A stretch of 64,000 nt of DNA from the NCBI GenBank assembly GCA_944325085.1, contig CALUYT010000021.1, forward strand, positions 1 through 64,000. Direction: 5' to 3'. The translations under genes were made by a program, and so were the position numbers. Origin of the DNA: Candidatus Gastranaerophilales bacterium (lineage in GTDB: Bacteria > Cyanobacteriota > Vampirovibrionia > Gastranaerophilales > Gastranaerophilaceae). The notes beneath the pieces were generated by a model. That model did not search any database. It worked only from the letters and a program-made list of their open reading frames with translations, and was not told where the DNA came from. Of the stretch, positions 1 to 64,000 are shown in pieces. Each line of letters opens with the position of its first letter. Positions within the stretch are counted from its first letter, which is position 1.

Positions 1-794
1 GTAATTTCTCTAGCTCTATCCGGACGATAATTAAAGAATATGATTGAATCATTATCATGAATTCTTGATTCTTCGCCACCGATTACAGTTGGTAAAACAA
101 ATTCATCAGTTTCACCTTTTTCATAAGATTTTTTAACGCCTTCAATAGCAGATGAAGCGTGTTCACCTTCACCTAACAATAGTGCATTATAACCTTTTTC
201 AACTCTATCCCAACGATTATCTCTGTCCATAATGTAATAACGACCGATAATTGTTGCAATAGGTGGAAGTTTATATTCTTTTAATTCATCTTCAATAACT
301 TGTAAATATTCACAAGCACTTGCAGGAGGCGTATCTCTTCCGTCTAAGAATGCATGTACATATACTTTAGTTAAACCGTTATCTGCAGCCATTTTTATTA
401 GGGCTTCCAAGTGTTCCAGTGAAGAGTGAACTCCGCCTGTTGAAACTAATCCGTATAAATGTAATGCTGAGTTATGTTTTTTAGCATGTTCGATTGCAGC
501 CAAGAATTTTTCATTTTTGAAGAATGAACCGTCTTTTATTGCGTTGTTGATTTTAGATAAATCCTGGTAAACAATTCTTCCTGCACCTAAATTCAAGTGT
601 CCAACTTCAGAATTACCCATTTGCCCTTCCGGTAAACCAACATATTCACCTTCAGCTTTAATTTTAATAAATTTCCCTTCATGTTCTAATTCAGGAACAT
701 TAATAGGATGAGCTAACTTTGTAGCATCATATTTTTCTGAACCGGTTGAAATTCCCCAACCATCCATTATACATAGCAAAACTCTTTTAGCCAT
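1..794 (-). CDS. gpmI: 2,3-bisphosphoglycerate-independent phosphoglycerate mutase (5' part)
   Basis: Glycolytic/gluconeogenic enzyme that interconverts 3- and 2-phosphoglycerate in the cytosol. Only the N-terminal ~264 residues lie in the window; the gene runs off the left edge. The product begins MAKRVLLCIMDGWG, the metal-binding Asp motif of the alkaline-phosphatase superfamily. It continues with GQMGNSEVGH, which carries the phospho-acceptor Ser, and then VHAFLDGRDTPP and GRYYIMDRDNRW, all hallmarks of GpmI and absent from the cofactor-dependent GpmA. The ATG at 794 is preceded by an AAGAAGGGA-type ribosome site, and a good promoter lies at 831-859 on this strand. Identification is secure; the C-terminal metal ligands are not visible. 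Confidence 0.95.
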   Translation of the reverse strand, partial: MAKRVLLCIMDGWGISTGSEKYDATKLAHPINVPELEHEGKFIKIKAEGEYVGLPEGQMGNSEVGHLNLGAGRIVYQDLSKINNAIKDGSFFKNEKFLAAIEHAKKHNSALHLYGLVSTGGVHSSLEHLEALIKMAADNGLTKVYVHAFLDGRDTPPASACEYLQVIEDELKEYKLPPIATIIGRYYIMDRDNRWDRVEKGYNALLLGEGEHASSAIEGVKKSYEKGETDEFVLPTVIGGEESRIHDNDSIIFFNYRPDRAREI

Positions 795-830
795 TTTATA
801 ATCCCTTCTTTCTAACTACACGTTAGCGAA

Positions 831-859
831 ATTCTAACAAAAACATATTTCAAATTCAA
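831..859 (-). promoter_or_regulatory. sigma70-type promoter of gpmI
   Basis: On the minus strand TTGAAT (859-854) and TAGAAT (836-831) are separated by exactly 17 bases, about 37 bases before the gpmI start. Seen by eye; no mapped transcription start. Confidence 0.5.
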
Positions 860-930
860 TAGCAAATTCAATACAAAAAGCTCTATCCGCAAAATTTATA
901 AGATTGTTAAAAAAGAGAAAATAAACACAA

Positions 931-1030
931 AAAAAAGCTTCTATGACTAGAAGCTCCTTGGAATTTTTACAATTCCTCGTGTAAAAGATTAGTAGGTAGA
1001 AAGTAGAAGGTAGTAATGTATATATAAAAA
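931..1030 (-). ncRNA. candidate small RNA ending in a terminator hairpin
   Basis: The 434-base gap between gpmI and coaD holds no credible gene. On the minus strand there is a pyrimidine-rich stretch (about 1010-985), then a hairpin GGAATT/AATTCC (976-960), then a perfect 8-bp stem AGCTTCTA/TAGAAGCT with a 4-base loop (955-936), followed by at least six T. The last part is a textbook intrinsic terminator. It lies upstream of the gpmI promoter and so cannot end gpmI. No minus-strand gene lies between it and coaD, so a short untranslated transcript is the simplest reading. Its 5' end is uncertain: a TATAAA near 1030 may be a -10. Inference only. Confidence 0.35.
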
Positions 1031-1174
1031 GCATTTATATATCATTTGTATATATTAATAAAGTACAAAATATATATAGAATTGATTAATTTTAAACTCA
1101 GTTTTACAATACTTTACATTTTTACAAATAACAGCTTAACAAGCCAAAATACATACATTTGGGCAAAGTACAAG

Positions 1175-1203
1175 TTGAAAAATTTTTCAAATTCAATTAT
1201 AAT
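1175..1203 (+). promoter_or_regulatory. sigma70-type promoter of coaD
   Basis: TTGAAA (1175-1180), a 17-base spacer and a perfect TATAAT (1198-1203) stand 25 bases before the ATG at 1229. Its position inside the longer open frame supports the downstream start for coaD. Confidence 0.65.
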
Positions 1204-1228
1204 CAAGCAAGCTAGAAATGAGGACAAA

Positions 1229-1702
1229 ATGAAAATTGCAATATACCCGGGAAGTTTTGACCCAATAACAAAAGGACACTTAGATATCTTAAAAAATGCA
1301 GCAGGCATTTTTGACAAAGTAATAATAGCAGTTGCACATAAAAAAAAAAAAAAAGGTTTTTTAAATGTAGAAGAAAGAGTTGAACTTATCAAAAAAAGTA
1401 TTCCTCACCTTGAAAATGTTGAAGTAGATTCATTTGAAGGCTTGACTATTGAATATGCAAAAAAACGAGGAGCTGAAGTTTTAATAAGAGGGCTTCGTGC
1501 AGTTTCAGATTTTGAATATGAAATGCAGTTATCTCAAACAAACAGCGCGCTGTGCGAAGATATTAAAACTGTATTCTTAATCACAAAACCTAAATATAAC
1601 TTTATATCTTCAAGCACAATTAAGGAAATACTTGCTAACGGCGGAGATATTTCAAAATTCGTCCCCGAAGCAGTAAATATCTATCTAAAAGAAAGGAAAT
1701 AA
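1229..1702 (+). CDS. coaD: phosphopantetheine adenylyltransferase
   Basis: Penultimate enzyme of coenzyme A synthesis, transferring AMP from ATP to 4'-phosphopantetheine. The 157-aa product has the usual family length. It opens with IAIYPGSFDPITKGHLDI, the nucleotidyltransferase motif with the T/HxGH signature, and carries RGLRAVSDFEYE and the C-terminal ISSSTIKE typical of CoaD. The open frame extends upstream to 1046, but a promoter at 1175-1203 and family length place the start at 1229, with AGGAC as a close ribosome site. A run of 15 A (1340-1354) encodes the lysine stretch after the conserved AVAH. The next gene starts directly after the stop codon, so the two are co-transcribed. Confidence 0.95.
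   Translation: MKIAIYPGSFDPITKGHLDILKNAAGIFDKVIIAVAHKKKKKGFLNVEERVELIKKSIPHLENVEVDSFEGLTIEYAKKRGAEVLIRGLRAVSDFEYEMQLSQTNSALCEDIKTVFLITKPKYNFISSSTIKEILANGGDISKFVPEAVNIYLKERK
1340..1354 (+). repeat. A15 homopolymer inside coaD
   Basis: Fifteen consecutive A within the coding frame, read as a lysine run. A tract of this length can slip during replication or transcription and is also error-prone in sequencing. Confidence 0.9.
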
Positions 1703-2092
1703 ATGCAATTTAGAACAAAAAAAATTATACAAGAGCTTGAAAATAAAATAGAAAAAAGTTATTCTTTACCTATTTTCAGAGGATACGTTGCCGTTAACAA
1801 AAGAGGGTTAGAAAAACTTCTTGATGAAATGTATGCAACTTTACCTGTTGATATTCAAGTAGCAAGACAATACCTAAAAAATAGCAGTATAGAATTAAAG
1901 AGAAACCAGCAAAATAGCAATAAAGCAAGTTTATATGATTACCTGAAAAAATTTGAGATAATTATTGAAGAAACTTTGAGTGTAGCATCCTATGTCATAT
2001 TAAATATTCGTGAAATTGAAGAATTACTTGATAAAATGTATGAAACTATTCCGGATGAAATAGTAGAAGTTGAAACCTTAAGCAACAAATAA
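1703..2092 (+). CDS. DivIVA/Cdv3-like protein with a duplicated module
   Basis: A 129-aa protein of uncertain function. It has two copies of a ~50-residue module of the form 'ExxxEKSYSLP..GYVAVNKRGLEKLLDEMYATLPVDI' (residues ~10-60) and 'FEIIIEETLSVASYVILNIREIEELLDKMYETIPDEI' compared in shorter pieces: NKRGLEKLLDEMYATLP against NIREIEELLDKMYETIP (residues ~78-120). The next gene has one copy of the same module ahead of a coiled coil. That layout recalls the DivIVA-like division protein Cdv3, which to my recollection also follows coaD in cyanobacteria. The ATG immediately follows the coaD stop, with AAAGGA upstream, so translation is probably coupled. Function inferred from context only. Confidence 0.6.
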   Translation: MQFRTKKIIQELENKIEKSYSLPIFRGYVAVNKRGLEKLLDEMYATLPVDIQVARQYLKNSSIELKRNQQNSNKASLYDYLKKFEIIIEETLSVASYVILNIREIEELLDKMYETIPDEIVEVETLSNK

Positions 2093-2133
2093 TAAAACAT
2101 GTTAACATATGTAATTACATGAAAAAATATTAT

Positions 2134-2162
2134 TTGACAATTAAAAAATGCTTATGTAATAT
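2134..2162 (+). promoter_or_regulatory. promoter of the second DivIVA-like gene
   Basis: TTGACA (2134-2139), a 17-base spacer and TAATAT (2157-2162) lie about 40 bases before the ATG at 2202. This suggests the second DivIVA-like gene is transcribed independently of coaD. Confidence 0.55.
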
Positions 2163-2201
2163 ATATAATATAAAATGTGAAAGGGATAAGGGATAATAGA
2201 C

Positions 2202-2765
2202 ATGCCACAAAACGGAGTGTATGATTTACTAAAGATGTTAGAAATAGCGCTAGACGAGGGCTATTCAGTACTAAAATACACTGTAGTAAATAAAAGAGAA
2301 ATTGAAACATTAATTGATAGAATATATGCAGCATTACCTGTTGAAGTTCAAGAAGCAAGACTTTTCTTAAAAAGAAAAGAAGAATTGCAAAATGAAGCAC
2401 AACAAAAAGCAAATAAAATTATCCAAGATGCTCAAAATGAAGCTGATAGAAAATTATCTGAATCAGATCAGATTAAAGCAATTGAGCGTGAAGGTATAAG
2501 AATAAAGAATGAAGTAGTTGAAGATTGTGAAAAAATTAAACACATAGCACTTCAAGATGCAGAAAATATAAGACTTCAAGCAACAGATGAAGCAATGAAA
2601 ATTAGAGAAGGTGCTGAGTTATACGCAGAACAAGTTCTTACAAGTTTAGAAGGCAATTTGGCTCAATTACAACAAGTTGTTAAAAACGGTCAAATTTATA
2701 TGGAACAACTTAGAACAGATTCTATAGGAAAATACTCAACTCAATCTCAATCACAAAGATTATAA
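2202..2765 (+). CDS. DivIVA/Cdv3-like coiled-coil protein
   Basis: A 187-aa protein. Residues ~5-55 form the module shared with the preceding gene (NKREIETLIDRIYAALP). The rest is a long charged alpha-helix with A-Q-N-A-D repeats from about residue 60 to 165, as in DivIVA and in the b subunit of ATP synthase. The family is proposed to organise septum or pole proteins at the membrane; that role here is inferred. AAGGGATAAGGG supplies the ribosome site and the gene has its own promoter and terminator. Alternative: a structural stalk protein unrelated to division. No transmembrane segment is visible. Confidence 0.65.
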   Translation: MPQNGVYDLLKMLEIALDEGYSVLKYTVVNKREIETLIDRIYAALPVEVQEARLFLKRKEELQNEAQQKANKIIQDAQNEADRKLSESDQIKAIEREGIRIKNEVVEDCEKIKHIALQDAENIRLQATDEAMKIREGAELYAEQVLTSLEGNLAQLQQVVKNGQIYMEQLRTDSIGKYSTQSQSQRL

Positions 2766-2788
2766 AAAATTTCAATTAAATACTAATA

Positions 2789-2820
2789 AAAAAGATTGGA
2801 TAAAAATCCAATCTTTTTTA
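2789..2820 (+). terminator. intrinsic terminator after the DivIVA-like gene
   Basis: AAAAGATTGGA/TCCAATCTTTT stem with an A/T loop, followed by T-rich sequence; 24 bases after the stop codon. Symmetrical, so it could act in both directions. Confidence 0.8.
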
Positions 2821-2950
2821 TTTTATAAACAAAATACAAAACAATTATAAAAAATAAGTAAATAATTGCTGTCAAAAATGTAGTATTTGTTAACAATTAG
2901 TTTGCATTTTATTTTGTTTGATATAAGATAAAAGTATAAGCCGAAATAGA

Positions 2951-2982
2951 TAGAATGTGTAATGTTCACATTCTATTTTAAA
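2951..2982 (+). promoter_or_regulatory. leader hairpin upstream of rpmG
   Basis: A perfect 9-bp inverted repeat, TAGAATGTG (2951-2959) and CACATTCTA (2967-2975), is followed by TTTTA about 45 bases before rpmG. It is shaped like a weak terminator or attenuator and may set expression of the downstream ribosomal block. Inference from structure only. Confidence 0.35.
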
Positions 2983-3020
2983 TAGGAGACAAGTTAATAA
3001 AATAAAAAGGAAATAAAACA

Positions 3021-3188
3021 ATGGGTATCAAAGGAAAAAATGACAGAATGGTAGTTCTAGCTTGCGAAGAATGTAAAGAAAGAAACTACACAACAACAAA
3101 AAACAAAAAGAACATCAAGGAAAGAATGGAATTAAATAAATATTGTCCAAGATGTCAAAAACATACAGCTCATAAAGAAACAAAATAA
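3021..3188 (+). CDS. rpmG: 50S ribosomal protein L33
   Basis: A 55-aa zinc-ribbon L33 of the large ribosomal subunit. Two CxxC pairs (VLACEECKE at residues 15/18 and YCPRCQKH at 42/45) show the zinc-binding form rather than the cysteine-free paralogue. The product is basic and ends HKETK as in many bacteria. It starts a classic rpmG-tRNA(Trp)-secE-nusG-rplK-rplA order. An A-rich AAAAAGGAAATAAAACA precedes the ATG. Too short for many gene finders but unmistakable. Confidence 0.93.
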
Positions 3189-3244
3189 CTTAAGATGAGC
3201 TGGGGGTAAAACCCGACAAGCAAATTGGGGAACATTCCCCGCTT

Positions 3245-3317
3245 GCGTCCTTAGTTCAGTTGGTAGAACGTCGGTCTCCAAAACCGGATGTCGAGGGTTC
3301 GAGTCCTTCAGGGCGCG
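3245..3317 (+). tRNA. tRNA-Trp (anticodon CCA)
   Basis: A full cloverleaf can be drawn. The acceptor GCGTCCT (3245-3251) pairs with AGGGCGC (3310-3316), with one G-T pair; the discriminator is G3317. The anticodon arm is TCGGT-CTCCAAA-ACCGG with anticodon CCA, and the T arm contains GGTTCGAGTCC. CCA is not encoded at the 3' end. It sits between rpmG and secE, a location common in bacteria. Confidence 0.95.
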
Positions 3318-3344
3318 GATTAAAAAAAATAAAGGATAAATAAA

Positions 3345-3536
3345 ATGGCAGAAGCAATAGAAGCAATTAAATCATATTTTAAAGGTGTAAAAGCTGAATG
3401 GGGAAAAATAAGCTGGCCTGAAAAAAGGCAAGTAGTTATTGAAACCATTTCAGTAATTGTAATTGTATTTGTGTTTACTGTTGCAATATATTTAATGGAC
3501 GTTTTATTCAAAGGATTACTTAGCCTGATTAAGTAA
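3345..3536 (+). CDS. secE: preprotein translocase subunit SecE
   Basis: A 63-aa single-span SecE, the clamp subunit of the SecYEG channel. The N-terminal amphipathic region AEWGKISWPEKRQV carries the conserved W-P motif, followed by a membrane helix (residues ~30-52, VIETISVIVIVFVFTVAIYL). This is the short one-TM form typical of most bacteria. It lies upstream of nusG as usual, preceded by AAAGGAT. Confidence 0.93.
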   Translation: MAEAIEAIKSYFKGVKAEWGKISWPEKRQVVIETISVIVIVFVFTVAIYLMDVLFKGLLSLIK

Positions 3537-3564
3537 AATTTAAGCATAATATAAAAGGTGGCTT

Positions 3565-4203
3565 ATGACTAAAAAAGAAAAAACAATGGAAGAAGAACTT
3601 AACGAAGACAAATTAGCAGAACAAGCTGAAGCAGAAGAAAAAGAAGCAGCAGCTAAAGAAGCTAAGGAAGCTAAGAAAAACCAAAAAAGATGGTATATAG
3701 TTCATACATATTCAGGATACGAAAACAAAGTAAAAGTTAATTTGGAAAAACGTATCGAATATATGAATATGGGTGATAAGATCTTCAGAATAGAAGTACC
3801 TCAAAAGACTGTAACTCAGATGAAAGCAGGTAAGAAACAAGAAAAAGAAGAAAAAATCTTCCCAGGATATGTACTAGTTGAAATGATTATGGACGAAGAC
3901 AGCTGGTATGTAGTAAGACATACATCAGGAGTTACAAAATTTGTAGGATCAGCTAAGAAACCAATTCCTGCAAGAGAAAGTGAAATCAAAAAGATTCTTC
4001 ACAGATCATCATCTCAAGTTGAAAAAATTGAACTTGATGTTAAAGCAGGTGATAAAGTTAGAATTATATCAGGTCCATTTGCAGACTTTGATGCAGATAT
4101 CATTGAAGTTTATCCTGATAAATCAAAACTAAGAGCAAATGTATCTATCTTTGGACGTGAAACTCCGGTAGAATTAGAATACAAACAAATAAACAAATTA
4201 TAA
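3565..4203 (+). CDS. nusG: transcription antitermination factor NusG
   Basis: Binds RNA polymerase and links it to the leading ribosome or Rho. The 212-aa protein has an acidic, lysine-rich N-terminal extension of ~40 residues, then the NGN domain (KRWYIVHTYSGYENKV, with FPGYVLVEM at about residues 100-108) and a KOW domain (GDKVRIISGPFADFDADI, about 160-177). AAGGTGG precedes the first ATG; a second in-frame ATG seven codons later (MEEELNE) could also serve. Extended N-termini are also known in cyanobacterial NusG. Confidence 0.95.
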   Translation: MTKKEKTMEEELNEDKLAEQAEAEEKEAAAKEAKEAKKNQKRWYIVHTYSGYENKVKVNLEKRIEYMNMGDKIFRIEVPQKTVTQMKAGKKQEKEEKIFPGYVLVEMIMDEDSWYVVRHTSGVTKFVGSAKKPIPARESEIKKILHRSSSQVEKIELDVKAGDKVRIISGPFADFDADIIEVYPDKSKLRANVSIFGRETPVELEYKQINKL

Positions 4204-4228
4204 TTATAAAAACGTAAGTACAAATAAT

Positions 4229-4276
4229 GTGGAAGGATTTCTCCCCAAAAAGGAAGAACCGTTAGAACCACAAAAG
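4229..4276 (+). promoter_or_regulatory. structured leader element before rplK
   Basis: The block reads TGGAAGGA (4230-4237), internal hairpin material, then CCGTTAGAACCACAAAAGG (4259-4277). An outer stem GTGG/CCAC (4229-4232 with 4268-4271) can form. A very similar block precedes rplA. In E. coli protein L1 represses its own operon at a site near rplK; this twin element is a plausible L1 target here. Inference. Confidence 0.45.
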
Positions 4277-4286
4277 GAGAAAAAAA

Positions 4287-4712
4287 ATGGCAAAAAAAGT
4301 AGTAGGAAAAATTAAGCTTCAAATCGAAGCTGGAAAAGCAAATCCATCACCACCAGTTGGTCCAGCATTAGGTCAACACGGTGTTAACATCATGGATTTT
4401 TGTAAACAATTCAATGCAAAAACTCAAGATAAAGCAGGATATATTATCCCTGTAGTTATTGATGTTTACGAAGATAAGAGTTTTACATTCATTATCAAAT
4501 CACCTCCAGCTCCTGTATTAATAAAAAAGGCATTAAATATCTCTAAAGGATCATCAGCTCCTAACAAAGATAAAGTTGCTGAAATTACAAGAGCACAATT
4601 AGAAGAAATCGCTAAGATTAAAATGGACGATTTGAATGCAACTACAATGGAAGCTGCAGTAAAAATGATTGCAGGTTCTTGTCGTGCAATGGGTGTTACT
4701 GTTAAAGATTAA
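4287..4712 (+). CDS. rplK: 50S ribosomal protein L11
   Basis: A 141-aa L11 of the GTPase-associated centre of the large subunit. The N-terminal domain has [20 protein letters not shown] and the C-terminal RNA-binding domain has [11 protein letters not shown], both canonical; the length is normal. AAAGGAG precedes the ATG by 8 bases. It is followed by rplA, as expected for the L11 operon. Confidence 0.97.
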
Positions 4713-4716
4713 TAGA

Positions 4717-4751
4717 TGGAAGGACGAAAGTCCGCTAATACCACGAAAGGG
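4717..4751 (+). promoter_or_regulatory. structured leader element before rplA
   Basis: TGGAAGGAC (4717-4725), a GAAA tetraloop and GTCC (4730-4733), then GCTAATA and CCACGAAAGG (4741-4750). The outer pairing is TGG/CCA and the inner is GGAC/GTCC. It matches the rplK leader at about 15 of 19 positions over the CCG..TA..ACCAC.AAAGG part and overlaps the rplA ribosome site. Confidence 0.45.
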
Positions 4752-4760
4752 AAATTAAAA

Positions 4761-5483
4761 ATGTCAAAATTAACTAAAAAACAAAAGAAAATGCAAGAAA
4801 TGCTAGAAGGTTTTGTACAACCATCTACAGCAGTTGATGCAATAAAAAAATTACAAGAAATTTCAAAAGAAGTTTCAAAATTTAACGAAACAGTAGAATG
4901 TCATATGCGTTTAGGTATTGATGTTCGTCAAGCAGATCAACAAATCAGATCAACAGTTGTATTACCTGCAGGATTAGGTAAAGAAGTAAAAGTTTGTGTT
5001 ATCGCTAAAGGTGCTAAAGCTACTGAAGCTACTGAAGCTGGTGCAGACTTTGCTGGTGCTGAAGAAATTATCGATAAAATTTCTGGCGGTTGGTTTGAAT
5101 TTGATACATTGATTGCAACTCCTGATTGTATGGGTATGTTAGGTAAATTAGGTCGTGTATTAGGACCTAAAGGTTTAATGCCAAACCCAAAAACAGGTAC
5201 TGTAACAATGGATATTGCTAAAGCAGTTAAAGATGCTAAAGCTGGTAAAGTTGAATATAGAGCAGACAAACAAGGTATGATTCACTGCCCTATAGGTAAA
5301 ATCCAATTCTCTGAAGAAGATTTGATTAAAAACTATGCTACTTTAGCAGATGCAATTATCAAATCAAAACCTGCTTCAGCTAAAGGTACATTCGTTAAAT
5401 CAGTTTATCTATCAACTACAATGGGTCCTGGTATCAAATTAGATCCTAAGACTTTTGCAGCTGAAGTAAAAGAATTAGTTTAA
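4761..5483 (+). CDS. rplA: 50S ribosomal protein L1
   Basis: A 240-aa protein of the L1 stalk, which helps tRNA leave the E site, and a translational repressor of its own operon in E. coli. It has [20 protein letters not shown], the signature RNA-binding loop, and [19 protein letters not shown] near the C-terminus. The open frame reaches back to 4716, but that segment carries the leader hairpin. The ATG at 4761 preceded by AAAGGGA gives normal family length and N-terminus ([10 protein letters not shown]). A strong terminator follows, so rplJ/rplL are not in this operon. Confidence 0.96.
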
Positions 5484-5500
5484 TAAACAATTCAATAAAC

Positions 5501-5533
5501 AAAAGACCTTGGATAAAACCAAGGTCTTTTTTA
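5501..5533 (+). terminator. intrinsic terminator after rplA
   Basis: A perfect 12-bp stem AAAAGACCTTGG/CCAAGGTCTTTT (5501-5512, 5519-5530) with a 6-base loop and T tail. It separates L11-L1 from any rplJ-rplL-rpoBC continuation and can also serve the convergent gene at 5545. Confidence 0.9.
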
Positions 5534-5544
5534 TTTATAAATTT

Positions 5545-6006
5545 TTATAAATCCCACGGAGATTTTTCCCAAGGATTAGCAAATGGGTCATTGTTAAGCC
5601 CAAAAGAATCATCATTATATGAACCATAATTTGGATTTAACGGATCATACTTATTTAGAGGATCAAATTGATCATCATCAAACATTCTGTTTTTTTTCTG
5701 AGGAACTTGTTCATAACCATCAAATTTAACTGTAGCTAGCTTTTTATTTCCTTGAATATCCACTTGTAAGCCTTTATTTCTATCAAAAATATCAACTTTT
5801 TCATATCTACCTTTGCGAATTTTACCATTTTGTGAATGTTTCCAACTGATTAAATCGCCCTCTTTAGAATACAATTTTGTATATTTCATACCTTTTGAAG
5901 TAATGCCAGTTTTGGCAACAAGTTCTTCTCCTCCAAAATTAAAAATACGCTTGAATGGCATTTCATTAATGAATGCACGCGTAACACGCCCAAATGTTAA
6001 CCCCAT
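5545..6006 (-). CDS. hypothetical protein, D/N/P-rich C-terminus
   Basis: A 153-aa protein I do not recognise. The first ~100 residues look like a small beta-rich domain (NFGGEELVAKTGITSKG, VDIFDRNKGLQVDIQGNKK). The last ~45 residues are low-complexity with DPLN repeats (FDPLNKYDPLNPNYG) and end in NPWEKSPWDL. There is no signal peptide or membrane segment. AAAGGA lies 8 bases before the ATG, and the gene converges on rplA. Probably a lineage-specific protein. Confidence 0.6.
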   Translation of the reverse strand: MGLTFGRVTRAFINEMPFKRIFNFGGEELVAKTGITSKGMKYTKLYSKEGDLISWKHSQNGKIRKGRYEKVDIFDRNKGLQVDIQGNKKLATVKFDGYEQVPQKKNRMFDDDQFDPLNKYDPLNPNYGSYNDDSFGLNNDPFANPWEKSPWDL

Positions 6007-6140
6007 AAAATAGTTCCTTTCAATTTATTCTACTTTCCCCATATGTCAATAAATAATTTTGACTTATATTTATATAAAAGTATTTTTTCATCAAAATTTG
6101 TTTATAATTATTAATTTGTAACAGAATATTTCAATAATAG

Positions 6141-6170
6141 AACAACCTCGTATATATTTACGAGGTTGTT
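6141..6170 (-). terminator. hairpin downstream of the 6191-6448 gene
   Basis: A perfect 10-bp inverted repeat AACAACCTCG/CGAGGTTGTT with a 10-base A/T loop, about 20 bases after the minus-strand stop codon. The T tail is interrupted (TTGTTCTATTATT), so terminator function is likely but not certain. Confidence 0.55.
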
Positions 6171-6190
6171 AAGGAATATCTATAAATATT

Positions 6191-6448
6191 TTATGCTAAA
6201 TAGCAAACAGGAGGATTTAGATCTTTTAATTTTTGTTGTGCTAAAACCAAATAATCAAAAAATGTTCTTTCTTCATCTGGCTTGTTTAAGATCTTTTCAA
6301 TCATACGTCTTCGCATAGCTTCAGTCATAATATTATTTGGATTTTTTATTTTTGGTAAAGATTCATCTATTACAACTGGAACTCTTCTACGCTCGCTTTT
6401 TGGAGCTACAATTGGCATAACCATTACCGGTATAATTCCTTCTGACAT
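6191..6448 (-). CDS. hypothetical protein (85 aa)
   Basis: Unrecognised small protein. Residues 1-45 are hydrophobic/proline-rich with a basic patch (KSERRRVPVVIDESLPKI). Residues ~45-85 are helical (MTEAMRRRMIEKILNK, FFDYLVLAQQKLK). It has no signal peptide. GGAAGG lies upstream of the ATG and a hairpin lies downstream, which supports a real gene. No function can be given. Confidence 0.55.
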   Translation of the reverse strand: MSEGIIPVMVMPIVAPKSERRRVPVVIDESLPKIKNPNNIMTEAMRRRMIEKILNKPDEERTFFDYLVLAQQKLKDLNPPVCYLA

Positions 6449-6580
6449 CTAACACACCTTCCTTTCACCTATAAAAAATAATAAAACACCTTCACATATT
6501 TATAAAAACATTGAGACTTATAAAATTGCTTTACAGATAAAAAATTTTTATATAAAATAATGCAATAAAAAATAAACTTT

Positions 6581-6656
6581 GGGCGGTTGGCGCAGATGGT
6601 AGCGTATCACATTGACATTGTGGGGGTCATCGGTTCAAGTCCGGTACCGCCCACCA
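6581..6656 (+). tRNA. tRNA-Val (anticodon GAC)
   Basis: The acceptor GGGCGGT (6581-6587) pairs with ACCGCCC (6646-6652); the discriminator is A and CCA is encoded (6654-6656). The anticodon arm TCACA-TTGACAT-TGTGG gives GAC, reading GUC/GUU. The T arm contains GGTTCAAGTCC. Stand-alone between two minus-strand genes. Confidence 0.95.
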
Positions 6657-6683
6657 TTTTAAATTTATATGACAAATTATAAA

Positions 6684-7205
6684 CTAAGAAATCATAGATT
6701 CTTTAAAAGTAACTTTTGGTAAAATTTTTGGAAAATATTTAGCAACCAAATTATCAACTTTATCAACAATTTCTTGATTTCTCTCATTTCTACTATCATA
6801 CATTTTTATAGTAGCACTACCTGTTGGTGTTAAAATAGCTTTTTCATATCTAAAATTATTAGGATTTTGTCTTTCAATAATAATTCTATCAACATACTTT
6901 GGACCTCGAGCTTCAAATAAAATTGAAGATTTCAAAGTATTATATAAAGGTTTTAAAAGAACCTCAACTTCTTTATCACGGGTTCTAAATTCGGGAATTG
7001 TTATTTTAGACTTGTGTTTTTTAGCCCTTATTTCAGCCCAAGTTTCTTCAATAAATTCATCAGCACGTTTTACAAGTTTAATAGTCTTAGGAGCAACAAC
7101 ATTATCAACTGCTGCAAGAGCTTTTTCTGAACCTGTAAAATTGATATTATTTTTAAATTCGTTTACTTTGGAAGAATAATTATTGTATGTTGTAGATATT
7201 TGCAT
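6684..7205 (-). CDS. lineage-specific protein with N-terminal INFTG motif
   Basis: A 173-aa protein I do not recognise by fold. After a polar, disordered start it carries NNINFTGSEKAL at residues ~19-30, a short signature that recurs in variant form in other proteins of this window. The rest is mixed alpha/beta with RADEFIEETWAEIRAKK, RGPKYVDRIIIERQNP and a C-terminal helix; it has no signal peptide or membrane span. GGAG precedes the ATG. Alone in its transcription unit, convergent with tRNA(Val). Function unknown. Confidence 0.6.
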   Translation of the reverse strand: MQISTTYNNYSSKVNEFKNNINFTGSEKALAAVDNVVAPKTIKLVKRADEFIEETWAEIRAKKHKSKITIPEFRTRDKEVEVLLKPLYNTLKSSILFEARGPKYVDRIIIERQNPNNFRYEKAILTPTGSATIKMYDSRNERNQEIVDKVDNLVAKYFPKILPKVTFKESMIS

Positions 7206-7286
7206 GATAAAACTCCATAAATTTTTATTATATTAAGTTCAAAAATACAAAATTTGATAGTTGGAAAACAAATTATTAAATTATAT

Positions 7287-7325
7287 TAAAAAAGGGCACC
7301 TTTTATAAAAGGTGCCCTTAAAAAC
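7287..7325 (-). terminator. intrinsic terminator of the symporter/ACT operon
   Basis: A strong stem AAGGGCACC/GGTGCCCTT extended by T4/A4, followed on the minus strand by a T run. It lies 15 bases beyond the ACT gene stop codon. Confidence 0.9.
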
Positions 7326-7340
7326 TTTACTAGCATATCA

Positions 7341-7616
7341 TTAAATCTTATGCATATTATCAAAGATTTCTTTTTTCTGAACCCAAATTTCCATACCTAA
7401 ATTTTCACCGGTATTAACTAACGCTTCTTTTATTTCTTTAAATGAATATTTAGATTTGGCAATATCACAAAGCATAAACATAACAAAGTGTCCTTGCATT
7501 AGTGTTTGTTTGATATCTTCGATATTAACTTCGTATTTTGCTAATACTGAAGTTACGCTAGCTACGATTCCAATTTTATCAATTCCAGAAACGGTAACAA
7601 TAATTTGATCTGACAT
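7341..7616 (-). CDS. ACT domain-containing protein (UPF0237 type)
   Basis: A 91-aa single ACT domain, a small ligand-binding fold that usually senses amino acids. IIVTVSGIDKIGIVASVTSVLAKYEVNIEDI has the GxDxxGIVAxVTxxLA pattern of the family in its first 30 residues, and the second half has HFVMFMLCDI. Its ATG lies one base after the symporter stop codon, so the two are translated together. A regulatory partnership with amino acid uptake is a fair inference; the ligand is unknown. Confidence 0.85.
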   Translation of the reverse strand: MSDQIIVTVSGIDKIGIVASVTSVLAKYEVNIEDIKQTLMQGHFVMFMLCDIAKSKYSFKEIKEALVNTGENLGMEIWVQKKEIFDNMHKI

Positions 7617-7617
7617 A

Positions 7618-9183
7618 TTATGCTTCCTCCTTCACTTCAACAGGAACTGTAGCTACTTGAGCTTCTTCAAACCATTGTTTATTAACTAATCTACCAACAT
7701 TATGTTTAATGCAATATGTTTTTAAATCCTTTTTGATTTCTGGGGCTAATATATAAAGAACTATAATATTAGGTACACACATTGCAATCATCATTGCGTC
7801 AGTAATGTTAATAACAGATTCAACATTCATAACTGAACCAATTACAATAAATATACAGTATACAATGTTAAATGATAAAGCTCTTTTCTTACCTTCACCA
7901 ACTAAGAAAGTCCAAGCTTTTTGAGAATAATAAGCCCAAGAAATTAATGTTGATAGAGCAAACATAACAGCGATTGCTGATAAAATATATGGGAAAAATG
8001 GAATTACTGATTGGAATGCATTTGATGCAAGTTCAATACCTGATATTTTTCCGATATGAGTAGTTTTCAAAACTCCTGAGAATATAATTGCAAAAGAAGT
8101 GAACAAGCATAAAACGCCTGTTAAAAATGTTTCTAATAAAGCAACAAAACCTTGAGAAACAGCTTCTTTTGTTTGAGCTGTAGCATATACAATAGCTGCA
8201 GCACCTGTACCAGCTTCATTTGATTGAACAGATCTTCTTAAACCTAAAATGATTGTTCCAAAAACCCCGCCGGCTACAGCTGTTGGATGGAATGCTTCTT
8301 TTAGGATTAAAAGTAGAGCACTTGGAATATTACTTATATTTGCAAATATAACGATTAAACCTGAGATTATGTACATAATACACATTGTAGGAACTAAAAC
8401 TGTTGTAACTTTAGCTATACTTTTTATACCGCCAACAACAACTAATCCGATAAGGATTGCAACAACTAAACCAACAACCCAAGTCCAACCGTGTAAGAAA
8501 CTGTGTTCTCCCCCAGTTATGAATACTAATTGGTGAGCAGTTTGGTTTATCTGAATCATGTTACCGCCGGTAATACCACCGCCAATACAAAGAATAGCAA
8601 ATACAACTGATAACGGTTGTCCTAACCAACGCATATTCTTTCTGGTCAAACCATGTGCAATATAATGCATCGGTCCACCTGAAACTGAACCATCCATGTT
8701 AAATCTTCTATATTTAACAGCCAATGTTGCTTCTACAAATTTTATGGACATTCCAAGTAATGCTCCTAGAAAAATCCAAAATGCTGCACCAGGTCCACCT
8801 ATAGAAATAGAAATTGCAACACCAGCAATACTACCAATACCAATTGTACCGGATAAAGCTGTAGCTAAAGCTTGGAATGAAGAAACTTCACCACAACCAT
8901 CGTGGTGTTTTTCCGCAGGTTTTGCTACACTATCTATTGCGTGTTTAAATCCCCAAATTGCAACACCTTTAAAGTATATTGTAAAAAATATACCCGCAAT
9001 TAAAATCCAAAAAATAATTATTGGAACTTTAGAACCGCATATAGATATTGGGAAAAAGATTAAATTGGCGACTGCATCGGATATCGGAGCTATATGCTTA
9101 TCCATAAAAGCATCTACATTAAAAGCATAAGCACCCTGCATTCCAGACAACAGTAATGCTAGTAAAGTCATAAATCTTTTCAT
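7618..9183 (-). CDS. alanine/glycine:cation symporter family protein
   Basis: A 521-aa inner-membrane secondary transporter of the AGCS family that moves alanine or glycine with Na+ or H+. Typical family stretches are visible: GTIGIGSIAGVAISISIGGPGAAFWIF and GGPMHYIAHGL in shorter pieces (GGPGAAFWIFLGALLGM, VSGGPMHYI), RRSVQSNEAGTGAAAI, and SWAYYSQKAW near the end. About 10-11 membrane helices can be counted, with an N-terminal signal-like helix (MKRFMTLLALLLSGMQGAYA). It is first in an operon with the ACT protein. No glycine riboswitch is recognisable in the 229-base upstream gap. Confidence 0.9.
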   Translation of the reverse strand: MKRFMTLLALLLSGMQGAYAFNVDAFMDKHIAPISDAVANLIFFPISICGSKVPIIIFWILIAGIFFTIYFKGVAIWGFKHAIDSVAKPAEKHHDGCGEVSSFQALATALSGTIGIGSIAGVAISISIGGPGAAFWIFLGALLGMSIKFVEATLAVKYRRFNMDGSVSGGPMHYIAHGLTRKNMRWLGQPLSVVFAILCIGGGITGGNMIQINQTAHQLVFITGGEHSFLHGWTWVVGLVVAILIGLVVVGGIKSIAKVTTVLVPTMCIMYIISGLIVIFANISNIPSALLLILKEAFHPTAVAGGVFGTIILGLRRSVQSNEAGTGAAAIVYATAQTKEAVSQGFVALLETFLTGVLCLFTSFAIIFSGVLKTTHIGKISGIELASNAFQSVIPFFPYILSAIAVMFALSTLISWAYYSQKAWTFLVGEGKKRALSFNIVYCIFIVIGSVMNVESVINITDAMMIAMCVPNIIVLYILAPEIKKDLKTYCIKHNVGRLVNKQWFEEAQVATVPVEVKEEA

Positions 9184-9344
9184 TTTTTCATCTATCCTTT
9201 CGAACTACTATAAAAAAGGTTCAATTACCTGATAGGGTAAACCAACCAAATATCTACTAATAGTATAGCAAAAACATGCTACATGAAATAAATCTAGCCA
9301 TTTTATGTTACTAACTGTTACACAAAAAAATATATTATAACCTT

Positions 9345-9373
9345 TTTACAAATTGTAACTACTTGTTTATAAT
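9345..9373 (+). promoter_or_regulatory. promoter of the GH57 gene
   Basis: TTTACA (9345-9350), a 17-base spacer and TATAAT (9368-9373) lie 40 bases before the ATG. A second, weaker pair (TTGTTT at 9363, TACAAT at 9385) overlaps it. Confidence 0.55.
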
Positions 9374-9412
9374 TATTTCAATGCTACAATGATAATGAAA
9401 GGGTTAAGGTAA

Positions 9413-11680
9413 ATGATGAGTCAAGCCAAAAAATTATCGATAGCTTTTTATTGGCACATGCATCAACCTGTTTATTCCCTATCTGCAAATGGTGATTATT
9501 TAATGCCTTGGGTAAGACTTCATGCCGTAAAAGATTACCTTGATATGGCATTATGGGCTAAAAAATTCGACAAATTAAAATTGAATTTTAACTTTGTTCC
9601 AGTGCTGGTTGATTCAATAATTGATTATGCTAATGGTGCACATGATATTCATTCCAGATTAACCATAACCCCTGAAGATCAATTGACAAAAGAAGATAAA
9701 ATATTTATCTTAAATAATTTCTTCGACTCGAATTACCAAACAATGATCCTTCCTAATAATGAATATCATAGACTTTATCAAAAAATTCAAATTGAAGGAA
9801 CAAGTGATATATCAATATTTACAAATCAAGAATATGCAGATTTAATGGCACTTTTTAATCTGGCTTGGATTGATCCTTCTTTTAAAACTTCTAATACAGT
9901 ATTAAAAAAACTTGTTAAAAAAGAAAAAAATTATACTTTAGAAGATAGAATTGAAATTATCGACCAACAAAGAGAAATTATAAAAAAAATTATTCCAACA
10001 ATAAAAAAATTAGTTGAAAAAAATAAAATAGAAATAACAACAAGCCCTTATTACCACCCAATTTTACCAATTCTTTTAGATTATAAAAACATCAAAAAAA
10101 CACCTGTTCCAGATGAAGAATTATCTAATCTAAGAACTGAACTTGATGCAAAAATTCAAACTCAATCTGCTCTTGATAGAATTGAAGAAGTGTTTGGTAA
10201 AAGACCAAAAGGGATTTGGCCATCTGAACAATGCATAAACGGCAAAACTTTAGAAATGCTAAGTAATCTTGGCGTGGAATGGTCAATTTCAGATGAAGGC
10301 ATACTATCTAATTCAATTAATTTTGAATTTGAACACGATTTTAAAGGCTATTTAAACGAACCCTATCATTTGCTAAAAACTTATCAATACAAAACAAAAA
10401 ATTCTGATATCAAAATGATATTCAGAGATTCAACAATACCAAACTTGATAGGTTTTGAATACCCTAACCATAACCCTATTTCTACCGCAAATGACTTGTA
10501 CGATAGAATAAAAGTTATGCAAAGTAAAATATTATCATCTCCAGACAATGAACATCTTTTAACAATAGCTTTAGATGGTGAAAATTGCTGGGAAAATTAT
10601 ATGGAAGATGGTGCATCTTTCCTTAAAACTTTATATACACTAATAACTGAAGATGATACTTTAGAAACAGTTTTAATAAGTGATTACATAGAAAATGCTA
10701 AAGAAAACAAACTTTTAAATAAAATATCAGCAGGTTCTTGGATTAATCGAAACTTTAAATTATGGATAGATGAACCTGTAAAAGACTTAGCTTGGACATA
10801 TTTAAAACGTGTAAGACAAGATTTTTCGGCATTCGTAAAACGCGAACCTTTAAACCCTAATATTGAATTAGCAAGAAGAGAATTGTTCATCTGCGAAGGT
10901 AGTGACTGGTTCTGGTGGTATGGAGAACCAAACGATTCAGGACGAGATAATATATTTGATTTTATATTTAGAACACATTTGAAAAATATTTACAGATATT
11001 TGGATTTGGATGCTCCAAAATATTTAGATGAACCACTTTCAAATATTTCTACATCTAAACCTTCAAAATATCCGAAATTTTTAATTAGTCCTGCCATAGA
11101 TGGAAAAAATGTCATTGATGAAAATGATATTTGGAATAATGCCGGATATATAGAAATTCCTGATGGTCCGGTTCTTAGAGAATCAAAATTATTTGATAAG
11201 ATAAGATTTGGTAATGATGAAAATAATTTTTATTTAAAATTTCATCTAAATAAATACATTAAAGAAAGACCTGATTTACAAAATAGAACTTACCAAATGT
11301 ATATATATTTGAGAAAATCTACCCAAAAACAAGATTTAGCACCTGTAAGATTAATTCATAAAACTCAAAATATATTACCAATTTCTATGGAAAGATTTCA
11401 TAATGAAATTGTAATTTCTATACATAATAACGAACTAAAAGATATCAGAATCATAAAAGCTATTCCTGGTGATATGTGGATTATACAAAATTCTAAACCT
11501 ATAGAATATGCTTATGATGAAGTTCTAGACGTAAAAATTCCTTTTGAAATTTTAGATATTAAAAACGGTGAAACTCTTGAATTTCTATTCGTAAATGCGA
11601 ATAATGGAATTAAAGATTTCTATATCCCAAATGAAATGGTACTATCTGTAACCAGACCATCATTAATATTGAGAAAGTAA
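9413..11680 (+). CDS. glycoside hydrolase family 57 protein (alpha-glucanase type)
   Basis: A 755-aa GH57 enzyme acting on alpha-glucans such as glycogen or starch. All diagnostic regions are present: WHMHQPVY near residues 14-21, GIWPSEQ with the expected catalytic nucleophile Glu at 272, and LDGENCWENY with the expected acid/base Asp at 388. SWINRNFKLWIDEP matches the fifth GH57 region. From about residue 520 an all-beta C-terminal domain follows. No signal peptide is seen, so it is probably cytosolic and acts on storage glycogen. ATG-ATG at 9413/9416 follows AAAGGG. Exact specificity (amylase, amylopullulanase or glucanotransferase) cannot be decided. Confidence 0.88.
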   Translation: MMSQAKKLSIAFYWHMHQPVYSLSANGDYLMPWVRLHAVKDYLDMALWAKKFDKLKLNFNFVPVLVDSIIDYANGAHDIHSRLTITPEDQLTKEDKIFILNNFFDSNYQTMILPNNEYHRLYQKIQIEGTSDISIFTNQEYADLMALFNLAWIDPSFKTSNTVLKKLVKKEKNYTLEDRIEIIDQQREIIKKIIPTIKKLVEKNKIEITTSPYYHPILPILLDYKNIKKTPVPDEELSNLRTELDAKIQTQSALDRIEEVFGKRPKGIWPSEQCINGKTLEMLSNLGVEWSISDEGILSNSINFEFEHDFKGYLNEPYHLLKTYQYKTKNSDIKMIFRDSTIPNLIGFEYPNHNPISTANDLYDRIKVMQSKILSSPDNEHLLTIALDGENCWENYMEDGASFLKTLYTLITEDDTLETVLISDYIENAKENKLLNKISAGSWINRNFKLWIDEPVKDLAWTYLKRVRQDFSAFVKREPLNPNIELARRELFICEGSDWFWWYGEPNDSGRDNIFDFIFRTHLKNIYRYLDLDAPKYLDEPLSNISTSKPSKYPKFLISPAIDGKNVIDENDIWNNAGYIEIPDGPVLRESKLFDKIRFGNDENNFYLKFHLNKYIKERPDLQNRTYQMYIYLRKSTQKQDLAPVRLIHKTQNILPISMERFHNEIVISIHNNELKDIRIIKAIPGDMWIIQNSKPIEYAYDEVLDVKIPFEILDIKNGETLEFLFVNANNGIKDFYIPNEMVLSVTRPSLILRK

Positions 11681-11737
11681 ATCTTTAGAAAGAGCACCAA
11701 TTGCTAATACTTGAATTGTAAATAAAACTATCCCCAT
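11663..11737 (-). CDS. possible 24-aa hydrophobic peptide
   Basis: On the minus strand an ATG at 11737 preceded by AAAGGGGAAAATAAA opens a 24-codon frame that encodes a mostly hydrophobic peptide (MGIVLFTIQVLAIG...SQY). It overlaps the last 18 bases of the GH57 gene, tail to tail. An inverted repeat CCTTTAAT/ATTAAAGG (11748-11771) covers the ribosome site and could control it. The good ribosome site is the main support. It could be chance. Confidence 0.3.
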   Translation of the reverse strand: MGIVLFTIQVLAIGALSKDLLSQY

Positions 11738-11813
11738 TTTATTTTCCCCTTTAATTACATGTTATTAAAGGTAATTTTTACACTAAAATTGCGCAAATAT
11801 TAATATTTATTAC

Positions 11814-11846
11814 AAAAAAGTACCATATTATATATGGTACTTTTTA
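11814..11846 (-). terminator. intrinsic terminator after nadC
   Basis: A perfect stem AAAAAGTACCATA/TATGGTACTTTTT with a 5-base loop; symmetrical, so it can end both nadBC and transcripts arriving from the GH57 side. Confidence 0.85.
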
Positions 11847-11868
11847 AATATATTTGCAAAGTTAATAA

Positions 11869-12699
11869 CTACATATCTAAAGCAATATCTAATGTTGGAG
11901 CTTTTGCAACAATTGCACTTGAAGATATTATATCCACACCACATTCTGCAATAGCTCTAACTGTTTCCAAATGAACATTTCCGCTTGCTTCAACAATGGC
12001 TTTGTGATCTATCAACTTAACAGCTTCTTTCATTGTTTCTAAATCCATATTATCAAGCATTATAATATCAACCCCTAATGGCAAAGCTTCTTTTATTTGA
12101 TCAATATTATCACATTCTAATTCTATTTTATGAGCATGTGACAAATTTGCTTTTACCATTTTTACTGCATTTGTAACGGAGCCGGCAACTTGGATATGAT
12201 TATCTTTAATCATTGCACAATCTGAAAGATTAAATCTATGCAATGCTCCTCCACCAACTTTTACAGAATATTTTTCAAAGGCTCTAAAATTTGGAGTTGT
12301 TTTACGTGTATCAACAATTTTACAAGGTAAATCGCCTATTGCTTGTTGGTATTTGTGAGTTTCAGTAGCAATACCGCTCATTCGTTGAATATAATTTAGC
12401 GAAACTCTTTCACCAAGTAATAAATATTTACCAGGGCCGGACAATTTTGCAAGAACGTCACCTTTTTTAATTTTATCGCCATCTTTAAATAATAAATCAA
12501 CTTTTACTTTATCAGACAATATTTTAAACACAGTTTTAAATACATCTAAACCGCAAATTATACCATCACATCTGGAAACTAAAGAAGCTTCAAAAATTTT
12601 ACCTTCATCAACTATACTTTCAGTTGTAACATCGCCAAATCCGATATCTTCCATCAATGCTGATTTTACATGATCCTCAACATAAAAATTACTTAACAA
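11869..12699 (-). CDS. nadC: nicotinate-nucleotide pyrophosphorylase (carboxylating)
   Basis: Quinolinate phosphoribosyltransferase of de novo NAD synthesis. It is 276 aa with EDIGFGDVTTE, RNA-like family motif 'GERVSLNYIQRMSGIAT', VDTRKTTPNFRAFEKY, GGGALHRFNLSD and IKDNHI, all typical. The start is TTG at 12699, supported by AAAGGAG nine bases upstream inside the nadB 3' end. The reading frames overlap by 11 bases, so translation is coupled. nadA is not adjacent. Confidence 0.95.
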   Translation of the reverse strand: MLSNFYVEDHVKSALMEDIGFGDVTTESIVDEGKIFEASLVSRCDGIICGLDVFKTVFKILSDKVKVDLLFKDGDKIKKGDVLAKLSGPGKYLLLGERVSLNYIQRMSGIATETHKYQQAIGDLPCKIVDTRKTTPNFRAFEKYSVKVGGGALHRFNLSDCAMIKDNHIQVAGSVTNAVKMVKANLSHAHKIELECDNIDQIKEALPLGVDIIMLDNMDLETMKEAVKLIDHKAIVEASGNVHLETVRAIAECGVDIISSSAIVAKAPTLDIALDM

Positions 12700-14320
12700 A
12701 ATTTATTTCTCCTTTATATTTATCTACAATACTATGCTTACAATCTTCACTAGCGCTTAAATAATCTAATCTATAATGAGCGCCTCGAGATTCTTTTCTT
12801 GCTAAAGCCGAATTTATAATTAATCTTGCTGTGATAATCATATTTCTTAATTCATATTCGTTTTGATTTTTACATTTACAATTCCTATTAAATGTTTTAT
12901 CAATAATATTTAATGAATCAAGCGCATTTGATAGACTTTTTTCATCTCTATAAATGCCAACACCTTCCCACATTATCTCTCTAAGTTTATTTTTTAGACT
13001 ATCTACATCAACATTTGAAAAATCAATATTTTCTTCATACTTATCAAGTATAGATTTATATTTATTATGCAAAATACTTTTATCAAAAGTAACAATATCA
13101 TCACTAAATTTGATATTTTGTCCTACTTCATAAGCACAAACAACACATTCAAGTAATGAATTACTAGCTAGCCTGTTTCCGCCATGTAAGCCTGTTGATG
13201 AAACTTCGCCAATTGCATACAAGCCTTTTATAGATGTTTCTCCCTTCAAATTTGTTTTAACTCCACCCATAAAATAATGTGCAGCAGGAGCTACAGGAAT
13301 ATAATCTTTTGTAATATCAACGTTATATTCTAAACATTTTTTTGCAATTGTTGGAAAACGTTTTAATAATTTCTCCTTACCGATAACCGTTGCATTAAGA
13401 TATACATTTGGAACATTGTATTTATGCATTTGTGAATATATTGATCTTGCAACTATATCTCTTGGAGCTAATTCTTTTTTCTCATGATATTGCGCCATAA
13501 ATTCATTTCCAGATTTATCGCATAATTTTGCACCTTCACCTCTCACTGCTTCACTAATCAAAAATCTGTTATGATTTTTCTTATCATCAAAAGCTAAAGC
13601 TGTAGGGTGAAATTGTACAAATTCCATATCTTGCAATATTGCACCTGCATTATAAGCAATAGCAAAACCATCACCGGTTGCTCCTATTGGATTGGTCGTA
13701 TATTTATACAATTGTCCAATTCCGCCAGTTGCCAAAATTACATTATCTGAATAAACAACTTCATATTCACCAGTCAAATTATTAAAAATAATAACCCCCT
13801 GGCAAGTGTTATTATCTTTATCAATTAACAAATCTACAACCATAGATTCTTCATACAAATCTATATTTTTATTATCTTGAAAAGCTTTACATAGTGCAAT
13901 TTCCATTTCTCTGCCTGTTGCATCTCCTCCGGAATGAAGAATTCTTCTAACACTATGTGCGGCTTCCTTTGTTAATGTGAAATTTCCATTTTCATCTCGA
14001 TCAAACTCTACACCAAATTTTAGTAAATCTCTAACTACCTTATCAGAGTTTTCACTAATAAATTTAATAGTATTTAATTCACTTAAACCCGCACCGGCTT
14101 TTATTGTATCTTGCACATGAGACTCTACAGAATCTGACTTATTATCTTTTAAAACCGCAACCATACCCCCTTGCGCATAATAAGAATTGCTTTCTCCTAA
14201 TTTAGATTTTGTTACAAGTAAAACTCTATTTTTTCCGATATGTTGTTCTATTTTTAATGCAGCATATAACCCTGCAATACCACTACCAATAACAACTGCT
14301 GAATATTTAGATTCTCTCAT
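12689..14320 (-). CDS. nadB: L-aspartate oxidase
   Basis: FAD enzyme that oxidises aspartate to iminoaspartate, the first step of NAD synthesis. The 543-aa product begins with the dinucleotide-binding motif VVIGSGIAGLYAALKI and has SYYAQGGMVAV, HSVRRILHSGGDATG, QFHPTAL and the FAD-contact GLHGGNRLASNSLLECVV. Family length is normal. In anaerobes NadB can use fumarate as electron acceptor; which acceptor is used here is not shown. It leads the nadB-nadC operon. Confidence 0.95.
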   Translation of the reverse strand: MRESKYSAVVIGSGIAGLYAALKIEQHIGKNRVLLVTKSKLGESNSYYAQGGMVAVLKDNKSDSVESHVQDTIKAGAGLSELNTIKFISENSDKVVRDLLKFGVEFDRDENGNFTLTKEAAHSVRRILHSGGDATGREMEIALCKAFQDNKNIDLYEESMVVDLLIDKDNNTCQGVIIFNNLTGEYEVVYSDNVILATGGIGQLYKYTTNPIGATGDGFAIAYNAGAILQDMEFVQFHPTALAFDDKKNHNRFLISEAVRGEGAKLCDKSGNEFMAQYHEKKELAPRDIVARSIYSQMHKYNVPNVYLNATVIGKEKLLKRFPTIAKKCLEYNVDITKDYIPVAPAAHYFMGGVKTNLKGETSIKGLYAIGEVSSTGLHGGNRLASNSLLECVVCAYEVGQNIKFSDDIVTFDKSILHNKYKSILDKYEENIDFSNVDVDSLKNKLREIMWEGVGIYRDEKSLSNALDSLNIIDKTFNRNCKCKNQNEYELRNMIITARLIINSALARKESRGAHYRLDYLSASEDCKHSIVDKYKGEINFVK

Positions 14321-14505
14321 TTTAAAAGTCCCATATAATTTGTAGCTAAATAATTTTATATCAAACAGATAAATTTAGCTACAAAATAAATAAAATTATA
14401 ATATTAAACATAAAAAACATTCAAATTTAACATATAAAATAATAAAAAAAAATAATAACCACTCAATATATACAAAAAACACTTATCGCATAATTAAAAC
14501 CTCCA

Positions 14506-14511
14506 TATAAT
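14506..14511 (+). promoter_or_regulatory. -10 element of the response-regulator gene
   Basis: A perfect TATAAT lies 27 bases before the ATG; the corresponding -35 (TTATCG at 14483-14488) is poor. The 217-base gap upstream is very A/T-rich and otherwise shows nothing I can name. Confidence 0.4.
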
Positions 14512-14537
14512 AAAACTAAGCCGTAAGGAGCAAAATT

Positions 14538-15203
14538 ATGAATTCAACAATCAAATTACTTCTTGTAGAAGATCATAAACTAATGCGAGTAGGATTAAAA
14601 TCGCTATTTGAAGAACAAGATGGACTTGAAGTAACATCAGAAGCAAACAGTGGTAAAGATGCAATTGAAAAATTCAAAACAACACACCCAGATGTAACAC
14701 TTATGGATATTGGATTACCCGATATAACAGGTATAGACGCAACAAAAAAAATTCTTGAATTAAATACTAATGCAAAAGTCATAATCTTAACCTCCCATCT
14801 TAGTGAACAAGAAGTTTTAGAATCACTTCAATCTGGCGCTTGTGCTTATGTTATGAAAGATATAAATACTGATATTTTAAAAATGATAATCCAAACCATT
14901 AAAGATGGAGCAATGTGGATAGATCCACTGGCAGTACCCATTCTAAGAGATAAAAACTGTGGACTAATTCCACAAAGACAAATGTCCAGAGCCATGTTTA
15001 GAGAACAACATTCAAACCTGACACAAAGAGAATACGAAGTTCTAAAACTTGTGGTAGAAGGAAAATCCAATAACGAAATCGCACAAGCACTAACAATATC
15101 ATCTCATACAGCTAAAGCACACGTTTGTAATATCATTCAAAAATTACTAGTAGATGATAGAACTCAAGCTGCCGTAAAAGCACTAAAAGAAGGATTAGTT
15201 TAA
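14538..15203 (+). CDS. NarL/FixJ-family response regulator
   Basis: A 221-aa two-component regulator. The receiver domain (residues ~5-120) has acidic E11/D12, phospho-acceptor D57 in TLMDIGLPD and the conserved Lys in YVMKD. A LuxR-type helix-turn-helix follows (residues ~155-215: LTQREYEVLKLVVEGKSNNEIAQ). No histidine kinase is adjacent, so it is an orphan. AAGGAG precedes the ATG. Target genes are unknown. Confidence 0.9.
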   Translation: MNSTIKLLLVEDHKLMRVGLKSLFEEQDGLEVTSEANSGKDAIEKFKTTHPDVTLMDIGLPDITGIDATKKILELNTNAKVIILTSHLSEQEVLESLQSGACAYVMKDINTDILKMIIQTIKDGAMWIDPLAVPILRDKNCGLIPQRQMSRAMFREQHSNLTQREYEVLKLVVEGKSNNEIAQALTISSHTAKAHVCNIIQKLLVDDRTQAAVKALKEGLV

Positions 15204-15212
15204 AACACAACA

Positions 15213-15238
15213 AAGGGAACCGGAATACCGATTCCCTT
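15213..15238. terminator. hairpin between convergent genes
   Basis: AAGGGAA-C-CGG/CCG-A-TTCCCTT stem (one mismatch) 9 bases after the regulator stop and 25 after the minus-strand gene's stop. No clean T run on either side, so it is a weak terminator call. Confidence 0.5.
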
Positions 15239-15262
15239 GATACAGCTAATCACTATAGAAAG

Positions 15263-15568
15263 CTAAGCTGCATTTTCTTGCCTAATGTATTTCAAAACGT
15301 TACAAGCAACTTCTGATTGAACCTCGTTGGTAGAATCTTTTAAATACTCAAATGCCATAAACAAATACCTGTTTTTATCGTACCATCTCCGCATTTTATA
15401 ACCTCTAATACGGTCTAGATATATTTGCTTATTAGGCTCATACCCCGCCAACCTTAATTCTTTAAGCATCACTTTTGCATAGCGAGTACGATCCTCTTCT
15501 TTTGCCATCTCAATTTTACTAATGGCAATGCAAACATCTGGAGAAAGTTCATACCAACGATTACCCAT
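15263..15568 (-). CDS. RWYD-repeat protein A
   Basis: A 101-aa protein with no known domain that I recognise. It has two copies of a ~35-residue helical module beginning with R-W-Y: NRWYELSPDVCIAISKIEMA (residue ~3) and RRWYDKNRYLFMAFEYLK (residue ~59), each followed by a charged helix ending in a hydrophobic stretch. The same module occurs twice in the protein at 44539-44910. The product is cytosolic and starts after an AGGGAGGC-like site. It is convergent with the response regulator. Function unknown. Confidence 0.6.
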   Translation of the reverse strand: MGNRWYELSPDVCIAISKIEMAKEEDRTRYAKVMLKELRLAGYEPNKQIYLDRIRGYKMRRWYDKNRYLFMAFEYLKDSTNEVQSEVACNVLKYIRQENAA

Positions 15569-15689
15569 TAGGCCTCCCTAAATAAACTATATATCCCACA
15601 TATATATTATAAGATATCTTTTTAGGTATTTAAAGTCTAGTTCTTAAGAATTAATATATTCCTTAACACTTACTAATACTTTAAGACTA

Positions 15690-15725
15690 AAAAAGGTTAT
15701 CTGAGGGCTCAGATAACCTTTTTTA
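15690..15725 (-). terminator. intrinsic terminator of rimP-nusA
   Basis: AAAAGGTTATCTGA/TCAGATAACCTTTT stem with a short GGGC loop region and T tail, 20 bases past the nusA stop. Confidence 0.9.
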
Positions 15726-15743
15726 ATTATAAATATTTATCTA

Positions 15744-16991
15744 CTATTCAACTTCAGATTCTTCTGACATGCCAGAATCATCTACCATATCACTTTCATC
15801 AAGAGCTTGTTGATTCATTTCTTCTTCAATTTCTTCTTGCAATTCTTCAGAATCCACAACATCATCTACTGATGAATCTTCAGTTTCTTCTTCGTAATCA
15901 TAATTAGAAATATTTTGGCTTTCAGCTTGTTCCATTTGAGAAACAGATTTAATATCAATCTTCCAACCAGTCAATTTATGAGCTAAACGAACATTTTGAC
16001 CTTCTCTACCAATTGCAAGGCTAAGTTGATCATCAGGTACAACTACTAATGCTTCATGAGCATATTCATCATCTGCCATAATATCAACTGATACAACTCT
16101 AGCTGGAGATAAAGCATTTACGATATATTCAACAGGGTCTTCTGAATATCTTACGATATCAATCTTTTCATTTTTCAATTCACCAACGATAGTCTGAATT
16201 CTGCTACCTCTAGGTCCGATACAAGCTCCAACTGAATCAACTTCAGGATCATTTGACCATACGGCAATTTTTGTTCTATAACCAGCTTCACGAGAAATTG
16301 ATTTAATTTCTACAATTCCGTCTTCAATTTCTGGAACTTCAAGTTCAAATAGTTCTCTTACGATTTCTGCATGAGCGTGAGACACAATTACTTGTGGTAA
16401 TCTTGTTGTTTCTTTTACATTAAGAACAAAAACTCTAATTCTGTTACCCGGTTTATAATATTCACCAGGAATTTGTTCTTTTCTTGGCATAATCGCATCA
16501 GTTTTGCCAATGTTAACTATAACGTTTCTTCTATCATCAACTTTTTGAATTATACCTGTAATTAAAGTTCCTTTTTTATCAAGAAATTCATTTAATACAA
16601 GGTTTCTTTCAGCTTCTCTAATACGTTGTGTTAATACTTGGTTAGCTGCTTGAGCTGCAATTCTACCAAATTGTTCAGGTGTAACTTCTAATTTTACTTC
16701 ATCACCTAATTCAACATCTTCATCAATTTCTTTAGCTTCAGCTAATGAAATTTCATTATCTGGATCTTCTACACTTTCAACAACTGTTTTGCCTTTGAAA
16801 ATACCAATTTCGCCTGATTGCTCATCTAAAAATGCTTCTACATTTTCAATATCTTTTATTCTTAAGTGTTTTTTATATGCAGCAACCATTGCATCACATA
16901 AAGAAGATATAACAACTTCTTTAGAAATACCTTTTTCTCTTTCAAGTTCTTCGAAAACTTCATTCAAGTTTCCTGCACCAATTTTAATCAT
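15744..16991 (-). CDS. nusA: transcription termination/antitermination protein NusA
   Basis: RNA polymerase-associated factor for pausing, termination and antitermination. In the 415 aa, an N-terminal polymerase-binding domain (to ~125) is followed by an S1 domain (GTLITGIIQKVDDRRNVIVNIG in pieces) and two KH domains (VDSVGACIGPRGSRIQTIV and LSLAIGREGQNVRLAHKLTG). The last ~60 residues are acidic and disordered. It lacks the AR repeats of E. coli NusA, as in many phyla. It follows rimP by 20 bases; infB, the usual next gene, is absent because a terminator follows. Confidence 0.96.
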   Translation of the reverse strand: MIKIGAGNLNEVFEELEREKGISKEVVISSLCDAMVAAYKKHLRIKDIENVEAFLDEQSGEIGIFKGKTVVESVEDPDNEISLAEAKEIDEDVELGDEVKLEVTPEQFGRIAAQAANQVLTQRIREAERNLVLNEFLDKKGTLITGIIQKVDDRRNVIVNIGKTDAIMPRKEQIPGEYYKPGNRIRVFVLNVKETTRLPQVIVSHAHAEIVRELFELEVPEIEDGIVEIKSISREAGYRTKIAVWSNDPEVDSVGACIGPRGSRIQTIVGELKNEKIDIVRYSEDPVEYIVNALSPARVVSVDIMADDEYAHEALVVVPDDQLSLAIGREGQNVRLAHKLTGWKIDIKSVSQMEQAESQNISNYDYEEETEDSSVDDVVDSEELQEEIEEEMNQQALDESDMVDDSGMSEESEVE

Positions 16992-17011
16992 AATTATTCT
17001 CCTTTATATTA

Positions 17012-17494
17012 TTAATCTATATATAATTTTGCTGATTGTATATTTTCTTTAGGAATATTCAATTCACAGCCATCATCAAATCTGAAAAATGTTAAACCCT
17101 CATTATAATCATAATCTAGAATTTCGCCTTTAAAAATCTTTTCTGTTTCACCAATTAATGGTTCTTTTAATTTTAAACTAATTCTTTTACCTTTAAAAAT
17201 TATAAATTCTTTTTCTGATTTAAATTTTCTTTCTAAACCAGGTGATGAAACCTCAAGGTAATATTTTACAGGGATTAACTCATCTAAAAAGCCTTCTAAA
17301 CTTCTTGTAATATTTTCACAATCATCAAGAGTAATATTTCTTTCTTTTGAATACAAAAATATCCTCAAGAACCATCTATGATTTTCTTTTGAAAAATCAA
17401 TTTCTATAGGAATAAGATTATAACGCATAGCGGTATTTTCAATTAACGGTGTAATTGCATTTAATACTTCCATTCTATTTACTTCTTGTTTCAT
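17012..17494 (-). CDS. rimP: ribosome maturation factor RimP
   Basis: Needed for 30S subunit maturation. The 160-aa product has the RimP N-terminal alpha/beta domain (LRIFLYSKERNITLDDCENITRSL) and the motif YLEVSSPGLERKF, diagnostic of the family, then a C-terminal SH3-like domain. The start could be the ATG at 17494 or the in-frame ATG seven codons in (MEVLNAITPLIE); both have A/G-rich upstream sequence. It is upstream of nusA, as in most bacteria. Confidence 0.93.
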   Translation of the reverse strand: MKQEVNRMEVLNAITPLIENTAMRYNLIPIEIDFSKENHRWFLRIFLYSKERNITLDDCENITRSLEGFLDELIPVKYYLEVSSPGLERKFKSEKEFIIFKGKRISLKLKEPLIGETEKIFKGEILDYDYNEGLTFFRFDDGCELNIPKENIQSAKLYID

Positions 17495-17519
17495 CGTCCT
17501 AACCTTTCCCTACTTAGTG

Positions 17520-17552
17520 AAAAAAAGAACGGGGTAACCGTTCTTTTTTTTA
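17520..17552 (-). terminator. intrinsic terminator of the coiled-coil gene
   Basis: AAAAAAGAACGG/CCGTTCTTTTTT perfect 12-bp stem with 5-base loop and T run; lies between the coiled-coil gene and rimP. Confidence 0.85.
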
Positions 17553-17623
17553 ATTGCAATACTGCTTGCTGTTAATATTTTAATATAGATATTATTAAAT
17601 GTAAAGTATTTGTAAATATTTAG

Positions 17624-19375
17624 TTAAGCTGATACTCCAGCTGCCTTTTGTGCTCGTTCATATTCTTCTGCAGATATTACTAAGTTATCTTTATAATAAA
17701 CTTGTTGACCACTTGGAGTATCTATCTTACGGAATTTTTGTCCACCAAGTGTAAAATCAGCGCTTGCACTTTCTAATTTACTTTTAATAAAGTCTGATTC
17801 TTTAACACTTTGACTATATTGATTTCGATTCTGGATATTCTCTTCAACTTTTGCATTTGTTTTTTCCATTTTATTTGATAACCATTTATCTCTAAATCCA
17901 TCAACGGTATCACCTATTTTATTATTTCTCTCTTGATTTTTTTCAATACCTTTTTGTACTTTATCATCATATTTATCATATTTTTTCTCTTCCTCAGCTT
18001 CTAATTTTGTCAAACGTTTTTGTTGCTTATCGATAGATTCACTTAATTCTTTAACCATTTTTGTATGGTTTTTACATTGTTCAAGTATGCTATCATTTGA
18101 TTCTTGCATTCTTATTGCTGTTTGATATGATTCAGTTGCAATATTATAATTGTTTTGAGCTTCACTTTGTGATTTTTTTGTATTGTCTAACTGTTCTTGT
18201 GCCTTAGTTACTTCTGCTTCGGCTTGTTTAACAGCTTCTTTGGCATCACCTAGTTTATTAAATGCATCTTCTTTTGCTTTTAAAGCATCATTTTCATTCG
18301 TTTTAGCTTGATCAAGTTTTTCTTTAGCTTGTTCTTCAGCTTCTTTAGCTTTATCAAGTTGAGTTTTTGCGTTTTCGTAAGCAATTTTAGCTTGTTGATA
18401 TTTAGGATTTGGAACAAGATTACCATTTGCGTCTGGAATTTGTTCTGGTGTACTTCTGAATGTTGCTTCAGCTTGATTAAAGCTTGTTTGAGCACGACCT
18501 GTTGCAGCTTGTGCATTTGAATAATTTGATTCAGCAGTTACTCTTGCATCATGTGCTTGTGAATATTTCTCAAGTGATTCCGCATAACTACTATCCAGTG
18601 ATCTTACTGAATTTATTGCATTATCTCTACTTCTTTCACGAGCAGTAACTGTAGTATTTAATTGACCAACAAGGTTTTTCTTTTTTGAAACATCATCTTT
18701 TGCATTAGATACAGATTCTTCAAGTCCATCTACAGCTTTAGATGCCTCTTGAGATAAAGATGTATAAATATTAGTTTGTGCATTCAAACTTGATAATTGA
18801 CCGGAAGCATCTGCTAAGGCACTTCTCAAACTCATTGAATCAGTTGCAGATTCCATATTAGAGATATACCCTGATACTCCTGATGTTGAACTTATATTTT
18901 GATTTGCTGATACAAAATCATTTAATTGTTGTGTAGCTGTCGGAGTTGTTGAACTATCATTTTTCAATCCATCAAATACACCCAACTGATTTAACAATGA
19001 GAATGTACCATTTAATACTTGGCCAATAATTTGACCTTTCATATAAGCGTTATTGTTATTTACAGTATATGTTGTTGTACCATAAGTTGTAGGACCAGAA
19101 TAACCAACACTTGGAGTAAATGTGCGAGAATTTAAGCTTGCACGCATACCTTGATAGTTGTATCTATTTTGACCTTTAGAAACATTCTGACCTGCTACCC
19201 AGTTATATTTATTTGAAGATTTGAATGAAAAATGAGTAGTTTTACTTGCAGCAGAAGAGTTAGCCAGATTTTTTGTGGCTTGCGAAGAAGTACCTACGGT
19301 CCTTTTAGAACTTCCAAACGAACCGGTCAGTCCAGGTCTTTTCAAATTTCGCATTGAATTTAACTCTAGTGACAT
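17624..19375 (-). CDS. large coiled-coil protein
   Basis: A 583-aa unrecognised protein. Residues 1-110 are S/T/N/G/Y-rich and disordered, and include THFSFKSSNKY. Residues ~115-135 are hydrophobic (GQIIGQVLNGTFSLLNQL). From ~205 to ~530 there is an almost uninterrupted A/K/E/Q/D-rich coiled coil, then a compact end (FTLGGQKFRKIDTPSGQQVYYKDN). No signal peptide. It has its own terminator. The composition recalls surface or cytoskeletal fibre proteins, but I have no homologue to name. The 213-base gap upstream towards map is A/T-rich. Confidence 0.65.
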   Translation of the reverse strand: MSLELNSMRNLKRPGLTGSFGSSKRTVGTSSQATKNLANSSAASKTTHFSFKSSNKYNWVAGQNVSKGQNRYNYQGMRASLNSRTFTPSVGYSGPTTYGTTTYTVNNNNAYMKGQIIGQVLNGTFSLLNQLGVFDGLKNDSSTTPTATQQLNDFVSANQNISSTSGVSGYISNMESATDSMSLRSALADASGQLSSLNAQTNIYTSLSQEASKAVDGLEESVSNAKDDVSKKKNLVGQLNTTVTARERSRDNAINSVRSLDSSYAESLEKYSQAHDARVTAESNYSNAQAATGRAQTSFNQAEATFRSTPEQIPDANGNLVPNPKYQQAKIAYENAKTQLDKAKEAEEQAKEKLDQAKTNENDALKAKEDAFNKLGDAKEAVKQAEAEVTKAQEQLDNTKKSQSEAQNNYNIATESYQTAIRMQESNDSILEQCKNHTKMVKELSESIDKQQKRLTKLEAEEEKKYDKYDDKVQKGIEKNQERNNKIGDTVDGFRDKWLSNKMEKTNAKVEENIQNRNQYSQSVKESDFIKSKLESASADFTLGGQKFRKIDTPSGQQVYYKDNLVISAEEYERAQKAAGVSA

Positions 19376-19557
19376 GATTGCTCTCTCATTTTTTTATTCT
19401 TAAATATATAAAAACATGAGAAAAAGCTTGATTTCACATGGTTTCAGGTTCGTTACAATTGTTTACAATTCTATATTGATATTTTTACAATTAATTTTTT
19501 CAAAATTTATTAATTAGTACTGAGCTTAATAAATTTGATTTTATTACTAATTTTGTG

Positions 19558-19578
19558 CTACCCTTTAGTTAAGGGTAG
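19558..19578 (+). promoter_or_regulatory. hairpin over the map ribosome site
   Basis: CTACCCTT (19558-19565) and AAGGGTAG (19571-19578) form a perfect 8-bp stem with a 5-base loop. The right arm contains the purine-rich ribosome site of map (ATG at 19589). Pairing would hide it, a possible translational switch. Confidence 0.4.
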
Positions 19579-19588
19579 GTAAAAAGAT

Positions 19589-20344
19589 ATGATAAATAGA
19601 AAATCACGTGATGAAATTAAGAGAATGCGTCATGCTGGACATATTGTTGCTCTTGTTCATCAAAAAATGAAAGAAGTTGTAGAACCTGGTATTTCTACAA
19701 AAGAATTAGATAATATAGCTATGAAAATTATTAAAGAAAACCGAGCTATCCCAACATTTTTGGGGTATTCAGGTTTTCCTGCAAGTATTTGTACATCAAT
19801 TAATGAACAAGTAGTACATGGTATTCCTTCTGAAAATGTAATTTTAAAAGAGGGGGATATTATCGCTATTGATGTAGGTGCAACATATGGTGGTATGGTT
19901 GGTGATAGTGCTTGGTCATATAGAGTTGGCAAAGTTTCTGATGAAATAGATAAACTTATGAAAGTTACTGAAGAATCATTGTATGCAGGTATCGAACAAA
20001 TGCGTCCTGGCAATGTTTTAGATGATATTTCAAAAGCAATAGAAGCTGTTGCAAATAGAGAAGGTTACGGAATTGTTCGTCAGTACGGTGGTCACGGTGT
20101 TGGCCATGAAATGCACGAAGATCCATTTTTATTCAATTATAGCGTTGGTGACAACACTTTGATTAAATCTAATATGGCTATTGCAATTGAACCAATGTTA
20201 AATTTGGGTTGTGATGATGTAGTTGTGTCTAAAGAAGACGGTTGGACTGTTAGCACAAAAGATGGAAAACCGTCTGCACACTTTGAACATACTGTTATAG
20301 CAACAGATGATGGACCATTAATTACAACTCAATTGATGAATTAG
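19589..20344 (+). CDS. map: methionine aminopeptidase, type I
   Basis: Removes the initiator methionine from new proteins. The 251-aa product shows the five metal ligands of the pita-bread fold in context: IAIDVGATYGGMVGDSAW, GGHGVGHEMHEDP, IAIEPMLN and the final FEHTVIAT. GYSGFPASICTSINEQVVHGIP is the classic substrate-binding stretch. It is a compact type I enzyme without zinc-finger extension. It is followed after 9 bases by the next gene, so likely an operon. Confidence 0.96.
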   Translation: MINRKSRDEIKRMRHAGHIVALVHQKMKEVVEPGISTKELDNIAMKIIKENRAIPTFLGYSGFPASICTSINEQVVHGIPSENVILKEGDIIAIDVGATYGGMVGDSAWSYRVGKVSDEIDKLMKVTEESLYAGIEQMRPGNVLDDISKAIEAVANREGYGIVRQYGGHGVGHEMHEDPFLFNYSVGDNTLIKSNMAIAIEPMLNLGCDDVVVSKEDGWTVSTKDGKPSAHFEHTVIATDDGPLITTQLMN

Positions 20345-20353
20345 GAGAAATAG

Positions 20354-21025
20354 ATGAATTATTATGTTGGTCTATCTTTAGCTTCAGGATCAAGTATGGA
20401 TTCTGGTGTTGCTGTTGTAGATGAAAATAATAAAATTATTTTACTTGATAAACTTTATAAAATGAATGATATAATTTTCTTTTTTGAAAATTTTTCTTCA
20501 TTAAAAAATTCAAAAATTTGTGTTTCAGTTCCTTCAGATAGAACTATGCTGGAAGGGAAATGGAGAATCTTATCTAAGCCATATCAATTGGTTTCATCAA
20601 ATAAATTAATACCAAACCGTGACAATTGGACTCAAAGACATTCAAATAGAGGCTCTGAATATTTTAAAGAGCTGACTAACAAAGGAATTACGGTTACTCG
20701 TTTTGATATTTATATGACACGACAAAGTTTACATTTAAATTCGTGTTATAAAGACAGATCTCCTGCTGATTGTAAATTTTTACAACAAGCATTAAAGTAT
20801 GAATGGGGATTTGAAGATCTACCTTCTAATATGATGCCGATGTCTCATTTAGAAGCTATTTTAGGTGCAATGTTAGCCAAAGAACACTCAAATCACCCTG
20901 ATAAAATAAATGTAATTTATAAATTTAGAGATTTAGATGTTATTGATATAAAAGAGAATTTGAATGTATCAACTGATGTTTATAACTTTGAAAAGAATGT
21001 TACATTTGAATCTAATTTTGCCTAA
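20354..21025 (+). CDS. putative RNase H-like (DUF429-type) protein
   Basis: A 223-aa protein. It starts YYVGLSLASGSSMDSGVAVV, resembling the first beta hairpin and Asp of RNase H-like folds. Later come SVPSDRTM, SPADCKFLQQALKYEWGF and SHLEAILGAMLA, a pattern like DUF429 predicted nucleases. The match is by eye and partial, so the name is tentative. AGGAG lies before the ATG and the gene is closely spaced behind map. No signal peptide. Confidence 0.45.
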   Translation: MNYYVGLSLASGSSMDSGVAVVDENNKIILLDKLYKMNDIIFFFENFSSLKNSKICVSVPSDRTMLEGKWRILSKPYQLVSSNKLIPNRDNWTQRHSNRGSEYFKELTNKGITVTRFDIYMTRQSLHLNSCYKDRSPADCKFLQQALKYEWGFEDLPSNMMPMSHLEAILGAMLAKEHSNHPDKINVIYKFRDLDVIDIKENLNVSTDVYNFEKNVTFESNFA

Positions 21026-21060
21026 AAGATTGTTATAGTTTATAATTGTGTTAATAGAGT

Positions 21061-22266
21061 ATGATAAGAGAGTATATAGAAAAATTAAGTAATCCTATTT
21101 TATATTATGTTGATAAGTCGAAAAATTCTGTTTTTAGAAATTTTTGCTTATTCAAAGAAACCGGCTATTTATATAAAACAACTATACCAAAAGCTAATGC
21201 CGGTAAAGCTTTGGAATATCGTTTTGAATTAGACAAATATTTAAAATGGTCATACTTTCTAATTCCGGTAATTTTATATTTGATATTTATCCATACAAAT
21301 ATTTCTCTAGGTAGTGTATTATTTTTTGAATTTTTATGGATTATTTTAGCAAATGTAGCTCGTCTTATTTGCTCATATTTTTACAATAATTATTTATTAA
21401 GAACATTTGGACAATACGAAGTTGTAGAATTTTCACCAAAACTTCCTAAAGAAAAAAAAGATGAATTTGTTGCATTATTTCGTTCAAAAATAATTGCTAT
21501 ATTTATTGTTATTTGCTTATTCTTTATTCCTGCATTTATTCTTAAATATGCAATCAAATTAAGTGTTACATCAAGAAATAAATTTCCTCATGCAATAAAG
21601 TTATCTAACACATATTTTGCGATATATCCAAAATCTGAAAAAATTTATGATATGCGAGCTTATGCAAAATATAGAAATAGAGATATTGAAGGTTCGTTAG
21701 AAGATTATAAAACAGTTTTAAATATGTCTGGAGATAACTTTACCAATAGAGATTATGTTAGATTTGCAAATCTTTTATATTTGCAGAAAAAAGTTTCTAC
21801 CCCAACAGATGCGATTGATGTTTTCAATGAATATATTACGAAAAAAAGACTTTCTACCTTGGAAACTTCACAAATGTTGTGGATAAAATCAATATTTAAA
21901 ATAGAAAATAATATTCCGGAAGGCATTATTCAAGAATATGATGATTTAATAAGTGCGCTAGACACAAAAGATACAGATAACCAATTTTATTTATCTGCAG
22001 ATAAAGCATATATATTGTATTTAATGGGCGAATATGCATCAGCATTGGATGTTTATAATATTATAGTTTCTTATGCACAAAGTAATCCTAAAAAATATTC
22101 AAAACAATTAAAATCAATATTAGCAGAACGAGGATTCACTAAACAACGATTGGGGGATACAGCTGGAGCAACTATGGATTTTTCAATGTCACAAATTTCT
22201 CCAAATGAATTGTCTAAATATGAACCTGCGTATGCTGATCAAGAATTTGTAGTTGAAAAATTTTAA
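21061..22266 (+). CDS. membrane protein with TPR-like C-terminal region
   Basis: A 401-aa inner-membrane protein. Hydrophobic helices lie at residues ~61-80, ~85-105 and ~145-165 (IIAIFIVICLFFIPAFIL). The remaining ~220 residues are helical and TPR-like (DMRAYAKYRNRDIEGSLEDY, ADKAYILYLMGEYASALDVY). This suggests a membrane-anchored scaffold facing one side. No catalytic motif is visible. It is the last gene of the map group. Function unknown. Confidence 0.6.
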   Translation: MIREYIEKLSNPILYYVDKSKNSVFRNFCLFKETGYLYKTTIPKANAGKALEYRFELDKYLKWSYFLIPVILYLIFIHTNISLGSVLFFEFLWIILANVARLICSYFYNNYLLRTFGQYEVVEFSPKLPKEKKDEFVALFRSKIIAIFIVICLFFIPAFILKYAIKLSVTSRNKFPHAIKLSNTYFAIYPKSEKIYDMRAYAKYRNRDIEGSLEDYKTVLNMSGDNFTNRDYVRFANLLYLQKKVSTPTDAIDVFNEYITKKRLSTLETSQMLWIKSIFKIENNIPEGIIQEYDDLISALDTKDTDNQFYLSADKAYILYLMGEYASALDVYNIIVSYAQSNPKKYSKQLKSILAERGFTKQRLGDTAGATMDFSMSQISPNELSKYEPAYADQEFVVEKF

Positions 22267-22292
22267 CTTATCAAAACAAATCTAACAAATTA

Positions 22293-22904
22293 TTACAAAT
22301 ATTGTTTAATGATTTTAATTACTTCTTGATGAATTTCATCTATTGAAACAGTAGAATCTACAACTTTCATTCTGTTTGGTTCGTTTTTGGCAAGTTCTAA
22401 ATAGCCGTTTCTAACTCTGTTAAAAAATTCTTTTCCGGAACTTTCCATTCTATCTTTTTCATTACCAACTCTTTTCATTGAAGTTTCTACATCAATATCA
22501 AAAACAAGAGTTAAATCAGGTTGCATTCCTCCTGTTGCAAGATTATTCAAGGTCTTTATTTGCTCAATATCTAATCTTCTACCATAGCCTTGATATGCAA
22601 CAGAACTATCAGTATGTCTATCACATAAAACGATTTGCCCTTTTTCAATTGCAGGTTTAATTATAACTTCTATATTTTGAGCTCTGTCTGCTAAAAACAA
22701 GAATGATTCGCATCTATCTGCAACTATCCCATCATAATTAAGTAAAATCTCACGGATTTTTTCGCCTAAACCTTTTCCACCAGGTTCTCTGGTTAATAAA
22801 ACACTGTAACCTTTATTTTCAAGATAATCTTTTAATAAATTGATTTGTGTTGTTTTTCCACAACCATCAGCACCTTCAAATGTTATAAATAAACCTTTTT
22901 GCAT
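22293..22904 (-). CDS. tmk: thymidylate kinase
   Basis: Phosphorylates dTMP to dTDP for DNA synthesis. The 203 aa carry the P-loop FEGADGCGKTTQ at residues ~7-18, the nucleoside-binding TREPGG and the DRHTDSSVAYQG motif, and a lid with basic residues. Family length is normal. GGAGTAGAG precedes the ATG. It is preceded on its strand by the rnpB terminator and then has its own TATAAT at 22930-22935. Confidence 0.95.
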   Translation of the reverse strand: MQKGLFITFEGADGCGKTTQINLLKDYLENKGYSVLLTREPGGKGLGEKIREILLNYDGIVADRCESFLFLADRAQNIEVIIKPAIEKGQIVLCDRHTDSSVAYQGYGRRLDIEQIKTLNNLATGGMQPDLTLVFDIDVETSMKRVGNEKDRMESSGKEFFNRVRNGYLELAKNEPNRMKVVDSTVSIDEIHQEVIKIIKQYL

Positions 22905-22940
22905 AAAATACTCTACTCCGTTATTATTTATTATAACGCA

Positions 22941-22972
22941 AAAATAACGAACTTAAATAAGTTCGTTATTTT
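22941..22972 (-). terminator. intrinsic terminator of rnpB
   Basis: A perfect 14-bp stem AAAATAACGAACTT/AAGTTCGTTATTTT with an AAAT loop, a few bases beyond the 3' end of the RNase P RNA. Confidence 0.85.
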
Positions 22973-22978
22973 AAATAA

Positions 22979-23320
22979 AGCAGCCCGTAAGCCGTGTTCT
23001 GTTTTAGATAATCATCTGTCTGGTATCAAGATTACTCTTGATCTCTAGCGATTTTTTAGAAGTTGGCGAACAACCTTTATAACCTTCAATTCAATCTTGC
23101 ATCCGACCGGGGTTTACCTAGCTGATACCTTCCGATATCACTGGTGAAGCTCTTAACTCACCGTTGCACCATCGCCTGTGATTATAAAATCCATTGGCAG
23201 TCTTCATTTCTGTGGCACTATCCGCCGACTCACATCGCCCGGAGTTTCTCCGGCGGCCTGTTCTTGGATGCACGGACTTTCCTCACTTAAAAATTTTAAG
23301 CGCGATTATCCGACTGCTTT
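22979..23320 (-). ncRNA. rnpB: RNase P RNA (class A)
   Basis: Catalytic RNA that matures tRNA 5' ends. On the minus strand all landmarks are present: P1 5' arm AGCAGTC, the universal GAGGAAAGTCC segment (23285-23275 region), GCCACAGAA, the GGTAAACCCC stretch, and the 3' end ACGGCTTACGGGCTGCT that pairs with the 5' arm. Length is about 342 nt. Ends are placed by P1 pairing and may be off by a few bases. The -10 of its likely promoter overlaps the 5' end. Confidence 0.93.
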
Positions 23321-23347
23321 ATAATTATTCTGTAATATTTTTGTCAA
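23319..23347 (-). promoter_or_regulatory. rnpB promoter inside the prepilin gene end
   Basis: TTGACA (23347-23342) lies within the last codons of the prepilin-like gene; 17 bases on, TTATAA (23324-23319) sits right after its stop. A perfect -35 and spacing make it the best promoter for rnpB, although the -10 abuts the predicted RNA 5' end. Confidence 0.5.
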
Positions 23348-23984
23348 CTCTAACAGCTTCTTTTGCCCAAGTATCAGTAGAACTAATACTTACTCTTCCG
23401 TCGCCTTTAATTTCAACACGGAATCTGTCAAATCCGGAAGTTCTACCCGTGCAACTAGCATCATCGCCAGAACCAAATTCAGAAGCATAACTATGTCCGT
23501 TACTGCAATTTGGAGAATCTTTACCATTTACGTCAACTAATAAATATGCTCTTCCACCATCAGTACCGTTGGCTATAAAGTTAACACCATTAAATACCCA
23601 GTCCATACCATCTGAAGTTGTAAATTTAGAATCGTCAATATCAATACCTAATTTATCACAAAATAAGGTTTTGAATTTTACATTTGCATCTCCGCCATTA
23701 ATATATGCATCTCCCCACTTTGTACAGTTTGGAGAACCAAAACCGTCATCAAAACCTACTCTGGAATTGATTACTGCAGAAGTCTTATCAGGATAACAAG
23801 AGTTGTCGTTAAGTAATTCACTAACAACTGATTGAATCGTATAATAAGCTCTTTTTGCCATTATAGTGTTTTGGTTTGGCATAAGGTTAAATATAACAGG
23901 TAGCAAAATTGCACAAAGTATTGCAATAACACCCAAGGCTATCAATAACTCTGTAAGAGTGAATGCGCTATTTGATCTTTTCAT
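23325..23984 (-). CDS. type IV prepilin-like (pseudopilin) protein
   Basis: A 219-aa envelope protein with a class III signal: basic MKRSNSA followed by FTLTELLIALGVIAIL and a long hydrophobic helix with Glu at mature position 5. Prepilin peptidase normally cuts after Gly; here the residue before F is Ala. The globular domain has several cysteines (SCYPDK, SPNCTKW, LFCDKLG, SPNCSNG, ASCTGR) that could form disulfides. No other pilus gene is adjacent. The stop codon is 4 bases from the rnpB 5' end. Confidence 0.85.
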   Translation of the reverse strand: MKRSNSAFTLTELLIALGVIAILCAILLPVIFNLMPNQNTIMAKRAYYTIQSVVSELLNDNSCYPDKTSAVINSRVGFDDGFGSPNCTKWGDAYINGGDANVKFKTLFCDKLGIDIDDSKFTTSDGMDWVFNGVNFIANGTDGGRAYLLVDVNGKDSPNCSNGHSYASEFGSGDDASCTGRTSGFDRFRVEIKGDGRVSISSTDTWAKEAVRVDKNITE

Positions 23985-24039
23985 CTTTTAATCCTCAACT
24001 CAAATACATAATAAATATATACTATTATAGCATGTATTC

Positions 24040-24068
24040 TTGTAATTTTCAATATAATATGTTATACT
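24040..24068 (+). promoter_or_regulatory. promoter with long leader before the 24246 gene
   Basis: TTGTAA (24040-24045), 17-base spacer, TATACT (24063-24068). Transcription from here would give a leader of about 170 bases. That leader holds a small hairpin ACACATT/AATGTGT near 24172-24190. I cannot match it to a known riboswitch. Confidence 0.4.
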
Positions 24069-24245
24069 AGTAGTAGAGGTTTAAATAAGAGGAAAATTTT
24101 ATTGCGGATTGTAAATTTTGTTCTAATAAGTAGCAAAATAATCCATTCAGATGAGTTAATAACACATCACACATTTTATAATGTGTAAAAATTAAACACG
24201 GATATATGAGGCTTTATGTCTCAAAAGAAGTAAAGGTTAGAAACT

Positions 24246-24629
24246 ATGGTCGATAACAGATCTGCCGGGTTCTTTGGTATAGGTGGCTCTTTTAACTTTA
24301 AAAGTGGTGATATATCGGGAACGGCTGCAAAATTATCAGATGATAAAATGGGACAAGGCGGTGAATATTTTTCGCAACGTCACGCTGAAGAAGAAGCTCC
24401 GACTCAACCTAATCAATATATGGACCAAAGCGCAGTTTTGCGCGCAACCTTGAATTCTCTTGCAATGATGAATGTTGCTAATGTCCTCAATGCTAAAAAG
24501 CGTAAACCTGTTTTAGATGAAGAGGATAAAATTACACAAGATTTAAAAGAAATTCTCAGAGTAAAAAAATTACAAAATCAATCTCAAAATAAAAAACATC
24601 AAGATGAAGATGAGTTAGAAGAAGAGTAG
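24246..24629 (+). CDS. hypothetical protein (127 aa)
   Basis: Unrecognised. The first ~35 residues are glycine-rich with GSFNFKSGDISG. The middle contains a helical stretch LRATLNSLAMMNVANVL. The last ~45 residues are highly charged (KKLQNQSQNKKHQDEDELEEE end region). No signal peptide. AAAGGTTAG lies before the ATG. It sits alone after a long leader. Probably lineage-specific. Confidence 0.55.
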   Translation: MVDNRSAGFFGIGGSFNFKSGDISGTAAKLSDDKMGQGGEYFSQRHAEEEAPTQPNQYMDQSAVLRATLNSLAMMNVANVLNAKKRKPVLDEEDKITQDLKEILRVKKLQNQSQNKKHQDEDELEEE

Positions 24630-24737
24630 GCTTTTTCATTATTTGCATAATATGTAAATTCCATAATTTAGACTATTGAACTTTGACCCCAAATGTAGTT
24701 TAATGTGAATAAGTCAGACTACTTAGGAATAGTTGTT

Positions 24738-25691
24738 ATGTTAGAAATCACCAAAACTCAGGATAACGGATCTTTAAAAAAGCTAAACTTGAATGAAGCA
24801 GTTTCTGGTTCCTGGTTTAATCTGATAAATCCGACAAGAGAAGAAATTCAACAAGTTTCATTGGTGTTAGGACTTGATGAAAGCTTTTTGAACAACTCAT
24901 TAGACGCAGATGAGTTATCTCGTATGGATTTTGAAGATGGTAATTTGCTTGTGATTACAAATGTTCCTGTAATGGATGAAGAAGGTAATTTTGATACATT
25001 ACCTTTAGGTTTGATTTTTACTCCGGAGAGTATAATAACTGTATGTTCTCACGAAAACAAAATTATCAATTCATTTAATGCTGATACCGCAAAGTTTTTT
25101 GATACCCGTCATAAAGCTAATTTTATGTTGAACATTTTGTTTAGAGCTGCAAAATTCTATTTAAGATACTTAAATGTGCTCAATAAACAAACTGAAAGCA
25201 TTGAAGATTCTTTAAGGAAAACAACAAATAATAAAGCACTGTTCCAGTTAATGGAAATTCAAAAATCTTTGGTATATTTTACAACTGCCTTAAAAGATAA
25301 TCAATTGGTGCTGCAAAAATTACTTAGAATGGTTAATGCACCAGCATTACAAAGAATTTTAAAATTTACAGAAGATGACATTGATATGTTAGAAGATGTA
25401 ATTATTGAAAATAAACAGGCTGCTGAGATGGTAGAAATGCACCGTACAATTTTGGAAAGTATGATGGATTGTATGGCTTCAATAATTAATAATAACTTAA
25501 ACTTGATTATGAAATTTTTGGCAGCAATTACTATTATCATGTCTATTCCAACAGTTATAGGTAGTTTTTGGGGTATGAATGTCCCTGTACCATTTAGTCA
25601 TACTCAGTTTGGATTTTCTATTGTAATATTAATTTCGGTCGTTGCTACTTGTCTTGTGGCGATATTTTTTAATAGAAAAGGTATGATGTAA
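24738..25691 (+). CDS. corA: CorA family magnesium/divalent cation transporter
   Basis: A 317-aa CorA-type pentameric Mg2+ channel. There is a long cytosolic N-terminal alpha/beta and helical domain, then two C-terminal membrane helices; the first ends in the signature loop GMNVPVP (YGMN-type). The open frame has a GTG 11 codons earlier (24705) without a ribosome site. The ATG at 24738 has AGGA nine bases before it and is preferred. The next gene starts 4 bases after the stop. Confidence 0.92.
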   Translation: MLEITKTQDNGSLKKLNLNEAVSGSWFNLINPTREEIQQVSLVLGLDESFLNNSLDADELSRMDFEDGNLLVITNVPVMDEEGNFDTLPLGLIFTPESIITVCSHENKIINSFNADTAKFFDTRHKANFMLNILFRAAKFYLRYLNVLNKQTESIEDSLRKTTNNKALFQLMEIQKSLVYFTTALKDNQLVLQKLLRMVNAPALQRILKFTEDDIDMLEDVIIENKQAAEMVEMHRTILESMMDCMASIINNNLNLIMKFLAAITIIMSIPTVIGSFWGMNVPVPFSHTQFGFSIVILISVVATCLVAIFFNRKGMM

Positions 25692-25695
25692 GACT

Positions 25696-26547
25696 ATGTT
25701 TACTGCTATAATTGCACTAATTGCCAGAGTTCTATCAAACCCTGCGGCGAATATGTTGCAAAAAAAATTAGCACAGAATAATTCCGCAATATTAATAAAT
25801 TTGTATTCATATTTATTCTTAAGTATATTTTGTATTTACCCTGCTATAAATAACACTTGGAACTATGATGTTAATTATTGGGGATTGGTAATATTGGCAG
25901 GAATATTATGCACTTTGGGCTCTATATGCTTAATTAAGGCATTACAATGTGGTGAAATGTCAATTTTAGGACCTGTTAACTCATATAAATGTGTTGTTGG
26001 ACTTATTCTTGGGTTTTTATTTCTTAAGGAAATTCCTTCTTTTGCCGGGTTGGTTGGTGTTGCTCTTATAATATGGGGCAGTTGGTTTATATTTGATACC
26101 GTTCAAGAAGGTTTTAGTTTAGCACTTTTTAGAAGAAAAGATATCATTTTAAGATTTTGTGCATTATTTTTTTCAGGTTGCGAAGCTGTGGTTCTAAAAA
26201 AAATTATTACTATGTCTTCGGCTTTTGAAAGTTTTATCCTTTGGTGCTTTACAGGATTTATTTTTACGGTGGTTTTAATGTTTATACATCGTGTGCAATT
26301 CAAAATTTTCAATTTAAAAAATATAAATACATGTTTTTTAATTGCAATATGTTTGGGAATAATGCAATTATCTACAAATATTGTATTTGAGCATATCAAT
26401 GTTGGTTTATCTCTTGCATTATTTCAATTATCAAGCCTTGTAGCAGTTATATTCGGATACAAAATTTTTCATGAAAAGCACTTTCTAAAAAAACTGCTTG
26501 GTTCTGTAATTATGATATTAGGAAGTTGTTTTATTTTAATAAAATAG
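25696..26547 (+). CDS. EamA/DMT-superfamily transporter
   Basis: A 283-aa inner-membrane protein with about ten hydrophobic helices in two halves of five, the EamA repeat. CLIKALQCGEMSILGPVNSYKCVVGLILGFLFL in segments (SILGPVNSYKCVVGLILG) matches the end of the first EamA domain. IMQLSTNIVFEHINVGLSLA and the terminal helix fit the second. Substrate unknown. Tightly spaced after corA, so co-transcribed; it converges with the next gene with no gap. Confidence 0.8.
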   Translation: MFTAIIALIARVLSNPAANMLQKKLAQNNSAILINLYSYLFLSIFCIYPAINNTWNYDVNYWGLVILAGILCTLGSICLIKALQCGEMSILGPVNSYKCVVGLILGFLFLKEIPSFAGLVGVALIIWGSWFIFDTVQEGFSLALFRRKDIILRFCALFFSGCEAVVLKKIITMSSAFESFILWCFTGFIFTVVLMFIHRVQFKIFNLKNINTCFLIAICLGIMQLSTNIVFEHINVGLSLALFQLSSLVAVIFGYKIFHEKHFLKKLLGSVIMILGSCFILIK

Positions 26548-26937
26548 TTATTTTAAATAATCTTTAAAATTTTTTATATTAACAGTATAACCACAACCTT
26601 CATGTAATTTCCCCGGGTAAGATATTCTTTTTGCCGGATATTTTCTACACATTCTGGGTCTGTGTTTATAATCTGAACATAATCCCTCAGGAGTCACTAA
26701 TTTACAAGCAAATATAAAATTCCCGAATTCGTCTTTACCTTTTATATAAAATCTTCTATATGCAGGAAATAAAAACTGCATTATTTTAAATTCTTTTTCT
26801 GTATATGTATCAACACTGTACATATAATTACAACATTTACCACATTTTTTACACTTACCTGTTATTTCGTAAGTCATTTTTTCAGGAACAAAATAGGATA
26901 AATACTCATATATAACAGATTTTATAAAATCAAACAT
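26548..26937 (-). CDS. YkgJ-family cysteine cluster protein
   Basis: A 129-aa protein with the CxxCxxCC motif (CKKCGKCCNY, residues ~29-38), then CKLVTPEGLCSDYKHRPRMCRKYP. This is the zinc/iron-chelating cluster of the YkgJ family (PF03692 type). The biochemical role of the family is poorly known. Stop codons of this gene and the DMT transporter abut. Confidence 0.85.
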   Translation of the reverse strand: MFDFIKSVIYEYLSYFVPEKMTYEITGKCKKCGKCCNYMYSVDTYTEKEFKIMQFLFPAYRRFYIKGKDEFGNFIFACKLVTPEGLCSDYKHRPRMCRKYPAKRISYPGKLHEGCGYTVNIKNFKDYLK

Positions 26938-26980
26938 GCTACAAATCTATTACAAAAATACATAAATTTAAATAACATAA

Positions 26981-27009
26981 TTCTACAAAATTTCTCTTTT
27001 GTGTATAAT
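26981..27009 (+). promoter_or_regulatory. promoter giving a leaderless mlaD-like mRNA
   Basis: TTCTAC (26981-26986), 17-base spacer and a perfect TATAAT (27004-27009) end only 7 bases before the ATG at 27017. The expected start of transcription therefore falls at or next to the A of the ATG. Confidence 0.5.
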
Positions 27010-27016
27010 AAAGATT

Positions 27017-27646
27017 ATGAAAAACTTTAGTAACATTAGAGTATATGCGTGGATTGAATTTGTAATTTGGCTCATTATTGTTGCTGTTTCTGTTGTAGGT
27101 TTTAGATATTACCATTATCAAAACCAAAAACAATATAAAAATTATCAAATTTTTATGGAAGATGTTGATGGACTTATTGTAGGTTCTCCGGTTAAATTTT
27201 TAGGGGTACAAATAGGGTATGTAAAAAAAATCCAAATTGTTTCAACTGACGTATATATAAAATTTGTTATTACTCAAAAGGATTTATCACTACCTGTAGG
27301 TTCTATTGCAACAGTTGAAGCATCAGGACTTGGGGGTTCTAAAGCTCTTGAAATATATCCGCCTGTAGAAGGTAGTAGAAAAGATAAGATTATTATTTCA
27401 AAAGACCCAACAAGATTAAGTAAGGTAATGGGATTATTTGATAGTATATTTAGAGAATTAGATTCAATTATAACAACTTTGAGTCATGCATCAAATCAGT
27501 TTGAATTCACATCTAGCGGTAAAGTTCCGAAAAACGTAATCACTCCGGCTGATGCTACAGAAAGTCTTATACAAATTGACAAATCAGTTGAACAAGTAAT
27601 GCAAACAAAAAATAAATTTATGAATGCAATAAAAAATCAAGATTAA
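27017..27646 (+). CDS. MlaD/MCE family protein
   Basis: A 209-aa lipid-trafficking component. One N-terminal membrane anchor (residues ~10-30, IEFVIWLIIVAVSVVGF) is followed by a single MCE domain (DGLIVGSPVKFLGVQIGYVKKI) and a helical tail. MCE proteins form periplasmic hexamers that shuttle lipids with an ABC transporter. The permease and ATPase partners are not adjacent. Start at the ATG at 27017; an upstream ATG at 26999 overlaps the promoter. No Shine-Dalgarno sequence. upp follows after 14 bases. Confidence 0.85.
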   Translation: MKNFSNIRVYAWIEFVIWLIIVAVSVVGFRYYHYQNQKQYKNYQIFMEDVDGLIVGSPVKFLGVQIGYVKKIQIVSTDVYIKFVITQKDLSLPVGSIATVEASGLGGSKALEIYPPVEGSRKDKIIISKDPTRLSKVMGLFDSIFRELDSIITTLSHASNQFEFTSSGKVPKNVITPADATESLIQIDKSVEQVMQTKNKFMNAIKNQD

Positions 27647-27660
27647 TTGGGGGAATGAAA

Positions 27661-28311
27661 ATGAACTTGGATAAAGTTAGAGTAATAAACAATCCTGTGG
27701 TCTATTTGAATTTATGTACTATGCGAGATAAAAATACCGATAGTCAAGGTGTAAGAATTGCAACTAGAAAAATTACAAGATGTTTGTTATATGAGGCAGC
27801 AAAAAATCTTCCTTTGGTAGAAACAGATGTAACCACACCATTAACAACATTTAAAGCAAAAACTGTTGATCCTGATATTAACTTAATTATTTCACCAATA
27901 TTAAGAGCAGGTTTAATTTTTACAGATGAAGCAATAGATATTCTTCCACAAGCAACTATTCGACACATTGGAATGTATAGAGATGAAAAAACATTAAAAC
28001 CAGTTTGGTATTATAACAAAGTGCCGATGAATGCGGATAATCCTGAAAAATTCTATATTTATATAACAGATCCGATGCTTGCGACAGGAAATTCATTGTT
28101 AGCTGCAATTGATTTATACGCAAATAAAGGTATTCCTGTAGAAAATATCAAATGTATATGTATCATTGCAGCACCTCAAGGGATTGAAAATATACAAAAA
28201 CACTATCCAAATATAGAAATTATAACTGCGGCTATTGATGATCATTTAAACGAAAAAGGTTATATTGTTCCAGGAATGGGAGATGCCGGAGATAGAATAT
28301 TTAATACATAA
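27661..28311 (+). CDS. upp: uracil phosphoribosyltransferase
   Basis: Pyrimidine salvage enzyme converting uracil and PRPP to UMP. Motifs: ISPILRAGLIFTDEAI, the PRPP loop region YITDPMLATGNSLLAAI, and C-terminal GYIVPGMGDAGDRIFNT, diagnostic of Upp. The 216-aa start at 27661 is preferred because GGGGGA ends 7 bases before it. The ATG two codons earlier is too close to that site. Confidence 0.96.
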   Translation: MNLDKVRVINNPVVYLNLCTMRDKNTDSQGVRIATRKITRCLLYEAAKNLPLVETDVTTPLTTFKAKTVDPDINLIISPILRAGLIFTDEAIDILPQATIRHIGMYRDEKTLKPVWYYNKVPMNADNPEKFYIYITDPMLATGNSLLAAIDLYANKGIPVENIKCICIIAAPQGIENIQKHYPNIEIITAAIDDHLNEKGYIVPGMGDAGDRIFNT

Positions 28312-28336
28312 AATATCCAAAATGTTAATATATATT

Positions 28337-28390
28337 AAAAAATAACGGAATTAGTTAAAGTTTAAGATTTTACTTGCCGTTATTTTTTTT
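28337..28390 (+). terminator. intrinsic terminator after upp
   Basis: AAAAAATAACGG (28337-28348) pairs with CCGTTATTTTTT (28377-28388) around a 28-base loop and runs into T's, 25 bases after the upp stop and just before the amidase ribosome site. Confidence 0.7.
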
Positions 28391-28415
28391 GTGTGTAACT
28401 TATATGGAGAAAACT

Positions 28416-30596
28416 ATGTCAGGTAGTGTAAATAATGTCAATTTCTTAAATTCGGATGATAATAAGCACGTAAAACCATCTCGCCCGGAACAAATTGTTG
28501 TAAAATCAGGCGAGACATTATCTGGATTAGCTAAAAAATACGGTATGAGTGTTAATGATTTTATGGCTTGGACCGGATTAAAAAAATCTACACTCAATGC
28601 TGGACAAAAAATTACATTACCTATGGCAGAAATTCCAAAAGGTAAAGGCATAATGGCTTTGATTAGGGATAATAATATGACTCTAGAAGAATTTGGGAAA
28701 TTAAATAAACTTCCAAAGCCATATTCAGAATATAAAGCTTCTGCTGGCGAAAAATTTTATATTGTAAATCATAAAAATACAAAAGATGTAACGAAATCTG
28801 AAACAAAGCCGGAAACCAAAACCGAAAAAACTGATACACAACCTAAATCAGAAACCCAAACAAATACACCGGCAAAACCAAGTAATAATGGAGTACATCA
28901 AAATAAAACACAATGGAATTCTTTATACACTCCTGAAGAATTATCAGCAAATATTTATGATAAATCTGTAGAACATTGGGGTGCTGTAGGAAAGCCCGAT
29001 TTTGATGCGTTAATCGATCAAATTAATTCAAAAAACGCCTCCAGTGTAATAAAAGCTTATACTCAAAATACTAAAAATAAAGACCAAGAAAGTTTAATAA
29101 ATACTATTGTAAGCGAAGTAAGAAGTGATAAACAGAAAAGAAAAGAAGCTGTGATGCATATATATGATGCATTAGCAAAAGAATACGGAGCTCCGGATTC
29201 TATAAGAGAAAGTTTTGAAAAAGAATTAAACGAACAATTTGAATCATTTGGAATGGTAAATACCAAAAAATTAGATGAAACAATAAATAGAATAATGGCT
29301 TCGCCAGAAGAATTAGCAAAGAAAATGGAGAATGATATTGATCACAAATCTTCTGCTGTTGGAAAAGACTCTTTTAATGAATTAATTTCATTAGTAAATA
29401 AAAATAATGCTTCTGAAGTTATAAAGGCTTATAACGATCTAAAGACAGGTGAATCATTAATTGAAGGAATTACTAGTGAAATAGGTAGCAGTAAAGATAG
29501 TAGAAAAGAAGCAGTTATGCATATTTATGATGCTTTAGCTGCACAAAAAAATACACCAAAAGCTAAAAGAGAAACTTTTGAAACAGAATTAAATGATCAA
29601 TTCAATTCATTTGGAATGGTTAATACAGAAAAATTAGATGAAATGATTAACGAAATGCTAAATTCAAAAAGCATAAGTTCATCATCTTCTAAAACCTCAA
29701 CAACTACAGCTGGAAGTAATAATAAAATAAAATTTCAAAAGAATCCAGAAGTAAAAACAGCAGCCCAGTGGCGTAGAGGCGCAATTGCAGCTGCTAAAAA
29801 CGAAGCAAAACAAAAATATAAAGAATTCTGTAAAGCCAACAATATAAAATATAATGAAAACGATTTAGATTTAACACCAATGGAAAGAATTCCAGAACCT
29901 GTTGCAAAAAATGGAACTGTTGTTGCTGATATATCACCAGTGTTGCAACCTACAACAAAACCAAACGGCAAAGTTGTAATTCTAAACCCTGGTCATGGCG
30001 GTTATAGTTCGGTTTCTGGTAATTTTGACCCTGGTTCATACAGTTTTATAAAAAAGAAAAATGGTAAGTATGCACCATTATTAGAATATGAAAAGATGAA
30101 AGATTATGCAGAAAAAGCTTCTGAAAAATTAAGAGCAGAGGGTTATACTGTCGTAATTATTGGAGGACATTCTCAAACTATTGCAAAACAAGATTCCATT
30201 ATTAATTTAGTACAAGATTTAAGTAAAGGTAAATTAACAAATAAAAAATATGATAAAGATGATATTGTTTTCGTATCACTACACGCAGATTCTGAACCAG
30301 GTAAATCCGGTTCCGGTGTTTGCTACGATTCACGATTTGAAGATGATACATATTTAGCTAATGTACTTATGAACACATTAAATGAAGATGAATGGATACA
30401 TTCAAGTTTATCAGAAAGAGTTTGGGGTCAAAGAGGTCTTCAAGTATTATATCAAACAGAACAAAATCCTTCTGTATTACTCGAAGTTGAATATGTTAAC
30501 GGTTCAAAAAGTAAGAATTTAGATTCATCAGCATTTCAAGGAAAATTCCTTGATAAATTAACAAGTGGTTTAAACAGATATTTCGATCTTGATTAA
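28416..30596 (+). CDS. LysM/N-acetylmuramoyl-L-alanine amidase with tandem repeats
   Basis: A 726-aa peptidoglycan hydrolase. A LysM domain lies at residues ~25-75 (VKSGETLSGLAKKYGM, LNAGQKITLP), followed by a second LysM-like segment. A linker comes next, then two ~120-residue repeats (28935-29304, 29307-29670). The C-terminal Amidase_3 domain (about 515-720) has zinc ligands H527 (NPGHGG), E557 (LLEYEK) and H623 (SLHAD), and the catalytic Glu in LLEVEYV. There is no signal peptide, so its route to the wall is unclear. The start at 28416 is set by GGAG seven bases upstream. The next gene, also a LysM hydrolase, follows after 14 bases. Confidence 0.88.
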   Translation: MSGSVNNVNFLNSDDNKHVKPSRPEQIVVKSGETLSGLAKKYGMSVNDFMAWTGLKKSTLNAGQKITLPMAEIPKGKGIMALIRDNNMTLEEFGKLNKLPKPYSEYKASAGEKFYIVNHKNTKDVTKSETKPETKTEKTDTQPKSETQTNTPAKPSNNGVHQNKTQWNSLYTPEELSANIYDKSVEHWGAVGKPDFDALIDQINSKNASSVIKAYTQNTKNKDQESLINTIVSEVRSDKQKRKEAVMHIYDALAKEYGAPDSIRESFEKELNEQFESFGMVNTKKLDETINRIMASPEELAKKMENDIDHKSSAVGKDSFNELISLVNKNNASEVIKAYNDLKTGESLIEGITSEIGSSKDSRKEAVMHIYDALAAQKNTPKAKRETFETELNDQFNSFGMVNTEKLDEMINEMLNSKSISSSSSKTSTTTAGSNNKIKFQKNPEVKTAAQWRRGAIAAAKNEAKQKYKEFCKANNIKYNENDLDLTPMERIPEPVAKNGTVVADISPVLQPTTKPNGKVVILNPGHGGYSSVSGNFDPGSYSFIKKKNGKYAPLLEYEKMKDYAEKASEKLRAEGYTVVIIGGHSQTIAKQDSIINLVQDLSKGKLTNKKYDKDDIVFVSLHADSEPGKSGSGVCYDSRFEDDTYLANVLMNTLNEDEWIHSSLSERVWGQRGLQVLYQTEQNPSVLLEVEYVNGSKSKNLDSSAFQGKFLDKLTSGLNRYFDLD
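28935..29670 (+). repeat. tandem ~120-residue repeat within the amidase
   Basis: Two in-frame copies share RKEAVMHIYDALA, ELNEQFESFGMVNTKKLDE / ELNDQFNSFGMVNTEKLDE and NASSVIKAY / NASEVIKAY. The copies differ in many synonymous and non-synonymous positions, so the duplication is old. Confidence 0.85.
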
Positions 30597-30610
30597 AGGA
30601 TAAAATAAGT

Positions 30611-31678
30611 ATGGATTTTTTAACAAAATTATGGAATTATGTAAAGGTTAATTTTTTAGGACAATCTTCTGATTCGTCCGTAAAATCTGTACAAAAAAAC
30701 ACAAAAGAACCACTATTTAATGGTTTAAATAAAAAAAACTATGAAAATGAAATTAATGTAATAAATGATATTACTGATGAACAAATACAAGTAAATCAAC
30801 AACGTTCAAAATATATAAAAACTACTAAAAACCCCGACTATAAAATCAAATCTGGTGATACAATCGCAAAAATAGCTGAAAAATATGGGATTGAAGAACG
30901 AAGCTTGATGGCACTAAATGGCTTAGACAAAACTTCAGCGACTAAAATTAGGATTGGTCAAGTTTTAAAAATACCACCAACTCGTACAGTACAAAATATT
31001 AATAATTTAAATGACGTTGCAAATGCAATGGGAGTTAGTCCAAATTTTATAAAAAAACTTAAACAAGTTGAAGACCACGGTGAATTGAATGTTAATCAAT
31101 TCCATAATGAACCATATAAAGATGATGCCGGAGTTGAAACAATTGGTATTGGGCACGTGTTAAAAAAAGGTGAATCCAGGAATTTAACAAATAAACAAGT
31201 TTGTGAGTTATGTGCAAAAGATTTATTAAAAATGGAAGATAATCTATGCGTATTGCTTGGTGGAAAGAAAAATTATGATAAGCTTCCTCAAGCAATGAAA
31301 GAAGCTCTACTTGATATGACTTTTAACAAGGGAACTGCAATTATTGAAGATACTCCAGGGCTTTTGTATTGCCTAAAAGCAGGAAAATATGAAGCTGCTA
31401 TTAATAAATTTACTAATAATAAATCATCTAAAACAGGCAAAGAAATGGCCGGATTAAATAAAAGAAGACTATTTGATATTTCTTTAGCTATAAGAATGTA
31501 TAACGGTAAAATTCCACAAAGCAACTTAAATACTGCTCAACAAGTTTATAACAGAGGAGTCGAACTTTTAAGAGCAGAATGCAAAAAAGAAGGCAAAAAT
31601 TTCCAAGCACAATTAGCTGGTTATAATAAAGATGTAAAAAGTTATCTAGGGAATAATATAAAACTTATAGAAAAGTAG
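30611..31678 (+). CDS. LysM-lysozyme (GH24, phage-type)
   Basis: A 355-aa muramidase. LysM is at residues ~77-122 (YKIKSGDTIAKIAEKYGI, IRIGQVLKIPP). A GH24 domain from ~145 to 335 follows, with the E...D...T catalytic layout: E154 region (QVEDHGELN), YKDDAG and TIGIGH, as in T4-type endolysins. DMTFNKGTA and KRRLFDISLA match the family core. No signal peptide. In tandem with the LysM-amidase, so the two would cut glycan strand and peptide linkage. No holin, capsid or integrase gene is nearby. Confidence 0.88.
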   Translation: MDFLTKLWNYVKVNFLGQSSDSSVKSVQKNTKEPLFNGLNKKNYENEINVINDITDEQIQVNQQRSKYIKTTKNPDYKIKSGDTIAKIAEKYGIEERSLMALNGLDKTSATKIRIGQVLKIPPTRTVQNINNLNDVANAMGVSPNFIKKLKQVEDHGELNVNQFHNEPYKDDAGVETIGIGHVLKKGESRNLTNKQVCELCAKDLLKMEDNLCVLLGGKKNYDKLPQAMKEALLDMTFNKGTAIIEDTPGLLYCLKAGKYEAAINKFTNNKSSKTGKEMAGLNKRRLFDISLAIRMYNGKIPQSNLNTAQQVYNRGVELLRAECKKEGKNFQAQLAGYNKDVKSYLGNNIKLIEK

Positions 31679-32621
31679 AAATTTCACCTATTTTTTCGTG
31701 ACATTCAGTTTCGATATCGTGTGAAATTTTTATATCACCCCAATGAAGATTATTTATTAAATCAATTGAGACAAATTCTCTTGCGGTTTTGTTTGCATCA
31801 CAAATTTTCAATGCAAATGCTTCTTCTCTTTCTGTATTTACAACTACACAAAGTCCTTCCGCACCTACTTTTGCGATAATATTTTGTGTATTTTCGATAA
31901 TTTTAGTATCCGTTTTATTTTCACCGCCAATAATATATGGATTATTTAAAAATGCATTTTTTATTTTTTCATATTTAGGATTACAAAATAAATTTAAATA
32001 ACCTCTTGCAATATTATCTAAAGGCATAGAATGTACTGGAACTCCACAATTATCTTTTGTTATAGGATATTCTTCTTTCAATTCACATAGTTCATAAATT
32101 TTATTTTTGATAGCTTTTTGTAATGGATGATTAATATTATCATAATTATCCATATCCCAGTCATTTATCTTACACAACCCAAGCATCATTGCATGCTTGC
32201 CTGAACAATCATTATGTAAAGCAGTTGGGCAATTACCTTGTTTTTTTAATTCATCTTGTGCAACTTTTGATAATGGTTGGTGTTGTATGCATTTTAATTT
32301 AGATATAGGAATTTCAAATTTATCTAATAAACTTTTTACTATATCAATATGAAGTTGTTCACCGGAATGAGATGCTGCACATATCGCAATTTCTTTTTCT
32401 GATAAATTAAATTTTTTATCAAGTTCATAATCTATTATTAATGCTGCTTGTAAAGGTTTTGCGCAAGATCTCAAATAAAACGGATAATTTTTATCATCTC
32501 CAATTTTTTCTACAATGTGCATTTTATTTCTTAAAATAACATAGCCGCAATGTTCTCTTTCAATCAAACCATCTCTATTATATGTTACAAGTTTTGCCGG
32601 TTCTGTATTTTTATTCATCAT
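31665..32621 (-). CDS. asparaginase II family protein
   Basis: A 318-aa protein of the thermolabile L-asparaginase family (PF06089 type), which hydrolyses asparagine to aspartate and ammonia. Diagnostic stretches are LRSCAKPLQAALII, ICAASHSGEQLH, NDCSGKHAMMLGLC, DNCGVPVHSMPL and VGAEGLCVVV. It overlaps the 3' end of the lysozyme gene by 14 bases (convergent) and, at its own start, the upstream MshEN-like gene by 11 bases. That makes a two-gene operon. Confidence 0.88.
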   Translation of the reverse strand: MMNKNTEPAKLVTYNRDGLIEREHCGYVILRNKMHIVEKIGDDKNYPFYLRSCAKPLQAALIIDYELDKKFNLSEKEIAICAASHSGEQLHIDIVKSLLDKFEIPISKLKCIQHQPLSKVAQDELKKQGNCPTALHNDCSGKHAMMLGLCKINDWDMDNYDNINHPLQKAIKNKIYELCELKEEYPITKDNCGVPVHSMPLDNIARGYLNLFCNPKYEKIKNAFLNNPYIIGGENKTDTKIIENTQNIIAKVGAEGLCVVVNTEREEAFALKICDANKTAREFVSIDLINNLHWGDIKISHDIETECHEKIGEISTFL

Positions 32622-33333
32622 TTTTTTTCACCATTGCTAATAATTGTTCTAATCTTGTTTTCAAAATTTTATTTTCTTTTGTTAGTTCTTCAATTTGTTT
32701 TTTATAAGAATCAATTTCTTTTGAATATTCTTGATTGATTTTAGGAACTTCATTATGATCTAATATAAAGCGTTTTTTGGCTTCTTCTTTTATAAACATC
32801 AAGGTATCAATTTGTTTTTGTGAGATTAATCCCAAATCTACAAGATATTGACCAAATTTTTTATTTTCTTTGTTGTTTTCTTGATTTTTGACCGCTGTAT
32901 CCAATTCATTTTCAGAAATTAAACCGTCTTTTACTAAATATTCACCTGTTCTATATTTGCCGGCTAAAAACCCTGCAATATTGAGGATTTGTGAATTGTC
33001 AGGAAGTTCAAAATAACCTTCATCTACACAAAACAAAAAATATCTTGCGATTTCTTCCATAGAAAGATATGTATTCAAAGTTATTTCAGAAATACTGCAA
33101 TCATTATCACTTGCTTCTAAAATATTATAAATATTAGTATCAAACCCTGATTTTTTGAAATCTAATTCACAGCGACCTTTATAAGTTAAAACTGGTTTAT
33201 ACGTTGCAAATGTATAAGCTAATTTGTTATCCTTATCAACTTCTTCGGATAATTTGATATATATGATTTCTTTTATCCAGCTTGGAAATCCTGATATTTT
33301 ATTTAAAAACTGTGTTAGGAAATTTCGTTTCAA
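32611..33333 (-). CDS. MshEN/GspE-N-like domain protein with coiled-coil tail
   Basis: A 240-aa protein. An N-terminal ~110-residue region is unrecognised. Then come two copies of the 'G..L...G.I....L..A/M' pattern (TGEYLVKDGLISENELDTAV and FGQYLVDLGLISQKQIDTLM, residues ~125-185), as in the N-terminal domain of type II secretion/pilus ATPases. It ends with a leucine-rich coiled coil (IEELTKENKILKTRLEQLL). There is no ATPase domain. This fits a regulatory or adaptor role, possibly nucleotide binding as for MshEN domains; unproven. Confidence 0.65.
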   Translation of the reverse strand: MKRNFLTQFLNKISGFPSWIKEIIYIKLSEEVDKDNKLAYTFATYKPVLTYKGRCELDFKKSGFDTNIYNILEASDNDCSISEITLNTYLSMEEIARYFLFCVDEGYFELPDNSQILNIAGFLAGKYRTGEYLVKDGLISENELDTAVKNQENNKENKKFGQYLVDLGLISQKQIDTLMFIKEEAKKRFILDHNEVPKINQEYSKEIDSYKKQIEELTKENKILKTRLEQLLAMVKKNDE

Positions 33334-33471
33334 AATTTTACCTCTTGATTAAACTTTATTTTAACATTAAAACTTTTTTTCTTCAAGCTTGTGCAATATT
33401 AAATTAGTTGATTAATTTTGCTATAAAATATAATATAATAAGTAATAAAAGGAGAAAGGGAGAAGATAAAG

Positions 33472-34698
33472 ATGGATGAAAACAAAATAAAACTAACAAA
33501 AAACATATTGATTAGTACATTTGTTATACTTGGTTTGATTGTTAGTATAGATTTAGCATATATATATTACCAAGCAAATTTTAACCAATATTCATTACCA
33601 AGTTTTTGTTCAGTAAGTGAATTTATTGATTGTGATGGGGTAGCAAAAACTACAGAATCTCAATTCTTTGGAATTCCTTTAGCTTATTGGGGAATATTTT
33701 TATATTTATTTATAATAATGCTATTATTAGTTGATCGTTTGAAAAAAGTTCCATTTTTAAAATTTTTAGAAGTATTTAAAAACAAATACCATTATATTGC
33801 ATCTTTAGGAATAATTTCATTTACAATTTCAATGATTTTGTTATGTGTAAGTTTATTCGTGATTAACAAAATCTGTTACATGTGCGCAATAACATATGTT
33901 ATTGATTTATGTATAGCACTAATCGCTGTAAAAGGTATCGAAGGTAATTTCATAGGGGCAATAAAACAAAGTTGGAACGATTTTTTAGATGCTTTAAAGC
34001 CTCTACCATACAGAATTGCATTCATAGTTGTAATGATTTGTGCTTGTTCTTTTTTAGGTTGGGCTTATGTAAGTGCTAAATTTTCACCTGCTTTAAAGTT
34101 TAAAAGAGAATATGGTGAATTTGCTAAAGCTAAACCTACAAGCTACGGAACTCAAGGTAATGTTTTAGGATCTAAAGATAAAGGTGCAGTTGTTCTTGAA
34201 ATTTATTCAGACTATATGTGCCCAATGTGCCATACTTGTAATAACATGTTAAATAAAGTAGTATCAGAATTTGAAAATCTTAGAATTGAAGCTCATAGTC
34301 TTCCACTTGATACTTCTTGTAATAAATATTTAAAACAAGAATTCCACCACGGATCTTGCACAATGGCTCATTATGCTGAAGCTGCAAGATTACAAGGTAA
34401 ATTCTGGGAAGTAAATAACTTATTCTTTGAAAAAAAACCTGAAACAGAAGAAGAAGTTATTAACATATTAAAAGATTCAGGTTATAATCTTGATATAGAT
34501 AAACTTCAAAAAGATGCTAACAGTCCTGAAATTCAAAAGTTAGTACAAGATGATATTCAATACGCAGTAGCGAATAAACAAGTTGGTACTCCTTCAATGA
34601 AAATGGATAAAGATTTTGAAATGGGAGTTCAAGGATATCATCAACTTAAGAAATGGATAATTGAACATGGTGGAAAACCAAAATATAAATTGTTCTAA
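33472..34698 (+). CDS. VKOR-DsbA fusion (disulfide bond formation)
   Basis: A 408-aa membrane enzyme that combines a vitamin K epoxide reductase domain with a thioredoxin-fold domain. The VKOR part (residues ~10-205) has about five helices, the loop cysteines C46 and C54, and the active CYMC (C135-C138). The C-terminal DsbA-like domain has CPMCHTC (C250, C253, C256) and the cis-Pro motif GTPSM. VKOR re-oxidises the thioredoxin partner using quinone, so exported proteins can form disulfides. VKOR-thioredoxin fusions are well known in cyanobacteria. AAAGGAG and GGGAG lie upstream of the ATG. It overlaps queH. Confidence 0.92.
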   Translation: MDENKIKLTKNILISTFVILGLIVSIDLAYIYYQANFNQYSLPSFCSVSEFIDCDGVAKTTESQFFGIPLAYWGIFLYLFIIMLLLVDRLKKVPFLKFLEVFKNKYHYIASLGIISFTISMILLCVSLFVINKICYMCAITYVIDLCIALIAVKGIEGNFIGAIKQSWNDFLDALKPLPYRIAFIVVMICACSFLGWAYVSAKFSPALKFKREYGEFAKAKPTSYGTQGNVLGSKDKGAVVLEIYSDYMCPMCHTCNNMLNKVVSEFENLRIEAHSLPLDTSCNKYLKQEFHHGSCTMAHYAEAARLQGKFWEVNNLFFEKKPETEEEVINILKDSGYNLDIDKLQKDANSPEIQKLVQDDIQYAVANKQVGTPSMKMDKDFEMGVQGYHQLKKWIIEHGGKPKYKLF

Positions 34699-35236
34699 AC
34701 AAAAAATATTATTACACGCATGTTGCGGTATATGTTCAGGTTATCCCATATCTTTATTAAAGGATATGGGATATTCTGTTATTGTATATTTTTACAATCC
34801 AAATATTTATCCTGAAGAAGAATACCAAAAGCGATTAGATGCCGAAAAAACTCTTTGTAATTATTATAATTGTGAACTAATCATAGGAGAATATAATCCG
34901 GAAATATATTATAACTACGTACAAGGATACGAACAAGAACCTGAAAAAGGTGCCCGATGTGATAAATGTTTTGAACTTAGATTAAGAGAAACAGCTAAAT
35001 TAGCTCAAAACATGAATATAACTACCTTTACAACATCAATGGTTATTAGCCCTCATAAAAACTATGAAAAGTTAACAAATATTGGTGAACAAATCGCAAA
35101 AGAATACGGATTAACTTACCTATCAACTAATTTTAGAAAACAAGATGGATTTTTAAAGACTAATAATATATCTAAAGCTCTAAATTTATATCGACAAAAT
35201 TATTGTGGTTGTAAATTTGCAATAAAAAAATCATAA
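34667..35236 (+). CDS. queH: epoxyqueuosine reductase QueH
   Basis: Last step of queuosine tRNA modification, the non-cobalamin alternative to QueG. The 189-aa product carries the family cysteines LLHACCGICSGY, ARCDKCFELRL and YCGCKFA, plus TTSMVISPHKN. A TTG two codons earlier (34661) is possible; the ATG at 34667 is preferred. The start lies 32 bases inside the VKOR-DsbA gene, so translation is probably coupled. Reduction by low-potential FeS chemistry fits an anaerobe. Confidence 0.93.
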   Translation: MVENQNINCSKQKILLHACCGICSGYPISLLKDMGYSVIVYFYNPNIYPEEEYQKRLDAEKTLCNYYNCELIIGEYNPEIYYNYVQGYEQEPEKGARCDKCFELRLRETAKLAQNMNITTFTTSMVISPHKNYEKLTNIGEQIAKEYGLTYLSTNFRKQDGFLKTNNISKALNLYRQNYCGCKFAIKKS

Positions 35237-35335
35237 TATCATCCGTTTGTATTATGACGTTATAAATATAATGTCATATAATAATTTTGACAAAGAAGAT
35301 ATTTTTATTAAAAAGGATACTAAAGAGGAAGAGAA

Positions 35336-36565
35336 ATGAAGAACAAAATTAGCTTATTATTAGCAATGGTAATGGTATTAAATATTACATCTTCATCAGC
35401 ATTTGCTATCAATTTGATGAAGAGCTATAATCTGTATGATGATACACATCCTAATGAAAGTTCTTCAGCAGCAGCTCCGACAGCGAGCTTAGATTATTCT
35501 GCAAACAGCAAGAGTAGCGAAAGCATGAGCAGTAATGGATCTGAAATACCTCCAGAAAAAACCAGAAACGAGATATTAAGAGATTCATCAAGAAATGTTT
35601 ATTCAAACCAAGAAACAACTCCTGCATGGGAAATTGGACCTTCTTATTACCCAGAACCTTCTTTAGATAGTATCATTGAAAAATATCGCAAAAGTGATTT
35701 TGCAGGATGCTTACAAGAATGTATATCATATGTAAGACAAAATCCATATGATACATTAGGATTTTATTATCTTGCAATGAGCTACACTAAAGTTAATGAC
35801 AAAGACAATGCTATACGTGCATATGAAAAAGTTATATCATTAAATGATAATCCAATGATTGTTAAATATGCAACAAATGGTAGAAATTGTATTATGGGTA
35901 ATGATAACGAAAAATGTTATCCAAATGTAAACGAACCTGAATTAATTTACCCATATGCAAATGTAGTTAATACAAATTTAACACCTGTTGATCCACAAAC
36001 ACTGATTGATAGAAATCTTGTTAAGTTAAGAGAAAAATTATCTCCTCAAGTTGTTGAATCAGAAGAAAACAGCAATGTAAAAGGAAAAGAAGAAAAAGAT
36101 AAAGTTGTACTACCATTTGGTCAACAAGATGACAAACTTGATAAATTTATTAATGCACCATATGGAAATGGTTTATCTCCAGAATTGAATAAAGAATACA
36201 AACAATTACAATTGAGAAAAATCCAAGGTACAATCAATAACGGAGAAGATTCTGTTGAAAAAGAAAATAGAGATTTGAAATACATAAAGAAATTTGATAA
36301 CCAAAAATCAGATTTAGGTACTGATAAATTAGCATATGATAATTCATCTAGTGAATGGGAAAAAATAACAAAAGATCCTGAATTCATTAAACAAAAACAA
36401 GAAATAGATGAATTGAATATGTTATTAGGTAATGATAAAACCAACAATAAAGATAATATGATGGATATGCTTCCTTATATGAGCGAATCTGGCAATAAAA
36501 ATTTATCACCAGAAGTAATACAAGCTATGATGATGAAATCAATGATGAGTGATTTTACTCTGTAA
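35336..36565 (+). CDS. secreted TPR-containing protein
   Basis: A 409-aa exported protein. A signal peptide (MKNKISLLLAMVMVLNITS..AFA) occupies ~24 residues. A serine-rich disordered linker follows, then a short TPR region (residues ~115-185: FYYLAMSYTKVNDKDNAIRAYEK), then a long charged disordered tail ending MMMKSMMSDFTL. AGAGGAAGAG precedes the ATG. Function unknown; probably an envelope scaffold. The 18-base gap to the next TPR gene suggests an operon. Confidence 0.65.
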   Translation: MKNKISLLLAMVMVLNITSSSAFAINLMKSYNLYDDTHPNESSSAAAPTASLDYSANSKSSESMSSNGSEIPPEKTRNEILRDSSRNVYSNQETTPAWEIGPSYYPEPSLDSIIEKYRKSDFAGCLQECISYVRQNPYDTLGFYYLAMSYTKVNDKDNAIRAYEKVISLNDNPMIVKYATNGRNCIMGNDNEKCYPNVNEPELIYPYANVVNTNLTPVDPQTLIDRNLVKLREKLSPQVVESEENSNVKGKEEKDKVVLPFGQQDDKLDKFINAPYGNGLSPELNKEYKQLQLRKIQGTINNGEDSVEKENRDLKYIKKFDNQKSDLGTDKLAYDNSSSEWEKITKDPEFIKQKQEIDELNMLLGNDKTNNKDNMMDMLPYMSESGNKNLSPEVIQAMMMKSMMSDFTL

Positions 36566-36582
36566 AATAACTGGAAATATCT

Positions 36583-37188
36583 ATGGTCAGCAAATATGCT
36601 CAAATAAAAAATGATTTTTTGTCAGGCAAAATAAAAGGTTGCAGGGCATATTTTGAAGACAATGGATATTTTATCGAAGCAGCATATAGTTGTATTATTT
36701 TAGATAAATTAGACAAAGCTGAAGAACTCTTTTTAAAAACAAAAGATATAGACATACGCGCCAATTGGGGTTTATTTCTCTTGCAAATGATAAAAGGAGA
36801 TATCAAATCATTTCCTACATATTTTCAAATTAGAAATTTCTTAGAATTGGATTTAAATATTTTAATTCTATATTGCAAAGGCAATTACATAGAAAAAATA
36901 ATAAAATACGCAGATTTTATGGCATATTACAACCCCGAATGTTACAAATTCATCGGGAGAGTATTTTGGGCAAATAATTTAATATCTGCAGCTAAATTTT
37001 TTTTAAGACGTGCTAAAGACAAATTTTATCAAGATCCTGAATTACATTATTTACTTGCATATATTTTTTATAATGAAAAAGATATAGAACATTGCAAAAA
37101 AGCACTAAATACGTGTTTAGAAATATTACCGGAATATAATCCAGCTAAAAAATTATTACAACAAATAACCAATCAACAAACTACATAA
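36583..37188 (+). CDS. TPR-like protein
   Basis: A 201-aa helical protein with repeated TPR-like pairs (SCIILDKLDKAEELFLKTK, SAAKFFLRRAKDKF, HYLLAYIFYNEKDIEHCKKAL). No signal peptide or membrane span. It follows the secreted TPR gene closely and is probably co-transcribed. Partner unknown. Confidence 0.6.
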   Translation: MVSKYAQIKNDFLSGKIKGCRAYFEDNGYFIEAAYSCIILDKLDKAEELFLKTKDIDIRANWGLFLLQMIKGDIKSFPTYFQIRNFLELDLNILILYCKGNYIEKIIKYADFMAYYNPECYKFIGRVFWANNLISAAKFFLRRAKDKFYQDPELHYLLAYIFYNEKDIEHCKKALNTCLEILPEYNPAKKLLQQITNQQTT

Positions 37189-37242
37189 TAACATATTTAT
37201 TATACCTGTCCCAAAAATATTACATACTGTGTCTTTTATTAT

Positions 37243-37271
37243 TTTACATCTGGGTTCTTTTGTAATAAAAT
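37243..37271 (+). promoter_or_regulatory. promoter of pheT
   Basis: TTTACA (37243-37248), 17-base spacer, TAAAAT (37266-37271); about 42 bases before the ATG, followed by a GAGGGAA ribosome site. pheT is thus transcribed without pheS. Confidence 0.45.
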
Positions 37272-37313
37272 ATAGGCACAGATTATAAATTAAGATTATG
37301 AGGGAAATAATAA

Positions 37314-39794
37314 ATGCAAGTATCTTTAAACTGGTTAAATGAATTCGTTGATTTATCAAATATTGAAACATCTCAAATTGCTCATGAGTTGACAATGAGT
37401 GGTTTGGAAGTTGAAGGTGTTGAAGATGTTAAACCAATGTTTACAAATATACAAACCGTTAAAATCGAAAAAATAGACGCACATCCAAATTCAGAAAAAT
37501 TACACTTGGTAACAGTAAACACAGCTAACGGTTTAAAAACTGTAGTATGTGGAGCTCAAAATATTCAAGAAGGACAAATTGTTCCATATGCAAGCGTTGG
37601 TTCTCAAGTTTTAGATAGAAAAACAGGAGAAATGTTTACTCTTACTCCTGCTGTTATCAGAGGCGTTGAATCTCAAGGTATGCTTTGCTCTGCTGATGAG
37701 TTAGGAGTTTCTGAAAGAGGATATCAAGAAGAAGATGGCATTTTAATTTTAAACAGAATTTTCCCTGATGTTAAAATTGGTCAAGATGTTAAAGATGTTC
37801 TTGGATTTGAAAAAGATACAGTATTAGAAGTTGCTCCAACTGCAAATAGAGGAGACCAAATGTCTGTTATCGGTGTTGCCAGAGAATTAAGTTCTCTATT
37901 TAATACACCTTTAAAATATAACCAAATTGAATGCACAAAAGACTTATCGACAGATAAATTCAAAGTTGAAATTAAAGATAAAGATGTATGCAAATATTAT
38001 TCAATAGCAATACTTAAAAATATAAAAATAAAACCATCTCCAGATTGGATGCAAAAAAGATTAATTGCATCCGGAGTTAGAGCAATAAACAATGTTGTAG
38101 ATATTACAAATTATGTAATGCTTGAATATGGTTGTCCACTACACGCATTTGACTATGACAAATTAAATGGTTATTTGTGTGTTAGAAGAGCTACAGAAGG
38201 TGAAAAACTAGTAACCTTAGACGGAGTTGAAAGAACCTTAACTACAGATTCTGTACTTATTGCAACAGAAAAAGAAGGTGTATGTCTAGGTGGCGTATTT
38301 GGTGGATAAAATTCTGAAATTGATGATAATACAAAATCTATTGCACTAGAAGCCGCATACTTTACACCTGCAACAAACAGAAAATCAGCAAGAAGCGCAG
38401 GCTATAGAAGCGAAGCAAGCGCAAGATTTGAAAGAGGTATTGATATTGAAGCTGTTAAGCCGGCTTTAATGAGAGCTATGCAATTACTTGTTGAATATGC
38501 TGATGCTGAAGTAGAAGGACTTGTAGAAGATGGTGAAAATAAACTTGAACCAATTGAAATAACTCTTAGATATAATCAAATTAAACGTATTTTAGGCTGT
38601 GAAATATCTCCTGAAAGATGTATTAATATACTAGAAAATTTAGGATTTAAAAAATTAGGCGGTAATGAAGCTGCAGCAAAATTTTTAGTTCCAAGCTTCA
38701 GAGCATATGATGTAACAAGAGAAATTGATTTAATTGAAGAAATTGCAAGAATCAATGGTTACGATAAAATTGCACCTACATTACCAAACAAATCTCAAAC
38801 ACCTACAATAACTTTAGCAGAAAAAGTTATCAAAAAAGTTCATGAATCAATGCTTTCTGCTGGTTTAAATGAAATACAAACAAGTTCACTTATTGGAAAA
38901 CCATTATTAGACAAATTCAAAATCCCATATGATGATATTAATGCTGTAAAAGTTGCAAATGCAGCAAGTGAAGACTATTCAATGTTACGTCAGACTCTTG
39001 CAGCAAGCGTTTTGAGCTGTATGAAATACAACTTTGATAACGGTCAAAAGAATTTCTGGGCTTACGAAATAGGAAGAACTTATTTAAAAGTAGCAGAAGC
39101 TGACGAAAAATCTTCAGGAGTAAAAGAAACTCTTGTACTTGAAGGTATATTAACCGGCGAAGTTCAAAATTCAAAATGGCAAATAAAAACAAATACAGAC
39201 TTCTTCACTGTAAAAGGTATTGTTGAAAGCTTATTTAATGAATTAGATGTAACAAGAAGAATTAAAATTGTGCCTATACAAGAAACAGAACTTGCTCAGA
39301 CACATAAAATCTTCCATCCATATAAAACCGCAGTAATACTATTACTAGGCAAAAAACCTCAACCTATAGGATATTTTGGACAGTTACATCCAACACTACA
39401 AGATAAACTAAAACTTAACCAAGATGCCTTTTTATTCAAAGTTGATTTGGATCAAATAATCTCTGCAGTAAAAGAATCTGTTCCAAGATTCAAACACCTT
39501 CCACAATATCCGGAAGTAAGAAGAGACTTGGCATTTATAATCAATGATAATGTATCTTCTGAAGAAATACAACGAGTTATAAAAGGAGCAGTTAAACAAA
39601 ATATTTATAAAGGTTCTGAAATCTTTGATGTTTACCAAGGTGAACATGTTGAAGAAGGTTTCAAAAGTGTTGCTTTCAGAATCAAAATGCAAGATGAAAA
39701 TGCAACCTTAACTGATGAAATTATTGATCAACAAATGACATCAGTAAGAGAAAAATTACAAAAAACTTATGCTCAAATTACATTCAGGGAGTAA
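37314..39794 (+). pseudogene. pheT: phenylalanyl-tRNA synthetase beta chain, interrupted by in-frame TAA
   Basis: The beta subunit of PheRS, essential for charging tRNA(Phe). The frame is continuous over 827 codons except for TAA at codon 332 (38307-38309). N-terminal part: OB/EMAP-type tRNA-binding domain (VVCGAQNIQEGQIVPYAS), B3/B4 editing region and RGDQMSVIGVARELSS. After the stop, the frame goes on with NSEIDDNTKSIALEAAYF, SARFERGID and the full C-terminal catalytic-like and anticodon-binding domains. The stop replaces the variable residue after GG in the family motif GG-x-x-S-E/G-x. One base change (for example GAA to TAA) explains it. It could be a sequencing error, a strain mutation or readthrough. 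pheS is not in the window. Confidence 0.9.
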
Positions 39795-39799
39795 TTTTT

Positions 39800-40462
39800 A
39801 TGAAAAAAATATTATTATTCTTGATAATAACTTTTGTAAGTTATATTGGAATTGGATTTAATACAAGAATTTATGCTAAAGACGTAATTCCTAAAACTCC
39901 AAGTAAAAATGTCACAACAATTGGTTTATATCAAGTTGGTAATGATATAACTATTTACAAAGAACCTGATGAAAATTCACAAATCTTATATCGTGTAAGA
40001 TGGAATAACAAAAATGAATTTTTCCCTGAAAATATAGGATTTGATAAATTTTTTGTAGTATTTATACAAGATAAATCTTTAGCATTGGTTAATGCAACCG
40101 ATTATACTGAAGACTGGGTTGAAATAGTATATGACAATTCAACAGGCGCAACAGGTTGGATAAAAAAAGATGATCCATACAAATTTATGACTTGGATTAA
40201 TTTTTATAACACCTATGGTAAAAAATACGGACTGGTTTTGTTAGTCGGTAGCCCTGAATCTTGTAAAAGTATAAAATCTTCAACAGAAGATACAGCAAGA
40301 AATATATCAGAAATGAATTACCCTCAAAAAATAAAACTAAATGTGATACGAGGAAACTGGGCATTAGTTAGTGTAATGGATCTTGATAGAACTCCAAAAA
40401 CAGGATATATAAGATGGCGTTCTGATGATGGTATTAGATACTTTTTCCCAGATATTAAATAA
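39800..40462 (+). CDS. exported protein with SH3-like domains
   Basis: A 220-aa protein with a signal peptide (MKKILLFLIITFVSYIGIGF..IYA). The mature part is beta-rich: GLYQVGNDITIYKEPDENS resembles a bacterial SH3-like domain, and DWVEIVYDNSTGATGWIKKDDPYKF and NWALVSVMDLDRTPKTGYIRW look like further SH3-type strands. Likely a cell-envelope protein. Only 5 bases after pheT, so co-transcribed with it. Function unknown. Confidence 0.65.
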   Translation: MKKILLFLIITFVSYIGIGFNTRIYAKDVIPKTPSKNVTTIGLYQVGNDITIYKEPDENSQILYRVRWNNKNEFFPENIGFDKFFVVFIQDKSLALVNATDYTEDWVEIVYDNSTGATGWIKKDDPYKFMTWINFYNTYGKKYGLVLLVGSPESCKSIKSSTEDTARNISEMNYPQKIKLNVIRGNWALVSVMDLDRTPKTGYIRWRSDDGIRYFFPDIK

Positions 40463-40485
40463 ATAAATCAATAAATAAATTTACA

Positions 40486-40520
40486 TTAAAAAAACCTCTA
40501 ATTGTTATTAGAGGTTTTTT
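40486..40520 (+). terminator. intrinsic terminator after the SH3-like gene
   Basis: AAAAAACCTCTAAT/ATTAGAGGTTTTTT stem with a small TGTT loop; lies between convergent genes and can serve both. Confidence 0.88.
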
Positions 40521-40526
40521 ATGATT

Positions 40527-40874
40527 TTAAAAAGGTTTTGTTTGATTAAGTTTCAATCTTAAATCTCTAAATCTTGCAATATCTTCTTGTGTTTTACCAG
40601 AATCTTTAAATACAGCCTGAGTTGTTGGGTGAACCATTAAAACATAATCCATATGAATTTCTAAAAAATTATATCTTCTAGGTGATTGATTACCAACACG
40701 AGGATAAATTTCTGCATTTGTAACTGCTAAAAATCTACGTTCCTTATCATTTAAAAGGTCTGTTAATTCCCTATTAGTATTTGTGTATTTTGACACATGA
40801 ACAACACCTTTTATATCATGATCTGCTGTTAAAATAGTAACTTCTATAGGAACTGTATCTGTATGTTTTGCCAT
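40527..40874 (-). CDS. hypothetical small protein (DUF6812-like, tentative)
   Basis: A 115-aa cytosolic protein. VPIEVTILTADHDIKGVVHV, TNRELTDLLNDKERRFLAVTNAEI and EIHMDYVLMVHPTT give a compact beta-rich domain. The 'LTDLLND..RFLxVTNAEI' pattern reminds me of DUF6812-type proteins. GAGGGAA lies before the ATG. It stands alone, with the terminator shared with the convergent gene. Function unknown. Confidence 0.55.
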   Translation of the reverse strand: MAKHTDTVPIEVTILTADHDIKGVVHVSKYTNTNRELTDLLNDKERRFLAVTNAEIYPRVGNQSPRRYNFLEIHMDYVLMVHPTTQAVFKDSGKTQEDIARFRDLRLKLNQTKPF

Positions 40875-40938
40875 TTTTTATTCCCTCTATATCTTCTTAA
40901 GCCCTAGTATATTATATTTTAAAACAATTGTCCAGATG

Positions 40939-41814
40939 TTAAATTTTATCAATTTTCTTTCTAAATCTACCGCCATAAACTTCATGTACATCAACAATAG
41001 ACACAAAAGCCTTCGGATCAATTTCTTTGATAATTGCCAACATTTTAGGTAACTCTAATCTTGAAATTACACAATAAATCAAATCTTTATCCTGACCTGA
41101 ATAACCGCCAATACCTTTTAAATAAGTCACACTAATATCTAACTGTTCTATTAATGCATTTCCAATAAGTCCTGCTTCGTCACTAATAATTCTGACAGAT
41201 TTAGAACTATTCAAACCTTCCATAACAACATCTATAACTTTTGAAGCTATAAAATATGTCAAAATTGAATACATTGCATTTTCCCAGCCAAAGACTTTAC
41301 CTGCAACAAGATAAATAAATATATTTATCCCCATTATAAATTCACCGACAGAACATCCGAATTTTTTAGAAACTAAAAGGGATAAAATTTCTGTTCCATC
41401 TAATGAAGCTTCATTTTTTAAAATTAATCCGACACCTGTTCCTAAAATAATTCCACCAAACACAGTTGCCAAAAGTAAATCTCCTGTAACTTTATAATGA
41501 TGAAAAAAGTTCAAAGCTAATGCCAAAATAATACTGGCATATGCAGTTTTAAATACAAACATTTTCCCCATTTTTTTTAATGCAAATAAAATAAATGGAG
41601 CATTTAAAATAATAACCAACAAACCAAGATTAAATTTTGTCACATGGCTTATAATCATTGAAATACCAATAATTCCACCATCAATAACTTGATTAGGAAC
41701 CAAAAAAGCTTCCAATGCAAAAGCCGCAATAATAGCACCCAAAGTTACAAAAAACATATTTATTACAAACTTAAATATTGTTTCACCTTTTGAAACTTCA
41801 ACATTTGATACCAT
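40939..41814 (-). CDS. YitT family membrane protein
   Basis: A 291-aa protein with 5-6 N-terminal membrane helices (FVTLGAIIAAFALEAFLVPN, VIDGGIIGISMII, GIILGTGVGLILKNEASLDGTE in part) and a C-terminal cytosolic DUF2179 domain (VTYLKGIGGYSGQDKDLIYCV). This is the YitT architecture. The family function is not established. It follows cdaA with a one-base gap in the lysA-cdaA-yitT operon. Confidence 0.9.
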   Translation of the reverse strand: MVSNVEVSKGETIFKFVINMFFVTLGAIIAAFALEAFLVPNQVIDGGIIGISMIISHVTKFNLGLLVIILNAPFILFALKKMGKMFVFKTAYASIILALALNFFHHYKVTGDLLLATVFGGIILGTGVGLILKNEASLDGTEILSLLVSKKFGCSVGEFIMGINIFIYLVAGKVFGWENAMYSILTYFIASKVIDVVMEGLNSSKSVRIISDEAGLIGNALIEQLDISVTYLKGIGGYSGQDKDLIYCVISRLELPKMLAIIKEIDPKAFVSIVDVHEVYGGRFRKKIDKI

Positions 41815-41815
41815 T

Positions 41816-42718
41816 TTATTTATCCTTTTTGATAGTAATTAATTTTTCTAAATTAAAAATAGATTTCTTTTCTTGTTGTTCTGATTTTTTATAACCTAAA
41901 ATATTTTCTAAATCAGCTTTTAAAGTTGGAATATCATCATATTTTTTCAAAGCCCCGTCCAAAGTAATAGAAACATCACCTGTTTCTTCAGAAACGACAA
42001 GACAAGCAGCATTACTAGACTCAGTCATACCAATTGCAGCTCTATGACGAGTACCATACTTCCAACTCAATTTAGGATCATCTGTCAATGGAAGTAAAAC
42101 ACCTGCAGAAATAATTTTAGAACCACTTATTACAACTGCACCATCATGCAATGGAGTATTAACATGGAATATAGTTAATAACAACTCTGTTGAAACATCT
42201 GCATTCAACATTGTTCCAACATCATGATATGTATTACTTAAATCTTTTTGAAAAACAATTAACGCTCCTGTATGAGATTTTGAAAGATATTTTACGGCTT
42301 CAATAATTTCTTTTATAACATCAATTGATTTGTTAGATTCTTTTTTCTTATCATTTTCAAAAAGTCTTTTAAAGAAATCAACCTGACCTAAATAACCCAA
42401 AAATCTACGTAATTCCGGTTGGAAAATAACAATCAAACTCAAAGCAATCAAAGTTACAATAGATCTTAAAAATACACCCAAAATAGTTAAATCTACAGCA
42501 ACTAAAATTTCACTAAGTATCCACAAGAAAACAAGTACAAAAGCACCTTTTACAAACTTTTCTGAGTGGGTATTTTTAATAAATTTCTGATAAAAAACAA
42601 CAAGTATCGCAATAATAATACAAACTTCAAAAATATTTTTCCAACCAAAAGTATCTTTAATATAAAGATGCCAATTACCTATTAAATTTTGAAGTAGCAT
42701 TAAAATTTCGTCAATCAT
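41816..42718 (-). CDS. cdaA: diadenylate cyclase CdaA
   Basis: Membrane enzyme making the second messenger c-di-AMP from two ATP. The 300 aa have three N-terminal helices and a DisA-N catalytic domain with the DGA motif (TPLHDGAVVI) and RHR motif (GTRHRAAIGMTE), plus SVTLDG-like SITLDGALKKYD. c-di-AMP commonly controls potassium and wall homeostasis. Its start overlaps the lysA stop as ATGA, so expression is coupled to lysine/diaminopimelate metabolism. No CdaR regulator is adjacent. Confidence 0.95.
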   Translation of the reverse strand: MIDEILMLLQNLIGNWHLYIKDTFGWKNIFEVCIIIAILVVFYQKFIKNTHSEKFVKGAFVLVFLWILSEILVAVDLTILGVFLRSIVTLIALSLIVIFQPELRRFLGYLGQVDFFKRLFENDKKKESNKSIDVIKEIIEAVKYLSKSHTGALIVFQKDLSNTYHDVGTMLNADVSTELLLTIFHVNTPLHDGAVVISGSKIISAGVLLPLTDDPKLSWKYGTRHRAAIGMTESSNAACLVVSEETGDVSITLDGALKKYDDIPTLKADLENILGYKKSEQQEKKSIFNLEKLITIKKDK

Positions 42719-44046
42719 TTTTCTAACCTGCTTGGAATTTCATCGTGAGAAATTAAATCTTCAAGAGTCTCTCTATTGATAATAATATCAGATTGTGAAT
42801 TATTTACAAGTACCATAGCAGCTCTTGCAACCTTGTTATAATTAGAAGCCATTGAATAATTATAAGCTCCTGTATTATAAACACATAAAATATCACCTTC
42901 ATTTAATTGAGGCAAAGTAATATCTTTAATTAAAATATCACCTGATTCACAATATCTACCTGCAATAGTAACAGTTTCATTTTCTTGCGTATCTTTTTTA
43001 TTTGCAACTTGAGCAAAATATTCAGCTTGATACATACTTGGTCTAGGATTATCTGCCATACCGCCATCTACAGCAACATATTTTTTTCCATTAGGAACTT
43101 GTTTTGAACTGCCTATAGTGTATAAAGTAACACCTGATGTAGATATAATACTTCTGCCAGGTTCTATAAATAATGTTGGTGGTTCTATACCATATTTTTT
43201 AACCAACTCATGCAATTTATCACTTACCAAACTTCCTATTTCATATGTTGAAGGAGGCATATCTTTTTCGGTATATTTTACACCAAGACCGCCACCAATA
43301 TTTATTTCATCAAGTTTTAATCCAAATTTTTCATCTAATCTGACAATTTCTTTAATCAAAATTTCAATTTCATCAGGATAAATACTTGTTTCAAATATTT
43401 GAGAGCCAATATGAGCATGAAGTCCATGTAATTTGATATTTTTATATTCATTTAAAATTAATTCAACTGCTTCATCAATCTGAGTTAAATCAAAGCCAAA
43501 TTTTGAATCCAAATGTCCGGTTTGAATATATTCATGAGTATGACATTCAATTCCAGGAGTGATACGTAATAAAACATCAACTTGTTTATTTTTAGCTTTA
43601 GAAATTTCATTTAAAAGGGCCAGTTCAAAGAAATTATCAACAGAAATTCTGCCAACGCCCAAATCCAAAGCTAATTCAAGTTCATCATATGATTTATTAT
43701 TACCGTTAAACAAAACATGACTCATATCAACGCCTGCTTTATATACGGTATAAATTTCCCCACCGGAAACCGTATCAAAACCAAAGCCTTCACTATCTAA
43801 AATTCGAGCTATAGCACTTGTACAAAGAGCTTTTGATGCGTACATCATATGAGTTTTTGGATAATTCGCAAAAGCTTTTTTATAATCCTGACAAATTGTT
43901 CTTATAGTTTTTTCATCAATTACATATAATGGAGTCCCATATTTTTCTGCAAGACAAACCAAATCACATCCGCCAATTTCTAAATTTCCTTTTGAATTTA
44001 TATTTGTAGTTAGGGGTTTTAAATTTTGATTTGTACTGGATACCAT
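42715..44046 (-). CDS. lysA: diaminopimelate decarboxylase
   Basis: PLP enzyme converting meso-diaminopimelate to lysine. The 443 aa have the PLP-lysine motif MMYASKAL, GFGFDTVSGGEIY, LHAHIGSQIFE, INIGGGLGVKYTE, EPGRSII, and the C-terminal substrate motif RYCESGDIL. Family length is normal. It heads the operon with cdaA and yitT. Upstream is A/T-rich sequence without a clear attenuator. Confidence 0.95.
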   Translation of the reverse strand: MVSSTNQNLKPLTTNINSKGNLEIGGCDLVCLAEKYGTPLYVIDEKTIRTICQDYKKAFANYPKTHMMYASKALCTSAIARILDSEGFGFDTVSGGEIYTVYKAGVDMSHVLFNGNNKSYDELELALDLGVGRISVDNFFELALLNEISKAKNKQVDVLLRITPGIECHTHEYIQTGHLDSKFGFDLTQIDEAVELILNEYKNIKLHGLHAHIGSQIFETSIYPDEIEILIKEIVRLDEKFGLKLDEINIGGGLGVKYTEKDMPPSTYEIGSLVSDKLHELVKKYGIEPPTLFIEPGRSIISTSGVTLYTIGSSKQVPNGKKYVAVDGGMADNPRPSMYQAEYFAQVANKKDTQENETVTIAGRYCESGDILIKDITLPQLNEGDILCVYNTGAYNYSMASNYNKVARAAMVLVNNSQSDIIINRETLEDLISHDEIPSRLEK

Positions 44047-44121
44047 TATTACTCCTTTACTATATGAACCAATCTTATAATAACATATTTAACAAGGTTT
44101 TACATACTACAAATTTTGTAT

Positions 44122-44445
44122 TTAGTATGAAAAATATTTATCAAAATCAACATCATCAAAACTGCATAAAAGAAGAAATATTTCATCATCTTCATCCATT
44201 CTTTGAAAATTATATTCATTAAATTTCCAATATTTAGGATTTATACCTTTGACTCTTACTATATCCTTTTCTTTCAGAATATTTAATTTCTTTTTAACAA
44301 TTTCGACAGGAAGATTAACTAATTTTGCCAATTCAACAGCAGTGATTCCATCTTCTGAGGAACACTTTTCTGGGGTTAAAAACATTAATTCTAACCCTAC
44401 CGCTTTTAATGCCTTATCTTCGTCTTCTTGCGTATAAATATCCAT
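44122..44445 (-). CDS. winged-helix-like small protein
   Basis: A 107-aa acidic protein. Residues ~33-72 read as a helix-turn-helix/winged-helix (TAVELAKLVNLPVEIVKKKLNILKEK, then DIVRVKG). The remainder is acidic with FQRMDEDDEIFLLL. Possibly a DNA-binding or adaptor protein. The ribosome site is weak and the start codon is the best available. Target unknown. Confidence 0.55.
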   Translation of the reverse strand: MDIYTQEDEDKALKAVGLELMFLTPEKCSSEDGITAVELAKLVNLPVEIVKKKLNILKEKDIVRVKGINPKYWKFNEYNFQRMDEDDEIFLLLCSFDDVDFDKYFSY

Positions 44446-44498
44446 AGTATCATGATAACTTAAACATATAATTAGGATATCCTTTATTTATAGGACAT

Positions 44499-44526
44499 AA
44501 AAAAAGCCGTTATAACGGCTTTTTAA
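44499..44526 (-). terminator. intrinsic terminator of the fixC-fixX-RWYD operon
   Basis: AAAAAGCCGTTA/TAACGGCTTTTT near-perfect palindrome with T run on either side, 12 bases past the RWYD gene stop. Confidence 0.85.
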
Positions 44527-44538
44527 TTATATGAAAAT

Positions 44539-44910
44539 TTATTCTTCCTCTTCTGTTTCATCTTTCTTAATTTCTTTAACAACCAATTGTGCCATTTCTT
44601 TAGCAATAACCTTTTGAGTATCTGCCGGACAATTTTGAAGCATATTCATCGCTGTTCTTAAAGTTGTATCTATATCATACCAACGACCACGTCTATTATC
44701 ATCTAAACCTGAGCCTACAGCACTTATAATATCATCAACAGCTTCATATTTTTCATCTTCAATATTGTGTTCGATAATAATTTTAATTATATTAAGAGCT
44801 ACTCGAATCTGAGTTTGGTCATCTGTTTCTTCTAATGTTTTTACAGCTTCTGATAAAACAGGATCTTTATCATACCAACGTCTGTACTTGTTAGAATACT
44901 CTTCTTTCAT
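44539..44910 (-). CDS. RWYD-repeat protein B
   Basis: A 123-aa protein with two copies of the helical RWYD module: RRWYDKDPVLSEAVKTLEE (residue ~10) and GRWYDIDTTLRTAMNMLQ (residue ~79), each followed by a Q/A/I-rich helix. A glutamate tail ends it. It is a paralogue of the protein at 15263-15568. It sits 33 bases behind fixX in the same direction and shares its terminator. Function unknown; small tandem helical repeats suggest protein binding. Confidence 0.62.
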   Translation of the reverse strand: MKEEYSNKYRRWYDKDPVLSEAVKTLEETDDQTQIRVALNIIKIIIEHNIEDEKYEAVDDIISAVGSGLDDNRRGRWYDIDTTLRTAMNMLQNCPADTQKVIAKEMAQLVVKEIKKDETEEEE

Positions 44911-44943
44911 ATTTAATCTCCTTTATTTTGTAACTTAATTTAA

Positions 44944-45225
44944 TTATCCTTGCTTAAAAGTAACACCTTTTGTTCCCTTTGGATATTGCCAATCTAAAGA
45001 TTTTCTTTCACAAGCAATTCGACAAGCTCCACATTCAAGACAATTTTCATAATTAACAATTAACTCTTGTTTTTCTTCATTCCATTCATATACTTTTGCA
45101 GGACATATATATGTACAAGTTTTACTTTTACATAACCTGCATTGTTCTTTATCAGGTTTTAAATGTGATTCTGTATCAGGTGAATACTTTAATGTATATA
45201 ACTTTTTGTCTATATCAATATTCAT
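44944..45225 (-). CDS. fixX: ferredoxin-like protein FixX
   Basis: A 93-aa [4Fe-4S] ferredoxin-like protein that works with FixC in passing electrons to quinone. Cysteines: QCRLCKSKTCTYICPAKVY and ENCLECGACRIAC. A GTG five codons earlier (45240) is in frame, but GGAG overlaps it. The ATG at 45225 overlaps the fixC stop as ATGA, so this start is chosen. Downstream is an RWYD-repeat gene. Confidence 0.9.
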   Translation of the reverse strand: MNIDIDKKLYTLKYSPDTESHLKPDKEQCRLCKSKTCTYICPAKVYEWNEEKQELIVNYENCLECGACRIACERKSLDWQYPKGTKGVTFKQG

Positions 45226-46520
45226 AACAAAATACTCCACAACAACTTTAATATTGCAAAAGCATCTTTAAATAATTCAATAATGCTTCTATCTGTGAAA
45301 ATACTTTTTATAAATTTCCAATAATTATCTTTTTTAGGAATACCATCTGAAGATGTAAACATTTCGAAAAACGCATTAACTTTTTTAAGATAATATGACA
45401 GAAATGCCTGTTTTCTAGCATGCATTACATCAAACAAATCTTTATAAGTTTTCATATCTTTCAAAACAAATGATTGTTTCAATTTATCTTCATATCTTGA
45501 AAGAGATTTTTTTGAAAAATCTTCTGTTTCCAAAGCTATAATAACAGTTTCAGCAGCCAATTTACCACTAATCATTGCCAAATTAGTGCCTTCCCAATGC
45601 AAATTATTAACAAGCATAGCTGCATCACCAACAACCAAAACGCCATTATCACAAAGTTTTGGAATTTTTTTATAGCCGCCTTCCGGAATCAAATGTGCAG
45701 AATATTCTTTTAAAACGCCACCTTCGATTAACGGAGCAACAGAAGGATGTTGTTTTAATTGTTCTAACAGCTCAAATGGTCTGTAATTAGCTTGTGCTAA
45801 CTCATTTAAGGTAACACCCAACCCTATTGTTACAGAATCTTTATTGGTGTACATAAACCCAAGCCCTAACATTCCAAGCATTGGTCCACCAAAAATTTCA
45901 ACAATAGAGCCCTCGTCATCTTTTAAATGAAATCTTTGATTAATTATATCTTTATCTAAACTTAAAACTTCTTTAACACTAAGAGCAACATCTTTTGTTT
46001 CAATATCTGAACGTAATCCAATCTGCTTTGCCAATAATGAATTAACACCATCTGCCAAAACTACGACATCTGCATAAAATTCTTCTAACTCTGTTCTTAC
46101 TCCAACAACTCTATTTTTCTCTTTAATAAGATCTCTAACAACAGTTTCCTCTACTAAATAAACTCCTGCTTTTTTAGCTTCCTCTGCTGCCCAACGATCA
46201 AACTTTCCTCTAATAACAGAATAACTTGCGTTGTCTTCTTTTCTATATGAAATATTAGTAGAATCCTGTTCTCCTAAAATTAAATAATTATGTTCGATAT
46301 TACGTCTTTCAACAGGAGCTTCCTTCTCAAAATTAGGAAAAATCTCTTTAGTCGCAGCAGTATATATAGCACCGCCAAAAACATTCTTGCTACCTGAGAA
46401 AAGACCTCGTTCTATAAGCACAACTTCTTTTCCCGCCCTTGCAAGAGTAATTGCACAAGCAACCCCACTAGGACCGGCACCAACGACTATTACCTCTGTT
46501 TTATTTTCTTTCTTTAGCAT
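45222..46520 (-). CDS. fixC: electron-transfer flavoprotein-quinone oxidoreductase FixC
   Basis: A 432-aa FAD protein of the FixC/ETF-QO family. N-terminal EVIVVGAGPSGVACAITLARAG binds FAD; SGSKNVFGGAIY, DGVNSLLAKQIGLR and VLVVGDAAMLVNNLHWEGTN in part are family motifs. FixABCX complexes bifurcate electrons from NADH to ferredoxin and quinone, but fixA/fixB (the ETF subunits) are not adjacent. The electron donor here is therefore open. Confidence 0.92.
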   Translation of the reverse strand: MLKKENKTEVIVVGAGPSGVACAITLARAGKEVVLIERGLFSGSKNVFGGAIYTAATKEIFPNFEKEAPVERRNIEHNYLILGEQDSTNISYRKEDNASYSVIRGKFDRWAAEEAKKAGVYLVEETVVRDLIKEKNRVVGVRTELEEFYADVVVLADGVNSLLAKQIGLRSDIETKDVALSVKEVLSLDKDIINQRFHLKDDEGSIVEIFGGPMLGMLGLGFMYTNKDSVTIGLGVTLNELAQANYRPFELLEQLKQHPSVAPLIEGGVLKEYSAHLIPEGGYKKIPKLCDNGVLVVGDAAMLVNNLHWEGTNLAMISGKLAAETVIIALETEDFSKKSLSRYEDKLKQSFVLKDMKTYKDLFDVMHARKQAFLSYYLKKVNAFFEMFTSSDGIPKKDNYWKFIKSIFTDRSIIELFKDAFAILKLLWSILL

Positions 46521-46663
46521 AAAACTTCTCTTATCCTTGATTATACATCAAAATTAGCATATTGTAAAATTATTTCCTATATTTCAAGCAAAATACTTTA
46601 TTACAAAAATGTTAAAATAAGTAAACATTTAGCAAAAATTACTTGCCTTTTGTTTTAGTATGA

Positions 46664-49159
46664 ATGAAAATACATGAAAAATGGATGTGTGAAATGATAA
46701 TAAATAGTGTAACAAAATTTCGAACAGATAAGCAACGATTTAAAGAGGAGAAACTATCCCCAAAATCAGACTCTCTTCTCACCACTTCAAAATTTTATTC
46801 ACAATATAATAATCAAGATATTAAGAGACCTTTAAAAACTAATCATCAGGATTTGAGTTTTAAAGGTCTTTCTTTAGGTTTATATAAACCATTAGAAAAA
46901 TCATTTAGCAAAAAAGAATTTTTAGAATTCGCTGAAAAATATCTTGGAAAAATGGGAAGAGAATTGCTGGAAGATATAACAGTTAACCACGCTAATCAAA
47001 CAAGCAAACTTATATCTATAGACCCAGCAAATCCGGATAGAATTATAATAAATAAAAAAACAGTTCCTCATTTAGCTTGGGACGGAATAATATATCCGTT
47101 CAAAATATTACCTGGAGATTTACTAAATGGAACAGTAGAACTTTTAGGTAAAATTCCTGGATTTAAAAACTGGTCAGAAAAAACATTACAAAGACCTTTA
47201 TTCAAAAATATAAGACAACGTTCAAAATTAGATGCAAAAATCAATTCTTTAACAGGATTAATCACATACAGAGATATGAAAATTACAAATGCTAAAGAAG
47301 CATTTGCAAAACAAGTTGGTAAAAATGTTGCAGATTTAACAGAAGAAGAAGTATCAAAAATTATAGCAAATGTTGATGCAAAAATGGATTCAAGCGTTTT
47401 CCAAAGTGCATTAAAAATGTTTGACCCAAAATCAGGAAACTATGATACAAAACACGAAAGAGCATTAAACAGATTAGTATCAGGACTTCCTCCTGCAATA
47501 TTCTTGGCAACAGATGCATATAACTTATCAAGAATGATGGACGATGATCCAAAAGCAGCAGATCACGAAAAGAAAGTCAGATTTAAACAAGAAGTTAGCA
47601 GAATTCTAACAAGCGGTTATTTAACTTTAATCACTATGGGAGCATTCCAAAAATTCATCAACAAATCTAAAGCAGGAATTGTTTTAACAACAGGTATTAC
47701 AGTTCTTGTTACAGAAATGTATTCACGTTTATCTAATGGTAAACATATTACAAGACTAACTCCTGAAGAAGCAAGAAAAGAAAATGAAAGATTAAATAAT
47801 CCTGAAGCAAAAATAAAACCTTTAACTTTCAAATCAGAAAATGAAAAACCTGAACATAATAAACAAAAAGAACAACAAAAACCATTACTATCTTTCGATA
47901 CAGTAATGAAAGCATCTGCGGCAATATTAGCTGTAGGTTACGGAATTAAAGGAATTAAAAATATACCTGCCGTTAAAAAAGCTGCATTGAAATATTTTGA
48001 AAACTTAAAAATAAAAGATGCAGAAGGATTTAATAAACTAAAAATCGAAAAACTTGATCTTGATAATGCAGTAGAAACATTTGAAAACAAAGTAATATTT
48101 AGACCATTCAAAAATTTATATAAAACATTAACTTCAGAAAAATACATTGTTGAAGAAAAGAAATTTGATGAAGTAGTAAAAGCTCTAAGAGAAAACGGAT
48201 TTACAAAACTTGCAGACAAATACGAACAAGTAGGTAAATCTGCACTAAAAACTGTTGATGGCAAAAATATTATAGACTTAGGCGAAAAAGATAAAAAAGT
48301 AAAACCATTTGTGAACTTCATAATTGCACCATTTAAATTCCTATGGAACACAATTACACTTCCATATTGGATGATAGATGAAAAACTTATGAGTGTATTT
48401 AGAAAAAGTAAACCTAAAAAAGGAATGACTGATATACAAGCTTTAGCAAATAGTTTTGAAAAAATTTCAAAACAAGCTCAAGCTCTAGCTCAAAAGAAAA
48501 TTAAACCTGAACAATTTGAAGATTATATCCAAGTAAATTTATTAAAAGCATTCAACGTAGATTCACTATCAAGCGTATCAAATGCAGAATTATCAAACCT
48601 AGCAAAAACCGCTGCATCAATTGCAACAATCTGGTTCTTGATGACAGATAACTACAATATGGTAATGCTAAAATCAAACGGTAATGACAAACAAGGTGCT
48701 GATACTAAATTTAAAGAAAGATTTGTTCAAGAAGGTTCAAGATTATTCTATCAAACATTACTTATAGATTTATTTAACTCTACATTCAGAAATCAATATA
48801 ACTCTTCACTACTAGGAATGAGTTGGATAACATTAACAAATACAACCCTAGGTGAAATTTTAACAAGAACATCTGTAGGTACACCAATTAAGAAATTAAC
48901 AAGAGATCAATTGATTGCAGAAGAAACTAAGCAAAATAATTCAACAGGCTTCAAGAAAAAATATTATACATTTATGCAACGTTTAACAGGTAAAAGATCA
49001 ATTAAATCATACGAAGTTAAACCAAGAAATGCTCAACCTTCAGAAGCAAACAATCAAATAATACAATCTCAAATTCCAACAATAAAACCAAACAAAGATA
49101 TTATATTTAAACAAAACGGAAATGGAACACTAGAAAAAATGATAAAAGGAAATAATTAA
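46664..49159 (+). CDS. large protein with internal domain duplication and LSFKG motif
   Basis: An 831-aa protein I do not recognise. A disordered N-terminus with HQDLSFKGLSLGLYKPLE (residues ~63-80) leads into a mostly helical protein. Two related regions (47480-47790 and 48610-48930) share the scheme FLxTDxYN - acidic - K..FKQE/RFVQEGSR - hydrophobic helices - T..T.I.RLT..E. The hydrophobic segments (ILTSGYLTLITMGAFQKFI; LLGMSWITLTNTTLGEIL) could insert in or lie on a membrane. The exact start is unclear: ATGs at residues 1, 8 and 11 are possible. Confidence 0.6.
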   Translation: MKIHEKWMCEMIINSVTKFRTDKQRFKEEKLSPKSDSLLTTSKFYSQYNNQDIKRPLKTNHQDLSFKGLSLGLYKPLEKSFSKKEFLEFAEKYLGKMGRELLEDITVNHANQTSKLISIDPANPDRIIINKKTVPHLAWDGIIYPFKILPGDLLNGTVELLGKIPGFKNWSEKTLQRPLFKNIRQRSKLDAKINSLTGLITYRDMKITNAKEAFAKQVGKNVADLTEEEVSKIIANVDAKMDSSVFQSALKMFDPKSGNYDTKHERALNRLVSGLPPAIFLATDAYNLSRMMDDDPKAADHEKKVRFKQEVSRILTSGYLTLITMGAFQKFINKSKAGIVLTTGITVLVTEMYSRLSNGKHITRLTPEEARKENERLNNPEAKIKPLTFKSENEKPEHNKQKEQQKPLLSFDTVMKASAAILAVGYGIKGIKNIPAVKKAALKYFENLKIKDAEGFNKLKIEKLDLDNAVETFENKVIFRPFKNLYKTLTSEKYIVEEKKFDEVVKALRENGFTKLADKYEQVGKSALKTVDGKNIIDLGEKDKKVKPFVNFIIAPFKFLWNTITLPYWMIDEKLMSVFRKSKPKKGMTDIQALANSFEKISKQAQALAQKKIKPEQFEDYIQVNLLKAFNVDSLSSVSNAELSNLAKTAASIATIWFLMTDNYNMVMLKSNGNDKQGADTKFKERFVQEGSRLFYQTLLIDLFNSTFRNQYNSSLLGMSWITLTNTTLGEILTRTSVGTPIKKLTRDQLIAEETKQNNSTGFKKKYYTFMQRLTGKRSIKSYEVKPRNAQPSEANNQIIQSQIPTIKPNKDIIFKQNGNGTLEKMIKGNN

Positions 49160-49233
49160 AACAATTATAAAAACCCAAACAAGGGTTAAGTGGATATTTA
49201 GGGGTAAACGATTCGGTTAATTTAAATTTTTAA

Positions 49234-49262
49234 GGTTAGATAAAAATCTAACCATTTTTATT
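49234..49262 (+). terminator. intrinsic terminator after the 831-aa gene
   Basis: GGTTAGA/TCTAACC stem with a TAAAAA loop followed by ATTTTTATT. A second small stem AACCC/GGGTT precedes it at 49173-49189. Confidence 0.7.
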
Positions 49263-49277
49263 CAAAAAAATACTTAC

Positions 49278-49314
49278 AAAAAGAGAAAGACTAAAATTAG
49301 ACTTTCTCTTTTTT
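49278..49314 (-). terminator. intrinsic terminator of gyrB
   Basis: AAAAAGAGAAAG/CTTTCTCTTTTT stem with a 12-base loop and T run; 25 bases past the gyrB stop. Confidence 0.85.
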
Positions 49315-49339
49315 AAACATTATAAAATTAAATATTTAA

Positions 49340-51904
<2,565 letters not shown>

Positions 51905-51922
51905 CTACTGAAATATAGCAAT

Positions 51923-51952
51923 ATTATACCATAAAAGAAATCTCTATGCCAA
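51923..51952 (-). promoter_or_regulatory. gyrB promoter
   Basis: On the minus strand TTGGCA (51952-51947), 18-base spacer and TATAAT (51928-51923); 33 bases before the gyrB ATG. Confidence 0.5.
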
Positions 51953-51995
51953 ATTTATTTACTTTCGTTTACTTTATGAAAATATATAATTAAAC

Positions 51996-52024
51996 TTGCC
52001 ATATTATATTAGGTATAATAAAAT
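51996..52024 (+). promoter_or_regulatory. promoter of the hydrogenase operon
   Basis: TTGCCA (51996-52001), 17-base spacer, TAAAAT (52019-52024), then GAGAGG as ribosome site and ATG at 52050. It supports the start at 52050 rather than further upstream. Confidence 0.45.
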
Positions 52025-52049
52025 AATTTATAATAAAAGAGAGGAAAAT

Positions 52050-52289
52050 ATGACAAAACATAATATAAAAGTTTGCATGGGAAGTTCCTGTTTTGCTAGA
52101 GGAAATCTTGATAATTTAAACTTTTTAGAAAACTACATAAAAGAAAACAATTTAGAAGCAGAGATTGAACTTGTAGGGGCTTTATGCCAAAATGAATGTA
52201 GTTCTGGTCCAAATATATACATAGATGACGTATTATATAATGAAATTAACGAAGAAAAATTAGAAAAACTTTTAGTGGAATTAAAATAA
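52050..52289 (+). CDS. thioredoxin-fold [2Fe-2S] protein (NuoE-like), first copy
   Basis: A 79-aa small electron carrier with four cysteines in the NuoE/2Fe-2S thioredoxin pattern: VCMGSSCFARGN and LCQNECSSGPNI. Such proteins shuttle electrons in hydrogenase and Nuo-like complexes. It is first in the operon; 18 bases separate it from the sensory hydrogenase gene. A longer frame starts at 51996, but that overlaps the promoter; GAGAGG before 52050 decides the start. A second copy lies at 55226. Confidence 0.85.
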   Translation: MTKHNIKVCMGSSCFARGNLDNLNFLENYIKENNLEAEIELVGALCQNECSSGPNIYIDDVLYNEINEEKLEKLLVELK

Positions 52290-52307
52290 AAAATCAGGGG
52301 TTAAACA

Positions 52308-54029
52308 ATGGACACACAATATCCGGTATATACACTTACAAATGAATGTCATGATTGCTACAGATGCGTAAGAGAATGTCCTGTGAAAGCAATCAAAATC
52401 GAAAATAATCATGCTTCAGTAATTCCGGACAAGTGTATATCTTGCGGAACCTGCGTAAAAGTTTGTCCTGCAAATGCAAAATGCGTCAGAAGCGATTTGG
52501 AAAAAGTAAAAAACTTACTAATAAGTGGCAAAGACATATATGTTTCACTTGCACCATCTTGGAGTGGTGTTTTTGAAATGTCACCACAAAAAATGATAGC
52601 CATACTAAAAAAACTAGGCTTTAAAGAAGTATCTGAAACTGCGCTAGGTGCACAAGAAGTATCAATAAAGACAGCAGAAATGCTTAACAATACAGAAAAA
52701 GGTCTTTGGATTTCCAGTGCTTGCCCTGTTATCGTTGATTACATCAGATTATATAAACCTGAATTTTCAAAATATATAACTCCGATAGGTTCACCGGCAA
52801 GAACACATGCCAGAATTCTCAAAGAACAATACGGAAACGACATTGCTGTAGTTTTCATAGGTCCTTGTATCGGAAAGAAGAAAGAAGCAGATGAACCCGA
52901 TGGATTAATTGATTTTGCAATAACATTTGAAGAATTAAAAATCTGGATGAACGATCAAATTCCAGATCTTTCGGGAATACAAAAAGATGAAAATAACTCA
53001 TTTGTACCAAGAAGTGCCTATGAAGGTGCACTTTACCCTATTGACGGAGGAATGAACACAACTATACGCAAAATAGGTATAAAAGACGAAGTACAATTAT
53101 TAGAAATCTGTTCAATTCCTGCATTTGAAAAAGCGCTAAATAATTTAGATCCTGAAAAAATAAACAAACCAATCTTTGTTGAAGCATTAGCTTGTGAAGG
53201 CGGTTGTGTAGCAGGCCCATGTATATCTACAGATAAAGCAAGTATCAGTATAATTTCAGATATACTTTCAAAGGTTAAAGATAGACCTGTAATACCTAAA
53301 AAACCTGAGTATGTAGTCGAATATGACTATAAACCTTCAGAAGTTCAAAAATCAAAATATCCACTGGAAGATATTTTAAAAACACTTAAAAAAATAGGTA
53401 AACACACAGTTGACGATGAATTAAACTGTGGAGGATGCGGATATTCTTCTTGCCGAGAGCTTGCGGTTGCGCTTTTAGATGGTGTTGCAGAACCATCTAT
53501 GTGCGTATCATATATGAGAAAAATTGCAATGAGAAAAGCCGCAGCAATGTTACGCTGTATGCCTGCAGCCATTGTTATGGTTGATAATAATATGAATATC
53601 TTAGAAGCTAATGATAGTTTTATGAAAATGTTTACAGGCGATATGTATGATATCTTTAAAGCAAGACCTGATGGATTAACAGGAGCCGCAATTGATAGAA
53701 TTGTTGAATTTTCTGATATCTTTAGAACAATTTTAAAAACAGGAAAAGATTTACACAAAGAACATTATAGTGTAAAAGATAGATTATACGACATTAATGC
53801 ATTCACAATTGAACCAAATGAAATAGTAGGCGCAATAATAACTGATGTAACTCAAACAGAAACAAATAGAGAAAAAATTTCAGAAAAAGCAAAAGAAGTT
53901 ATTTCTAAAAACATTTCGATAGTTCAAGAAATCGCTTGTTTATTGGGTGAACATATGGTCGAAACCGAAACATTATTAAATTCTATAGCTAATGATTATG
54001 ATGATAAAAACGATGAGGATAAAAAATAA
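52308..54029 (+). CDS. putative sensory [FeFe] hydrogenase with PAS domain (HydS/HfsB-like)
   Basis: 573 aa in four parts: a two-[4Fe-4S] ferredoxin domain (CHDCYRCVRECP, CISCGTCVKVCP), an H-cluster domain, a further FeS module (LNCGGCGYSSCRELA) and a PAS domain (~residues 415-530, AAIVMVDNNMNILEAND). The H-cluster cysteines are all present: C139 (SSACP), C187 (GPCIGKKKE), C296 and C300 (LACEGGCVAGP). The Cys next to C139 that relays protons in catalytic enzymes is Ala here, as I recall for group C sensory hydrogenases. It should report H2 or redox state, not turn over quickly. Stop and next start overlap by one base (TAATG). Confidence 0.85.
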   Translation: MDTQYPVYTLTNECHDCYRCVRECPVKAIKIENNHASVIPDKCISCGTCVKVCPANAKCVRSDLEKVKNLLISGKDIYVSLAPSWSGVFEMSPQKMIAILKKLGFKEVSETALGAQEVSIKTAEMLNNTEKGLWISSACPVIVDYIRLYKPEFSKYITPIGSPARTHARILKEQYGNDIAVVFIGPCIGKKKEADEPDGLIDFAITFEELKIWMNDQIPDLSGIQKDENNSFVPRSAYEGALYPIDGGMNTTIRKIGIKDEVQLLEICSIPAFEKALNNLDPEKINKPIFVEALACEGGCVAGPCISTDKASISIISDILSKVKDRPVIPKKPEYVVEYDYKPSEVQKSKYPLEDILKTLKKIGKHTVDDELNCGGCGYSSCRELAVALLDGVAEPSMCVSYMRKIAMRKAAAMLRCMPAAIVMVDNNMNILEANDSFMKMFTGDMYDIFKARPDGLTGAAIDRIVEFSDIFRTILKTGKDLHKEHYSVKDRLYDINAFTIEPNEIVGAIITDVTQTETNREKISEKAKEVISKNISIVQEIACLLGEHMVETETLLNSIANDYDDKNDEDKK

Positions 54030-55192
54030 TGTTCATAGATATTGATTGTCATCAAGTCAAAAAATATAATCAAAATGCTTTTGGAGATTATTTTGTTTCA
54101 AAAAGGTATCCTGATGAAGCCAAACTCATTGCCGTACTATCAGATGGACTTGGCAGCGGAATTAAAGCCAATATATTATCGTGTATGACTGCAACAATGC
54201 TATTAAGATTTGTTGAAAATCAACAAATTCCAATCAGACAAGCAGCAGAAATAGTAATGAACTCGCTACCGGTATGTAAAATTAGAAAAATAAGTTATTC
54301 AACATTCTCAATAATAGATGTAAATGATGAAGGTTATGCAAAAATTATTGAAGAAGGAAATCCTGAATTTATATGGATAAGAAATAATGAAGTAATGACA
54401 CCACATTATGATACAATCCAATCTAAAACTTTTAAAAACAGATGTATGAAAAGTTACAAAATAAAATTTGAACTAGGCGATAGAGTAATATTTTGTTCAG
54501 ATGGTGTCACTCAATGCGGACTTGGTAATGGAAGATTAAAATTAGGACTTAGACGAGAAGGATTAATAAATCTTGTATTAGCAAAAATAGCAAAAGAACC
54601 TGATATATCAAGTTCAGAACTTTCAGCTTATATAATTAAACAAGCTGAAAATATTGAAACAGACAGACTTCCAAAAGATGACATTTCTGCATGTGTATTA
54701 TATTTCCGAGAACCAAGAACATCTTTAGTATTTACAGGTCCACCGTTTAATCAAAAAAATGATGCTCAATATGCACAAGCATTTAAAGAATTTAAAGGCA
54801 AAAAAGCAATCTGCGGAGGCACAACTGCAAACTTAATTTCAAGAGAACTTAATTTACCAATTACTATGGATAAAGAAATAAGCATAGGCAAACTTCCGAG
54901 TTGCTCATATATGGACGGTGTTGATTTAGTTACAGAAGGTATATTAACACTTACAGAAACATTAGAATGTCTGGAATCAGGACAGTTATATATTGACAAT
55001 GCAGCCGGAAAGCTGATAAAATTCTTATTAGATAGTGATTGCATAAACTTCATGGTAGGCGCAAAGCTAAATCAAGCTCATTATAACCCTGCATTGCCAG
55101 TTGAAATTGAAATTAGAAAAAATATCATAAAAAAAATGGCAACAGTATTGCAGGACAAATACTTCAAAAAAGTTAGTGTACAATATATGTAG
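54029..55192 (+). CDS. SpoIIE/PP2C-type serine phosphatase of the hydrogenase operon
   Basis: 387 aa. The PP2C-like domain (residues ~1-230) has the metal-binding LSDGLGSG (D39), FCSDGVTQCGLG and KDDISACVLYF. A C-terminal ~150-residue domain (GKKAICGGTTANLISREL, MDGVDLVTEGILTLTETLE) follows, which I do not recognise. Genes of this kind sit beside PAS-type [FeFe] hydrogenases in other anaerobes (hfs-type clusters), suggesting a phospho-signal downstream of H2 sensing. No kinase or anti-anti-sigma factor is adjacent, so the substrate is unknown. Translationally coupled to the sensor gene. Confidence 0.85.
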   Translation: MFIDIDCHQVKKYNQNAFGDYFVSKRYPDEAKLIAVLSDGLGSGIKANILSCMTATMLLRFVENQQIPIRQAAEIVMNSLPVCKIRKISYSTFSIIDVNDEGYAKIIEEGNPEFIWIRNNEVMTPHYDTIQSKTFKNRCMKSYKIKFELGDRVIFCSDGVTQCGLGNGRLKLGLRREGLINLVLAKIAKEPDISSSELSAYIIKQAENIETDRLPKDDISACVLYFREPRTSLVFTGPPFNQKNDAQYAQAFKEFKGKKAICGGTTANLISRELNLPITMDKEISIGKLPSCSYMDGVDLVTEGILTLTETLECLESGQLYIDNAAGKLIKFLLDSDCINFMVGAKLNQAHYNPALPVEIEIRKNIIKKMATVLQDKYFKKVSVQYM

Positions 55193-55225
55193 GAAATATT
55201 CTACACAAAAAAAGAAAGGTAAAAA

Positions 55226-55486
55226 ATGGAAAAAGTTAGTGTTAAAGTATGTTTAGGAACAACATGTTTTGTTATGGGATCTGCAAACCTCCAAGAATTA
55301 ATTGAAGTAGTACCTCAAAAATATGGAGATAAAGTTGATGTTTCAGGAGTACCTTGCCTTGGATTATGTTCAACTGATTGGGAATTTTCAAAAGCTCCAT
55401 ATGTAAAAGTTGATAATGAAATTATTAAAGAAGCTACCGTAGAAAAAGTTATTAATGCAATAGATGAAAAATTAGCGAAAAAGTAA
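55226..55486 (+). CDS. thioredoxin-fold [2Fe-2S] protein (NuoE-like), second copy
   Basis: 86 aa, paralogue of the protein at 52050: VCLGTTCFVMGS and PCLGLCSTDW supply four cysteines for one [2Fe-2S] cluster. It precedes the catalytic-type hydrogenase by 20 bases, so each hydrogenase in the operon has its own small partner. AAAGGTAAAA lies before the ATG. Confidence 0.85.
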   Translation: MEKVSVKVCLGTTCFVMGSANLQELIEVVPQKYGDKVDVSGVPCLGLCSTDWEFSKAPYVKVDNEIIKEATVEKVINAIDEKLAKK

Positions 55487-55506
55487 TAAAGAAAAGGATA
55501 AAAAGA

Positions 55507-56970
55507 ATGGCAATTAATACCCCTAAACAAACATCTCATTTAAAAAGAGAAATTCTAGTAAGATTAATCAAAGCGTATTTAGGAAAAGATTTTGAAGAAG
55601 ATACAAGATTAATCCCTTATGATATGCGACCAAAAGGAAGCGACGTTCCATACAGATGTTGTATCCATAAAGAACGTGCAATCTTAAGAGACAGAACTAT
55701 CGCAGGTTTAGGCTTATCAATTGAAGAAGCTGAAGATAGCGAATTATTATCTACCTTAGCTAAAAGAGCACAAGATAGAACAGAACCTGAAGATAACCCA
55801 CTAACAGTATTACAAACAGCTTGTAAAGGCTGTGTACCTTCAAGAATATATGTAACAGATTTATGCCAAGGCTGTGTAGCAAGACCTTGTGAATCAACTT
55901 GTAAATTTGGTGCTATTAAAGTTGAAAACGGCAAATCTGTTATTGACCCTGCAAAATGTAAAAATTGCGGAATGTGCGCTCAAGTTTGTCCATATCAAGC
56001 AATTGCAAAAATTATTGTACCTTGTGAAAATGCTTGTCCTGTTGGTGCAATAGCAAAAGACGAAGAAGGCTTAGCTCATATTGATTTTGAAAAATGTATA
56101 TCATGTGGAAAATGTGTAAGCGCTTGTCCATTTGGTGCAGTACACGAAAAGAGTCAAATTATTGATATATTAAAAGAAATGAAAGCTGGTAAAAAAGTTA
56201 TAGCCATGGTTGCACCAGCAATCATGGGTCAATTACCTTGCACACCAAAACAATTAAAACAAGCAATTATGACATTAGGTTTTGCGGATGTAATTGAAGT
56301 CGCAGAAGGCGCAGATATTACAACTAAAAACGAAGCTGCAGAATTTGAAGAAAGAATGGAAAAAGGTGAAGGTTTTATGACAACTTCTTGTTGTGCAGGA
56401 TACAACGAATTGGTTGATAAACATATACCAGAATTAAAACCATTCCGTTCTGACACAAAAACTCCGGCTTATTATACAGCTGAAATTGTAAAAAAAGAAA
56501 CACCTGAAGCTATTACAGTATTTTTCAGCCCTTGTGTTGCTAAAAGACGTGAAGCTCTACAAAATAAAAATATTGATTATGTATTGAATTTTGAAGAACT
56601 AGGAGCTTGGTTTATTGCTCTAAATGTTCAAGTTTCAACTTGTGATGAAGCTGAGTTTAGAAAAGAATCATCTGCTCAAGCAAGAAACTTTGCAAATACA
56701 GGTGGTGTAGCAGGTGCTGTAAATTCATTATTAGATGATGATAAAAAAGCAACACCTTATGTTATTGATGGATTAAATAAACAATCTATCAGAGATTTGA
56801 AAAAATTTGCTAAAAATGGCAAATGCGAACTTGGTAATTTAATTGAAGTTATGGCTTGTACAGGAGGTTGTCTAGGTGGATCTAGCACAATTAATGCTTA
56901 CAAACCTGCACTAAAACAATTAAATACATATGTTAGCGAAAGTCCTGAAATTAAAGATGTTCTAAAATAA
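55507..56970 (+). CDS. [FeFe] hydrogenase, catalytic type (group B-like)
   Basis: 487 aa. A cysteine-containing N-terminal region (YRCCIHKER, TACKGCVPSRIY, LCQGCVARPCESTC) is followed by ferredoxin-like clusters (CKNCGMCAQVCP, CISCGKCVSACP) and the H-cluster domain with C295 (TTSCCAGY), C343 (SPCVAKRRE), C451 and C455 (MACTGGCLGG). The proton-relay Cys (C296) is kept, unlike in the PAS protein. It makes or uses H2, probably via ferredoxin, in fermentation. The soluble group B assignment is from memory. The maturases HydE/F/G are not in the window. Confidence 0.88.
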   Translation: MAINTPKQTSHLKREILVRLIKAYLGKDFEEDTRLIPYDMRPKGSDVPYRCCIHKERAILRDRTIAGLGLSIEEAEDSELLSTLAKRAQDRTEPEDNPLTVLQTACKGCVPSRIYVTDLCQGCVARPCESTCKFGAIKVENGKSVIDPAKCKNCGMCAQVCPYQAIAKIIVPCENACPVGAIAKDEEGLAHIDFEKCISCGKCVSACPFGAVHEKSQIIDILKEMKAGKKVIAMVAPAIMGQLPCTPKQLKQAIMTLGFADVIEVAEGADITTKNEAAEFEERMEKGEGFMTTSCCAGYNELVDKHIPELKPFRSDTKTPAYYTAEIVKKETPEAITVFFSPCVAKRREALQNKNIDYVLNFEELGAWFIALNVQVSTCDEAEFRKESSAQARNFANTGGVAGAVNSLLDDDKKATPYVIDGLNKQSIRDLKKFAKNGKCELGNLIEVMACTGGCLGGSSTINAYKPALKQLNTYVSESPEIKDVLK

Positions 56971-56991
56971 GAACTTTTTATAACACTTATT

Positions 56992-57025
56992 AAAAAGGTG
57001 AAAGTTAATAACTTTCACCTTTTTA
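56992..57025 (+). terminator. intrinsic terminator after the hydrogenase operon
   Basis: AAAAAGGTGAAAGTT/AACTTTCACCTTTTT 15-bp perfect stem with AAT loop. Symmetrical; also ends the convergent FliI-like gene. Confidence 0.9.
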
Positions 57026-57036
57026 AATATCAAAAA

Positions 57037-58383
57037 TTATATATCAACACCTTGCATCATACTAACTAATTGACCAATAGTACCTTCCATAGTAACACTT
57101 TCAGAAGTCCGTTGTTGCAAAAATGCATTAATTTTAGGCATCATTTCGATTGCCGTATCCAACTTTGGATTAGAACCAGGTTGATACATACCAACATCAA
57201 TCAAGTCTTTATTTTCTCTATATAAAGAAAGCATCGTTCTTAATTTTGCAGCTGCTTGTTTATGTTCAGGGGAAGCAATCGCACTCATCAAACGAGAAAT
57301 ACTACCCAAAACATCAATTGCAGGGTAATGATTTGATTCTGCTACCTTTCTTGATAAAAAGATGTGCCCATCAACAATACCACGAACAATATCAACAATC
57401 GGATCTGAGATATCGTCACCTTCCATCAATACTGTATATAAAGCTGTAATTGAACCTCTTGGACTATTCCCGGCACGTTCCAAAACTTTTTGAAGCCAAG
57501 AGAAGATAGAAGGTGGATAACCTTTCATTGTTGGAGGTTCACCTAAAGACAATCCAACTTCTCTTCCTGCCATAGCACAACGAGTTACGGTATCTGTCAT
57601 TAAAAATACTTTTTTACCCTGATCCCTAAAATATTCGCAAACCGCAGTTGCTGTAAGTAAAGCTTTTTGTCTAATCAAAGGAGGTTGATCACCTGTAGAG
57701 CAAACTAAAACAGATTTTGCCATACCCTCTTCACCCAAAGAGTCTTCGACAAATTCTTTAACTTCACGTCCACGTTCTCCAATTAGTGCAACTACGTTAA
57801 CATCTGCATCTGAATTTCTAGCAATCATACCCAACAAAGTACTTTTACCGACACCAGAACCTGCAAATAATCCCAAACGCTGTCCACAGCCCATTGTCAT
57901 ACAACCATCAATAGCTCTAACTCCGGTTGAAAATTGTTCTGTAATAATTGGTCTTTCAAAAGGACCTGGAGGAGGACCTTCAATAGGTCGCCATAATGCA
58001 CCAGTTGTATCTAAAGGTTTTCCATCAATTGGATTTCCTAAAGGATCTATCAATCTGCCAAGTAAAAAATCTCCAACAGGAACTGTTATTGGTCGTCCTG
58101 TTGAGGTAACTAAACTTCCTTGACCAATACCACTTCCATCTAATAATAACGATAATTGAGCAACTTCACCTTTAAATGCTTGTACTTCTGCCGGTTTTTG
58201 CTTACCATCATAAGTTTCTATATAACATAAATCACCAATTTTTAATCCCGGCAATTTTACTTCTACGGTTAAACCCAAAAGCTTTGATACTGAACCTTTA
58301 TATGTGTATAATTCTGTGGTTTCCAGCTTTTCTTTAACCTGTTTTTTTATTTGCTCTAGTGAACTTTTATCAATATCTGTCAT
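57037..58383 (-). CDS. FliI/YscN family export ATPase
   Basis: 448 aa of the flagellar/type III secretion ATPase family, related to F1-beta. N-terminal beta-barrel; Walker A in GLFAGSGVGKST (about residue 165-176), Walker B in KVFLMTDTVTR, and the FliI-typical GEPPTMKGYPPSIFSWLQ and RPIEGPPPGP stretches. It powers substrate entry into a flagellar or injectisome export gate. No fliH, fliJ, flhA or ring gene is nearby, so flagellum and injectisome cannot be told apart. Confidence 0.9.
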   Translation of the reverse strand: MTDIDKSSLEQIKKQVKEKLETTELYTYKGSVSKLLGLTVEVKLPGLKIGDLCYIETYDGKQKPAEVQAFKGEVAQLSLLLDGSGIGQGSLVTSTGRPITVPVGDFLLGRLIDPLGNPIDGKPLDTTGALWRPIEGPPPGPFERPIITEQFSTGVRAIDGCMTMGCGQRLGLFAGSGVGKSTLLGMIARNSDADVNVVALIGERGREVKEFVEDSLGEEGMAKSVLVCSTGDQPPLIRQKALLTATAVCEYFRDQGKKVFLMTDTVTRCAMAGREVGLSLGEPPTMKGYPPSIFSWLQKVLERAGNSPRGSITALYTVLMEGDDISDPIVDIVRGIVDGHIFLSRKVAESNHYPAIDVLGSISRLMSAIASPEHKQAAAKLRTMLSLYRENKDLIDVGMYQPGSNPKLDTAIEMMPKINAFLQQRTSESVTMEGTIGQLVSMMQGVDI

Positions 58384-58508
58384 AACTTTTATTATATCAA
58401 TATTTATAGATATATCAATTTATTAATATTATTATTCTTCTTGCCACGAAAACATTTTAATTATATTATATACAAGTCGGTTATGTTATTTTAGGAGGAT
58501 ATAATATT

Positions 58509-58742
58509 ATGGGTAAAATTTTTGGTATTAGCGATAATCCTGTTTCTACAATCAGTTCAGCATTAAATGGAACTCAATTTGAACCAATAACTTATTATCA
58601 AATTAGAAAAATTAAACTACCGGATAATACAGCTGATAAATTTATAAAAAAAGAAGCGCAACCTAAATCAAATCCTTTTGTAAAAATGCGCAATGGTTTT
58701 GGTAAATTAATGGCACATTTTCAAAGACCCAAAAACCAATAA
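58509..58742 (+). CDS. hypothetical protein (77 aa)
   Basis: Unrecognised. MGKIFGISDNPVSTISSALNG starts a short helix region (quoted part only); the middle has TYYQIRKIKLPDNTADKF and the C-terminus is basic (FGKLMAHFQRPKNQ). No signal peptide. TAGGAGG is a strong ribosome site and a terminator follows, supporting a real gene. Function unknown. Confidence 0.6.
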   Translation: MGKIFGISDNPVSTISSALNGTQFEPITYYQIRKIKLPDNTADKFIKKEAQPKSNPFVKMRNGFGKLMAHFQRPKNQ

Positions 58743-58755
58743 TCATAAAATATGA

Positions 58756-58790
58756 CAAAAAAGGATGAATTAATAATTCATCCTTTTTTA
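58756..58790. terminator. intrinsic terminator between 58742 and adk
   Basis: AAAAAAGGATGAATT/AATTCATCCTTTTTT stem with AAT loop; serves both the plus-strand small gene and adk. Confidence 0.88.
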
Positions 58791-58812
58791 AATTTGTAAT
58801 AAATTTATTTTC

Positions 58813-59472
58813 TTATTCATTAATTACTGCTAAAAGTCTTTCCCAAACTTGTTCAATTGAACCTTCAGCATCTATCGTTTTTAAAACACCTTTATTTTTA
58901 TAATAATCAATTAACGGTGCTGTTTCATGGAAATATGTTTCAAATCTTGCTTTAGCAATTTCCTCATTATCATCTTTTCTTTGTACTAAAGCTGTACCGC
59001 ATTTGTCACAGATTCCTTCAACTTTAGTAGGTTTAAATTTGATATTGTAAATTTCGCCACAATTTGGACAAGATCTGCGATTAACAATTCTTGAAATCAA
59101 AATATCTTGATTTAAATCAAAATAAATTGCCTTAAAATCAACTTTTGTTGCTCCGTTTATATCAGAATTTATAACATCCAACATATCAGCTTGTTCAACA
59201 CTTCTTGGATAGCCATCAAGAATATAGCCATCTTTACAATCATCTTCAGATAATCTATCTTTAATAATTGAAGCAACTAATTCTACAGGAACTAAATTTC
59301 CCTTATCAATATAAGACTTAGCAACTTTTCCATTTGGAGTTTCTTTTTTTATTTCGGCACGTAATAAAGAACCCGTATCAACATGTGGTAATCCCAAATA
59401 TTCTGCTAACATTGCAGTTTGAGTACCTTTTCCACAAGCAGGTGGTCCTAAGAATATAAGTTCTTTTTTCAT
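58813..59472 (-). CDS. adk: adenylate kinase
   Basis: Interconverts ATP+AMP and 2 ADP. With the start at 59472 it is 219 aa, the usual long form. P-loop LGPPACGKGTQ at residues ~7-17, AMP-binding DTGSLLR, DGYPRS, and a zinc-type LID (CPNCGEIY and CDKCGTAL). An in-frame ATG at 59529 would add 19 polar residues. Both ATGs have a nearly identical GAAAAGAG site, so two forms are possible; the shorter fits the family. Confidence 0.94.
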   Translation of the reverse strand: MKKELIFLGPPACGKGTQTAMLAEYLGLPHVDTGSLLRAEIKKETPNGKVAKSYIDKGNLVPVELVASIIKDRLSEDDCKDGYILDGYPRSVEQADMLDVINSDINGATKVDFKAIYFDLNQDILISRIVNRRSCPNCGEIYNIKFKPTKVEGICDKCGTALVQRKDDNEEIAKARFETYFHETAPLIDYYKNKGVLKTIDAEGSIEQVWERLLAVINE

Positions 59473-59599
59473 AACGTCACTCTTTTCTACATTTATATAT
59501 GTTTTTTTACTTTCTGTTGATATACTCATATTTCATCTCTTTTCTATTTTTCAAATACATTAGAATTGTACTACCAGAATAATATTATTTCAACAATGC

Positions 59600-61177
59600 T
59601 TATTTCTTAGCCTTGGATTTATCAGCCAATTCACTATCAACTCTTAAAAATACAGGATGAATATCATCTTTTGAAATCAACTTACCTGATTTAATATTAT
59701 CTGTTTTAATATCATCTAATTTTATAGACAAATCATAAGATAATTGTCTTGCCATATCAGCTGCAATATTAGGACAATATGGATAAATCAAAGAAGATAC
59801 CACACACATTACTTCTAATACTGTAGCCAATACCTGACCGCATTCTGTCATTTTTTCTTCTTTTGCTAAAGTCCAAGGAGCATTATCTGTAACAAATTTA
59901 TTTGTTGCATCAACTAAAGATATAATTTCTTGTGCTGCTTCTTGAATTTCAAAATGATTAAAATGATTTTCAACTATTTTAATAGTACCTAATGAAGTTT
60001 TTAATAAACTTTCAGCTTCTTTAGAACGATTTGCTAAAAATTCATCTTTAATTTCTCCATCAAAATATTTAACTAGCATTGATAAACTTCTGTTTAACAA
60101 ATTACCCATACTATTTGCTAAATGAGCATTTACTTTTTCTTTAAAATCTTGATCCGAATAATTACCATCACGTCCACAAGGAGCAGATGTTGCCATATAA
60201 TATCTAAATGCATCAGGCTGTTCTAAACCAAAATTTTCTAAAACAGAAGTTGGAGAAACAACATTACCTAAAGACTTAGACATTTTTGTTTCATCAATAG
60301 TAATCCAACCATGTGCAAATATATGTTTTGGTAATGGTAAATCTAAAGCCATCAAAATTGCTGGCCAATATATACTATGGAATTTTAAAATATCTTTTCC
60401 AATAACATGAACATCAACCGGCCACAATTTTTTAAATTGTTCAGATGGATTTTCAGTATCATAGCCAATAGCAGTTATATAATTTGATAGAGCATCAATC
60501 CAAACATAAATAGACTGTTCAGGATCATCTAAAATATCAATACCCCAACCTACATTTTCTTTACTTCTTGAAACTGAAATATCCTGAATATCTTCCAATT
60601 GATTTAAAACTTCATTTGCTCTAAAACTTGGAACTATAAATTCCGGATTTTCCTTTATGTGTTTAATAATTGCATCTTTGTATTTTGTAAGCTTAAAGAA
60701 ATAGTTTTCTTCTTTAACAACTTCCGGTTTTTTCAAATGATCAGGACATAATCCATCTTCTGTTAAATCTTTAGGATTTAAGAAGCATTCACAACCTGAA
60801 CAATATAAACCTTCATATTCGTGTTTATAAATATCACCTTTTTCAACAAGTTTTTTAAAGATTTTTTGAACAGTTTTTTCATGATCTTCATCAGTTGTTC
60901 TAATAAATCTATTATAGTTAATATCTAAAGCTTTCCAAGCATCTTTAAATTTTTGAGCATTTTCATCACATAATTCTTTTGGAGTTTTACCTTGTGCAGC
61001 AGATGTTTTTTGGATTTTAATACCGTGTTCATCTGTACCTGTCAAGAAAAACATATTATCTGTTCTTTGTGAATAATGTCTTGCAATAATATCAGTTAAG
61101 ATTTTTTCATAAGCGTGTCCAATATGTGGTGCACCATTTACATAATCAATTGCTGTTGTTAAATAATATTTTTCCAT
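59600..61177 (-). CDS. metG: methionyl-tRNA synthetase
   Basis: 525-aa class I synthetase. HIGH motif in GAPHIGHAYEK, KMSKS in ETKMSKSLGN, LTGTDEHGIKIQ, a CP domain with CSGCECF and LCPDH, and SAPCGRDGNYSDQDF. It lacks the C-terminal tRNA-binding (EMAP-like) domain found in longer MetG, which is common. GGAATGG-type sequence precedes the ATG. Stands alone, adjacent to adk on the same strand. Confidence 0.96.
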   Translation of the reverse strand: MEKYYLTTAIDYVNGAPHIGHAYEKILTDIIARHYSQRTDNMFFLTGTDEHGIKIQKTSAAQGKTPKELCDENAQKFKDAWKALDINYNRFIRTTDEDHEKTVQKIFKKLVEKGDIYKHEYEGLYCSGCECFLNPKDLTEDGLCPDHLKKPEVVKEENYFFKLTKYKDAIIKHIKENPEFIVPSFRANEVLNQLEDIQDISVSRSKENVGWGIDILDDPEQSIYVWIDALSNYITAIGYDTENPSEQFKKLWPVDVHVIGKDILKFHSIYWPAILMALDLPLPKHIFAHGWITIDETKMSKSLGNVVSPTSVLENFGLEQPDAFRYYMATSAPCGRDGNYSDQDFKEKVNAHLANSMGNLLNRSLSMLVKYFDGEIKDEFLANRSKEAESLLKTSLGTIKIVENHFNHFEIQEAAQEIISLVDATNKFVTDNAPWTLAKEEKMTECGQVLATVLEVMCVVSSLIYPYCPNIAADMARQLSYDLSIKLDDIKTDNIKSGKLISKDDIHPVFLRVDSELADKSKAKK

Positions 61178-61287
61178 TCCTTATTCCTCATATTTATACA
61201 AAAATACTACCATAAACACACCACAAATACTTTTAATATTTACAAAAATAACAAAAAATGATATACTGCAAAAAAGGAATTTTATGT

Positions 61288-61662
61288 ATGAAAAAGAATA
61301 TTTTTATCTTATTAGTCGTTTTTTTGACATTAAATAGCAGCTTTGCATCCTTTGATAAATTTGAAGGACTAAAAACAGGAACATATAAGTGTCCTTCATC
61401 TTGTGTTGTAGAATTACATAGACACGGAGGAAGAAGCTTTTCTAATTGCAATGTTGATAAAGACGCAATTGCAGATATGATAAAAAACAACAAATGTACA
61501 TACGAAGCAGACAAAAGTAAATATTACTCTTGCCAATATGCAGAAGGATCCTGCTCCGTAACAATTTCTTCAAGCGGGAATACAGTTTCTTGTATGGGAA
61601 AAACTCCTCAAACACAAAAAGTATTAGAAGAAGCAAAAGCAGGTAAATGCTACATTGAATAA
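61288..61662 (+). CDS. small secreted cysteine-rich protein, copy 1
   Basis: 124 aa. Signal peptide MKKNIFILLVVFLTLNSSFA, then a mature domain with eight cysteines: TYKCPSSCVVEL, SNCNVD, NNKCTYE, YYSCQYAEGSCSV, VSCMGK, GKCYIE. The in-frame ATG at 61258 gives no signal and is rejected; AAGGA precedes 61288. It is a paralogue of the next gene. Probably folds by disulfides in the envelope or outside. Function unknown. Confidence 0.65.
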   Translation: MKKNIFILLVVFLTLNSSFASFDKFEGLKTGTYKCPSSCVVELHRHGGRSFSNCNVDKDAIADMIKNNKCTYEADKSKYYSCQYAEGSCSVTISSSGNTVSCMGKTPQTQKVLEEAKAGKCYIE

Positions 61663-61677
61663 CCCAGAAAGGAATAT

Positions 61678-62085
61678 ATGAAAAAATTATTACCATTAGT
61701 TATAACTGTATTACTTTTACAAACTTTAGTATTTTCTGCAGAAAAAAGATTTGAACCTGGACGATACACTTGTCCATATTATTATAATGGAGCAGATCAC
61801 AAATGCAATATTGATGTAAATTTACAAGGACAAGCTGAAACTTCCTGCTCTTTTTTATCACTTGATCTTATAAAAACTCTTTTAAATGGTAAAAAATGTA
61901 AATTTAGACCTTATGAATACTTTATTTGCAATTATCCTGGAGACTCTTGTGAAGTAATAATCGGAATAAAAGATAGTGAAAATTACGCTGATTGCGACAA
62001 GAATGCAAATAAAAATAGAGCAATAAAAGATGCACAAAACGGAATGTGCGCACAAATTTATGACAAATTTTATGATAATGATTAA
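61678..62085 (+). CDS. small secreted cysteine-rich protein, copy 2
   Basis: 135 aa. Signal peptide MKKLLPLVITVLLLQTLVFS; mature cysteines in order match copy 1: RYTCPYYY, HKCNIDV, TSCSFL, GKKCKFR, YFICNYPGDSCEV, ADCDKN, GMCAQI. Shared frame 'G-x-Y-x-C-P ... N/G-x-K-C ... C-x-Y-x-x-x-S-C-x-V ... G-x-C'. 15 bases separate it from each neighbour, so the three genes form one operon. Function unknown. Confidence 0.65.
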   Translation: MKKLLPLVITVLLLQTLVFSAEKRFEPGRYTCPYYYNGADHKCNIDVNLQGQAETSCSFLSLDLIKTLLNGKKCKFRPYEYFICNYPGDSCEVIIGIKDSENYADCDKNANKNRAIKDAQNGMCAQIYDKFYDND

Positions 62086-62099
62086 GGAGTAAAGAGAGC

Positions 62100-62642
62100 A
62101 TGAAAAAAACACTAACACTACTTGGAATAATAGCATTAGCTATGACAAGCTCTATTACAATGGCTGTAACCATAGGGAAACAACCTCCTGCTGATTATAT
62201 GAAAAATTTAAAAAGCTGCACAGCAAGTTCTGCTAAAAATAATAGCGGAACTGTAGATGAATACACAATAAAAGGTCTATTACCGGATGGAAGATGCGAA
62301 GTTGAGATAACAAGTTATACAAATTTTGAAGATCCAAAAGTTTATGAAGGCTTTATCACAATTTTAAAAGCATTTGGTGGAGAAAAACTTAATCCTGCAG
62401 ATATTCCAACTCAAGCACAAATGATTGAACAAGGGAAAAAAGAAAAAGACGTAACGGTTTGTAAATTTACCAAAGAACAAAGATTTGCTTTACATGCCGC
62501 ATATTTAAAAAATGATGGCAAAAATAATAACTGCGTAACAAAACCTGATGGTACTACAAGTTGTCGTTACAGCACAGAAGATATGAGTTCATACGATAGA
62601 TTAATGATGAACTATAGCCAAGGAACTTGTTCACATCAATAA
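62100..62642 (+). CDS. secreted cysteine-containing protein
   Basis: 180 aa. Signal peptide MKKTLTLLGIIALAMTSSIT..A. The mature part has KSCTASSAK, DGRCEVEITSY, VTVCKFTKEQRFAL, NNCVTK, TSCRYSTEDM and QGTCSHQ. It is not clearly paralogous to the two genes before it, but shares the small exported cysteine-bearing character and the operon. Seven cysteines suggest disulfides and perhaps one free thiol. Function unknown. Confidence 0.62.
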   Translation: MKKTLTLLGIIALAMTSSITMAVTIGKQPPADYMKNLKSCTASSAKNNSGTVDEYTIKGLLPDGRCEVEITSYTNFEDPKVYEGFITILKAFGGEKLNPADIPTQAQMIEQGKKEKDVTVCKFTKEQRFALHAAYLKNDGKNNNCVTKPDGTTSCRYSTEDMSSYDRLMMNYSQGTCSHQ

Positions 62643-62721
62643 TTAATTATAAAAAACTAAGCAATTTTTTAGACAAAAAATACTTTATATATATGTAGGT
62701 AAAATATAAAGGAATATTTTT

Positions 62722-63171
62722 ATGTCTTCAAATTGGGTTTTGGCACTAGATAGCTTAGCTTCAAACGGTGTAATTGATTTTGATGCACCAGCATACCTTC
62801 TTGACCAACCGGCAAGATATGTAGGTAATCCTCCTATGGAAAGATTACCAAATGAATTATCATTACTCCCAGAAGGTACAACCATTAAGCAACAACCTCA
62901 AAAAGATAGTTTTAATAATCCAGATAATAATAATATGGTACAAAATCCTGCGTGGAAAAAATGGGCACTTGGTGCAATTTTAACAACCTTGATAGGCGGA
63001 ACTATCGGAGCGGTTTTACTTAAAAAAGGTAAAATTAAATTACCAAAAAACTTCAAAATGCCTGATATGACAAAAATTAAAACCAATTTAAAAAATGTAG
63101 GCTCCACAATCTTAACATACATAAAGAAACCTTTTATTTGGATTGGAAATAAATTCAAAAAAACTCCATAA
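62722..63171 (+). CDS. small membrane-anchored hypothetical protein
   Basis: 149 aa. A polar N-terminus (MSSNWVLALDSLASNGVIDF then a proline-rich stretch) is followed by one hydrophobic helix at residues ~83-103 (WALGAILTTLIGGTIGAVLL). The C-terminus is strongly basic (KKGKIKLPKNFKMPDMTKI, YIKKPFIWIGNKFKK). Similar proteins occur widely in Gastranaerophilales to my recollection, but no function is known. AAAGGAA lies before the ATG. Confidence 0.6.
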   Translation: MSSNWVLALDSLASNGVIDFDAPAYLLDQPARYVGNPPMERLPNELSLLPEGTTIKQQPQKDSFNNPDNNNMVQNPAWKKWALGAILTTLIGGTIGAVLLKKGKIKLPKNFKMPDMTKIKTNLKNVGSTILTYIKKPFIWIGNKFKKTP

Positions 63172-63218
63172 TATTAAATTTATTTACTTTAAAAATATTT
63201 TTCTATAAAATATAGTAT

Positions 63219-64000
63219 ATGATTTACTTTTTTTATGGGGACGAAGAATTTAACATTTCAAATGAAATCAAGAAGTTTAAAAGTAATCTTGATCAAAGTT
63301 TTATTGAAATGAGTTATAAATACTGTAACAATCCAAAATTTCCAGATCTCATTGCTGCAGTAAAATCTCAACCTATGATGTTTGGCAAAATGCTCGTTGA
63401 GATTAATTGTCTATCTTATTTATGTGGAAAAAACTCTCAAGATACAGGTTTAGATGACAAACAAATTTCACAACTAACTGAAGCTCTTGATAATTGTAAT
63501 GAAAATATAGATATTATTTTTGTTGCACAAATTCCACCAGATGGACAAAAAAAGATTGATAAAAGAAGAAAAATTTTTAAAACATTATCAAAGTATAATT
63601 CAAAAGAATTCCCACAAATTCCATCTTACAAAACAGCCGAACTTGAATCTTGGATAAAACAACAAGCAAAAACCAAAGATTTAAAACTCTCAGATGCTGT
63701 AGCTTCTGAAATTTTAATTCAAATTGGAGCAAATCTAAGATTACTGGATTCTGAATTAGAAAAATTAAAAATTTTTGCAGGAAATAACCCCATTACAAAA
63801 GAAATGGTAAACGAAATTTGTGTAACTAATGAAGATTTATTTACATTTACTGATTATCTTATTAGTGGAAATAAAGCTAAAGCATTAGAAGAGTATCAAA
63901 AATTATTAACTAAAAAACACCCACTTGAAATTTTATCAGTATTGCATACCTTACTGCACGGAAAAATTCAAATAAAAGCAAACTCATTAAAATATAGTGC
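63219..64000 (+). CDS. holA: DNA polymerase III subunit delta (5' part)
   Basis: Clamp-loader subunit that opens the sliding clamp. The visible 260 residues start MIYFFYGDEEFNISNEIKKF, the usual HolA opening with a Y/F-GxEEF motif, and continue with LLDSELEKLKIFAG and the hinge region. The gene leaves the window at the right edge. No Shine-Dalgarno is present; TATAAA at 63204-63209 lies so close to the ATG that the mRNA may be leaderless. Confidence 0.85.
   Translation, partial: MIYFFYGDEEFNISNEIKKFKSNLDQSFIEMSYKYCNNPKFPDLIAAVKSQPMMFGKMLVEINCLSYLCGKNSQDTGLDDKQISQLTEALDNCNENIDIIFVAQIPPDGQKKIDKRRKIFKTLSKYNSKEFPQIPSYKTAELESWIKQQAKTKDLKLSDAVASEILIQIGANLRLLDSELEKLKIFAGNNPITKEMVNEICVTNEDLFTFTDYLISGNKAKALEEYQKLLTKKHPLEILSVLHTLLHGKIQIKANSLKYS

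Follow-up and report, generated by a model that had tools for sequence, protein, structure and literature searches.

The gene for the beta subunit of phenylalanine--tRNA ligase (pheT, PheRS beta) in the window, i.e., the whole stretch of 64,000 nucleotides that was analysed, is interrupted by a TAA at codon 332. The best explanation, with a probability of about 0.8, is that a one-base consensus fault or a non-fixed strain allele overlies an ordinary, full-length, single-copy gene. A single base change in the metagenome consensus would then have turned a sense codon, most likely one for Glu, into a stop. The changed base would be either an error of the consensus or the assembly, which is judged somewhat more probable than an even bet, or a real nonsense allele that occurs in only some members of the sampled population and is not fixed, for which the odds are about those of drawing one suit from a pack of cards. 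In both cases, most cells would be without the TAA, and the living organism would make a normal continuous beta chain pairing with PheS. What is observed is a stop that is private and single, in a gene that is otherwise constrained.

The pheT frame occupies positions 37314-39794 on the plus strand and consists of 825 sense codons and exactly one internal stop. Translation gives 331 amino acids, the TAA at 38307-38309, another 494 amino acids and the natural TAA. The 5′ part (37314-38306, residues 1-331, ending in CLGGVFGG) matches positions 1-322 of the bacterial profile TIGR00472 (pheT_bact) with an E-value of 1.4e-111, and the 3′ part (38310-39794, residues 333-826, from NSEIDDNT to the natural stop) matches positions 324-793 with an E-value of 1.2e-114. 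Both matches are contiguous and leave a gap of one residue, which means that no pheT sequence has been lost. These results bear out the sequence-only reading, which had described a single in-frame TAA in a PheRS beta frame that is intact on both sides and resumes at once. When read through, the gene scores 776.9 bits in a whole-genome search, against a cut-off of 402.65, and covers profile positions 1-793 of 798 with one TAA inside, while each half by itself scores slightly below the cut-off. As assembled, the frame thus departs from the uninterrupted frame of a member of this family. Before and after the stop, the full domain order and the conserved motifs are those of bacterial PheRS beta, as represented by the profile and by the structures 3pco, 2rhs, 4p71 and 1b70 (best match to a solved structure at E 1.2e-126); the difference is the TAA, at the codon that aligns with E320 of the E. 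coli protein.

The host genome, that of an uncultured gut bacterium placed with Candidatus Gastranaerophilales by its nearest named relatives, comprises 1.89 Mb in 65 contigs, with an estimated completeness of 96.4% and contamination of 0.85%, and pheT lies on a contig of 95.6 kb. A second intact pheT was searched for throughout this approximately 96% complete genome and was not found. The gene for the partner subunit, pheS, is present on another contig (338.7 bits) and has no internal stop.

In the alignment with PDB 3pco, codon 332 is placed two residues past G318 of the editing loop of E. coli PheT. This glycine lines the path to the editing site, and changing it lowers post-transfer editing more than 70-fold; aminoacylation and growth of the G318W strain are as in the wild-type (PMC4066437). 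Truncation at residue 331 would remove all of the remaining protein, so the stop would be expected to abolish the beta subunit rather than editing alone. The replaced position itself is variable, as had been proposed for the residue just after the GG: relatives carry Glu, Ala, Gln, Leu, Lys, Tyr or Phe.

Comparison with relatives shows that the stop is private to the window genome. Codon 332 is a sense codon in the pheT of 46 other genomes, all at least 76% identical to the window gene, and likewise in all 79 readable genes from 80 GTDB relatives, none of which has a stop anywhere in pheT. In the three nearest pheT genes (93.6, 92.1 and 92.1% identical) the codon is GAA, which supports the suggested one-base change from GAA. 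No genome of the same species is among those compared, the nearest being 93% identical, and the window's own record or very near ones may be excluded from this set. Nearly all relatives have one pheT per genome.

Sporadic single breaks do occur in draft metagenome-assembled genomes of this kind, as two of them illustrate. Among the matches listed, 2 of the 190 related genomes with a pheT match have an internal stop in the gene, namely the window genome and G028, a member of the same genus. The latter carries a private TAA at codon 721 (L032:4189-4191, minus strand), where relatives have GAA or GAG and in one case GAC, encoding Glu or Asp. It results from the same type of one-base change as the window stop, but at another codon. 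The second example is a distant relative among the GTDB genomes, from a reindeer sample, Reindeer_1_mag_119 (L202), in which a private frameshift is located at codon 332-333, beside a run of five A (L202:3985-3995); the pheT of its near relative L199 (97.8% identical over 401 residues) is intact. In both examples, as in the window, the break is single and private, the sequence resumes directly and close relatives are intact. By chance, a break would land at most one codon away from a chosen site in approximately 0.4% of cases, although the coincidence between L202 and the window was compared post hoc, and a frameshift is not the same type of change as a nonsense substitution.

Selection on the gene argues in the same direction. 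Relative to the nearest relatives, dN/dS is 0.035-0.040 on the 5′ side of the stop and 0.030-0.062 on the 3′ side, close to the values among the relatives themselves, and a single private change is found at the 371 sites that are invariant in the genus set. The low ratios in both halves imply that pheT is not decaying, and together with the invariant sites they indicate that the contig is not noisy and that the gene is not a long-standing pseudogene; pseudogene decay is rejected on these grounds.

The frequency of such interruptions was estimated by a codon-bias scan of both sides of every stop in 478 kb, about a quarter of the genome, sampled by stretches. In this sample, pheT contains the only stop that has strongly coding flanks on both sides and no nearby restart, which makes the interruption more than a chance pattern, and no other gene with an internal stop was found. 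The remaining high-scoring cases are either tandem genes, with a restart a few codons on, or apparent antisense shadows. One of the latter, at C13:72925, was checked and rejected, being antisense to an apparent chromate-transporter-type gene (named by eye). On the 95.6 kb contig, a search with the proteins of relatives yielded N-terminal extensions and antisense shadow ORFs and no other interrupted conserved gene. In the host genome, 5.5% of random coding substitutions give a stop; among these stop-creating changes, GAA to TAA ranks second in frequency and makes up 12.6%. One nonsense change per 431 kb of coding sequence then corresponds to a substitution rate of 4.2e-5 per base (95% range 1e-6 to 2.3e-4), and a rate of about 4e-5 is ordinary for a metagenome consensus.

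In five other genes, i.e., ileS, alaS, secA, dnaE and rpoB, the main matches among genus members are free of internal stops, from which it follows that across the genus, too, nonsense changes in genes of this type number a few per million bases. Such a rate is consistent with rare errors of the consensus or with rare alleles and calls for no special mechanism. Two points count against the preferred explanation. On a contig of this length that is clean elsewhere, a random error in pheT is not highly likely a priori, and both nonsense changes of the genus set hit pheT and none of the five other genes, although with two events this clustering does not reach significance.

The same survey produced some side observations. 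The genome G012 (96% complete, approximately 30 contigs) has no real match to alaS or dnaE, probably owing to assembly gaps, and G002 has two dnaE matches of equal score on contigs C22 and C56, which fits its contamination estimate of 8%. Apparent stops inside rpoC were rejected as readthrough, since they lie in the interval between rpoC1 and rpoC2, which are separate genes. This organization as two genes, one of approximately 570 amino acids followed by a long second one, is seen at L131 (G000:C28:85500-93000) and at L118 in G040. A split rpoC is also the cyanobacterial arrangement.

Among the alternatives, the one that survives best, although it is improbable, is a real, fixed TAA that the ribosome reads through at useful efficiency, by near-cognate decoding or with an undetected suppressor tRNA, to give full-length PheRS beta. 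The essential and single-copy nature of pheT and the purifying selection on both halves would agree with this, as would the tolerance of position 332 for many residues, through which any inserted amino acid could work. An open, conserved frame past the stop is also what the gene shares with known systems of programmed or suppressed readthrough. Unlike in those systems, however, the stop is conserved in none of the readable relatives, and neither a cognate suppressor tRNA nor a stimulating structure accompanies it. None of the 41 typed tRNAs of the approximately 96% complete genome has the UUA anticodon that would read UAA; the only anticodon spelled TAA belongs to the leucine tRNA that reads UUA. 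Folding of the RNA around and downstream of the stop is no better than that of shuffled sequences (z 0.88). Normal termination is also indicated: RF1 is intact (prfA, 492.5 bits), a second, weaker class I release factor match is presumably prfB, and TAA terminates 157 of the 206 ORFs of at least 300 amino acids in the 478 kb sampled, in which no other gene with an internal stop accompanies pheT. Literature searches yielded nothing on point about nonsense changes, readthrough or recoding of pheT in a group of the Gastranaerophilales type. Recoding of codon 332 is thus unsupported. It is more doubtful still that this species reads through a fixed TAA at a position where PheRS beta possibly tolerates breaks repeatedly, as the window stop (G000 codon 332) and the frameshift in L202 could suggest.

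A true loss, in which pheT is dead and phenylalanyl-tRNA comes from another source encoded in unassembled sequence, is very unlikely. About 4% of the genome may indeed be missing, but the single pheT of nearly all relatives, the intact pheS and the low dN/dS in both halves of the gene all speak against it. Slightly poorer still are the prospects of a split enzyme, in which each half would be translated on its own and the two chains would assemble with PheS. A break at a variable site of the B3/B4 editing region at the cost of one residue would suit such an arrangement, and so would the interruption of L202 at the same codon. The first in-frame ATG, GTG or TTG, however, lies at 38469-38471, 53 codons downstream, where a start would drop the conserved residues 333-384, and inspection by eye showed no Shine–Dalgarno-like sequence before it. 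There is thus no stop-restart arrangement, and a split PheRS beta with its own second start and ribosome site is not what is found. The nearest relatives are unsplit, and L202 too has no restart near its break, with the gene intact in L199. A genome-wide reassignment of TAA in this lineage, for which only the internal TAA itself could be cited, can be dismissed almost entirely, as TAA is the terminator used most often, at the end of pheT too, RF1 is present and the 478 kb contain no further internal TAA; under an alternative code, TAA would be absent or rare as a terminator and the release factor changed.

From the four options that the sequence-only reading had listed, a sequencing or assembly error and a strain-level variant are therefore retained, while the split two-chain enzyme and stop-codon readthrough find no support. 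The main lesson is that a lone internal stop in a conserved gene of a draft metagenome genome calls for a comparison with relatives and reads before it is put down to recoding. Should the stop be real and fixed after all, it would be a great surprise: an essential gene would be relying on UAA readthrough in a bacterium that terminates translation normally.
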